DNA of 35,665 nucleotides from a virus, in the IMG/VR virus record IMGVR_UViG_3300020421_000070, positions 1-35,665 of that record, one strand, 5' to 3'. Positions within the stretch are counted from its first letter, which is position 1. The number at the start of each line of letters is the position of its first letter. This document shows positions 1 to 35,665 of this stretch, piece after piece. The notes under the pieces are model-generated. The model had not been told where the DNA came from. It saw only the letters and a program-made list of their open reading frames with translations, and did no database searches. The translations under genes were made by a program, and so were the position numbers.

Positions 1-24
1 GTAAACTGCGGTTGTAATTGCCAT
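1..24 (-). CDS. 5' end of a truncated gene (probable virion protein)
   Basis: Only the first eight codons lie in the window, reading MAITTAVY from an ATG at 24 and running off the left edge. The start is 7 nt after the stop codon of the large fibre-like gene, so the two are probably co-transcribed. From memory, many cyanophage structural proteins begin with MAITTAV followed by a longer conserved stretch, which suggests a virion protein. Eight codons cannot prove this. Confidence 0.5.
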
Positions 25-31
25 TGTATTC

Positions 32-3000
32 TTATGCCTCTAGTTGAAGAATGGTGAGGTATGTGGTTATAGATTGGGAAGAACCAGAAAGGTTCTGAAT
101 TGAAACATACATTGTAGTATCGGGAGGAACATTTAAATTACCACCCATCACAAAAGGAGTCATGATTTGAGAAGTAGAGAGACCAGTTGTGACAACCTCA
201 GCGATTACTCCACTACCTGGTAATGGATCTTCGCCAACGCTTCTAAAAGAATCTGCATCTCTAGATGCACTATCAGTATATAGTCGTAACCAAGAGGAAG
301 TAGAGAGTCCTACTTTCATCAAAGTATAAGCCTTGAATCCAATGATATCCGTATGACCAACTGCAACATTTGGAAGAATGGTCGTTACTCCAACCTTAAC
401 TTGTCTCTGCCTTAGAGATCCCCCAGATGCAGAGAGGGTAGCAATACCAGAAGCAACGTCAAAGTCAATATCAATTCCAGTTCCTGCATCGACAGTCTTT
501 GCAGCACCAACAACAAATCCATCATCCTTAAGGTTAACACCTTCTCCTGGTTGAGCAGGAAGGTTGATAAGATTTGAACCATCAAGTACTGGCAATTGTC
601 CAGTCAGAGATCCAGAGGGAACATTAGTAAGTCCACTTGCAGATCCACTGAAAGATGTTGCAGTGACAATACCAGATGAATCAATACCATCTGTTGTAAG
701 AGTTACCCCAGAACCAACGTAAGCTTTAGATCCCAAAGTTGATTCTCCATCAACTTGTAGGTTTCTATAAATTCTTACTAGTCTATCTGGATTATCTCCA
801 GCACTATAAATTCGTAATGCATCTTTTGATACACTAGGAATTCCAGGGTCAGTAGTTTTAAATAAGATACTTCCAATATCTCCAGGAGAATCAGTCCCAT
901 CAAAATTAGTAATCTCAAGAACTCTTGGAGTTGCTTCGTATGCGATCCTAGACTTATCACCTTGGAAATTAATTGTCGCAGCAATACCAACTGGTTTAGG
1001 ACCAAAGTAGGCATCACCTTCTACATTCAGGTTACCATATAGGTAAACATTTGAAGTGGTATTAACTCCAACTCCACCATTACTCCAATAGTTTGGAGCA
1101 CCAGTTACAGTTGCGATACCTCCACCAAGAGATACGTCTACATTATTTCCAAAGTTTACTGTTGCTGCAACGCCAATAACCGTATCATTATTTCTAATCT
1201 CAACACCCTGTCCAGTTGCAGTTACGTTTGTAAGTAAAGACCCGTCGAGGGCAGGTAATTGACCAACAATATTGGAAGCATTTAACGTACCATACAATCC
1301 TGTAGCCGAAACAATACCAGCAACGTTAAGAGTCTCATTGAGGATTGTGGTATTGATACCAACTCTACCTTGACTATTAATAAACTGCCTTACAATACCT
1401 TGACCATCAGAAATAACAATGTTACTACTTGATGTTCTGATATCAATGTCAGCATTATTTCCTAAGAAGGCACCAATGACAACATTATAGTCACCAGTTG
1501 TAATATTCTGACCCGCACGATCACCCAAAGCGACATTATAGGATCCATCATTAGTATTGTATAGAGAATACTCACCAATACCAATGTTGTGTCCACCAGA
1601 ACTACTGGTTATATTGCGAATAGATTGATCACCAATACCAATGTTTCTTAGAGACTGTGGTATAGGAGCGTTTCCTAGTTTAATATTGTTTCCGCCAGGA
1701 ATATCAATTTGTCCACCACTTAGAGTAGATACTCCAGATACCACAAGGTTATCGACGTGAACTCCACCAATGAAGTTTGAGTTTCCTTGGACCTCTAAGG
1801 CAGTTCCAACTTCAGCAAAGGTAGTTCCGATACCAACAGATGTAGTTGTTCCCAGTCCAACAGGACCAGAGGTCCACTTACCCGTACCACCAGAGGAGTT
1901 TATAGTTGCAATTCCAGATGCGATCTGAACAGATACATTCTCGCCTGCATCAATATGAGTGATGATGCCACTTAGCCTGGATCCATCACCAAGATAGGAT
2001 CCAAATACTGTTACACCAAGTCCAGTTGTTTCAAGTTTTTTGGTTACACTATCATAAAGTTCAACAGATCCCCCAGGATTAAAGATTGCAGATGGGTTAC
2101 CACTCAGATCTCTAATAGCCAGAGGACTATTACCCTCAAATCTTAATTCACTACCATTATGATACTGTTGAACCTGTTGAGTAGAACCAAACTTGGCTCT
2201 TATTAAGTTACCTAATATAAGACTACCTGTAGAAGCAGGTGCAATATTAATATTACCATATACTGTTAAAGCATCAGTAATAGTAGTTGTACCAATACCA
2301 ACTGCCGTTGTTGTGGTAAGTCCTAGATTACTTTTACTCCAGTATGCTGTACCATATCCAGCAGCAATTTGAGTAAGAGCAATGGCAACATTACTAATAC
2401 CAGTAATCTTTCCTTGACTGTTTACCGAAATCTGTGGGACAGTATAATCATTACCATATGATCCCTCACTCGCAGAGGTTAGATTAGTAAGTGCTCCACC
2501 GTTTCCGAAAAACTGGTTTGCAGTAATAATACCAGTAATATTTAAACTTACATTACCATCCAAGCCATCTGCAATGTCTGCTCTACTTGCTCTTGGCGCA
2601 ACGACTTGTTGCGAATATGAAAGAATGGACCAACTATCTCCATCAACACCAACAACCCAGTCACCCGAATATACACTAGAGATTCCTGGATTAGCATAAG
2701 TTGCGATACCTACAGTGGGACCACCCTTAGATACAATAAAGTAATCACCCGTAGTAATTCCAGCGCTGGGAAGTGTTTGACCAATTCCTAGTCCTGGTCG
2801 TCCTTGACCAACAATAGTTAGACCAGTTACAACACCTGCAACGGCATCATAGAAACCAACGATGTTTAGGTTAGTTCCTAGGGCATTGATCTGCGATTGT
2901 AATACACCAACATCAACAGCAGTTGAGATACCTGTTAGTTGAGATCCGTCACCTTTAAATGAAGTTGCAGTAACAATACCACCGACAACATTAATGCCAC

Positions 3001-3316
3001 TAGCATCAATAGTTTTCGTTAAGAACCCAACATCATTAGTGAAACTGGATAGTAGTGTGGGGGTATTGGTTAGATTTAAATAATTTGTATAGTATGATGG
3101 TGAAAGATTATTTAATAGGGATGCATTAGTTGCAATTCCAGATACATCTGCAAACCTAGCAGTGTCTACTCCAGTAACTGAAGTTAAGTTTACTCCATCA
3201 CCCAGAGCAGCATAGATATCAGTAAAGTTTTGATTTACCTTAATCGCTCCTTGTCTCAGGGTATCTCCCGTACCATCGTTGCTGGTTTGACCAGTGTTAA
3301 TTAACTGAATAGGCAT
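32..3316 (-). CDS. Large fibre-like virion protein with YadA-head-like repeats
   Basis: This 1094-aa protein is rich in Gly, Ser, Thr, Asn and Ile and poor in Cys and Lys, as expected for a beta-structured fibre or baseplate-attached protein. The N-terminus (MPIQLINTGQTSNDGTGDTL, residues 1-20) resembles a short conserved domain at the start of many cyanophage fibre-like proteins and may be the attachment domain. The body repeats GDGSxLTGI-type units (near 123, 445 and 690, with variants) and VGIGTT units. Residues about 556-622 carry a YadA-head-like series (NIGIG, NIGIG, NVALG, NVVIG) typical of trimeric left-handed beta rolls. The last ~105 residues form a separate, less repetitive domain that could be the tip. 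A late-type box lies 28 nt upstream. Role in adsorption is inferred; a whisker or other structural role is possible. Confidence 0.8.
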   Translation of the reverse strand: MPIQLINTGQTSNDGTGDTLRQGAIKVNQNFTDIYAALGDGVNLTSVTGVDTARFADVSGIATNASLLNNLSPSYYTNYLNLTNTPTLLSSFTNDVGFLTKTIDASGINVVGGIVTATSFKGDGSQLTGISTAVDVGVLQSQINALGTNLNIVGFYDAVAGVVTGLTIVGQGRPGLGIGQTLPSAGITTGDYFIVSKGGPTVGIATYANPGISSVYSGDWVVGVDGDSWSILSYSQQVVAPRASRADIADGLDGNVSLNITGIITANQFFGNGGALTNLTSASEGSYGNDYTVPQISVNSQGKITGISNVAIALTQIAAGYGTAYWSKSNLGLTTTTAVGIGTTTITDALTVYGNINIAPASTGSLILGNLIRAKFGSTQQVQQYHNGSELRFEGNSPLAIRDLSGNPSAIFNPGGSVELYDSVTKKLETTGLGVTVFGSYLGDGSRLSGIITHIDAGENVSVQIASGIATINSSGGTGKWTSGPVGLGTTTSVGIGTTFAEVGTALEVQGNSNFIGGVHVDNLVVSGVSTLSGGQIDIPGGNNIKLGNAPIPQSLRNIGIGDQSIRNITSSSGGHNIGIGEYSLYNTNDGSYNVALGDRAGQNITTGDYNVVIGAFLGNNADIDIRTSSSNIVISDGQGIVRQFINSQGRVGINTTILNETLNVAGIVSATGLYGTLNASNIVGQLPALDGSLLTNVTATGQGVEIRNNDTVIGVAATVNFGNNVDVSLGGGIATVTGAPNYWSNGGVGVNTTSNVYLYGNLNVEGDAYFGPKPVGIAATINFQGDKSRIAYEATPRVLEITNFDGTDSPGDIGSILFKTTDPGIPSVSKDALRIYSAGDNPDRLVRIYRNLQVDGESTLGSKAYVGSGVTLTTDGIDSSGIVTATSFSGSASGLTNVPSGSLTGQLPVLDGSNLINLPAQPGEGVNLKDDGFVVGAAKTVDAGTGIDIDFDVASGIATLSASGGSLRQRQVKVGVTTILPNVAVGHTDIIGFKAYTLMKVGLSTSSWLRLYTDSASRDADSFRSVGEDPLPGSGVIAEVVTTGLSTSQIMTPFVMGGNLNVPPDTTMYVSIQNLSGSSQSITTYLTILQLEA

Positions 3317-3343
3317 TATCGACGGGGATTAACACATATTAAG

Positions 3344-3351
3344 TATTTATC
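3344..3351 (-). promoter_or_regulatory. Late promoter box GATAAATA
   Basis: GATAAATA matches 7 of 8 positions of the T4 late box TATAAATA. It ends 28 nt before the ATG of the fibre-like gene and overlaps the TGA stop of the 49-aa gene, giving TGATAAATAC. Confidence 0.7.
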
Positions 3352-3499
3352 AGCTGTCTCTGCCGTACTTAAATCTCATTGCCCCTAGGAACCAAGCCTG
3401 TGATAAAGACTGAGGTCCATTTAAAAGAACTTGCACTTGCCACTCAGATAATTCTGGGTCAGCAAGTGCTTTTTTTCTCCACTCAGGAAGATCTGTCAT
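3350..3499 (-). CDS. Small conserved-looking protein, 49 aa, unknown
   Basis: This small gene encodes MTDLPEWRKKALADPELSEW and continues to a C-terminus ending in KYGRDS. It has four Trp residues and no membrane segment. Its ATG overlaps the TGA of the preceding 39-aa gene (ATGA), so it looks translationally coupled and is the last member of an nrdA-nrdB-39aa-49aa run. Its stop codon is embedded in the late box of the fibre gene. Coding use and tight packing support a real gene. I do not recognise a family. Confidence 0.65.
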   Translation of the reverse strand: MTDLPEWRKKALADPELSEWQVQVLLNGPQSLSQAWFLGAMRFKYGRDS

Positions 3500-3615
3500 A
3501 CAAAAATATAATGTGGGTTTTGAGATTTAAAACTTTCAACCTGTTCTTTGGTTTTAAAGAACTTAAAAAGTTTTACATCCGAATGTTCTTTAAGTTGATA
3601 CTTTACTTTAATCAT
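3496..3615 (-). CDS. Small basic protein, 39 aa, unknown
   Basis: The gene starts at an ATG that overlaps the nrdB stop codon (ATGA) and ends with an ATGA overlap into the 49-aa gene. The product begins MIKVKYQLKEHSDVKLFKFF and is lysine- and phenylalanine-rich. The pattern KxFxTKEQVESFKSQNPHY suggests one small alpha/beta fold. Position suggests co-expression with ribonucleotide reductase. A glutaredoxin-like role would be attractive there, but there is no CxxC motif, so I propose no function. Confidence 0.6.
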   Translation of the reverse strand: MIKVKYQLKEHSDVKLFKFFKTKEQVESFKSQNPHYIFV

Positions 3616-4742
3616 AATTGGAAACCAGCAAATGCATTTTTCTTCATATCCTGTTTGATACCTCCAACGATGTAAGATTCTACCTCAGTTTCTTGAGGTG
3701 CAACTTGGAGTCCTTTAGAAGAAATCCAATGCTCTGTCCAAGGTAGAGGATTATTCTTGGCTGGGATATCAAAAATTGGTTTGTATCCAAGAGCTTTCAT
3801 TCTGCGATTAGCAATCCATTCTACATACTGCATCAAAAGTTTATCATTAAGACCAATCATAGATCCGTCTTTGAATAGGTACTGAGCCCAGTCTTTCTCT
3901 TCGTCTACAGCTTTTTTGAACATACTGATGACATTTTCTTTTTCTTCTTTGGCAATTTCAACCATGTCTGGATCATCTCCAGAGTGCCACTTATTAAGAA
4001 TATTCTGTGTAAGAGCTAGATGTTGGTTCTCGTCCCTGGCGATAAGGCTGATGATCTTAGCCGATCCTTCCATGAGCTTAAGTTCTCCAAATGCAAACGA
4101 ACATGCGAAGGAGACATAGAATCTAATTCCTTCCAGGATATTGACGTTTGCAACTGCTCTATAGAGTTTTCTTTTGAGTTCATAAAGTGAGTCTTGTGCT
4201 GTAGGAACTCCTTCTAAATTATGTTCCCACATGTTACTGGATCCATACTCTTGTGCAGCATTGATAAAACTGTCATAGGATTCGGTAACACTTTGGGCTC
4301 TAGAAAGAATCTTTTCATCGTCCAGAATTGTATCAAAAACTTCAGATGGATCTGGGTATATGTTTTTGATGATATATGTATATGATCTAGAATGAATCAT
4401 CTCCATAAACTCCCAAGAAGTCATTGCTCCTTCTAGTTCAGGAAGAGAACAGTATGGACCAAAAGCCATTCCAGGTCCACGACCCTGAACGGAGTCCAAA
4501 AGAATTTGATATCTCAGATTTGAACTGAAGATATGTTTTTGTTCAGGTCGCAATGATTGATAGTCAGCACGATCTTTCTGTAAAGATACTTCCTCAGGTC
4601 TCCAAAAATATCCCAACATCTGTTGGTTTAGTTTTTCAAATACAGGATACTTATAGGAATCGTATCTTTGAACTCCTAGTGGAGCTCCAAAGAACATAGG
4701 TTGTTTTTTAGAATCTACTTTATTTTTATTAAACACGGTCAT
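3612..4742 (-). CDS. nrdB: Class Ia ribonucleotide reductase, small (R2) subunit
   Basis: R2 carries the diiron-tyrosyl radical cofactor that starts ribonucleotide reduction with NrdA, supplying dNTPs for phage replication. From the ATG at 4742 (376 aa) the iron ligands and radical site line up almost exactly with E. coli R2: D83 in LLDS, E114 and H117 in EMIHSRSY, radical Y121, the ILEG glutamate, and E/H in ARDENQHL. This match to E. coli numbering favours 4742. A GTG at 4775 would add 11 residues; it overlaps the nrdA stop by 20 nt and has a good GGAGGAAG ribosome site 7-8 nt upstream, so it cannot be excluded. The radical tyrosine is present, so this is an ordinary R2 rather than a Tyr-less variant. 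Confidence 0.96.
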   Translation of the reverse strand: MTVFNKNKVDSKKQPMFFGAPLGVQRYDSYKYPVFEKLNQQMLGYFWRPEEVSLQKDRADYQSLRPEQKHIFSSNLRYQILLDSVQGRGPGMAFGPYCSLPELEGAMTSWEFMEMIHSRSYTYIIKNIYPDPSEVFDTILDDEKILSRAQSVTESYDSFINAAQEYGSSNMWEHNLEGVPTAQDSLYELKRKLYRAVANVNILEGIRFYVSFACSFAFGELKLMEGSAKIISLIARDENQHLALTQNILNKWHSGDDPDMVEIAKEEKENVISMFKKAVDEEKDWAQYLFKDGSMIGLNDKLLMQYVEWIANRRMKALGYKPIFDIPAKNNPLPWTEHWISSKGLQVAPQETEVESYIVGGIKQDMKKNAFAGFQL

Positions 4743-4755
4743 TCCTTTGGGTCTA

Positions 4756-7053
4756 TTAGATCTTGCAACTGTCACAGTCGTCTTCCTCCATTTGAGAGAT
4801 AGTGTTTACTAATTGTTCTAATGATTCTTTTTTAATTTCAAGCTCATCGCTCTTCATGTCATTAGTATTCTGATAATACGATGTCTTCCAACCATACTTA
4901 TATGTTTGTAAGAAATCATTAGCCATAACAGAAACGGGGACTTCATTATCAGGATAGTTCTCTGGGTTATACGCCCAGTTTCCAGAGATAGCTTGGTCAA
5001 AGAATTTTTGCATAACAGCAACAACTTTAATGTAACCTTCGTTACTAGTCATATCCCAGAGCAGAGTATAATTATTTTTCAATGTAGCATACTGTGGAAC
5101 AATCTGCTTAAGAGGTCCTTTCTTTGACTTTTTAATGGACAAGTAGTCTCTAGGTGGTTCGATTCCATTGGTTTCATTTGACACAACGGAACTGCTTTCT
5201 GAAGGCATTTGTGCGGACAGTGTGCTGTGTCGCAATCCGAACTCTTTGATAGATTCCCTAAGACTATCCCAATCATGTTGGAGCTCCTGTGAAGTGATTT
5301 CGTCTACATCATCTTTGTAGGTGTCAATCGGGAGTAGTCCCTCATAATATTTGGTTCTTGTGAACTCAACGCAAGCACCTTTCTCTCTAGCTAGTTGATT
5401 AGAAGCTTTTAGTAGATAGTACTGAAAACTTTCTGTGAGTTTGTGTACTGCATCCCAGGCGTCCTGAGAGTCGTATCTCCACCCATTCCTAGCAAGATAA
5501 TGTGCAAGACCAATATAACCGATCCCAAGGGATCTGCGACCCAATGTGGCAAGTTCTGCAGCTTTAACTGGATACTGTTGATAGTCAATCAACTCTTCCA
5601 GAGCACGAACAGAAAGATCACACAGTTCCTCTAGTTCATCTGTATTACGAAGTTTACCTACGTTAATTGCAGAGAGAATGCAAAGAGCAATTTCTCCAGA
5701 GATATCATCAATGTGATTGATAGGATCAGTGGGTAAGGTAATCTCTTGGCAAAGATTACTCATGTTCACCTTGTCCCTGAATGAGGAGTGGGTGTTGCAG
5801 TGATCAATATTCATTAGATATAAACGACCAGTCTCTGCACGTTCCTTGAGAATATCTAAGATTAGACCCTGTGCCTTGACAGTCTTTCTTGGAACTCTGA
5901 GATCTTGTTCATAGTCCACATAGAGATCATCAAATGAATCAGTACCAAAAGCATCATACAAACCTGGTACGTTGTGCGGTGAGAATAAGCTAATCTCCCC
6001 ATCTGCAATGAAACGTTCGTAGAAAATCTTTGATAGTTGAATGGAGTAGTCAAGTTTGCGTACCCGATTGTCTTCTGTACCTTTGTTGTTTTTGAGAACA
6101 ATAATGTCCTCTATTTCTTGATGCCAGATAGGAAAGTGGACAGTAGCTGACCCACCTCGGATGCCGTTTTGTGTGCAGCATCGGACAGTTGATTCAAACT
6201 TTTTGAGGAAGGGGACCACACCTGTGTGTTGAACCTCTCCGTCTCGGATCTTAGCGTTGATGCCACGGATTCGGCCTGCGTTGATACCGATTCCCGCACG
6301 TTGAGCAACGTAGCGACCAATCGCCATATCACTAGAAAAGATACTATCGAGGGTGTCATCGACATCAACAAGAACACAGCTAGCAAATTGTCGAAGTGGA
6401 GTTCGCACCCCTGCCATGATAGGTGTGGGAATGTTGATTTTGTGTCTTGAAATTGCGTCGTAGTATCGTCTGACATAATCGAGTCTATTTTCTGGAGGAT
6501 ACTTAGCAAAGATTGTCATAGCAATCAATGCATACATGAATTGTGGTACTTCGTAAACGTTACCGTTACTACGATCTTGTACCAAATACTTATCTACTAC
6601 CTGGCGAAGACCAGCATATGTAAACAGCATATCACGATCGTGATCTATAAAACTATTTACCTTTTCGATTTCGTCAGCAGTATAGTCATCTAGAATTTGT
6701 TTATCGTAAATTCTTTTTTCAACACCATTACGGATCTGCTCATTGAGATGAGGATGGTCACGCATTCCACCAAACAAACTCTTCCTCAGAGAAAACAGTA
6801 GAAGTCTAGCTGCAACAAATTGATAGTTTGGATGGTCAAGATCAATAAGGTCACTGGCACTGCGAATCAGAATCTCTTGAACCTCTGCAGTACTGATACC
6901 ATCATAAAATTGAATACCAGAATTTATTTCAACCTGACTTGCAGAAACTGCTGCGAGTCCTTCACAAGCAGCCTCTACCATTTTATGCATCTTCTCCAAG
7001 TCAAGAAGTTCAATAGAACCATTCCTCTTGACTACCTTAATACCATTGCTCAT
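4756..7053 (-). CDS. nrdA: Class Ia ribonucleotide reductase, large (R1) subunit
   Basis: This 765-aa protein reduces ribonucleoside diphosphates to deoxy forms with NrdB. Residues 1-95 look like an ATP-cone regulatory domain (VKRNGSIELLDLEK onward). The catalytic set is complete: redox cysteines C226 (FASCVLVD) and C458, the radical site N433-x-C435-x-E437 in SNLCQEI, radical-transfer tyrosines Y726-Y727, and the C-terminal swinging pair C760/C763 (DDCDSCKI). Length matches E. coli NrdA. The start overlaps the primase stop (ATGA) and the end abuts nrdB, so primase and RNR are coupled. An intact ATP cone would keep dATP feedback possible. Confidence 0.97.
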   Translation of the reverse strand: MSNGIKVVKRNGSIELLDLEKMHKMVEAACEGLAAVSASQVEINSGIQFYDGISTAEVQEILIRSASDLIDLDHPNYQFVAARLLLFSLRKSLFGGMRDHPHLNEQIRNGVEKRIYDKQILDDYTADEIEKVNSFIDHDRDMLFTYAGLRQVVDKYLVQDRSNGNVYEVPQFMYALIAMTIFAKYPPENRLDYVRRYYDAISRHKINIPTPIMAGVRTPLRQFASCVLVDVDDTLDSIFSSDMAIGRYVAQRAGIGINAGRIRGINAKIRDGEVQHTGVVPFLKKFESTVRCCTQNGIRGGSATVHFPIWHQEIEDIIVLKNNKGTEDNRVRKLDYSIQLSKIFYERFIADGEISLFSPHNVPGLYDAFGTDSFDDLYVDYEQDLRVPRKTVKAQGLILDILKERAETGRLYLMNIDHCNTHSSFRDKVNMSNLCQEITLPTDPINHIDDISGEIALCILSAINVGKLRNTDELEELCDLSVRALEELIDYQQYPVKAAELATLGRRSLGIGYIGLAHYLARNGWRYDSQDAWDAVHKLTESFQYYLLKASNQLAREKGACVEFTRTKYYEGLLPIDTYKDDVDEITSQELQHDWDSLRESIKEFGLRHSTLSAQMPSESSSVVSNETNGIEPPRDYLSIKKSKKGPLKQIVPQYATLKNNYTLLWDMTSNEGYIKVVAVMQKFFDQAISGNWAYNPENYPDNEVPVSVMANDFLQTYKYGWKTSYYQNTNDMKSDELEIKKESLEQLVNTISQMEEDDCDSCKI

Positions 7054-8048
7054 ACTCTTTTCCAGGACTGTAATTTTAGTTTGGCTTCTAAGCCTTGGTA
7101 GATATTTGATTCTACCAGCCTTTGGACATCTAGTCCATTTAAATGCATATCATTTAAATCTTTCTCCATAATCTCCTTTGGGAAGACGACTACTTTGTTT
7201 CCTCGTTCAATTGTTGACGAGATCTTATTAACAATCTCTCTGTTTCTGGGTTCGTTGTCATAGACGAATACGAACTTATAATCCAAAGAGCGCAGGTCAA
7301 CATCGCTACCACACATAGCAATAGCGTTTCCAATGAAATAACTGTCGATGGGTCCTTCGACGACATATACAGGATCCTCATTACTAATTTTGTCAAGACC
7401 AAAAACCTTCGGAGCATCCTCCTCTAGCATGATCGTTATGTACTTGATTTTTGACGATGGAAGAAGAGCTCTTCCCTGATATCCAATTATCTTTCCATTA
7501 TACCTAAGAGGTATGATAATGCGTGATTCATCATTTTCTACGCTATCAAACGTCTGTTTTTTGGTATTTGTCCACTCTTTGAAATTTTCGACATAGTACA
7601 TATCTTCCAGTGCCTGACTGGGAAGTTGTCTATTCTGTTCTAGGTATATTCGAGCTGGATGTTCTTTATTTAGGTTTGAGACTTTGTTCAGATCCAGCTC
7701 CTGTTTTCTCTTCTCAAAGACAGGTTTTTCAAACTTAAACTTGGGTGCTGCAGTGTTGGATCTCTTACCTGTGGCACCACGTTTATACCTCTCCATGACG
7801 TATTGATCATGGAGAACTGTGTCCTGATCCTTCAGGAAATTAGACAACGTTCTAGTAGTACCACAATTGTGGCACTTAAAGTTATAATCGTTTTTTACGA
7901 TATAAAGATATCCCCTGGCTTTATTCTTATGCTTCTGGGAATCTCCACAGTAAGGGCATCTAAAGTTATATAATCCGTTCTTCTTCTTTGCAAACTTATT
8001 AAGTCGGGATGAAACCATCCCAATGTACTTATCATCTACGAAGATCAT
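7050..8048 (-). CDS. gp61: DNA primase (T4 gp61-like)
   Basis: This DnaG-type primase (332 aa; T4 gp61 is 342 aa) makes RNA primers with helicase gp41. An N-terminal zinc-binding domain has C31-x2-C34 and C59-x2-C62. A TOPRIM domain follows, with the conserved glutamate in VVEGPIDS (E231) and the aspartate in VFVYDNEP (near 264). The start at 8048 overlaps the upstream gene by 17 nt without a clear ribosome site. A second in-frame ATG (residue 11, MVSSRLNKF) could be the true start and would lose no recognised motif. Confidence 0.92.
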   Translation of the reverse strand: MIFVDDKYIGMVSSRLNKFAKKKNGLYNFRCPYCGDSQKHKNKARGYLYIVKNDYNFKCHNCGTTRTLSNFLKDQDTVLHDQYVMERYKRGATGKRSNTAAPKFKFEKPVFEKRKQELDLNKVSNLNKEHPARIYLEQNRQLPSQALEDMYYVENFKEWTNTKKQTFDSVENDESRIIIPLRYNGKIIGYQGRALLPSSKIKYITIMLEEDAPKVFGLDKISNEDPVYVVEGPIDSYFIGNAIAMCGSDVDLRSLDYKFVFVYDNEPRNREIVNKISSTIERGNKVVVFPKEIMEKDLNDMHLNGLDVQRLVESNIYQGLEAKLKLQSWKRV

Positions 8049-8469
8049 TAACTGGGGATACCTGGCTCACTATCATACTAGTGTTTACCTCTTTAGTCAA
8101 CGTATTCATGATAGGAGGTGCCAGTTGTAACATTGCCAGTAAGGTCGTCACGACAGCACCACAACCCACTACAAACTTGGCATTAGCATCTACCTTCTTC
8201 GTAAGCACAGTAATTCTATCATGAATGATCTCTCGATCTTTCGTATGGGTATCTTTAATCTCCTCCATCATTTTGAGAATGAGACCATCAGTTCTTTCAC
8301 TTTCGTCCAATCTATTCTCATGACGTTCCAAAATAATAGCAATCTTATTACTATTGTCGGAGATAGTACCTACGGCTCTCTCAAGCTTATCCAACATTTC
8401 CTTGGATAGATCTTCGTAGATGGATAACTTAGATTCTAATACAGCTAGTTTACCAAAACCTAGTGGCAT
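8032..8469 (-). CDS. Coiled-coil protein with one C-terminal membrane helix
   Basis: This 145-aa protein has a long charged heptad-rich region (about 15-92, with repeated I/L spacing in KLERAVGTISDNSNKIAIIL and following), then one hydrophobic helix (about 96-120, KFVVGCGAVVTTLLAML) and a short tail. A coiled coil plus a C-terminal membrane helix is the layout of XhlA-type phage haemolysin/lysis accessory proteins, but this is an architectural resemblance only. AAGGA lies 7 nt before the ATG. It sits directly upstream of primase. A role at the membrane (lysis or membrane anchoring) is inferred. Confidence 0.75.
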   Translation of the reverse strand: MPLGFGKLAVLESKLSIYEDLSKEMLDKLERAVGTISDNSNKIAIILERHENRLDESERTDGLILKMMEEIKDTHTKDREIIHDRITVLTKKVDANAKFVVGCGAVVTTLLAMLQLAPPIMNTLTKEVNTSMIVSQVSPVNDLRR

Positions 8470-8470
8470 T

Positions 8471-8647
8471 TTAGTTCCTTAAATCTTTTACTTTTTTGAG
8501 TTTTCTCTTCAAAGGTTTAGACATTACGGGATCATACCCAGCTACGGGTCCTTTTTCATTTGCGGCATTTGTGAATCCACCTGATCCAGCTGCCATCATT
8601 TCTCTAACAATCTTTCTCATATTGTTGAGAGCATTATCATTGGTCAT
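8471..8647 (-). CDS. Conserved-looking small protein, 58 aa, unknown
   Basis: The ATG at 8647 overlaps the stop of the upstream gene (ATGA), which decides this start over a longer reading frame beginning at 8671. The protein starts MTNDNALNNMRKIVREMMAA, has a Gly/Ala/Pro-rich middle and ends in a very basic helix (KPLKRKLKKVKDLRN). The basic tail may bind nucleic acid or a partner. I recall similar short proteins in other cyanophages but no function. Confidence 0.75.
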   Translation of the reverse strand: MTNDNALNNMRKIVREMMAAGSGGFTNAANEKGPVAGYDPVMSKPLKRKLKKVKDLRN

Positions 8648-9015
8648 AATTCTTTTAGACAATCTAAACAAGTATCATCTAGTGGGATATCATGCAAATG
8701 TGACTTTGGATATTCGGGAAACTTTCCCAAATAAACAACAAATGTCTTTACGACAGGCCACAAATCATTATCGATCTTATAAAACAATAGGGGAGTAGCA
8801 GCCTCCCCAAATACATTATATAAAATAATAAAGTGATTAATCAACAGGTGTGCTTTTAATACCCCTGTTGTTTTATATCGTTTGAGCAATCTTTTAATCC
8901 ACTTAAACCTTTTAAGATCTTCTTCAAAATCTTCTTTGGTTACTGCATGTGGATTTTCATAATTTTTTATTGCAAAGATTACATAATTATTCTCATTTAA
9001 CTCATCAAACTTCAT
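8644..9015 (-). CDS. Conserved-looking cyanophage protein, 123 aa, unknown
   Basis: This mainly helical, aromatic-rich protein begins MKFDELNENNYVIFAIKNYE and has a basic stretch KWIKRLLKRYKT near residue 40. A hydrophobic segment around 55-85 (LLINHFIILYNVFGEAATPLLF) looks like a buried core rather than a classical membrane helix. It ends with CLDCLKEL, a CxxC pair at the C-terminus. No catalytic motif is evident. Proteins of this type recur near structural or replication genes of T4-like phages, but I cannot name a role. Confidence 0.75.
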   Translation of the reverse strand: MKFDELNENNYVIFAIKNYENPHAVTKEDFEEDLKRFKWIKRLLKRYKTTGVLKAHLLINHFIILYNVFGEAATPLLFYKIDNDLWPVVKTFVVYLGKFPEYPKSHLHDIPLDDTCLDCLKEL

Positions 9016-9041
9016 GAAGCATTAATCAACCTTATTATATA

Positions 9042-9533
9042 TCAGCTATCGGCAAGGATAGAATCGTCAGCAGCATCACTAGTGATAGTAGAACCTGCAA
9101 CAAAGACTTCAGTCTTTGTTCTTGTATTTCCGTGTGTATCAGTGTAGGTCTTAATACCGACCCATCCAGCGTGTGCGACTTCGTAGATACCGCCACGTGC
9201 TACACCAACCTCAGTAGGATCAGCACCAAAGATTTGGTCACCAGCATATGCTGCATCCTTAACAAGAAACTTAGGTGACTCCCCAATATTGAATGCTTGA
9301 GTAAGACCTGAACCAGCGGTAAGTCCAGCAGGACTATCAAGGGTCAACTGAGTATCCGAATCGATCGACTTAATAACTCCAGAGCCATATGCACCCATTG
9401 CAATGACCTGACCTACAGCAACAAGCCCCGATGCGGAGAAAGTTGTACCCGAACCAGTAACTACACCTTCTGAGGTTATCGTTGTGATGTTACCCGTTGC
9501 GTATGCTGTATCTTTATTTCCCCAAAGAGACAT
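9042..9533 (-). CDS. Probable virion structural protein, 163 aa
   Basis: The protein starts MSLWGNKDTAYATGNITTIT and is rich in Gly, Thr, Ser and Ala with alternating beta-prone residues and almost no lysine, typical of phage head- or tail-associated beta proteins. From memory, an MSLWGN start recurs in cyanophage structural proteins. It has its own perfect TATAAATA late box 35 nt upstream, just past a strong terminator, so it forms a separate late unit. The exact structure (head decoration, tail, neck) cannot be decided here. Confidence 0.8.
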   Translation of the reverse strand: MSLWGNKDTAYATGNITTITSEGVVTGSGTTFSASGLVAVGQVIAMGAYGSGVIKSIDSDTQLTLDSPAGLTAGSGLTQAFNIGESPKFLVKDAAYAGDQIFGADPTEVGVARGGIYEVAHAGWVGIKTYTDTHGNTRTKTEVFVAGSTITSDAADDSILADS

Positions 9534-9567
9534 GGGCTTTTACTCCAATGCTAACTATATCTAGATT

Positions 9568-9575
9568 TATTTATA
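9568..9575 (-). promoter_or_regulatory. Late promoter TATAAATA (exact T4 consensus)
   Basis: This is the only box in the window identical to the T4 late -10 TATAAATA. It lies 35 nt before the ATG of the 163-aa structural gene and shares its first base with the U tract of the terminator upstream. Confidence 0.85.
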
Positions 9576-9602
9576 AAAAAAGAGACCCCTGATGGGGGTC
9601 TC
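9575..9602 (-). terminator. Rho-independent terminator
   Basis: On the minus strand a perfect 8-bp stem GAGACCCC/GGGGTCTC with a 5-nt loop is followed by seven T residues. It lies 17 nt after the stop of the 70-aa gene. This is one of the clearest terminators in the window. Confidence 0.93.
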
Positions 9603-9619
9603 ATCATTTATATGGAGAA

Positions 9620-9832
9620 TTACTCTGCAGAATCTTCTTCTCTTGCAGCAATAGCTTGAGTAACAACCTCAAGAAGTTTATCATCCATATCGGTCTTTGT
9701 CAGTTTAACAGCCTTGGAAAGAATTAGTAGACAAATTTCTACTAGTTTCTCACCGAGTTCTTCGTTTTCTGGAATTTTAGATACAGCATCCGAAATAATC
9801 TTAGACGCTAGTGGCAATAAAAAGGCTAACAT
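9620..9832 (-). CDS. Small protein with hydrophobic N-terminus, 70 aa (holin-like at best)
   Basis: The protein begins MLAFLLPLASKIISDAVSKI, a hydrophobic/amphipathic N-terminal helix, then has a second helix LVEICLLILSKAVKL and an acidic end (AAREEDSAE). An MLxFLxPLASK start is seen in some small phage holin families, so a membrane role at lysis is possible. The second helix is too polar to call as a firm membrane segment. It has its own late box 23 nt upstream and a terminator downstream, consistent with a small late transcription unit. Confidence 0.75.
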   Translation of the reverse strand: MLAFLLPLASKIISDAVSKIPENEELGEKLVEICLLILSKAVKLTKTDMDDKLLEVVTQAIAAREEDSAE

Positions 9833-9853
9833 AACAGCAGCACAAGGAGCATC

Positions 9854-9958
9854 TTATTTAGTATCCAAATTCGTATCTATAGAATTTTTTAATTGAAGTT
9901 TACGGATTTTCTGCATCAATACTTTCATCCTCCTATACCACAATCTTCTTTCGTCCAT
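9854..9958 (-). CDS. Putative very small basic protein, 34 aa
   Basis: The gap between the 64-aa and 70-aa genes holds an open frame starting MDERRLWYRRMKVLMQKIRK. It begins 13 nt after the preceding stop codon. Its TAA stop lies inside the ACTAAATA box of the next gene, the same nesting seen elsewhere in the window. The product is strongly basic and helical. No strong ribosome site precedes the ATG, while an AGGAGG sits within the frame ahead of a later ATG, so the start is uncertain. Confidence 0.45.
   Translation of the reverse strand: MDERRLWYRRMKVLMQKIRKLQLKNSIDTNLDTK
9855..9862 (-). promoter_or_regulatory. Late promoter box ACTAAATA
   Basis: The box ends 23 nt before the ATG of the 70-aa hydrophobic gene and contains the TAA stop of the 34-aa frame. 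Confidence 0.65.
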
Positions 9959-9971
9959 ATAAAAACTCAGC

Positions 9972-10166
9972 TCACGGATCAAGTATTTCTACTGTTATAT
10001 TTGTGTTTTGTATTTCATTATATTTTCTACAGAGAACATCACTAGATTCATGTTCCCAACGATGATATGAACTTTTGAGAGATTTTAGATAATCTTCTCC
10101 ACTGGAATTTGCCAACTCATCGGCAACAATGGCTTTGATTAACACACCTCTAGTTAAATGTGTCAT
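9972..10166 (-). CDS. Hypothetical protein, 64 aa
   Basis: The reading frame can be extended to a TTG at 10208, but the first ATG is at 10166 (MTHLTRGVLIKAIVADELAN), and the extension has an unlikely composition and no ribosome site. The protein is soluble, mostly helical, with KSSYHRWEHESSDVLCRKYNE in the middle and a beta-like end (TNITVEILDP). No family is recognised. A late-type box lies 106 nt upstream of the ATG, leaving an unusually long leader with a hairpin. Confidence 0.6.
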   Translation of the reverse strand: MTHLTRGVLIKAIVADELANSSGEDYLKSLKSSYHRWEHESSDVLCRKYNEIQNTNITVEILDP

Positions 10167-10238
10167 ATGTGAATGCTTGTTTTCCAACAACAAACTCTTA
10201 CATGACAAGACGAAGAAGATTACATCAAAGAGTTAGTC

Positions 10239-10254
10239 TTGGGTGACTACCCAA
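10239..10254 (-). other. Perfect hairpin in the leader of the 64-aa gene
   Basis: TTGGGT-AGTC-ACCCAA forms a perfect 6-bp stem with a 4-nt loop on the minus strand, between the late box at 10272 and the gene start. No T run follows, so it is probably not a terminator. It could stabilise the mRNA 5' end or affect translation. Confidence 0.4.
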
Positions 10255-10271
10255 ATTATTCGGGATCTTAT

Positions 10272-10279
10272 TATTTATT
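10272..10279 (-). promoter_or_regulatory. Late promoter box AATAAATA
   Basis: The box overlaps the TAA stop of the nuclease gene (TTTAATAAATAA). Its distance to the next ATG (106 nt) is much larger than for the other boxes, which lowers confidence. Confidence 0.5.
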
Positions 10280-10751
10280 AAATTAAAGTACCATGCTGTC
10301 TACGAATTTCTCGTAGTGCCTCAAGGTTCATATCCTTGGTGCCACCATCATATGCATGAGCATATCCCTCTTCAATCATTTGTTCGTTGAGGGACACATC
10401 TGCATCCCCAATGTATAACCACCCAAGAAGACGCCCATACTTCCCAGTGCCACCAACAAGTTCAGTCCTAACAGACAACTCATCGTCACCAGCCAAAGTA
10501 CCTTCGAGTTTTTCTTTGAGCCAGTTGGTTGCGTCGATTCCAAGAGCTTTCTCCTCTAGATTTCTCGTTCTCTTCTCTGGCGTATCAACTCCTGCAACTC
10601 TAACTCTTTCTTTCTTGTATAGATCAAACCCGAGGTCAATAGTGACATCAATAGTATCACCGTCAAGGACACGATTGATCTCCGTCACTCGGAAGTTGTA
10701 GCAGCTCTTCCTGCTCGGTGGTGTCAATGCTCCCATGAGATTCTCTTTCAT
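10278..10751 (-). CDS. Staphylococcal-nuclease-like (thermonuclease) protein
   Basis: This SNase-fold phosphodiesterase of 157 aa probably degrades DNA or RNA in a Ca2+-dependent way. All key residues of the family are present: the metal aspartate in VLDGDTIDV (D32), R51 in ERVRVAGVDTPE with D56 and E59, and R107 in KYGRLLGWLYI, corresponding to D21, R35, D40, E43 and R87 of the S. aureus enzyme. No signal peptide is evident, so it should act in the host cytoplasm. The ATG at 10751 follows AGGA; a later ATG at 10736 would also keep the whole domain. The 5' end overlaps the upstream membrane-protein gene by about 90 nt, an unusually long overlap here. A role in host DNA breakdown or nucleotide salvage is inferred. 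Confidence 0.88.
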   Translation of the reverse strand: MKENLMGALTPPSRKSCYNFRVTEINRVLDGDTIDVTIDLGFDLYKKERVRVAGVDTPEKRTRNLEEKALGIDATNWLKEKLEGTLAGDDELSVRTELVGGTGKYGRLLGWLYIGDADVSLNEQMIEEGYAHAYDGGTKDMNLEALREIRRQHGTLI

Positions 10752-10869
10752 CAATTCCTAGTATATAGTAGATGACATAAAGAGCCATAGCAACAGAAAG
10801 GAATACCATAAAGATCACTGACCATACAGGATCATTTGGATTATCAAGTGGGCGAAGAAAAAGGTTCAT
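10663..10869 (-). CDS. Small single-helix membrane protein, 68 aa
   Basis: The start overlaps the stop of the upstream gene (ATGA). After a short N-terminus (MNLFLRPLDNPNDPV) there is one clear membrane helix (about 16-38, WSVIFMVFLSVAMALYVIYY) and an acidic, Glu/Gln-rich tail. The last ~90 nt also encode the start of the nuclease in another frame. One membrane helix and an acidic tail fit a bitopic inner-membrane peptide. Function unknown. Confidence 0.7.
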   Translation of the reverse strand: MNLFLRPLDNPNDPVWSVIFMVFLSVAMALYVIYYILGIDERESHGSIDTTEQEELLQLPSDGDQSCP

Positions 10870-11108
10870 TTGTCTTGATCTCGATCAGATTCCATATTAT
10901 TAAACTTATATTCAAGTACGCCAACATAAAATGAATCTCTCAACTGATAGAGATGGTCTTGTTCTTCAACAGGTCTTGCGGGAGATCCTGGCCACAATCT
11001 AATTGTTTCACATACAGAATGGTAAAGAAGAAAAACATCGTCTTTAGTAAATTCGTATGTAAATTTATCCTGATACTCCCACTTGTCCCCGTCATCTTCG
11101 TGAATCAT
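10866..11108 (-). CDS. Hypothetical acidic protein, 80 aa
   Basis: The chosen ATG at 11108 (MIHEDDGDKWEYQDKFTYEF) has an AGG 7 nt upstream and overlaps the preceding small gene by only 17 nt. A longer version from 11144 has no ribosome site, and its ATG touches a CATAAATA box, so it would not lie on the transcript made from that box. The protein is acidic and aromatic-rich with a helical core (DDVFLLYHSVCETIRLW). No family recognised. It heads a run with the membrane protein and nuclease genes. Confidence 0.65.
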   Translation of the reverse strand: MIHEDDGDKWEYQDKFTYEFTKDDVFLLYHSVCETIRLWPGSPARPVEEQDHLYQLRDSFYVGVLEYKFNNMESDRDQDK

Positions 11109-11226
11109 GCGTGTACCTGAATGGTTCCCAATGTTCCCAGCCATATTTATGGACGAGATTCATACCAATAATAGGTACAAATACTAAAATGAATCCCATG
11201 GTTCCTAAAGACCATGGAGTTTCCAT
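11092..11226 (-). CDS. Small membrane protein, 44 aa
   Basis: The frame starts METPWSLGTMGFILVFVPII, giving one membrane helix (about 8-26), and ends with an aromatic/basic tail (HKYGWEHWEPFRYTHDSRR). A TAGG lies 6 nt before the ATG and the gene begins 7 nt after the previous stop, both good signs of a real gene. It overlaps the next gene by 17 nt. Similar tiny membrane proteins occur in other cyanophages to my recollection, without known function. Confidence 0.65.
   Translation of the reverse strand: METPWSLGTMGFILVFVPIIGMNLVHKYGWEHWEPFRYTHDSRR
11144..11151 (-). promoter_or_regulatory. Possible late promoter box CATAAATA inside a coding region
   Basis: CATAAATA lies within the 44-aa gene (codons for His-Lys-Tyr), 36 nt before the chosen ATG of the 80-aa gene. 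It could separately transcribe the 80-aa, membrane-protein and nuclease genes. Being in coding sequence, it could be chance. Confidence 0.4.
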
Positions 11227-11233
11227 TACATAC

Positions 11234-11431
11234 CTAACGAACAGTTGTACGTGTGTCATCGTCTGGATTGCTCTTGCTAGATGGAACTAATTGATAGGCT
11301 AACTTGTCTCTTAGAAGATTGATCTTTGCATCATCATACTGTTGAAACTGTCCACGTTTCTCCACTTTTTTATAATAGTGAAGTGCATTGAGGATAATAG
11401 TATAATCCTCCATGGTTAGATCAAAGTCCAT
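11234..11431 (-). CDS. Hypothetical protein, 65 aa
   Basis: This soluble helical protein begins MDFDLTMEDYTIILNALHYY and continues with basic and Gln-rich helices (KKVEKRGQFQQYDDAKINLLRDKL) before a polar, probably disordered tail. The pattern resembles a small helix-turn-helix-like or three-helix bundle, but no specific family is recognised. It lies between two tiny membrane-protein genes and is preceded by a weak late-type box 15 nt upstream. Confidence 0.7.
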   Translation of the reverse strand: MDFDLTMEDYTIILNALHYYKKVEKRGQFQQYDDAKINLLRDKLAYQLVPSSKSNPDDDTRTTVR

Positions 11432-11445
11432 GATTAATAATGAAA

Positions 11446-11453
11446 TATTTAAT
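11446..11453 (-). promoter_or_regulatory. Weak late-type box ATTAAATA
   Basis: The box overlaps the TAA stop of the 32-aa membrane peptide but is only 15 nt from the next ATG, closer than the usual 21-29 nt. Confidence 0.35.
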
Positions 11454-11547
11454 GAGGATAAGCATTATTCAATCCCCAAACAACGAAACAAATAACGAAA
11501 CTGAAAATGAATGAACCTGATACTGTTAGGTTTTTAGTTTTTCCCAT
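11449..11547 (-). CDS. Tiny single-helix membrane peptide, 32 aa
   Basis: The frame reads MGKTKNLTVSGSFIFSFVIC and continues through FVVWGLNNAYPH. A basic N-terminus is followed by one hydrophobic helix (about 13-27), so the C-terminus should face outward by the positive-inside rule. GAGG lies 5 nt before the ATG, one of the better ribosome sites in the region, and the start overlaps the end of the 52-aa gene. No function is recognised. Size and layout recall small photosystem or lysis-regulating peptides, but no sequence match supports either. Confidence 0.65.
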   Translation of the reverse strand: MGKTKNLTVSGSFIFSFVICFVVWGLNNAYPH

Positions 11548-11684
11548 AGATCCTCATTGTGAAGGCATGAATTGGGATGTACCCAAGAACTATTTACTTC
11601 TTCTAGCTCCATTTTCAGGTGCTTATTTTCGAGTTTCAACATATAGATCTCATCTCTTAATTTTTTAATTAGATTCAGATCCAT
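11526..11684 (-). CDS. Small coiled-coil protein, 52 aa
   Basis: The frame starts MDLNLIKKLRDEIYMLKLEN, with heptad-spaced Leu/Ile/Met over about 30 residues, so it should form a short coiled coil; the end (HPNSCLHNEDLWEKLKT) is less regular. It overlaps the 3' end of the 102-aa gene by 20 nt and the membrane peptide that follows by 22 nt. A GGA lies 9 nt before the ATG. Function unknown; a pairing with the membrane peptide is speculative. Confidence 0.6.
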   Translation of the reverse strand: MDLNLIKKLRDEIYMLKLENKHLKMELEEVNSSWVHPNSCLHNEDLWEKLKT

Positions 11685-11973
11685 TTCTATTTTTCCAAAG
11701 TTCTAAGAAGTAACGATCAACATGATACAAATCACCCTGAGGTGGTTGCTCTTCAATTTGAGACCATTCATTACATAAAGCTCTCATTTCTGGTGTTATG
11801 CCATGAGGCAAAAACATTCTACCAAATGATGACATTGCAAACGCAAACCTCATTCTAATGCGCTGTTCCATTTCCTGAGTAGGCGTCGGTTTCATAATAG
11901 TTATTCTCACCTTTTCTGTGCCCGAAATATGCGGTGGCACATATAAAGGGTAGTGATCCGAAAAGTAGGACAT
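11665..11973 (-). CDS. Hypothetical protein, 102 aa
   Basis: The protein opens MSYFSDHYPLYVPPHISGTE, with a beta-like stretch (KVRITIMKPTPT), a helical Met/Arg-rich core (RIRMRFAFAMSSFGRMFLPHG) and an aromatic C-terminal helix (VDRYFLELWKNRN). It follows gnd by 9 nt and is likely on the same transcript. No catalytic motif or membrane segment seen. Not recognised. Confidence 0.7.
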   Translation of the reverse strand: MSYFSDHYPLYVPPHISGTEKVRITIMKPTPTQEMEQRIRMRFAFAMSSFGRMFLPHGITPEMRALCNEWSQIEEQPPQGDLYHVDRYFLELWKNRNGSESN

Positions 11974-11982
11974 GTGCTAAAG

Positions 11983-13029
11983 TCATCTTACGTTGTGTCC
12001 GCCAAACATAGCTCTCATACCATTCAAAACCTTGGACGCGAAAGCACCCAGACGGCGCGACTCAAAACGTGTCCAGAGCGCACTGCTGATAACAGGAGTG
12101 GGTACACCAAGATCCACAGCAGCGTGAATAGTCCAACGTCCTTCACCAGAGTCTGATACTCCCCCATCAAACTTGCTAAGCTCGTTATCGCTGCGTAGTA
12201 CATCAGCGGTAAGATCAAGCAACCAACTGCCAACCACGCTACCACGACGCCATAACTCAGCAACTTCAACACAGTCAATATCATATTGATAATCTTCTGG
12301 ATTCTCCATCGGAGCCACCTCAGCGTCTCCTTCCTTGACATATTGAGATCCTGCATTTGCTTCATGGAGAATGTTGAATCCTTCTGCATATGCTTGCATG
12401 ATTCCATACTCAACTCCGTTATGAACCATCTTTACAAAATGTCCAGCACCTGGTGGTCCACAATGTAACCAACCATACTCAGCACTGGTTGCCCTAGTAC
12501 ATGGGTCTGTGCGGGTTGCAGCGGTAATACCAGGTGCGAGGGCACGGAAAATGGGGGAACAGACAGATACTGCGCCAGTTGAACCACCAACCATAAGACA
12601 GAATCCACGGTCCAAACCGTAAACACCACCACTAGTACCACAATCAATATACTGGATGCCCAGTTTCTCAAGACGTTGTGCCCTCCTCCTGGAATCCTTA
12701 AAGTTGCTATTGCCATGATCAATAATAATATCCCCGTCGCTAAGTAGTGGTAATAACTCATTGATAGTTTCCTCTACTAATTCTGCTGGGATAACAAGTT
12801 GAAAAATGCCAGGAACTTTACCTGCACTTGTGTGAACCTTTTTGTCAGATTTAACTGCTTGAACAAGATACTCTAGTGAAGTTGCACACCCACTGATATA
12901 TCCAGCTTCATACTGTTCACATGCTTTCTCGTAGTTATTTCTGTACCCCCAAACTTCGATGCCCGATTTAATCATACGGCGAGACATACCCTCACCCATA
13001 CGACCAAGACCAATCATTCCAACTTTCAT
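11983..13029 (-). CDS. gnd: 6-phosphogluconate dehydrogenase (decarboxylating)
   Basis: Gnd oxidises 6-phosphogluconate to ribulose-5-phosphate and CO2, producing NADPH. It is a well-known cyanophage auxiliary gene thought to push the host toward the pentose phosphate pathway for nucleotide synthesis. The 348-aa protein has a Rossmann motif at the N-terminus (GLGRMG, 7-12), the substrate loop CGTSGGVYG (SGG 133-135) and the catalytic helix HFVKMVHNGVEYG with K200, N204 and E207. The ATG at 13029 is set by GAGG 6 nt upstream; an earlier TTG at 13047 is less likely. It is shorter than the ~470-aa bacterial enzyme and matches the short type. Confidence 0.95.
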   Translation of the reverse strand: MKVGMIGLGRMGEGMSRRMIKSGIEVWGYRNNYEKACEQYEAGYISGCATSLEYLVQAVKSDKKVHTSAGKVPGIFQLVIPAELVEETINELLPLLSDGDIIIDHGNSNFKDSRRRAQRLEKLGIQYIDCGTSGGVYGLDRGFCLMVGGSTGAVSVCSPIFRALAPGITAATRTDPCTRATSAEYGWLHCGPPGAGHFVKMVHNGVEYGIMQAYAEGFNILHEANAGSQYVKEGDAEVAPMENPEDYQYDIDCVEVAELWRRGSVVGSWLLDLTADVLRSDNELSKFDGGVSDSGEGRWTIHAAVDLGVPTPVISSALWTRFESRRLGAFASKVLNGMRAMFGGHNVR

Positions 13030-13047
13030 TTTTACCTCAAAAAACAA

Positions 13048-13191
13048 TCACGGATTATTAGGATCAATACCTAAACTAATTAGGTAATCTTCCCACCACT
13101 GTATTTTACTTTGTTTCCATTTCGGAACATTCATTCCCTTCTCAGAATAATGCTTATAAAAAACATTATCGATAGTCTGTGCGATCTCCAT
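13048..13191 (-). CDS. Hypothetical protein, 47 aa
   Basis: The chosen start (MEIAQTIDNVFYKHYSEKGM) has a strong AGGAAGAGG ribosome site about 5 nt upstream. A longer frame from 13272 would overlap the upstream membrane-protein gene by 107 nt, so the short form is preferred. The product is a small soluble helical protein with an aromatic end (KIQWWEDYLISLGIDPNNP). It ends 18 nt before the gnd start and is probably in the same mRNA. No family recognised. Confidence 0.6.
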   Translation of the reverse strand: MEIAQTIDNVFYKHYSEKGMNVPKWKQSKIQWWEDYLISLGIDPNNP

Positions 13192-13375
13192 ATTCCTCTT
13201 CCTCATCGTCAACGTCTGCATATGCATCTGCCACGAAGGGTCCTCGTTTTCGTAGAGGTTCTTTTCCGACATAAGAGTTTTCTGTGTTGACTGCAGATAC
13301 CCACACCGCCAGTTTCATTACTATAAAAATGATAACCAGTGGTGTGAAGCAACCGATTAAAATTACTGGATTCAT
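13166..13375 (-). CDS. Small single-helix membrane protein with acidic tail, 69 aa
   Basis: The protein opens with a long hydrophobic segment (MNPVILIGCFTPLVIIFIVM, to about residue 26), either a membrane anchor or an uncleaved signal. A linker with basic residues (GKEPLRKRGPF) is followed by a strongly acidic tail (DVDDEEEEYGDRTDYR). A TCTAAATA late box lies 24 nt upstream, and it is the first gene before the 47-aa gene and gnd. Function unknown. The acidic tail overlaps the ribosome site of the next gene, so its codons are constrained twice. Confidence 0.7.
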   Translation of the reverse strand: MNPVILIGCFTPLVIIFIVMKLAVWVSAVNTENSYVGKEPLRKRGPFVADAYADVDDEEEEYGDRTDYR

Positions 13376-13398
13376 TTATGTCTGATCTGTTTTTTTAT

Positions 13399-13406
13399 TA
13401 TTTAGA
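13399..13406 (-). promoter_or_regulatory. Late promoter box TCTAAATA (gnd unit)
   Basis: The box lies 24 nt before the ATG of the 69-aa membrane protein and probably drives this gene, the 47-aa gene and gnd. Confidence 0.7.
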
Positions 13407-13413
13407 AAGCAGT

Positions 13414-13497
13414 TTAACCTCGGGGAGGACATGGCCATGTTAACTCCATACCAAAAATTAACAACACAATAAATGCAAATACAAACAATGTACTCAT
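13414..13497 (-). CDS. Putative tiny membrane peptide, 27 aa
   Basis: Downstream of a hairpin terminator, a short frame reads MSTLFVFAFIVLLIFGMELT and ends WPCPPRG. It is almost entirely one hydrophobic helix plus a Cys/Pro tail. A GGA lies 9 nt before the ATG. No other gene occupies this 200-nt gap. I do not see a promoter between the terminator and the ATG, so expression would need read-through. Confidence is modest because of the size. Confidence 0.5.
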   Translation of the reverse strand: MSTLFVFAFIVLLIFGMELTWPCPPRG

Positions 13498-13515
13498 TTT
13501 AAAACATCCGAATTA

Positions 13516-13552
13516 AATACAAAATAGGGTGCTCGAGATACCCCGAACACCC
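13516..13552 (-). terminator. Probable rho-independent terminator
   Basis: A 9-bp stem GGGTGTTCG/CGAGCACCC (one G-U pair) with an 8-nt loop is followed by the T-rich TATTTTGTATTT. It lies 28 nt after the stop of the 90-aa structural gene. Confidence 0.75.
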
Positions 13553-13579
13553 ATACTAATAGTTACAATTAATCATCTA

Positions 13580-13852
13580 TTATGATATTGTATATCCTGC
13601 TGCTGACCCGACGACAGTAGCGTCTGCTGCAAATATTGCCTCTGTTGATTTCTTCTCTACAAACTCAACAGTATTTCCTGGCATCGTGAAGGTTCCGACT
13701 GTTGTTGATCCACCAACTGAATCAATAACACTTACTAATCTTGCAGTGCCACTGTTGTTACAGAGACGTACCACTGTTGCACTTCCAAATGTAGAAGCGC
13801 CTGCAGCGTCAGTACCACATGCTGCCTGGGTTCCTTTTATGTTAGTTAACAT
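13580..13852 (-). CDS. Probable small virion protein, 90 aa
   Basis: The product (MLTNIKGTQAACGTDAAGAS at the start) is rich in Gly, Ala, Thr, Ser and Val with alternating beta pattern (ATVVRLCNNSGTARLVSVI, VGTFTMPGNTVEFVEK). Similar short beta-rich proteins serve as capsid or tail decoration in T4-like cyanophages. The gene stands alone between a late box 23 nt upstream and a terminator downstream, a typical layout for an abundantly made structural protein. Assignment is by composition and context only. Confidence 0.7.
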   Translation of the reverse strand: MLTNIKGTQAACGTDAAGASTFGSATVVRLCNNSGTARLVSVIDSVGGSTTVGTFTMPGNTVEFVEKKSTEAIFAADATVVGSAAGYTIS

Positions 13853-13874
13853 GGTTAATTAGTATCCTATGTAG

Positions 13875-13882
13875 TATTTAGA
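13875..13882 (-). promoter_or_regulatory. Late promoter box TCTAAATA
   Basis: The box lies 23 nt before the 90-aa structural gene and contains the TAA stop of the 99-aa gene (GATCTCTAAATAC). Confidence 0.75.
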
Positions 13883-14177
13883 GATCTCCAAAATCATCCC
13901 TCATCTGTTCCATAATTCCTTTCTTTGCTGCGATAGCACCTTCGATGTATCCAGCACGACGTTCCCATGTCTGACCACCCTCAATTCCTTTTGATGGGTT
14001 GATACATGTCTCGTCACCTAGTTTGTTGCAAACTAATCCAGCAAGATCTAGTTCACTAGTATCATAAGATGCGGCTGTACCGCTAAACATATGTTTGCCG
14101 TTAATCCAAATAGCACCACATTTAGGACATTCTTTTCTCTCAAGTTTGAGATCCGACAGTTCCTTATCGTTGGTCAT
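13878..14177 (-). CDS. Putative zinc-binding protein, 99 aa
   Basis: A CPKCG pair (C17, C20) plus H29 and two further cysteines (C50 in GLVCNK, C58 in ETCINP) could hold one zinc ion. The region GKHMFSGTAASYDTSELDLA looks like a conserved loop. The C-terminal half has a helical WERRAGYIEGAIAAKK segment. This resembles zinc-ribbon adaptor proteins; DNA or protein binding is possible. The start overlaps the upstream membrane gene by 14 nt. No named family recognised. Confidence 0.75.
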   Translation of the reverse strand: MTNDKELSDLKLERKECPKCGAIWINGKHMFSGTAASYDTSELDLAGLVCNKLGDETCINPSKGIEGGQTWERRAGYIEGAIAAKKGIMEQMRDDFGDL

Positions 14178-14385
14178 CTTTTAATTCCTTTATGAGTTTA
14201 TTGTAATCAGGTAGATCCTTTATGAGTTGTTGTTCTAATTTACGCCGCATCATAAACATTCTAAATTTAACCCATTGATATCTAATTACTAGATCAATGT
14301 ATGAGAAGAGACGCATAGTCTCTTCCGTACCTGCATAGGCTATCATAAGTATAATGATAGTTGCAAATATGTAAGTTAGGTACAT
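14164..14385 (-). CDS. Small membrane protein with basic cytoplasmic region, 73 aa
   Basis: From the ATG at 14385 (an upstream TTG at 14397 is less likely) the protein begins MYLTYIFATIIILMIAYAGT, a clear membrane helix, followed by a basic amphipathic region (YQWVKFRMFMMRRKLEQQLI) and a charged end (KELKDDQR). The basic stretch suggests a cytoplasmic C-terminus. A TCTAAATA box lies 28 nt upstream. It probably shares a transcript with the zinc-binding protein. I recall close relatives in other cyanophages, function unknown. Confidence 0.75.
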   Translation of the reverse strand: MYLTYIFATIIILMIAYAGTEETMRLFSYIDLVIRYQWVKFRMFMMRRKLEQQLIKDLPDYNKLIKELKDDQR

Positions 14386-14412
14386 AAGTTGTATCAAAGT
14401 GATACTCGTAAA

Positions 14413-14420
14413 TATTTAGA
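14413..14420 (-). promoter_or_regulatory. Late promoter box TCTAAATA
   Basis: The box is 28 nt before the ATG at 14385, in the intergenic stretch after the 754-aa gene. Confidence 0.7.
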
Positions 14421-14462
14421 ACTTAAATTAAAAGGTATCTGATAAAATATCTTCAAACCAAA

Positions 14463-16727
14463 TCAACAGTTCCACGCTCTTAGTGACTTGTTGATCCTGC
14501 TATCAGGATCTCTAGATGTTTTCTTACTAGTTAGTTTCTTTTTCATGCCCTTCATTCGAGCGCAGAAGGATGCCCTCCTGGGATTTCCAACCTTTTTGCT
14601 TGGTGCTTTAAGGTCAGATCCAGGATTTTCCTTTTCATAAGACTTTCGTCCTTTTTCATTGAGTCCTCCTTCAGAGTTCTTTCCTGATTTTTTTGTCCAG
14701 GCTGCTCCTTCGGTAGTCAGCTTATCTTCACGAATGCGATTTCTCATCCTATCCAGCATCATATTTCTATCACCCAATGAAGCACCAACTCTGTTGACTG
14801 GACCACCACCCTTAGATCCAGGTAAAACCTCTTTCTTAACTTGTTTCTTAGCAAGTGGGTTTTTGATATCTAGGTTAGGATGACCAATGTATCCGTCTCC
14901 AGGTTTGCCGCCAAGAACTTCGTCAAGGCTTTCACCTTCTGGTTGATAACTAGCAGTTTGCATAGATTTCTTGATTTTAGCCAGAGGAAGTTGAGGACCA
15001 GTTCTTCTCAGAAATGTATCCTTTTCATTAGGATTAGTTGACCCAGTTCCTTTGTTATAAATCTTTTGTGTTTTTTGAGCGCCTTTATGTCCAGGACCAA
15101 TCGCAAAACTTGCTTCATCTAGTTGCAGATCACCTCTCCAATCAGAGAAAGAGTTTGTCAATCTCATTGGTGATGGTTTCTTAAATCTAGATTGAGGTTG
15201 TTGGTTTCCAATATTAGTGGGTCGTTGAGCACCCGTATATGGTTGTACTTTAATGGGTGTTACTTTTGGTGGTGGAGTAGTTGCTTTTGGTGGTGGAGTA
15301 GTTGCTTTTGGTGCAGGGGTACTCCCTGTTCCCGTTTTGGGTGCAGGCATTCTCGACTTCATATCCTTCATCAAAGGATTCGTAGTCTGATTCGTTCCTC
15401 TAGTACGATCCCTTTCTTTTTTTGCAGCAGCAAGTTTTGGATTTGCTTTTGCCCAGGCTGCCATACGTGTTTTCTTATCCGCAGTACGCAGTTTCTCATC
15501 AGCAGCAGTTCTCTTTGGTGTAGAAGATGGTGCTGTTGATTTTGGTGGAGTTGATGTGGGAGGAGTTGATCTGGGAGGTTTATTTTCTCTATTTTTATCT
15601 GCAGGAGTTGTCTTCTGATCTGGAGTTCTAGTATCTGGTTGAGTGCTCTTTGGAGGTGCTACACTTCCATCATCTTCACTACCAGATCGTTTACCGTCTG
15701 GTCCTCTGGATGGAATATGTGGTTGATTGATTCCACCAGTGTTTGGAGTTCTCTCACCAGCTCTTACAGTAGGTTCGTTTGAATCTTTTGCTGGAGGATT
15801 CAACCAGTTACCAATGGCACCAGCGGCTTGTCTAGCTCTTTTCTTTGCTGCTTCAATTCCATCAAGAAACTCCTGACGGCTCTTCAACCTAATACCTTCG
15901 GCAATCGGAGGATTAATAGTGACAGTATTCTTTCCTGTCATTGGTTTGATTTGTTTTTCCTTTTCTTTCGATTCTTTAGGTTGACCATCTACTTCCCAAA
16001 GAAACTCTTCTCTCCAATTGGAAGCCTTAAGTGGTTCGGGTTTAATAATATCCACAGAATCAATCTCCGTTGGTATGTACGTGTCTCTCCAATCCATAGA
16101 TTCCTTCCATGGATCTTTTTCCTTTTCCTTCTTTTTCCCAGGTTTTCTATCTTTGATAGATTTAGTAGAAGAAACCCCAGTCTTAAGGCCTCGGTTCTTC
16201 TTCATTTTCTGGACAACCTTTTTTCTCAATTTATTCGTTTTCTCACCAGCATCAGTAGCGGTAAGAGTTGCTTTTCCAATAGCACCAACTGAACTCAACG
16301 CATTGCCAAGAACCTTTGTGCCCGCGTCTGCAGTAGAATCCTTAGAGGAGACTTTAGAAATTTGCGCCGAGTTCAATTCAGACGCAATCTTTTTCTTCTT
16401 TTCTTCACCAGCAGCTTTTTTCTTTTCTAAAGAACTTTTTTTATCTGAAAGTTCTTTACTTCTAGTTTTAGATGCAAGAGTATCTTCGGATTTTTTTCTA
16501 GCTAACTCTTTCTTTCTTCCATCGGCAAGACGTTTCTTAGACTGAGAAATGAATGACTCCCCAGACTCTTTATCTTTTTGTGCCTTTGTTTTTTTCTTAG
16601 CAATAGGAACATTCTTCAAAGCTTCCTTTCTAGCTTCTTTCTTTTTTTCCGCTTCCACTTTTTTGGGATCAGATTTTGGTTCCTTCCTGACTGAATCGAT
16701 AAGATCATCGAGACTTGGTTTAGCCAT
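14463..16727 (-). CDS. Large low-complexity protein with DUF6321-like C-terminus
   Basis: This 754-aa protein is dominated by charged and Pro/Thr/Ser-rich disorder. Residues 1-120 are Lys/Glu/Ser helices, about 310-515 are PST/K-rich with (ATTPPPK) and STPPxSTPP repeats, and the last ~160 residues are conserved-looking. The extreme C-terminus (AAWTKKSGKNSEGGLNEKGR, then PRRASFCARMKGMKKKL and RINKSLRAWNC) matches my memory of DUF6321, found in many marine phage proteins. Start ATG 16727 overlaps the preceding TGA by one base (TGATG) with GGAAGG upstream. The basic, disordered character suggests a head-internal or DNA-associated virion protein; this is inference. Confidence 0.75.
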   Translation of the reverse strand: MAKPSLDDLIDSVRKEPKSDPKKVEAEKKKEARKEALKNVPIAKKKTKAQKDKESGESFISQSKKRLADGRKKELARKKSEDTLASKTRSKELSDKKSSLEKKKAAGEEKKKKIASELNSAQISKVSSKDSTADAGTKVLGNALSSVGAIGKATLTATDAGEKTNKLRKKVVQKMKKNRGLKTGVSSTKSIKDRKPGKKKEKEKDPWKESMDWRDTYIPTEIDSVDIIKPEPLKASNWREEFLWEVDGQPKESKEKEKQIKPMTGKNTVTINPPIAEGIRLKSRQEFLDGIEAAKKRARQAAGAIGNWLNPPAKDSNEPTVRAGERTPNTGGINQPHIPSRGPDGKRSGSEDDGSVAPPKSTQPDTRTPDQKTTPADKNRENKPPRSTPPTSTPPKSTAPSSTPKRTAADEKLRTADKKTRMAAWAKANPKLAAAKKERDRTRGTNQTTNPLMKDMKSRMPAPKTGTGSTPAPKATTPPPKATTPPPKVTPIKVQPYTGAQRPTNIGNQQPQSRFKKPSPMRLTNSFSDWRGDLQLDEASFAIGPGHKGAQKTQKIYNKGTGSTNPNEKDTFLRRTGPQLPLAKIKKSMQTASYQPEGESLDEVLGGKPGDGYIGHPNLDIKNPLAKKQVKKEVLPGSKGGGPVNRVGASLGDRNMMLDRMRNRIREDKLTTEGAAWTKKSGKNSEGGLNEKGRKSYEKENPGSDLKAPSKKVGNPRRASFCARMKGMKKKLTSKKTSRDPDSRINKSLRAWNC
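15264..15305 (-). repeat. Two exact 21-bp tandem repeats encoding ATTPPPK
   Basis: Two identical 21-bp units lie head to tail within the Pro/Thr-rich part of the 754-aa gene, followed by a partial third. Copy number changes would stay in frame. Confidence 0.85.
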
Positions 16728-17926
16728 CAACCTTCCTCCTCTTCTTCATCTCCCTTGAGGAGTTTTCCCATCTTATCTTGTACCTTATCAACTCCCTTCT
16801 TTGCAACATGCACTGCTGCTTTCTTCGCAGCCATCTTAGCAAGTACACCAACGATTGCAGGAGCAGCCTCTTCGAGGTGCTCGGTAGATTCAATCTTTAG
16901 GGTCTTTGGATAGTCCTTGTCGCCCTTCTTAGCAGGTGCTTCACCACGTTCACGTTTTGCATGAATGTTTGCCCAGAGACCTTTCTTCTCTTCTAGAGTT
17001 TCCTCCTTGACATCGTTTCTATCGTTCTCTTCAGCATCTTTGTTGAGAGCCTTGACAATCTTTCCAGACTTCTTATGCGCTTCAGATCCCTTCTCACCAC
17101 CTGCCAGGGCCTCTCTAGAGAGGTTCCCAGCGCGACGGAACATCTTGTTCCTCTTTTCCCTAGAGAGTTCTTTCTTACCCTCTTCAACCACTTCTCCAGT
17201 TAGTTCAACTTCCTCCTTTGGAGTAGAGACAAGAGGTTTACGTTGAGGTCCAGCAGGTTTCGACTGCATAGCTTTAGGATTTAGTCTATTCATAAAGTTA
17301 CTAAAACCTTGACTCGCCTTTCTCAAGAGTTTATCACCAGCTGGTTCTTGACCACTCGCAGTCATTCTCATAGTCTTTTTAGGTGGACCTGCATCAGCTC
17401 TGATTGCATTCGTACCTTCAGGAATCTCCTCTTCCTTTACGCAGTTAGGAACTTCCTTACCATTCTTTTTCTTGGTTCCCTTCGCCTTATAACCATCCCA
17501 GCAAGTAGAAGCGCCAACGTTCTCGCGGGCTTTCTTCATACCTTCATCAACTGCCTCAACGTCTTCTTTCTTAGTCTTCTTTTTGTTGGCAGCTTCAATC
17601 TCTTTGTTCTGGCGCATAATGTCCTTGATAGAACCAGAGATGCCAGTGAAACCATCCTTGGAAGGATCTGTCTGTTTCTTGGAGTCATCCTTGTAACCAC
17701 CAGCAGATCGAGCAGCACGACGGTTCTCGTCTAATTCTAATTCTTCTTTTGCAATTGCATTACCAACTACCTTACGTCTATTCTTCAGATACTTATCAGA
17801 CTTAGTATTTTTCTTGCCATCATTATCAATATCATCATCTTCCTGACCTACGGGATCAAGATTCTTTTCATGTACCAACCTGTAAACAGATGCTAACTCT
17901 TCCGCATCATACTTTTTATCAAACAT
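16727..17926 (-). CDS. Charged low-complexity probable virion protein, 399 aa
   Basis: The protein begins MFDKKYDAEELASVYRLVHE and soon has an acidic D-x-D-x-D-G stretch (QEDDDIDNDGKKNTKSDKYL, about 28-47) like an EF-hand or dockerin calcium loop. It then alternates Lys/Glu-rich helices with modules I recall from cyanophage structural proteins: GASTCWDGYKAKGTKKKNGK near 143 and KKGLWANIHAKRERGEAPAK near 318. The C-terminus has an Ala/Lys helix (VGVLAKMAAKKAAVHVAKKG) and an acidic end. It likely belongs with the 754-aa protein downstream in a head or tail structure. A late box 29 nt upstream supports late expression. Precise role unknown. Confidence 0.75.
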   Translation of the reverse strand: MFDKKYDAEELASVYRLVHEKNLDPVGQEDDDIDNDGKKNTKSDKYLKNRRKVVGNAIAKEELELDENRRAARSAGGYKDDSKKQTDPSKDGFTGISGSIKDIMRQNKEIEAANKKKTKKEDVEAVDEGMKKARENVGASTCWDGYKAKGTKKKNGKEVPNCVKEEEIPEGTNAIRADAGPPKKTMRMTASGQEPAGDKLLRKASQGFSNFMNRLNPKAMQSKPAGPQRKPLVSTPKEEVELTGEVVEEGKKELSREKRNKMFRRAGNLSREALAGGEKGSEAHKKSGKIVKALNKDAEENDRNDVKEETLEEKKGLWANIHAKRERGEAPAKKGDKDYPKTLKIESTEHLEEAAPAIVGVLAKMAAKKAAVHVAKKGVDKVQDKMGKLLKGDEEEEEG

Positions 17927-17953
17927 AGCTCTGAAAGAAAGACCTTATCAGAG

Positions 17954-19249
17954 TTATTTATTGTATTTGGTTCCTGGACCTGAGGCGGGATCATTAGGTT
18001 TCATTGGAAGCACTGTTGCTTTAATCTTATCCTTTGGAAAACCAAACTTTTTTTTACTTTGTCCTGGTGTCATAGACTGAACATACTTCCGATAGTCATC
18101 AGTACCAACTTCATATGCTTCCATGATATCTCTCAACCATGACTTAAAGATTGTTCCTTCTGGAGTCATACAAATAACATAGTTAGTACCACGTCTAGAA
18201 ATTCTCCCTACCTCTCCAGTATTAGTATTTTCAACTAATGTTCCCATGGAAAAAATAGTATTATTCATATAAGCAACCCTAAGACCTTCGGGATCTAACT
18301 TAGGAGCAATTTGCCAATCCTCAGATACGGATACTCCCATACTCTTCTGTAGGGTATTAAACAATTGTTTCTTGTCTACGTTTCCAAGAGTGTTCGGAAT
18401 ACCCGTAGTAAACATCTTAAAGTCACCATCCTTTGCAGCCTTTCGCATTTTAGATGCCGACATACCTTCAACACCTTCGGAGTCAGCATCTCTAGCTCCA
18501 GCAGAGATTACTTTTATCTCCTCAAAATCATAGAGATCTCCATTATATTTTTGAGCAAGACTTTGAAACTCAGCAAGTCTATCCTGTCCAACTATAATTG
18601 TTACAGATTTATACCCAAGGCCATAACATGATTGCAGAACATTGAAGATAGTCTTTGCTTCTGGATCATCCCTGATGTCATCTTCAAAGTCAGGGAACAT
18701 AACCCTCATGTATTCAATTTTACTTGAAGGTTCTAAAGGATTTTTCTTGGGATCTTGGGTACGACTTGGATAAATTCTCAAATCAAACTTAGATCTTTTA
18801 GCCTCACTACCTGCAGCCTTAAGAAGTTTTTCATGTCCAACAGTTGGTGGATTGAACCTACCAAATACAATCACAGCACCATCAGAAGATGGTTCTCCCA
18901 TCGCCTCTAGTGATTGGAGTTCGGGTTCTACTTTTTCCGATTCACTATTCTTCTTATCGGTATTAGAATCTGTATTGGGTTTAGAAGTAGGTGTCGGGGA
19001 AGAATTATCTGCAGACTTAGAATTACCTGGAAGATTAGGTTTAGAAGGACTTCCTTGTTTTGGTGCCTCACTTTTAGAATCTCCGCCAGAACTAGTAAAT
19101 TTTAACTTACCATCAACTGTTTTTGCTACAAATTTTCCACTTTTATCGTACCATCCACCATGTCCATCTCCAGTCAAACCTTTTTGTTTGGCTTGAGTGG
19201 AAGCAGTAGTTTTGACGGCTTCGGTTATAAATTCTAGAAAACTTTTCAC
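17954..19249 (-). CDS. HxGH nucleotidyltransferase with capsid-targeting-like N-terminus
   Basis: The first residues, MKSFLEFITE|A, closely resemble the T4 capsid-targeting sequence of internal proteins (from memory MKTYQEFIAE) and include an I-x-E|A site as cut by the prohead protease gp21. A KQKGLTGDGHGGWYDKSG module and a Ser/Pro/Asn-rich linker (about 52-118) follow. Residues 125-290 form a NadM/NadR-like nucleotidyltransferase: GRFNPPTVGH (130-139) is the (H/T)xGH nucleotide-binding motif and MSASKMRKA (263-271) the ISSTxxR motif. The last ~120 residues are an additional domain. The substrate could be NMN or another phosphate ester. Head packaging and injection of an NAD-type enzyme is inferred. 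Total 431 aa. Confidence 0.85.
   Translation of the reverse strand: MKSFLEFITEAVKTTASTQAKQKGLTGDGHGGWYDKSGKFVAKTVDGKLKFTSSGGDSKSEAPKQGSPSKPNLPGNSKSADNSSPTPTSKPNTDSNTDKKNSESEKVEPELQSLEAMGEPSSDGAVIVFGRFNPPTVGHEKLLKAAGSEAKRSKFDLRIYPSRTQDPKKNPLEPSSKIEYMRVMFPDFEDDIRDDPEAKTIFNVLQSCYGLGYKSVTIIVGQDRLAEFQSLAQKYNGDLYDFEEIKVISAGARDADSEGVEGMSASKMRKAAKDGDFKMFTTGIPNTLGNVDKKQLFNTLQKSMGVSVSEDWQIAPKLDPEGLRVAYMNNTIFSMGTLVENTNTGEVGRISRRGTNYVICMTPEGTIFKSWLRDIMEAYEVGTDDYRKYVQSMTPGQSKKKFGFPKDKIKATVLPMKPNDPASGPGTKYNK
17955..17962 (-). promoter_or_regulatory. Late promoter box AATAAATA
   Basis: The box is 29 nt before the 399-aa gene and overlaps the TAA stop of the nucleotidyltransferase gene (AACAATAAATAA-type junction). 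Confidence 0.7.
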
Positions 19250-19272
19250 GAAAAAATTACTGCCTTTTCTAA

Positions 19273-19280
19273 TATTTATT
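19273..19280 (-). promoter_or_regulatory. Late promoter box AATAAATA
   Basis: The box is 24 nt before the nucleotidyltransferase ATG and overlaps the TAA stop of the 238-aa gene (TTTTAATAAATATT). Confidence 0.72.
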
Positions 19281-19995
19281 AAAAGGTTACCACTATGGCA
19301 TTTGATGGTGGTTTGGCCACAATCACGATTCTCCTACCCTTATCACCAGCACTAGGGGATTTTCCAAGAATCAATGGATATCCTTTATTATCTTTTTCTA
19401 CTGTTTCAAAAGGTTGATCTTTTCTTCTCTTCCTAAGTCTCAAATAAAGATCGTGTTCTTTCGCATACTTCTTAGCATCATGCAATCTACCATTAACGGT
19501 TAGAACATTGCCACTAGATGTAGAGTGAACATCCATAGGTCCAATATACATGTGAGTAATCGGTCCTCCCATAGGTTGAGTTCCAAGAACAATAGTCTCT
19601 TTTAATTCAGGACTAATTTGTCCGTATATATCTGGGACCTGTTGTCCTTGACTAAATCCCAGTTGCAAATACTTATTATAAGCGGCTTGAATAAATCTTC
19701 CACTAAATCCTGGAACAATTTTTTCTAGTCCATTTAGTCCTCCACCAGCCATACTAGGAGCACTTGGACCTTTCATAGATAACTTGTAAAGTCTATTTGT
19801 GGTTTTAATCTCGACATCGGTGTAAGGTTCATCACCAGATGCAGATCTACCCATTACTTTATTGGCAGAAAGAACATTAGTTAGTCTAGTCGAACCCGCC
19901 TGCAGAGTGAAGGGTTTACCTCCTTTAGTCTCAGAGAAGGAATTGATTGCATCAACAAGACCAGTTTCTTGTCTTTCTGATAGAGTTCCTGCCAT
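19279..19995 (-). CDS. Possible PD-(D/E)xK-like protein, 238 aa
   Basis: The central part reads YTDVEIKTTNRLYKLSMKGP, with D60-x-E62-x-K64 on a predicted beta strand, the usual layout of a PD-(D/E)xK nuclease core. A Gly-rich loop (SMAGGGLNGLEKIVPG) follows, and the C-terminal half is basic with DLYLRLRKRRKDQPF and a conserved-looking GKSPSAGDKGRRIVIV, which could bind DNA. No signal or membrane segment. A late box lies 24 nt upstream, and the next gene is the putative head-targeted nucleotidyltransferase, so a virion location is possible, although this protein lacks the targeting N-terminus. Nuclease activity is a hypothesis. Confidence 0.65.
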   Translation of the reverse strand: MAGTLSERQETGLVDAINSFSETKGGKPFTLQAGSTRLTNVLSANKVMGRSASGDEPYTDVEIKTTNRLYKLSMKGPSAPSMAGGGLNGLEKIVPGFSGRFIQAAYNKYLQLGFSQGQQVPDIYGQISPELKETIVLGTQPMGGPITHMYIGPMDVHSTSSGNVLTVNGRLHDAKKYAKEHDLYLRLRKRRKDQPFETVEKDNKGYPLILGKSPSAGDKGRRIVIVAKPPSNAIVVTF

Positions 19996-20001
19996 ATAGG
20001 G

Positions 20002-20202
20002 TCATGGTTCTACACCCCTATTTAGATAGCCCTTCTCTTTTTCATAAGGATGTGTTTGTCCAGACCAGATTTTATATCCCTCAACTACCTCTGGAACTAA
20101 CCACTGATCCACCCGATAGCAATACTTCCAGTTGACTGGTTGAATGCAATTCATTACCACAACTTGAAAGAATGCTACCAAGTGAATCCAGAGACTAAGC
20201 AT
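20002..20202 (-). CDS. Small protein with N-terminal hydrophobic segment, 66 aa
   Basis: The product begins MLSLWIHLVAFFQVVVMNCI, one hydrophobic helix that may be a membrane anchor or signal, then an aromatic-rich outer part (NWKYCYRVDQWLVPEVVEGY) with a second Cys. The start overlaps the upstream stop by 8 nt. The 3' part also contains the late box of the following gene (codons Leu-Asn-Arg). Unknown function. Confidence 0.7.
   Translation of the reverse strand: MLSLWIHLVAFFQVVVMNCIQPVNWKYCYRVDQWLVPEVVEGYKIWSGQTHPYEKEKGYLNRGVEP
20019..20026 (-). promoter_or_regulatory. Late promoter box TCTAAATA
   Basis: The box is 24 nt before the 238-aa gene, inside the last codons of the 66-aa gene. Right of it, toward 31.3 kb, I find no similar box with good spacing, so it marks the switch from the replication block to late genes. 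Confidence 0.7.
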
Positions 20203-20491
20203 GATGGGGTTTATGTTCCCTATCCATGGGTTTAGATCCAGTCAAATCTCTACGAGATTGATTACTGATTATGATAAACGCATCTTTGTTATACTTACGA
20301 ACACCATAAGGTGTTGCCCACTTCTTGTTATAGTCCTCACCCTGATGAATACCAGAAACTACAGTTCCACCAACTTCAACTACAATGTCATCTTCGATTT
20401 CCCAACCAAGTTTATCGATCAACTTTGCTAGTTGTTCTGTGATGGTTGGTTCTTCAAGGATACGATCTTCAGGTTCTAGTGATCCGTTCAT
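20195..20491 (-). CDS. Hypothetical protein, 98 aa
   Basis: The N-terminal half is acidic (MNGSLEPEDRILEEPTITEQ) with a helix LAKLIDKLGWEIED, then a beta-type core (DIVVEVGGTVVSGIHQGEDY, ATPYGVRKYNKDAFIIISNQ) and a polar His-rich tail. The start overlaps the mazG stop (ATGA), so it should be co-translated with MazG. No domain recognised. Confidence 0.7.
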   Translation of the reverse strand: MNGSLEPEDRILEEPTITEQLAKLIDKLGWEIEDDIVVEVGGTVVSGIHQGEDYNKKWATPYGVRKYNKDAFIIISNQSRRDLTGSKPMDREHKPHHA

Positions 20492-20892
20492 ACATCTCCC
20501 TCTTTACGGTTTTCTGATTTAGTAACATCAAACTCACCACCAGGGTAACGAGCCATCAGTTTATGAACATTCATCTCAATAACTTCATCGAGAGAAACAT
20601 TGAGACCCATACATGCCTGAGCAACATACCACATGATGTCTCCAAGTTCACGTTTGAGGTGGAACAGATTCTCTTCGTTTACTGGTTTGCCTTGGAAGAC
20701 AATCTTCTTAACGATCTCAGTAAACTCACCTGCCTCAGCAGACATTCCTACAGCAGCAGTAAGCAATCGCTCGGTAGGAAACTCTTGACCTTCAAGTTCT
20801 TGAATACGATATACGAAAGCTTCGTGATCTTTACTTTGTTCCGAGGTAACGCCATTTACAAATTCAAGGTATCGTTGTGTGTTTACAGTCAT
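20488..20892 (-). CDS. mazG: MazG-like nucleotide pyrophosphohydrolase
   Basis: MazG enzymes hydrolyse NTPs or dNTPs to monophosphates. Cyanophage MazG was proposed to lower (p)ppGpp and keep the host in a growth-like state, but it is also reported to prefer deoxynucleotides. The E-x-x-E-x(n)-E-x-x-D metal site is intact: E53-AG-E56 and E82-LG-D85. The 134-aa length fits single-domain phage MazG. The ATG at 20892 is 1 nt past the helicase stop; the frame continues upstream to 20997 but that part lies within the helicase gene. Confidence 0.92.
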   Translation of the reverse strand: MTVNTQRYLEFVNGVTSEQSKDHEAFVYRIQELEGQEFPTERLLTAAVGMSAEAGEFTEIVKKIVFQGKPVNEENLFHLKRELGDIMWYVAQACMGLNVSLDEVIEMNVHKLMARYPGGEFDVTKSENRKEGDV

Positions 20893-20893
20893 A

Positions 20894-22267
20894 TTAGAAT
20901 TTAAGGGATGCGAATTTCTTAGATTTGTCCTCATTATTATACTCCTCTTCCTGTCCGCTGTCAAGTATGTCGTTCTGTGCCGACTGCTCACAATCAAACA
21001 ATCTCATCTTTGCACGGTCAATACCGACCACAAACCTCTTGTTCATATTGATATCGTTGTAACGATTCTTCAATTGCTTTACCATAATTTGTCCGAGTTC
21101 CTCAAGCTCATCTGTGCTAATAAGGGCAAACATAAGATCAGCAGTAGCAGGGAGACCAAAGGACTCACTAGTATCAGTAAGCTCAACATCAGAGCTACCA
21201 TAACCAGAACGAGTGGTCTGCGTGGCAGAAATGATAGGGACGTTTGCTTCACAAGCCAGTCCTCTAAGTTCTTCTGCAATAGACTTAATAGTTGTATATG
21301 AATTGACATTGCTGCCTGCGCGATATCGCGAGGAAGCACATATATTAAGGTAATCAATGAAAATAATATCAGGTCTAAATGACTTCTTAAGTGCAAGCTC
21401 ATTAAGAAGTGCCTTGAAATGTCCACTGTGGGCACTCGCTGTCGGGTATTCTTTAATTATAAGTGACCCCTGTGTTTTTTTACAAATGTTTGAAACTTTT
21501 GTCTCGAACATCTGACGTGGCAAATCTGCGATCTCCTGGATGTTTACATTCAACAGGTTAGCATCTATCCTTTCTGCAATCTTTTCCTCAGCCATCTCCA
21601 TCGTAATATACAGAACATTTTTATTCTGTAAAAGGCAAGCAGAGGCAACATGGCACATAAAGAGAGACTTACCCACGCCAGTGCCTGCAAGAGCAATGTT
21701 GAGAGACTTATTACAAAGACCACCCTTTGTGATCTTGTTGAAGAAGTCCAAGTCAAAAGGAATCTTCTCCTCAGTTTGATGGTAGAAGTCGTATCTTTCT
21801 TCGTAATCATTCAGATAATCGTGTCCAACGTGATTATCAAAAGAGACTGCAAGAGCATCAGAAAGGATTGACGGGATAGCATCTCTACCTTTCTTCTGGT
21901 CTTCACCTCCATCTGCAATACTGATTGACTCTACTAGTGCAAGATAGATTGCACGATCACGACACCACTTCTCAGCAGTATCGATTAACCATTGCTTGTC
22001 GTTAGGGACTTGCTCAAGTTTAGAAAGAGATTCAACAGTTTGCTTATATACTTCATCATTTAGGTCAGTTCGATTCTCGACCTCAATCATGAGTGCAGCA
22101 GTTGTCGGAAGCGTATTGTATTTTGCAATGAACTTTGATATCTCTGTGAAGATAATCTTCTCGTGATAGTTCTCAAAGTATTCTTCCCGCACAAATGGTA
22201 GAACCTTACGGGAGAAGTCCTCATTGAAGACCAGGTTCTGTATGACTGTAGACTCAATTCGTTCCAT
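20894..22267 (-). CDS. gp41: Replicative DNA helicase (T4 gp41-like, DnaB family)
   Basis: This is the hexameric 5'-3' helicase of the replication fork, working with primase gp61. Residues 1-170 form the N-terminal domain. A RecA-like core follows with Walker A GTGVGKS (195-201) in ALAGTGVGKSLFMCHVA, Walker B in PDIIFIDYLNIC (D305) and a later ATQTTRSGYG stretch. 457 aa compares with 475 in T4. Its start codon overlaps the stop of the oxygenase gene (TAATG), so the two are translationally coupled. The C-terminus is acidic (GQEEEYNNEDKSKK). Confidence 0.95.
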   Translation of the reverse strand: MERIESTVIQNLVFNEDFSRKVLPFVREEYFENYHEKIIFTEISKFIAKYNTLPTTAALMIEVENRTDLNDEVYKQTVESLSKLEQVPNDKQWLIDTAEKWCRDRAIYLALVESISIADGGEDQKKGRDAIPSILSDALAVSFDNHVGHDYLNDYEERYDFYHQTEEKIPFDLDFFNKITKGGLCNKSLNIALAGTGVGKSLFMCHVASACLLQNKNVLYITMEMAEEKIAERIDANLLNVNIQEIADLPRQMFETKVSNICKKTQGSLIIKEYPTASAHSGHFKALLNELALKKSFRPDIIFIDYLNICASSRYRAGSNVNSYTTIKSIAEELRGLACEANVPIISATQTTRSGYGSSDVELTDTSESFGLPATADLMFALISTDELEELGQIMVKQLKNRYNDINMNKRFVVGIDRAKMRLFDCEQSAQNDILDSGQEEEYNNEDKSKKFASLKF

Positions 22268-22815
22268 TACTTATAATGTAGATACGTACTTAGAATGTAC
22301 TTTGGACATTCAACCACTGGATCACCCCTATGTGGGAACATCCACAAGGGAGGGAAGATAACCAGTTTACCCTTCTTAGGTTCAATTGTCAAACCATTGA
22401 ACACAGTATTACCTTCATTAGGTACATCATTTAGATACCATAGAAATGCCAAAAACCTCCGTGCAGATGCGTGGGTCTTCACATCTACATGAGTATCAAA
22501 CATATCTTTTCCATCAGGTTCATACCTCTTGATACGATACTGTTCAAAGGCATGTGACTCTGGGAAGACTCTTTTATCTACGAACTCATAGTAATCATTT
22601 CGATACTCAAATGTCTTTGCAATTAAGAGATTGTGTATATGATTGATTTCCTTAGAGTGTTCTGTGAGATTTAACTGTGTAAAAGATGGTTTTCTATCTT
22701 CATCAATGCGTTCGTGTTTATCTGAATTCTCATCGAAGAAACCTATGAGAAAGTCACAGGTCTCTTCATCTAATGCATCATCATAGACACGAACAAAATC
22801 ATTAAGTAGAACCAT
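22267..22815 (-). CDS. 2OG-Fe(II) oxygenase (prolyl 4-hydroxylase-like)
   Basis: The 182-aa double-stranded beta-helix enzyme has the iron facial triad H109-x-D111 (FDTHVDVKTH) and H162 (WMFPHRGDPV), with K172 (PKYILSTYLHY) as the likely 2-oxoglutarate ligand. FLAFLWYLNDVPNEGNTVF is the typical central strand of P4H-like proteins. The substrate is unknown; protein, lipid or nucleic acid hydroxylation are all possible. The ATG at 22815 overlaps uvsX by 14 nt and the end overlaps gp41, so it is embedded in the recombination/replication operon. Confidence 0.88.
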   Translation of the reverse strand: MVLLNDFVRVYDDALDEETCDFLIGFFDENSDKHERIDEDRKPSFTQLNLTEHSKEINHIHNLLIAKTFEYRNDYYEFVDKRVFPESHAFEQYRIKRYEPDGKDMFDTHVDVKTHASARRFLAFLWYLNDVPNEGNTVFNGLTIEPKKGKLVIFPPLWMFPHRGDPVVECPKYILSTYLHYK

Positions 22816-23809
22816 AACTGAATTCTTGCTGTGCAATCTCATCAAGTTTCTGCATGACTTCTGGTGTGAAGTATGTTTCAGGGTCTTTCAAGATTGCCTT
22901 AGCATAGACTTTCTTGCCGTCTATCTCATAACGACCTGCAACGTTCTTCCAAAGTCCGCCGAGTTCACCGAGTTCAAGAAGACCGTAATATCGATCAAGA
23001 CCACGCTCATCGTAATACAAACGTATGGTAGCATCTTTGTTCTCCTTACTTAAACGCGACTTTGCTGTCTTAGCTTTAATAAGATTTCCAATGACTTCTG
23101 TTCCATCCTTTTCTTTCTTTTTGCTGAGATAAATGATTGTAGACGCTGCATATTTGAGACCGCTGCCTCCGCCCATTTCTTTGGTGGGAACGTATGATCC
23201 GATGACATCATAGGTATGATTGGTGACGATTAATGGAATTTTTGCTTGACCAAGTTTGAGTGTAAGCATACGAAATGCTCCCTTAACAAGTTGAGATTTG
23301 GTCATGTCCCTGACTTGCTTGTCGTCTAGTGCATCACGAATCTCCTTCTCTGTGGAAAGCATACCAAGAGAGTCTAACACAAACATACAGGGTCTGCGTT
23401 CTTCTTCAGATTTTTTTAAGTATATGTCCACTGCCTTCAGTGCCTTAGTTCTAAACTCTTCAATGGTGACAACATTGACCACCACCAGGCGATCCATGTC
23501 TACCCCACGACTTGCGATAAGACCCTTGTTAACAGCGGCTTCAGTGTCAAAATATAGGCAATACCCATCAGGATTAGAATCAAGAAAATTCTTGACGACT
23601 GCCAGGCTGAAGAAAGTTTTTCCAGTGCTAGACTCCCCAGCAATGGCAGTAATCTTATTCCCAGATACGCCACCAAATATACTACCTGAACAAAGTCCGT
23701 TAAAGATGTACGAACCCGTGTCCACGAAAGTTTCTGTGTCGTCGATGTCTGATGCCAGTTTGGTATAGTCATCCCCGATCTCTTTTACAATGTCTTTGAG
23801 AAAATCCAT
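22802..23809 (-). CDS. uvsX: RecA-like recombinase (T4 UvsX)
   Basis: UvsX coats ssDNA and promotes strand exchange for recombination-dependent replication and repair. Walker A is GESSTGKT (58-65) and Walker B is in CMFVLDSLGMLS (about 138-149). An ExxPRE-like L1/L2 region is replaced by the T4-type SYVPTKEMGGGSGLKYAAST. Length 335 aa (T4 391 aa); the C-terminal acidic tail of T4 UvsX is not evident. The 5' end overlaps the upstream oxygenase by 25 nt and the 3' end overlaps the next oxygenase by 14 nt. Confidence 0.95.
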   Translation of the reverse strand: MDFLKDIVKEIGDDYTKLASDIDDTETFVDTGSYIFNGLCSGSIFGGVSGNKITAIAGESSTGKTFFSLAVVKNFLDSNPDGYCLYFDTEAAVNKGLIASRGVDMDRLVVVNVVTIEEFRTKALKAVDIYLKKSEEERRPCMFVLDSLGMLSTEKEIRDALDDKQVRDMTKSQLVKGAFRMLTLKLGQAKIPLIVTNHTYDVIGSYVPTKEMGGGSGLKYAASTIIYLSKKKEKDGTEVIGNLIKAKTAKSRLSKENKDATIRLYYDERGLDRYYGLLELGELGGLWKNVAGRYEIDGKKVYAKAILKDPETYFTPEVMQKLDEIAQQEFSYGST

Positions 23810-24420
23810 TTACGTTCAGAATAAGTTTGTTCATCAATAAGATTAAAACTTAAAGTTCTCCTCTCATTATCATGTTTTTGTGGGAACACCATATGTTGAA
23901 GCCAACTAGGGAAGACAATTACTTCTCCTTTTTGTTGGTCTGGAACCCACTCAGAGGAAGCCCAAGGTTGATAGTTTCCGTGAATGAAACAAAGCTCCGA
24001 GGGATCCTTAGGTACTTCTAGTAGTATTATACCAGATAAGTCCGCTGCATGTATATGTACTGGAGTAAAATCACCTGATCTGTACCTATTTACCCAGGCA
24101 TCTGCCATAACAGTCTTTCCATCAAAACGGTTGTCGTTCTGTGGAACAATCGAAAGAGAAAGCTTTTCGATTTCAGATGGGTTCATCTCCTTATATAATT
24201 CACCCAAAGATTCTAAAAAATTTTTGAGTTGAGTATGCTCACAGAATTGTTCTGTAAGGTACACCACATCAATGTCCCTGTCCAAAAGATCTTCTGATAC
24301 TGGTTCAGCTTTAGAACTTTCAATGAACTTATTAACTTCATCCAGTATAAAGTTTGGACATTTGGCTACTAGAATGTTAGGTCCAAAAGGATTAAACATC
24401 CTATATTGAAAATCCGTCAT
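23785..24420 (-). CDS. Putative 2OG-Fe(II) oxygenase (2OG-FeII_Oxy_5-like)
   Basis: The C-terminal half reads AWVNRYRSGDFTPVHIHAAD then LSGIILL, with H122/H124 and D127 as probable iron ligands, and later VIVFPSWLQHMVFPQ with H176 followed by ERRTLSFNL (R187/R188, 2OG ligand). This is the pattern of the PF13759-type oxygenases common in cyanophages. The N-terminal ~100 residues are divergent. Start ATG 24420 overlaps the upstream gene (ATGA). Substrate unknown; the protein directly precedes uvsX. Confidence 0.82.
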   Translation of the reverse strand: MTDFQYRMFNPFGPNILVAKCPNFILDEVNKFIESSKAEPVSEDLLDRDIDVVYLTEQFCEHTQLKNFLESLGELYKEMNPSEIEKLSLSIVPQNDNRFDGKTVMADAWVNRYRSGDFTPVHIHAADLSGIILLEVPKDPSELCFIHGNYQPWASSEWVPDQQKGEVIVFPSWLQHMVFPQKHDNERRTLSFNLIDEQTYSERKWIFSKTL

Positions 24421-25052
24421 GATATATTCCAATGAACATTACCAGCGATAGAGATTCTTTCTTCATCGCAGTCATAAAAAGGATAGACAGAGTGACTGAG
24501 ATGTGCTGGAAAAACTATCATTGTTCCTTCCATAGATTTATCCATGTAGATAGGATGTGCTTTAATATTACCAACAATATCAGTATATGTAAACTGAAAG
24601 TCTGATGCTGCGGGAGAATTACTTACCTTCGCACTAGGAATAGTATGTTGTTCTCTCCAGTCAGTGGGAATCTGCATCCAAATTACGAAGGATAAAATTC
24701 CTGCATGATTATGTTGTGGATTAAACTCCAGTTGTTTCTGAAAATTAACCCACCACTCAATATCAAGTGATACGTCAGGAGCGCTAGGATGCAACTCTGG
24801 TCCAAGCGTATCTATATTAGAATCTATAATATGTTTGCATATAGGATACAAAACAGTTGATGAGAAAGTTACATCTTCTTCAAGAGCAAGACTTAGAGAA
24901 ATATTTCCTGCAAGAGCATCAGACATATTTTTTCTTTGCACTTTGGCAATGTCTATCTTTTTCCAAAGAAGTTTGGTAATTTTCTTTGTGAGTTTAGTTC
25001 TATAGATTGGGAGATTAGGTAATTCTAAAACACTCCATTCAATATCATTCAT
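24417..25052 (-). CDS. Putative 2OG-Fe(II) oxygenase (2OG-FeII_Oxy_5-like)
   Basis: This 211-aa relative of the next gene has EWWVNFQKQLEFNPQHNHAG with H114/H116, LSFVIWMQIP, then MIVFPAHLSHSVYPF (H187) and DEERISIAGN (R199). The acidic residue seen two places after the HxH in the neighbouring copy is not obvious here, so iron binding may use a different residue. An insertion (about 130-172) separates the two halves of the barrel. Both ends have ATGA overlaps, to the nucleotidyltransferase before and the paralogue after. A tandem duplication followed by divergence is likely. Confidence 0.8.
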   Translation of the reverse strand: MNDIEWSVLELPNLPIYRTKLTKKITKLLWKKIDIAKVQRKNMSDALAGNISLSLALEEDVTFSSTVLYPICKHIIDSNIDTLGPELHPSAPDVSLDIEWWVNFQKQLEFNPQHNHAGILSFVIWMQIPTDWREQHTIPSAKVSNSPAASDFQFTYTDIVGNIKAHPIYMDKSMEGTMIVFPAHLSHSVYPFYDCDEERISIAGNVHWNIS

Positions 25053-25507
25053 ATACCAAGAATTTTTCTTTGCCTATTAAAGTAGTCATGAAGTAACCAA
25101 GAACTACTGTTCAGTTTGTCACTTCCACCAATACCATATTCAAACTCAACCCTAGGATTATCACCGTACATATCAACTTCTGGAGTATTATCCTTACCAC
25201 GATCACCACCATTAGCAAAGACTATTGTCTGTGCAATTTCCAGACAACTCTCAATCGCTCCACATGCAGATCCTTTCTCATCATACGGCACAGTAATAAC
25301 GGCATCGACCATCTCTAGGTGTCGAATAATCTCTGCACGTTCTTTCCAGTCTTGGAAGTACTGACCTTTCTTATCTTTCAACCACTCGTTTGTGTTCAAT
25401 CCTACTACCAAATAGTTGGTAAGTTCTCTAGCTTTTTTAAAATATGCGATGTGTCCACTGTGGATAGGATCAAATCCTCCCGTCACAAGAGTAACTATTC
25501 TCTTCAT
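25049..25507 (-). CDS. Cytidylyltransferase-like nucleotidyltransferase
   Basis: This compact 152-aa enzyme has the HxGH nucleotide-binding motif in TGGFDPIHSGHIAYF (H16-S-G-H19), characteristic of glycerol-3-phosphate cytidylyltransferase (TagD) and RfaE/HldE-type proteins. The usual ISSTxxR signature is replaced by KLNSSSWLLHDYF, lacking the arginine, so the activity or substrate may differ. It starts inside the end of the polymerase gene (ATGA) and runs into two oxygenases. A sugar- or polyol-phosphate transferred to CDP is the standard expectation; any link to DNA modification is speculation. Confidence 0.85.
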   Translation of the reverse strand: MKRIVTLVTGGFDPIHSGHIAYFKKARELTNYLVVGLNTNEWLKDKKGQYFQDWKERAEIIRHLEMVDAVITVPYDEKGSACGAIESCLEIAQTIVFANGGDRGKDNTPEVDMYGDNPRVEFEYGIGGSDKLNSSSWLLHDYFNRQRKILGI

Positions 25508-28005
25508 GTAAAAAATGTCTCCAAAGTATTTCTTCTTTCAACTTCCCAACCAATACAATCAAGAATTACTTTGATCGGTTCAATGAAAGATTTGCTGAAT
25601 TGCAATTCATAATTGACATACTTATCTAGGTCAAATTCAGGAGGGAATTCCTGAATGAAAGATATGACATTCTCATGCATAGGATTAGGCGTCTTTAAAT
25701 AAACAAACTTAATCTTCTCACCACTTTGAATGTCTTGATACTTACCAGAAAGTTTTTTCTGTTTGACATAATGATTATAAAGAATAGATCCACGAACGTG
25801 TATTGGTGTTCCTTTAGCGTATAAGTCTGATGAAGATTTCCACTTATTGATGTTAGAGACGCTTCTAGGAAAAGCAATATCCGAAACAGGGAGATCATAA
25901 AACTCCTTACGAGATGTTTCAATAAAATCAATCATCTCATCTTCAGTTGCACTCATCATTAACTTAAGACCATCCTTAATCATCTTACGACAAGGAGCAG
26001 GAGTGGAAGTTTTGATAGCTTCAATACCCATGATCTTTAGTTTGGGTTCTTTATAACGGACCCCCTCACTATCCCATACGTTGAGAATATATCGTTTCTT
26101 TGCGGTCCAGATGCCACGGTCAGCGATATTCTCTCGCTTCATTTGCATCTTCTGATCGTATGCGTTTACGTAGTCCGCGAGCTCTTGGTAAGCACTGTCA
26201 ATATACGGCTCAAGTTCCACCTCACACACCTTATCAAGGAACGTGACAATGCCTTCAGTAGTTTTTTCTCTTCCCTCGTATACAGTTTCGACCAAAGGAC
26301 CCATATTGAGATAGATGGAATCAGTATCAGAAGCAATAACATAGTCAACATCCTTTGTTTTTAATACACGATTCATATATGAGTTTACCTTATTCTCAAT
26401 CCAACGGATAGAGACTTGACCAGAAAGCGTAATCGCCTCCGCATTGGCCAGTTTATAGTACCTAAAATACTGATTACCGATAGCACCATAAGCAGAGTTG
26501 AGAGCAATCTTCTTAGCCATCTGGATATTGTTGCATCGTGCAATCTCCTTTTCCAGGTCTTTGGTAGGATTCTTCTCATAATCTTTCTTAGCTTGAATCA
26601 TTTTCTTTTTGAAAATGACACGTTCGTTATACATCTTCTGCATGAGTTCAGGGAGAAACCCCTTCTTATCTTTCCTATACATTGCACCATTGGCACACAC
26701 CGCATAGTCAGAATATAGTTCAAATGTAATATCTTGATTGAGAAGTTTATCTACTGTTGCTGATGGGTGTTTCTGATCCAGTAACGTCTCTGGCGAGATG
26801 TTGTACTGCATAATGAGGTGAGGGTATAGGGAGTTGAGGTCAAAATTGACAACCCATTCATAAACTCCAGGCTTAGGTTCTTTAACATACGCACCAGCAT
26901 ACTTCTCATCCTTTTGGTTTCTTTCTTTTTGTGGAATGGCAATATTCTGTTTCTTAAGATAGTTGTAAATGATTGCATCCCAAGTACGAACTTGATATGC
27001 AATGTCACTGAAATTGACCTTAGCATCATAAGCACGGGTTAGACATAGGTCAATAAGTTTCAACTTATCCTCAAGTTTATCAACCAGTTCCACGTCAACA
27101 ATGTTATAGTCAACAAATTTATCCCAATCTTTAGTATAGAACTCTCGGAAAGTATCAAACTCAGAGTGGTCTAATTTCTTCTGTCCCAGTTCTTGTGAGG
27201 CAATGTGATCCAATCTATAGCTCTCCTGGTTAGGAGTGGCAGGAGACTTCTTATAGAGATCTAAGTAATCAATTACGGAGATACCTGCAACATCACAAGA
27301 GATATTCTTACGACCAGCAATAAAGATTTCATTACGGCGTAAAATATTCCAAGGAGACATCTTTTTCATGGTCTTCTCTCCCATGAGTCTTTCGATGCGA
27401 CCAGTCAAATATGGAATGTCATAAAACTCACAGTTCCATCCAGTAATAACTTCTGGAGTATTAGTTTGCCACCAATCCAAAAATCTATTAATTAGATCGT
27501 ATTCGTCATGACATTGGATATATGTAAAGTTGGGGCGATCTTGATTAGCATAAGGTTTTGACCCAAACGTAATGACTTTTTTAGTATCATAATCCTGCAT
27601 CGTAATGAGAAGAAGTTCTTCTGCACAATTAAATGGATCGGGGAATCCACCCTCAGCAGCAACCTCAATATCAATTGTGATCAGTTTAATTTTGCCAATG
27701 TCAAATTTGATTTCATCCTCAGGATACATCTCGGAAATGTATTGATGAACATATCGTTCATTTCCATATACAGAGAATCCATTGACAGAACTATACTTAT
27801 CAATAAATTCTCTACAATCTTTAATTGTTCCAGGTTTAACTGGTTCCACAGGAAGATTATCTAGAGTTCGCCACTTTGATTTTCTTTTTGTGGGGACAAA
27901 TAAAGTTGGTTGAAACTTTTGTCGGTCACTAAAATGTTTTCCATTCTCATATCCACGAATCAAGATGTCATTACCAATTTGGAAAACGTTAGTGTAGAAC
28001 CTCAT
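25504..28005 (-). CDS. gp43: Family B DNA polymerase (T4 gp43)
   Basis: This is the replicative polymerase with 3'-5' proofreading. Exonuclease motifs: I in LITIDIEVA (D112, E114), II in GWNCEFYDIPYL (189-200) and III in YNIVDVELVD (300-309). Polymerase motifs: A DLNSLYPHLI (389-398), B KKIALNSAYGAIGN (498-511), C YVIASDTDSIYL (D560, D562). 833 aa against 898 in T4. The end, LETFFT, could be a clamp-binding peptide. The start overlaps the Sm-like gene (ATGA). In T4, regA lies just upstream of 43; here about 4 kb of other genes separate them. Confidence 0.97.
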   Translation of the reverse strand: MRFYTNVFQIGNDILIRGYENGKHFSDRQKFQPTLFVPTKRKSKWRTLDNLPVEPVKPGTIKDCREFIDKYSSVNGFSVYGNERYVHQYISEMYPEDEIKFDIGKIKLITIDIEVAAEGGFPDPFNCAEELLLITMQDYDTKKVITFGSKPYANQDRPNFTYIQCHDEYDLINRFLDWWQTNTPEVITGWNCEFYDIPYLTGRIERLMGEKTMKKMSPWNILRRNEIFIAGRKNISCDVAGISVIDYLDLYKKSPATPNQESYRLDHIASQELGQKKLDHSEFDTFREFYTKDWDKFVDYNIVDVELVDKLEDKLKLIDLCLTRAYDAKVNFSDIAYQVRTWDAIIYNYLKKQNIAIPQKERNQKDEKYAGAYVKEPKPGVYEWVVNFDLNSLYPHLIMQYNISPETLLDQKHPSATVDKLLNQDITFELYSDYAVCANGAMYRKDKKGFLPELMQKMYNERVIFKKKMIQAKKDYEKNPTKDLEKEIARCNNIQMAKKIALNSAYGAIGNQYFRYYKLANAEAITLSGQVSIRWIENKVNSYMNRVLKTKDVDYVIASDTDSIYLNMGPLVETVYEGREKTTEGIVTFLDKVCEVELEPYIDSAYQELADYVNAYDQKMQMKRENIADRGIWTAKKRYILNVWDSEGVRYKEPKLKIMGIEAIKTSTPAPCRKMIKDGLKLMMSATEDEMIDFIETSRKEFYDLPVSDIAFPRSVSNINKWKSSSDLYAKGTPIHVRGSILYNHYVKQKKLSGKYQDIQSGEKIKFVYLKTPNPMHENVISFIQEFPPEFDLDKYVNYELQFSKSFIEPIKVILDCIGWEVERRNTLETFFT

Positions 28006-28301
28006 TCCTTCGTAGCAAGTTTTAAATAAAAGTCGATAAGTTTTTTATGTGGTTCGACCAGTGTTAGAATTTTATCAGATGAAAGCATAACAATGTTATC
28101 ATCCGTAATATCTCCTAACCATGGAATCAAACGTTCCTCAAGAGAACTATCCGTTTCATGTCGTCCCAAAATTTGATATGGAGATATCAATTTGCAATCG
28201 GGTTCCCCAATGTTAACTGCGGGTAAGGCTTCAATCTGACTGATAATGACCGTATCATTCGACAGAATGATGCATTGAATTTCACTTTCCATTGATTCCA
28301 T
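28002..28301 (-). CDS. Putative Sm-like protein, 99 aa (divergent copy)
   Basis: The protein opens with a beta-strand series (SEIQCIILSNDTVIISQIEA) like the Sm1 strands of its two paralogues, and shares the later pattern W-x-G/P-x3-D-x2-(I/V) (IPWLGDITDDNIVMLSSDKI) and an end of the form L-V-E-P-x-K-x2-I-x-F-Y-x2-L. It is the most divergent of three such proteins in the window. The first codon of the longest frame is TTG (28313); ATGs at 28301 and 28292 both overlap the upstream stop, and I chose 28301 with GAGAAG upstream. Its stop overlaps gp43. Confidence 0.65.
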   Translation of the reverse strand: MESMESEIQCIILSNDTVIISQIEALPAVNIGEPDCKLISPYQILGRHETDSSLEERLIPWLGDITDDNIVMLSSDKILTLVEPHKKLIDFYLKLATKE

Positions 28302-28632
28302 AAATCTTCTCAATTCTATCTTCGTAGGACTCTAACACTTCTTTCTTGGGCTCCATGATTGACACCACAAATCCTGGTTCAATAGAAATTTTTCTATCAG
28401 AAGACAATGGTTGCCACTCACTAAAAGCGACATTGTATCTAGGTGAGTCATCTTCATCCATGTCCGATACAGATTCTTCGGTGAGAAGTACTGGTTCTTC
28501 AATGCGTTCAACCAACTCAACAAAGAAAGGATGATCAAGAACAGTGAAGATTACTTTGTCTCCGTCAACCGCCTGTTTTACATCTGCGATAACAGTTTCG
28601 CCAGATTGCATCAATACGAGTTTTACAGCCAT
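28282..28632 (-). CDS. Putative Sm-like protein, 116 aa
   Basis: The N-terminus (MAVKLVLMQSGETVIADVKQ) gives an Sm-type strand-turn-strand with the SGE turn, then VIFTVLDHPFFVEL. A loop of acidic residues (EESVSDMDEDDSP) separates it from a second half (YNVAFSEWQPLSSDRKISIE) that aligns with the 97-aa protein downstream of gp44. The helix at the end (KKEVLESYEDRIEKIYG) is shared. A crystal structure of a cyanophage-type Sm-like protein exists to my memory, as a ring; relation to RNA or DNA binding is unproven. The reading frame overlaps the next paralogue. Confidence 0.72.
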   Translation of the reverse strand: MAVKLVLMQSGETVIADVKQAVDGDKVIFTVLDHPFFVELVERIEEPVLLTEESVSDMDEDDSPRYNVAFSEWQPLSSDRKISIEPGFVVSIMEPKKEVLESYEDRIEKIYGINGK

Positions 28633-28661
28633 ATCATTTAAAAATCAATTACATTCTACCA

Positions 28662-29351
28662 CTAAAAGTAGAGTCTAGCAAGTCCCTCATATGGAACATA
28701 GAAATGACCTTGGAAAGTTATTCTATATTCATTTTTGCCCAGAGAAAATTTTCCTATCCTATGCGGAAGTATTCCATTCCAAAAATAGATAGATCCAGGA
28801 TCATATTCAACCTTCTCACTATGTTTCCAAAGATCATCATCAATACAGATGTCAAGAAAAGCAGGAGTCTTTGGAGACTCTATTACAGAAACAAATGAGA
28901 CTATCTTTCCTGGACTCAGATCTGGATAATAATCCAAGATGCCCATGTCCGTATGAACATTCCATTCAGGCATATTCAGTTCTTCTCCACCAAATACATG
29001 AAATGCTGGAAGAGTTAGATTGTAGTCAAACTCAACTACAAGTCCGAATTCTCTGTTTATTATATAAAAAAGATGTCGATATAACCAGTCAAATCTTGCC
29101 CTGAGTTTTCCTTGCAAGACTCTATCTATCTCATGTGTTACTGGTCCAGTATCTTTAGTGTGAATCAGATAGATGGCATCTCCCAATATATGTTGAATTT
29201 TTTGGGTATCATTTGGAGTAAAATTTTTCCACCTATCATATTCAGTAAAGTTTTTCCAATACTTGCGTAGGGAATGAACTTCATTCTTAATAAAATTAAC
29301 TTGAGAATTTGTTAAAAAGTTATCAACCTTTCTCACTAAAGATTCTTGCAT
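28662..29351 (-). CDS. Putative 2OG-Fe(II) oxygenase-like protein, 229 aa
   Basis: Residues 130-215 look like an oxygenase barrel: H133-x-D135 in EWNVHTDMGILDYY, H197 in FWNGILPHRIGKF, and R210 in YRITFQGHFY. The N-terminal ~115 residues are helical and charged, with no family recognised. The triad is well placed, but overall similarity is weaker than for the other three oxygenases in the window. It lies between a 110-aa unknown and the Sm-like genes, on the same transcript. Substrate unknown. Confidence 0.68.
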   Translation of the reverse strand: MQESLVRKVDNFLTNSQVNFIKNEVHSLRKYWKNFTEYDRWKNFTPNDTQKIQHILGDAIYLIHTKDTGPVTHEIDRVLQGKLRARFDWLYRHLFYIINREFGLVVEFDYNLTLPAFHVFGGEELNMPEWNVHTDMGILDYYPDLSPGKIVSFVSVIESPKTPAFLDICIDDDLWKHSEKVEYDPGSIYFWNGILPHRIGKFSLGKNEYRITFQGHFYVPYEGLARLYF

Positions 29352-29684
29352 CTATCCACCTAGCGTTGGATCATCTATTGGTATATACTTATGCATAAAG
29401 GATGATATCGATTCAGCATCTTGGTCAGATTGTTCCTGTTCTCTATGTTTTCTCCACATCTCAGCAACCATATCTACTTTAGGTGGTGCCTGATATGGTG
29501 GTGATGGTTGTGATTGCCACTTATCAATTGCTTCCTGTGTAGGCACAGTAATTCTGAAGGGATAATCTTCCTCCTCAAACTCCGTATTCATATCAATATA
29601 TGTTTGAGGAGTAATCTTAATCTTCTTTGGTTGGTGCATCTTTTGGTACTGATTAGCACCTAAGTTGTCTAGAAAATCATTCAT
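29352..29684 (-). CDS. Hypothetical protein, 110 aa
   Basis: This acidic, Gln/Pro-rich protein looks partly disordered: MNDFLDNLGANQYQKMHQPK at the start, a beta-like YPFRITVPTQEAIDKW, then SQPSPPYQAPPK. A helical segment VDMVAEMWRKHREQEQSDQD follows. Its ATG overlaps the PurC stop (ATGA). No catalytic or binding motif is evident. Its pattern of short linear stretches suggests a partner-binding protein, which is only a guess. Confidence 0.7.
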   Translation of the reverse strand: MNDFLDNLGANQYQKMHQPKKIKITPQTYIDMNTEFEEEDYPFRITVPTQEAIDKWQSQPSPPYQAPPKVDMVAEMWRKHREQEQSDQDAESISSFMHKYIPIDDPTLGG

Positions 29685-30379
29685 TGAACTGCCAAGGGTT
29701 GTAATCGGTCAAGAATCTGACGATAGGCAGGAACGATATCACCTTCGTCTTTTCGGAATAAATCTTTATCAAATCTTTCGTTACTACCAATCTTCCATAG
29801 TCTCATACTATCAGGACTGATTTCATCTGCAAGATACAAATCACCGTGAGCATCATAACCATACTCAACTTTAAAATCTACAAGATCGATGCCCATGATG
29901 TAAAACATCTGACGAAGATAATCATTGATCCGTAGTGTCATCTCAATAAAAGGTTCAGGATCATATCCCATTAATTTTACACGATCAGGTGTAAGCAAAG
30001 GATCATGTTTACTATCATCCTTTAAGAAAAACTCAACAATAGGGTGTGGTAGTGGAGCACCTTCTACTAAAGTTGTTTCTCTTACAATAGATCCAGCAGC
30101 ACGATTCCTACAAATAACTTCTAGTGGAACAATATCTACCTTCTTACAAATCATTTTATTAGCACCAACCATATTAATATAATGAGTTGGAATAAGTTCT
30201 TTGGAAAGTTTTTCAAAAATAATAGATGAGATACTACAGCAGAGGGATCCTTTTCCTAAAGGATGATCAACCATCTCACCGTTACCAGCTGTTACCTTAT
30301 CGTGATACTCAATAATAACACGATCAGCATCGTCACCTTGATATACTGTTTTTACTTTTCCTTCTACAATTACTTTCAT
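29681..30379 (-). CDS. purC: SAICAR synthetase
   Basis: PurC joins CAIR and aspartate in step 7-8 of de novo purine synthesis, using ATP. The N-terminal EGKVKTVYQGDD, the VICRNRAAGSIVRET segment and the C-terminal SAICAR signature (LVDFKVEYGYD, then LADEISPDSMRLW) are all present. At 232 aa it matches bacterial PurC. Purine-synthesis genes are frequent in T4-like cyanophages, fitting a high demand for purine nucleotides. It overlaps genes on both sides by ATGA. Confidence 0.97.
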   Translation of the reverse strand: MKVIVEGKVKTVYQGDDADRVIIEYHDKVTAGNGEMVDHPLGKGSLCCSISSIIFEKLSKELIPTHYINMVGANKMICKKVDIVPLEVICRNRAAGSIVRETTLVEGAPLPHPIVEFFLKDDSKHDPLLTPDRVKLMGYDPEPFIEMTLRINDYLRQMFYIMGIDLVDFKVEYGYDAHGDLYLADEISPDSMRLWKIGSNERFDKDLFRKDEGDIVPAYRQILDRLQPLAVQ

Positions 30380-30675
30380 AATGTTCTATTCAATCTAGTT
30401 TCTGCTTGGTCTGGGAAATCTCTAGGTCTACTGTCAGTTGCATTGTCAGTCTTAGGAGATCCTTCATTTGCCTTCATAGTATGCTGATAGTTAGGTCGTG
30501 GATATCTCATATAGAATGGATCAGGCATCCAGTATGTTACCTGCCATTCTTGGTCAGGACATAACTCAAGATGTTTCTCTACGCTATGAGAGAAACTACC
30601 GAGTTGAATATATCCATCATGAGTGATACATCTGCCATTGCCAGCATCAACCAAGAACATCATCTTACTACTCAT
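30376..30675 (-). CDS. Hypothetical protein, 99 aa
   Basis: The protein begins MSSKMMFLVDAGNGRCITHD, with a beta-rich first half (GYIQLGSFSHSVEKHLELC, EWQVTYWMPDPFYMRYPRP) and a polar, probably disordered end (GSPKTDNATDSRPRDFPDQA). It sits in an ATGA chain between the 48-aa gene and purC. I do not recognise a family; no membrane segment. Confidence 0.7.
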   Translation of the reverse strand: MSSKMMFLVDAGNGRCITHDGYIQLGSFSHSVEKHLELCPDQEWQVTYWMPDPFYMRYPRPNYQHTMKANEGSPKTDNATDSRPRDFPDQAETRLNRTL

Positions 30676-30818
30676 AGCACTTCTTGTTCTGGGTTAAGAT
30701 TTTTCACGAATTGCACAGGATCTTTTTCAGACTTGTGAACCCAATGATACTGCATACGTTGAAAAATAGGGTTCCATGTTTGCACACAGACATAATCAGT
30801 CACGTTGTCTCCAGTCAT
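30672..30818 (-). CDS. Small protein, 48 aa, unknown
   Basis: A 120-nt gap between two genes is filled by this frame, MTGDNVTDYVCVQTWNPIFQ, continuing RMQYHWVHKSEKDPVQFVKN. It overlaps the upstream gene's end by 23 nt and the next gene's start by ATGA, the same packing as its neighbours. The aromatic/basic composition is protein-like. No strong ribosome site is visible, as expected for coupled translation. Function unknown. Confidence 0.62.
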   Translation of the reverse strand: MTGDNVTDYVCVQTWNPIFQRMQYHWVHKSEKDPVQFVKNLNPEQEVL

Positions 30819-31110
30819 CGGGTTTATCTCTCATGAACCAGTCTTTGATATCGTCAGCACTACTAAACCCCGTTTTATGATTGGATGGATCGGGGTCTCC
30901 TAAACCCATCCTATTCAGAAAATCGTCAGTACTACCTTCCTCAATATCTTGTGATGCTTGTCTCCTTGCCTTTTGCAACCAGTCCCTAGCAAGTGTGTGA
31001 GACTTTGCTAGTTTCTGTGCCCACACCATGTCATCTAATTTAACTTCCTCCTTGTTTGCAATCTTCTTACAGATAAATTCGAGTCGTAGTCTGTATTGAG
31101 TAGATAGCAT
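30796..31110 (-). CDS. Conserved-looking protein, 104 aa, unknown
   Basis: The first half is a basic helical domain (MLSTQYRLRLEFICKKIANK, then DDMVWAQKLAKSHTLARDWL). The second half is acidic with a recurring pattern (DDFLNRMGLGDPDPSNHKTG, DDIKDWFMRDKPDDWRQRD). Small two-part proteins like this can act as transcription co-factors in T4-like phages, but I cannot assign it to gp33 or any other. I recall close relatives in other cyanophages. It follows the 66-aa gene by 1 nt. Confidence 0.72.
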   Translation of the reverse strand: MLSTQYRLRLEFICKKIANKEEVKLDDMVWAQKLAKSHTLARDWLQKARRQASQDIEEGSTDDFLNRMGLGDPDPSNHKTGFSSADDIKDWFMRDKPDDWRQRD

Positions 31111-31111
31111 G

Positions 31112-31312
31112 TCAGTCTCTAAAATCTAGTTTGAGTTCCAAATCTTCAAGTCGATGATACTCAGCATGTGCTTTCTCTTGACGATCGCACACAATGCCAA
31201 GAATATCATTCATTATTGTGTCGTTGTCAGCATAGTCATCGATATACTTGTAGATCGCTTCCTTCAAGTATCGATATCTATGCCACTCTGGACTATAAGG
31301 TTTGTAGTTCAT
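31112..31312 (-). CDS. Conserved-looking helical protein, 66 aa
   Basis: The product begins MNYKPYSPEWHRYRYLKEAI, which I recall as a common start in cyanophage small proteins. It continues as a charged helical bundle (KYIDDYADNDTIMNDILGIV, RQEKAHAEYHRLEDLELKL). Its late-type box is 21 nt upstream, after a strong terminator, so it appears to head the long replication-block transcript. No known function. Confidence 0.72.
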   Translation of the reverse strand: MNYKPYSPEWHRYRYLKEAIYKYIDDYADNDTIMNDILGIVCDRQEKAHAEYHRLEDLELKLDFRD

Positions 31313-31332
31313 AATGAAAAGTCATACACCAA

Positions 31333-31340
31333 TATTTAGA
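31333..31340 (-). promoter_or_regulatory. Late-type promoter box TCTAAATA
   Basis: The box is 21 nt before the 66-aa gene and begins 3 nt past the T run of the hsp20 terminator. It would start transcription into the purC-gp43 block. Confidence 0.65.
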
Positions 31341-31343
31341 GAC

Positions 31344-31383
31344 AAAAAAAGGGGGGTGTGTCTGACTGTGACCAGACTCCCCC
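31344..31383 (-). terminator. Rho-independent terminator after hsp20
   Basis: On the minus strand GGGGG-A-GTCTG pairs with CAGAC-ACA-CCCCC (a small internal loop), followed by seven T residues. It is 26 nt past the hsp20 stop. Confidence 0.85.
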
Positions 31384-31405
31384 TTGCGGCGACGATATTC
31401 CTAAG

Positions 31406-31413
31406 TATTTAGA
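31406..31413 (-). promoter_or_regulatory. TCTAAATA box at the hsp20 stop codon, before the terminator
   Basis: TTCTAAATACTT includes the hsp20 TAA stop. A transcript started here would meet the terminator within ~60 nt. Either a chance consequence of Phe-stop codons, or a promoter for a very short RNA. Confidence 0.3.
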
Positions 31414-31843
31414 ACCATACTTTTCTAAGATGGTGGTCAGGGACAACCTTACCTAGTTCAACCGTCAATAGCCCATCCTCAAAGACAACCGAGCGAATCT
31501 CTGTATCGTCAGAGATAGTCCAACTACGGACGAATGATCTTTGAGCAATGCCTCGATGGGCATAGGTATCTTGAGACTCATCTTCTTTCTTTCCTTCAAT
31601 GAAGAGTTTCCCAAATTCTGTGAAGACATTTACCTCTTCCTTTTTAAATCCTGCAAGTGCAATTTCAAGCCTAAACTCTACATTGTTTACTTGGACAAGA
31701 TTGAATGGAGGGTAATTGCTAACCGATTCATTGAGAGTAAAGATACGATCAAAATAATCGTCCATCCCAATGGCATTACGAGTGATTCGATCAAACAACT
31801 GAGGAAGATCAGACGCTTGATATCTTTGTAGGTTTCCACCCAT
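31409..31843 (-). CDS. hsp20: Small heat-shock protein (Hsp20/alpha-crystallin)
   Basis: This ATP-independent holdase prevents protein aggregation; cyanophage hsp20 is a well-known accessory gene of T4-like cyanophages. The alpha-crystallin domain spans about residues 44-135, from YPPFNLVQ through IALAGFKKEEVNVF to the signature FEDGLLTVELGKVVP. The C-terminal I-x-I/V oligomerisation motif common in cellular sHsps is not evident in the short tail (DHHLRKVWF). AAGGAG lies 9 nt before the ATG. It forms a single-gene unit with its own promoter and terminator. Confidence 0.95.
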   Translation of the reverse strand: MGGNLQRYQASDLPQLFDRITRNAIGMDDYFDRIFTLNESVSNYPPFNLVQVNNVEFRLEIALAGFKKEEVNVFTEFGKLFIEGKKEDESQDTYAHRGIAQRSFVRSWTISDDTEIRSVVFEDGLLTVELGKVVPDHHLRKVWF

Positions 31844-31879
31844 GATAGTAGCTCCTTAAAAAGCGAGTTTGTGTTGTGA

Positions 31880-31896
31880 GGACCCCGAAGGCATCC
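31880..31896 (-). other. Leader hairpin with UUCG tetraloop upstream of hsp20
   Basis: On the minus strand GGAT-G-CC-TTCG-GG-GTCC can fold into a stem (one bulged G, one U-G pair) capped by a C(UUCG)G tetraloop, about 37 nt before the hsp20 ATG and outside the ribosome site. It may stabilise the mRNA 5' end or act as a thermosensor. No T run follows, so it is not a terminator. Confidence 0.4.
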
Positions 31897-31901
31897 ATCA
31901 C

Positions 31902-31940
31902 TATTTAGATATTATACCATAAAAAAAGGAGGGTGGTAAA
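31902..31940 (-). promoter_or_regulatory. Overlapping sigma70-type and late-type promoter for hsp20
   Basis: TATAAT at 31911-31916 is a perfect bacterial -10 hexamer, with TTTACC (4/6 match to TTGACA) 18 nt upstream at 31935-31940. TCTAAATA follows at 31902-31909. Together they could allow host polymerase and the phage late factor to use nearly the same start. The leader to the ATG is about 55 nt. Confidence 0.6.
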
Positions 31941-31946
31941 CCCCCC
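31921..31946 (-). terminator. Probable terminator after regA
   Basis: A short G-C stem (GGGGGG-TTTA-CCACCC with one mismatch) is followed by TCC and seven T residues, 5 nt past the regA stop. It overlaps the -35 of the hsp20 promoter. Confidence 0.7.
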
Positions 31947-31951
31947 AAGAA

Positions 31952-32386
31952 TTATACGGTTTCCACCTTTTTCTTTTTACCAATATTATACTTTGTCTCT
32001 AGTGTCCAGTCATTTTTATCTTTATAAGATAAGACCTTGATTTGATTTAGAGGAGCAACATCAGTAGTATCGTCAGGCTTGACAATATTGATAAGTCCCC
32101 AATCACTCAAGAGATTAATGATGCGATTACGCCTTTGCACATCATTAATAGTAAGGTTAGCATGTTTACCATCCAAGGCAAACAGTTCCTTAAAGTGGAC
32201 AATATAATATCTACCCTGTTTATGAAGAATGTGACAGGATTGATAGATCTTTTTTTCTTTGCGAGAAGCTACACCGATTCTTGTTAGAGTTTCACGAACC
32301 TTTAGAAAATCATCAGGTTCATTTAGTGTCACTTCTACCATCTGATCGGCAGACCAGTTAACTTCAGGCTCTGCAAATGCAGTCAT
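31952..32386 (-). CDS. regA: RegA translational repressor
   Basis: RegA binds the start regions of many early T4 mRNAs and blocks their translation. The central part is close to T4 RegA in memory: VEVTLNEPDDFLKVRETLTR, YQSCHILHKQGRYYIVHFKE, then LLSDWGLINI and WTLETKYNIG. At 144 aa it is longer than T4 RegA (122 aa) because of an N-terminal extension of about 15 residues (MTAFAEPEVNWSADQ) and a Lys-rich end. The ATG overlaps the gp62 stop (ATGA), and the gene ends in a terminator. Gene order 44...62-regA is the T4 order with insertions. Confidence 0.95.
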   Translation of the reverse strand: MTAFAEPEVNWSADQMVEVTLNEPDDFLKVRETLTRIGVASRKEKKIYQSCHILHKQGRYYIVHFKELFALDGKHANLTINDVQRRNRIINLLSDWGLINIVKPDDTTDVAPLNQIKVLSYKDKNDWTLETKYNIGKKKKVETV

Positions 32387-32763
32387 TTTGTACCTCCAAC
32401 GTCAAGTCGTTCTCTAATGTAGTCCAGTTGTTTCGTATTTAGAATCGTCAAAGCTTGCATTGCTTTTTCATTACTATAACCATAGTATTGTTTTACAAGA
32501 TCAAGATCTTTAATTTTTTCTTTTCGGAGCCAAGGAGAGAATCTCTTCTTTTTCCTGAGACTATTTAGATAAAAGTCATATTGGAGTTTGTTTGGCAATT
32601 GATGAGACAAATTCATCTCATTAGCGAACATGATAGTATCCAGAAACCCAGACAGGCACTTGTTTATAATAAAAGCAGGGTACTTCTTTTCACGATCAGG
32701 ATCTTCTTTGATAAGATCTTGTTTGTTGAAGTTAATAGAGTTCAACCAGTCTTTGAGTTCCAT
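32383..32763 (-). CDS. gp62: Clamp-loader small subunit (T4 gp62-like)
   Basis: gp62 joins four gp44 subunits to load the sliding clamp. The 126-aa protein has the conserved-looking KKYPAFIINKCLSGFLDTIM and FYLNSLRKKKRFSPWLRKE segments, with a Y/K-rich end. It is shorter than T4 gp62 (187 aa), as is usual for cyanophages. Position directly before regA agrees with T4 synteny. The 5' end overlaps the upstream gene by 22 nt. Confidence 0.88.
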   Translation of the reverse strand: MELKDWLNSINFNKQDLIKEDPDREKKYPAFIINKCLSGFLDTIMFANEMNLSHQLPNKLQYDFYLNSLRKKKRFSPWLRKEKIKDLDLVKQYYGYSNEKAMQALTILNTKQLDYIRERLDVGGTK

Positions 32764-32945
32764 TCTTTTTTCACTTTAAAGTACATTTTATAGTATCGTC
32801 CTTTCATTTCTTCAAGGACTTTCATGTCATCACCAAATCCCATATACTTGAGATTCTGATATGTTCCCTCAAGGTCACTAATAAGCAACAAGATATTGAC
32901 AGGAGATACCTCTCTGCCACCGTACTGATATTTTTTAGGTATCAT
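32742..32945 (-). CDS. Hypothetical protein, 67 aa
   Basis: The protein starts MIPKKYQYGGREVSPVNILL and continues with a helix ISDLEGTYQNLKYMGFGDDM and a basic/aromatic end (MKGRYYKMYFKVKKEWNSKT). The start shares TAATG with the preceding 46-aa gene. It lies within the clamp-loader operon, immediately before gp62, and could be a fork-associated factor; there is no motif to support this. Confidence 0.68.
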   Translation of the reverse strand: MIPKKYQYGGREVSPVNILLLISDLEGTYQNLKYMGFGDDMKVLEEMKGRYYKMYFKVKKEWNSKTG

Positions 32946-33085
32946 TAGAATTTAGCAGTAACACTAACAACAGTTGCCCCAGGATTTCTTGCTAGAGCGA
33001 CTTCCCTAGCATCTTGATAATCCCTTGCAATCACAGTTTCTTTAAATACCTTTCCCGCCTTGAACAGAGTTACTTCACAAGTCAT
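32945..33085 (-). CDS. Small conserved-looking protein, 46 aa
   Basis: The frame reads MTCEVTLFKAGKVFKETVIA and RDYQDAREVALARNPGATVV before ending SVTAKF. A beta-beta-alpha-beta pattern with an ARDYQDAREVALARNP helix is evident. The ATG overlaps the stop of the 376-aa gene (ATGA) and its stop overlaps the next ATG (TAATG), a chain typical of genuine genes here. I recall the same short protein in other cyanophages, unnamed. Confidence 0.7.
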   Translation of the reverse strand: MTCEVTLFKAGKVFKETVIARDYQDAREVALARNPGATVVSVTAKF

Positions 33086-34212
33086 CGGATAATATCAATC
33101 TCATCAGGATTTGTATTCCAAGTTTCAAGTTTAGTCCGAAGTCTACCCTCAGACTTTAGTTTCTCATATCGTTTAGAAGCTTTATTCTTCCACCAAGTAA
33201 TCAAGTTCTCAGTGTAAAACTTTTCATAATTCTGTCCAGGACAGAGAGTTTCTTGTTGACCAAGAATAACTTCACGAGCATTACCGAATCCATAGTCAGA
33301 CATATAGAAACGTTTTTGTTCAGTCAGATTTTTTGCACTTACAATCGCAGTTTGGAACTCCGCAACCTTTTGAGAAGGTAAGTTTTTCTTGATGATTGAT
33401 ATCATCTTCTGTTGCGTTTTGAGTTTGCGGCTCGATGCGTCCTCTTTCACTAGGAGTTTGTCGTTGTTCCTTGCGATAAACCATTTGTTCAGGTCCTTAA
33501 AGATATCGTCGTGTAGAAGGGGTGTAAAATCGCTGTCAGTGAGTCCCTTATACCTCATGTAGGGTTTGAGACCATCGTACTGTGAGGAGGACTTTGTAGA
33601 CCCGTACAGGGACGTTGTTTCAAACAGGCAGATGTTAGAACCGTACTTACTATTTAACTGTTCTCTAGCGGCATGTGAACAACAGAGAAGTGCCAGAAGT
33701 TTACCTCCCAGATAATTAAACCCGAAAGGCTGAGTTGGGACAATGACAAATCCCATGATTGCATGTCGATTGAATCTACTGAGTTCTGGAGTATCTCCCA
33801 GCCACTCATTGCGAGGTTTACTATTAATAGTAGGAGAACCGAACCTAATAAATCCAAGAGTCTTATTAGTATTCTTTTCCTGGATAATCCACTTCAGAGA
33901 TTTTCCAGGAATGGAAGTTTCAAAAGCATGAGACATCGTGATTTGAAGTCTCTCATTAAAATATTCATTCGGAAAAGAATCTGTTCTATCTTTTTGACCA
34001 GCTGGATAAATTTTGATATCCATGTCTTGCGGATGCATGTCAAAGTCACTGAAGAGATCATCCTCAGGTCTCATACCAAAAAGAGATTGTGGTTGGTCAG
34101 CAATACGATCTAGTTTGATCGTGCGAAGATATTCATCAATCCTTCCCGTGTTTGAAAAGTAATTGATGAACTTACTAGCTGCATACACCGCATCCGTTTC
34201 ACTTAGCTGCAT
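33082..34212 (-). CDS. Protein of 376 aa, possibly DUF4338/DruA-related
   Basis: Not firmly recognised. The centre has LGFIRFGSPTINSKPRNEWL (120-139), FVIVPTQPFGFNYLGGKLLA (155-174) and CLFETTSLYGS (195-205) before SQYDGLKPYMRYKG. This series (small-residue beta hairpin, R-N-x-WLG, FxIVP..., a GGKLLALL helix, LFETTSLYGST) resembles DUF4338, the family of Druantia protein DruA, and the GGKLLALL loop is also GNAT-like. The C-terminal third is helical and basic. The first codon of the longest frame is TTG (34218); ATG 34212 is preferred, though AAGGAG is close to the TTG. It lies within the clamp-loader operon, so a role in replication or counter-defence is conceivable. Confidence 0.72.
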   Translation of the reverse strand: MQLSETDAVYAASKFINYFSNTGRIDEYLRTIKLDRIADQPQSLFGMRPEDDLFSDFDMHPQDMDIKIYPAGQKDRTDSFPNEYFNERLQITMSHAFETSIPGKSLKWIIQEKNTNKTLGFIRFGSPTINSKPRNEWLGDTPELSRFNRHAIMGFVIVPTQPFGFNYLGGKLLALLCCSHAAREQLNSKYGSNICLFETTSLYGSTKSSSQYDGLKPYMRYKGLTDSDFTPLLHDDIFKDLNKWFIARNNDKLLVKEDASSRKLKTQQKMISIIKKNLPSQKVAEFQTAIVSAKNLTEQKRFYMSDYGFGNAREVILGQQETLCPGQNYEKFYTENLITWWKNKASKRYEKLKSEGRLRTKLETWNTNPDEIDIIR

Positions 34213-34357
34213 GTTCAATTAACTCCTTCATAGAAGCAGACATTAGTCTATATCCACTTCCAACGTACAACTGTCCAGACACTACAGAGACTGTAGCGAT
34301 GCCCCAAAAGACATAATACCATCTGGACTTGACCTGATGTTTAAGTTTCTTTTTCAT
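34199..34357 (-). CDS. Small membrane protein, 52 aa
   Basis: A gap after the Sm-like gene holds MKKKLKHQVKSRWYYVFWGI, continuing ATVSVVSGQLYVGSGYRLMS and a helical end. A basic N-terminus plus one moderately hydrophobic helix (about 13-32) suggests an inner-membrane peptide with the N-terminus in the cytoplasm. It overlaps the next gene by 14 nt. Why a membrane peptide sits in the clamp-loader operon is unclear. Confidence 0.68.
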   Translation of the reverse strand: MKKKLKHQVKSRWYYVFWGIATVSVVSGQLYVGSGYRLMSASMKELIEHAAK

Positions 34358-34361
34358 CACA

Positions 34362-34655
34362 TCAGATAATCAGTTTCTTTTCTTCTGGAGTAACAAGTTT
34401 ACTCCCGAAAATCTCATTATACTTGGTCCTGACAGATTCATCAACTTCTACCATGTAAATTACATGGGACTTTGAGACTGTAATTTCTGGATTGTCCTTA
34501 GAAATTACTGTAGCCCAAGGAGCAAATCCAACATTCTGTGCTTGTGGGATTACCACAAGACCATTCTTGATAGTAATACTATCTTCAGTTTCTGATACCA
34601 GTTCGGCCACGACTTCTTCACCAGTCATGATACGAATCAATTTTGCATTAATCAT
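34362..34655 (-). CDS. Putative Sm-like protein, 97 aa
   Basis: The N-terminal MINAKLIRIMTGEEVVAELV with the TGEE turn and the following SETEDSITIKNGLVVIPQ give an Sm1-like series of strands; VGFAPWATVISKDNPEITVS and HVIYMVEVDES resemble the Sm2 part, and a helix (VRTKYNEIFGSKL) ends it. It is the most typical of three related proteins in this window. The ATG overlaps the gp44 stop (ATGA), so it is strongly tied to the clamp loader. Nucleic-acid or partner binding is the general expectation for Sm rings; no phage role is established to my knowledge. Confidence 0.75.
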   Translation of the reverse strand: MINAKLIRIMTGEEVVAELVSETEDSITIKNGLVVIPQAQNVGFAPWATVISKDNPEITVSKSHVIYMVEVDESVRTKYNEIFGSKLVTPEEKKLII

Positions 34656-35605
34656 TTGAATTCACACTCCACCATAATTTCAGTCATCGCAGCAAGCAAG
34701 TTAATTTCTTGATCTGCTACGAACGCGATCTGATACTGATATTTAGCAATAATGAGGACAGCAGCAGCAACACTAGGACCGTCAAGGGTTTCAAAAAGAG
34801 CATCATAAAGACGACGGAGAAGTACACTAGGATCATTGTCCAAACTATTGACGACCCATTTACGTACTTCGGGAAACTTCTTATTCTTAAGCGCCTTGAT
34901 AAGGTCTTGAATATGGACATCGGAAAAGTTAGCAAGGATAGAAGAGTCAATTTCTCCTGAAGATGCATGTCTTTGACATTCATTCAAGACACGTCTCCAG
35001 TCAGGAAAGTGTTTGTTAATTAGTTCTGCTAAGACTTTTGGATCAGATTTAATACCTTCCGAATCCAAGATTGTTTGGAGTCTTTTGAAGAACTTGGAGG
35101 CAATGGCAGGTTTATGTTTTCCTGTAATTCCAAATTCGATGACGGAACATCTGGATTGGATTGGTTCGACAATTCTGTTTCGGTAGTTACAGGTAAAGAT
35201 GAATCTGCAGTTTTTATAAAACGTCTCAATATTTGCCCGTAGTAGGAGCTGTACGTCGTGGGTCGTGTTGTCAGCTTCATCGATAATGATGACTTTGTGC
35301 TTTGCATCAGTTCCCGAAAGTGATACGGTCGAAGCAAAGTTCTTGGCTTGATTCCGTACAGTGTCAAGAAATCTACCTTCGTCGGATCCGTTGATGACAT
35401 AGTAATCTACTCCAAGTTCATTACATAACGCTTTAGCAATCGTTGTTTTACCAATACCAGGAGGTCCAGCAAGAAGCAAGTTAGGAATCTCACCTTTCTC
35501 CAAAAATGACATGAAAGTTTTTTTGGTATCCTCTGGAAGAATACATTCTTCAATAGTCTTAGGTCGATACTTTTCAACCCAAAGAAATTCGTCACGCATA
35601 ATCAT
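34652..35605 (-). CDS. gp44: Clamp-loader large subunit (T4 gp44-like AAA+ ATPase)
   Basis: gp44 opens and loads the gp45 sliding clamp using ATP. From the ATG at 35605 (317 aa) the AAA+ motifs are Walker A GPPGIGKT (47-54), Walker B KVIIIDEAD (D109, E110), and the SRC motif (151-153 in EPIQSRCSVIEF). The N-terminus WVEKYRPKTIEECILP is the family signature. ATGs at 35605 and 35599 are both possible (an earlier TTG at 35611 is unlikely); there is no clear ribosome site, suggesting coupling to the upstream frame ending at 35592. T4 gp44 has 319 aa. Confidence 0.95.
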   Translation of the reverse strand: MIMRDEFLWVEKYRPKTIEECILPEDTKKTFMSFLEKGEIPNLLLAGPPGIGKTTIAKALCNELGVDYYVINGSDEGRFLDTVRNQAKNFASTVSLSGTDAKHKVIIIDEADNTTHDVQLLLRANIETFYKNCRFIFTCNYRNRIVEPIQSRCSVIEFGITGKHKPAIASKFFKRLQTILDSEGIKSDPKVLAELINKHFPDWRRVLNECQRHASSGEIDSSILANFSDVHIQDLIKALKNKKFPEVRKWVVNSLDNDPSVLLRRLYDALFETLDGPSVAAAVLIIAKYQYQIAFVADQEINLLAAMTEIMVECEFK

Positions 35606-35665
35606 AATCAATAATAAATTTATCTTTCAAGTGCCAGTGAATGTCATCATGCACTTGTTGCATTG
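35592..35665 (-). CDS. 3' end of a truncated upstream gene
   Basis: One of three minus-strand frames stays open to the window edge and ends in TGA at 35592, inside the start of gp44. It encodes VHDDIHWHLKDKFIIDYDYA at its C-terminus, a natural-looking acidic/aromatic end. In T4 the preceding gene is 45 (sliding clamp), but this sequence does not look like a clamp C-terminus I know, so an intervening small gene is more likely. Confidence 0.45.
   Translation of the reverse strand, partial: MQQVHDDIHWHLKDKFIIDYDYA

Follow-up and report, generated by a model that had tools for sequence, protein, structure and literature searches.

A DruA-like protein of predicted GNAT fold alternates with a DNA adenine methyltransferase in the clamp-loader operon of T4-like cyanophages: a candidate DNA-modifying enzyme

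In T4-like cyanophages, the slot between the clamp-loader genes gp44 and gp62 holds either a DNA adenine methyltransferase (Dam) or a DruA-like GNAT protein, and never both among the surveyed loci. The two are unrelated genes that have been repeatedly exchanged at one position. We consider it probable, with moderate confidence, that the DruA-like protein is a DNA base-acylating anti-restriction enzyme that fills the role of Dam by a different chemistry, where we infer the donor, the DNA substrate, the target base and the protection. This reading is based on the protein family, the predicted fold, an invariant motif-A-like loop, the exchange in the slot and the finding that most carriers have no other recognised methyltransferases.

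The DNA analysed, referred to here as the window, comprises positions 1 to 35,665 of the IMG/VR record IMGVR_UViG_3300020421_000070 (35,665 nucleotides). The DruA-like reading frame starts with the ATG at 34212 and its stop codon ends at 33082 on the minus strand. It lies in a T4-like cyanophage replication operon with the order gp44, 97-aa ORF, DruA-like gene, DUF7212 ORF, gp62, regA and hairpin (Table 1). Other genes near the replication genes encode a 6-phosphogluconate dehydrogenase (11983-13047), a PurC-like SAICAR synthase (29681-30379) and a small heat-shock-type protein (31409-31843). A 229-aa ORF (28662-29351) shows, by eye only, an H-x-D...H pattern, which is characteristic of 2OG-Fe(II) oxygenases.

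Table 1. Features of the replication operon and of the DruA-like protein, in window coordinates.
Feature	Position	Strand	Basis
gp44, clamp-loader ATPase bordering the slot upstream	34652..35611	-	
97-aa ORF, phrog_527, between gp44 and the DruA-like gene	34362..34655	-	
DruA-like (PF14236/DUF4338) GNAT-fold protein, 376 aa	33082..34212	-	Pfam match and AlphaFold2 model
GNAT-like core, residues 105-224: strands 105-112, 117-125, 151-159, 196-201 and 220-224; helices 169-190	33541..33900	-	AlphaFold2 model
Motif-A-like loop, residues 161-172 QPFGFNYLGGKL, past the third core strand	33697..33732	-	alignment and model; putative motif assignment
Residues 199-212 TTSLYGSTKSSSQY, next core strand and the loop behind it	33577..33618	-	alignment
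C-terminal part, residues 235-376, mostly helical, basic	33085..33510	-	model and alignment
67-aa ORF, DUF7212 (PF23848), between the DruA-like gene and gp62	32742..32945	-	Pfam
gp62, clamp-loader subunit bordering the slot downstream	32383..32763	-	
RegA translational repressor	31952..32386	-	
Terminator-like hairpin, closing the operon past regA	31927..31946	-	

An earlier note, made from the sequence alone, had described the 376-aa protein as DUF4338/DruA-like and as lying inside the clamp-loader operon, and both statements were confirmed. The HMM comparison which it had proposed gave a PF14236 match at residues 99-201 (E=1.5e-11, 44.5 bits against a curated gathering cut-off of 27), covering only profile positions 77-180 of 297. 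The contrary outcome that it had named, some other fold lacking DUF4338 similarity, did not occur. PF14236 was also matched by every sequence of a 110-member alignment that combines the window protein with environmental relatives (best 1.6e-24), and the hit of the window protein is therefore not a chance one. PADLOC DruA1 gave a weaker match (1.2e-5). The PHROG family is phrog_19197 (E=4.5e-194), for which PHROG gives no function label. Nothing meaningful was returned by NCBIfam, no homologue was detected in a sequence search against solved structures, and the protein has no Pfam match to the D12 methyltransferase family (PF02086). The literature search found no paper on the cyanophage DruA-like gene or the gp44-gp62 slot. 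Depositor labels of two homologues (S-SCSM2R, ‘methylcarbamoylase mom’; S-CREM1, ‘iron-binding protein’) were excluded as evidence.

The structure was modelled with AlphaFold2 from the 110-sequence alignment (pLDDT 92.2, pTM 0.88). Searched against the PDB with Foldseek, the model gave a top list made up of GNAT-fold proteins throughout, with E-values of 0.015 or worse and none at E<=0.001; whole-chain TM-scores were low because of extra domains. The modelled protein is of the GNAT acyltransferase fold, though every PDB match has E>0.001. Among viral models (BFVD), the best matches were three uncharacterised giant-virus proteins (A0A3G4ZXG3, A0A5K0UAJ3 and A0A3G4ZRA1, from Faunusvirus, Yasminevirus and Dasosvirus), with E-values from 4e-16 to 2e-8, ahead of every named protein. 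These were followed by an uncultured phage protein, an amidoligase-annotated protein, a GNAT acetyltransferase and Mom of Salmonella phage FSL SP-031 (S4TTR0; prob 1.00, E 4e-3, TM by target length 0.56). DUF4338 has also been termed a GNAT domain in a reappraisal of DndABCDE (PMC10853773).

The earlier note had suggested a nuclease-like or DNA-modifying replication factor. The nuclease part did not hold against the GNAT fold of the model. That the protein is a nuclease-like replication factor is extremely unlikely: the location in a replication operon would fit, but there were no nuclease matches in Pfam or in Foldseek against the PDB, and the gene is missing from most phages that share the same replisome. 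The replication-factor part was likewise not upheld, as the gene occupies other replication or recombination loci in other phages and most cyanophages carry Dam instead. DNA modification was the best of the options proposed.

In GNAT proteins, the motif A loop Q/R-x-x-G-x-G/A binds the CoA pyrophosphate. Eight residues of loop 161-172 (Q161, P162, G164, N166, G169, G170, K171 and L172) were invariant in the 110 sequences, giving the pattern Q-P-x-G-x-N-x-x-GGKL. The loop would thus have the position and the pattern of the GNAT acyl-CoA motif A, with Q161-x-x-G164-x-N166 ending in N rather than in G/A. T199-L202 and Y212 were also invariant, as were R301, W341 and R348 in the C-terminal part, which is a possible nucleic-acid-binding region.

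For most characterised GNATs, the acceptor is an amine of a protein or of a small molecule. The DruA-like protein could accordingly acetylate a protein, such as the host RNA polymerase, a restriction enzyme or a subunit of the phage replisome, instead of DNA. The predicted GNAT fold and the acyl-CoA-like motif would suit this, as would the usual substrates of the fold, and a phage precedent exists in the GNAT Rac of phiKMV-type phages, reported to acetylate RNA polymerase in work cited in PMC7824862. We regard it as not very likely, since protein acetylation does not predict the exchange with Dam in one slot, the fusions to ParB domains or the relaxed avoidance of RGCY sites described below.

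The prototype of a phage-borne DNA modifier with a GNAT fold is Mom, which modifies adenine in the DNA of phage Mu. The predicted fold of the DruA-like protein is shared with Mom (structural match prob 1.00). The motif at the presumed donor loop differs, there is no adjoining com gene, and profile comparison with a small Mom alignment gave an hhalign probability of 0.5. Membership of the Mom family by sequence was rejected on this value, which comes from 6 Mom sequences only. With a GNAT-like fold and loop and no Mom profile homology in this comparison, the modelled protein is best termed GNAT-like; it plausibly works like Mom but is not classed as one.

The DruA proteins of Druantia and of plasmids share the Pfam domain, above cut-off, with the phage protein. 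The plasmid homologues and the phage motif also have the pattern PPYNxLLGGKL and TTSxxGxSSxYNRLK in common; the best plasmid matches (P. putida, Nitrosococcus) have about 23% identity over half of a clade II query (see below). Unlike in Druantia, the phage gene sits in replication operons without the Druantia partner genes. Neither the DruE helicase nor any other Dru partner was found: the neighbours are gp44, gp62 and regA, and the ten other large ORFs of the window belong to phage replication, metabolism, tail and unknown families. Identity as a Druantia system was therefore rejected. A GNAT domain annotated DUF4338 is also fused to DndF in DNA phosphorothioation-linked restriction; it is of the same domain family in a restriction setting, and has been read as a co-effector targeting self-molecules, not as a DNA modifier (PMC10853773).

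A D12 DNA adenine methyltransferase occupies the gp44-gp62 slot in phages such as Bellamy and ACG-2014d. It belongs to a protein family and cofactor class unrelated to the DruA-like GNAT. In RegA-anchored loci with both gp44 and gp62 (n=49), the slot held Dam in 34, DruA in 10, another gene in 1 and both in 0, and was empty in 4; under independence, and ignoring relatedness, zero overlap has a chance of 3.7e-7. Dam lay in the slot in 66 of the 66 Dam-anchored loci holding both borders. INPHARED records named Synechococcus gave 376 with gp44, 330 with Dam (including a distant, unlinked Dam in S-SCSM2R) and 25 with the DruA-like gene, and records named ‘Cyanophage’ gave 61, 60 and 1, respectively. 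On a tree of gp44, gp62 and regA (126 rows), 25 changes between Dam and DruA were needed, at least 14 of them forced by well-supported branches.

A D12 Dam above cut-off was found in 2 of 32 DruA-bearing whole records (S-SCSM2R, G005), away from the DruA-like gene. None of the 14 DruA-bearing isolate or single-cell cyanophage records matched the C5 methylases (PF00145) or the N6/N4 methyltransferases (PF01555), and D12 was absent from 13 of them. The slot is empty in many HTVC008M-like phages.

The slot might instead be an insertion or recombination hotspot, with Dam and the DruA-like gene as unconnected cargo swapped only through shared flanking homology. Slot exclusivity by itself is compatible with such allelic replacement, small unrelated ORFs are sometimes seen in the slot, and the DruA-like gene also occurs elsewhere, between gp43 and uvsX and beside gp46/47. 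We judge the cargo explanation unlikely because 44 of the 49 RegA-anchored slots held one of the two genes and none held both, because phage S-B68, whose DruA gene lies elsewhere than in the slot, nevertheless lacks Dam throughout its record, and because RGCY avoidance tracks slot content in independent pairs.

A DruA-like protein with the look of an acyl-transfer enzyme, repeatedly replacing a DNA-methylating gene, probably places a new protective mark on viral DNA. In the favoured base-acylation reading, the GNAT-fold DruA/DUF4338 acyltransferase would act on the phage's own DNA, most likely by attaching a small acyl-type group, taken from a CoA-like donor, to an exocyclic amino group on a base. 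Produced together with the replication machinery, it would shield newly copied phage DNA from host restriction, and would thus be a functional alternative to the Dam-type adenine methyltransferase in the slot.

With tblastn, the DruA-like gene was found in 31 phage records, nearly all from Synechococcus phages, the remainder being pelagiphages and two marine virus records from single cells; many carriers are cultured isolates, among them S-SSM7, S-SM2, S-CAM9, S-T4 and HTVC008M. Relatives in IMG/VR numbered at least about 590 contigs per scan, in several scans, and the family is abundant in marine T4-like phages. Two clades were distinguished. Clade I, to which the window protein belongs, has about 350-380 aa and occupies the gp44-gp62 slot in cyanophages; in the HTVC008M-like set, retrieved with the copy of that pelagiphage, it mostly lies between gp43 and uvsX. 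Clade II (about 430 aa) is of the Pelagibacter phage Mosig type and mostly has gp46/gp47 within its flanks. The gene is thus general to replication and recombination regions and is not a fixed part of the clamp loader. HTVC008M encodes both clades (86143-87255 and 99541-100656), and in three loci (L153, L327, L328) clade I and clade II paralogues stand side by side, which suggests that the two may work as a pair.

Two DruA-domain proteins carry an N-terminal ParB_N domain, L331:1800-3608 (E 5.5e-5, just under the Pfam cut-off) and L337:1154-2911 (E 2.9e-6, over it). ParB-like genes also adjoin Mom homologues in Microbacterium phages. Both fit a DNA-directed role of the DruA-like protein, as supporting but weaker evidence. 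Further ParB-DruA fusions were not found in IMG/VR with the L337 protein as query, and its single-sequence structure model (pLDDT 35) was not used.

Two side observations concern other replicons. In the regions L325:3647-8433 and L326:3647-8660, plasmid DruA genes precede large unknown proteins (one has a CoiA N-terminal match, one is coiled-coil), and these may form a multi-gene locus for defence or modification that has not been described before. Pieces of cyanophage-like DruA, gp62, regA, hsp20 and gp43 lie in a 5.16-Mb contig whose title names the chromosome of a Thermoplasmata archaeon (L349; CP070751.1, 1618605-1635282), which looks like mis-assembly or contamination.

The earlier note had also raised the idea of a decoy, for which nothing was found; the gene behaves as an allelic alternative to a methyltransferase. 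A role as decoy or inhibitor, directed at a Druantia-like host defence or at another that uses DruA, would draw on the shared PF14236 domain only. It is very improbable given the abundance of the family in marine T4-like phages, the invariance of the motif-A-like residues and the replacement of an enzyme gene.

Sequence avoidance was assessed with Markov-corrected 4-mer counts in DruA and Dam loci, with the slot gene masked. GGCC gave the largest difference among the 16 palindromic 4-mers (0.74 in DruA vs 0.30 in Dam loci, pooled, p=1e-7), and TGCA and AGCT also differed. RGCY was less avoided with DruA (0.61 vs 0.32, p=1.7e-8). In 14 phylogenetically independent pairs the direction was the same in 8.4 and opposite in 0.1 (median sign p 0.008). 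Only YGCR shifted among seven other motif classes with R/Y ends, weakly and short of significance in independent pairs. The RGCY difference was also seen away from the slot in 20 DruA and 16 Dam genomes (0.69 vs 0.35, p=0.004) and survived GC correction (t=3.2 and 5.3); GGCC alone ranked fifth of 136 4-mers in this away-from-slot sample (p=0.0017). Among isolates grouped by recorded host, RGCY values were 0.87, 0.84, 1.14 and 0.26 with DruA vs 0.39 and 0.20 with Dam for WH7803, 0.72, 0.47 and 1.06 vs 0.28 for WH8102, and 0.71 vs 0.17 for WH8109.

The RGCY hypothesis was formed post hoc on the first set, so that only a follow-up sample, chosen after it, comes near a clean test, and a modest one. 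There the effect was weaker but still present (RGCY 0.66 with DruA vs 0.38 with Dam, one-sided p=0.04; GGCC two-sided p=0.013). Most of these contigs had given their slot region to the earlier analysis, and they therefore add new DNA, though from phages that are not entirely new. The signal was uneven, as the DruA carriers S-SRM01, S-B68, S-CREM1, G013 and G014 still avoid RGCY strongly. The closest tree neighbour of S-SRM01 carries Dam, which would fit a recent acquisition of DruA. GATC avoidance showed no consistent difference between Dam and DruA types. Two further observations were made on other sites: CCGG is almost absent (observed/expected 0.00-0.12) in whole-genome samples of many cyanophages of both DruA and Dam types, and S-RIM8 (L583) strongly avoids GATC (0.11) although it encodes Dam in the slot and, at record position 31993, another gene annotated as an adenine methylase.

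If caused by the enzyme, the GGCC/RGCY signal points to G or C as the target. A narrower and rather doubtful proposal would be that the DruA-like GNAT writes an N-acyl mark on guanine or on N4 of cytosine in GC-centred sites such as GGCC/RGCY, as the second kind of GNAT DNA modification after Mom, and that Druantia DruA also acts as, or derives from, a base-modifying enzyme.

If the base-acylation reading is true, one of the commonest phage groups of the ocean would have an unrecognised DNA-modifying enzyme, with an acyl-type mark in place of methylation. It would explain why some cyanophages tolerate the GGCC/RGCY sites that their Dam-bearing relatives avoid, and a testable chemistry would be gained for the DruA/DUF4338 family, so far without an explained role in Druantia.
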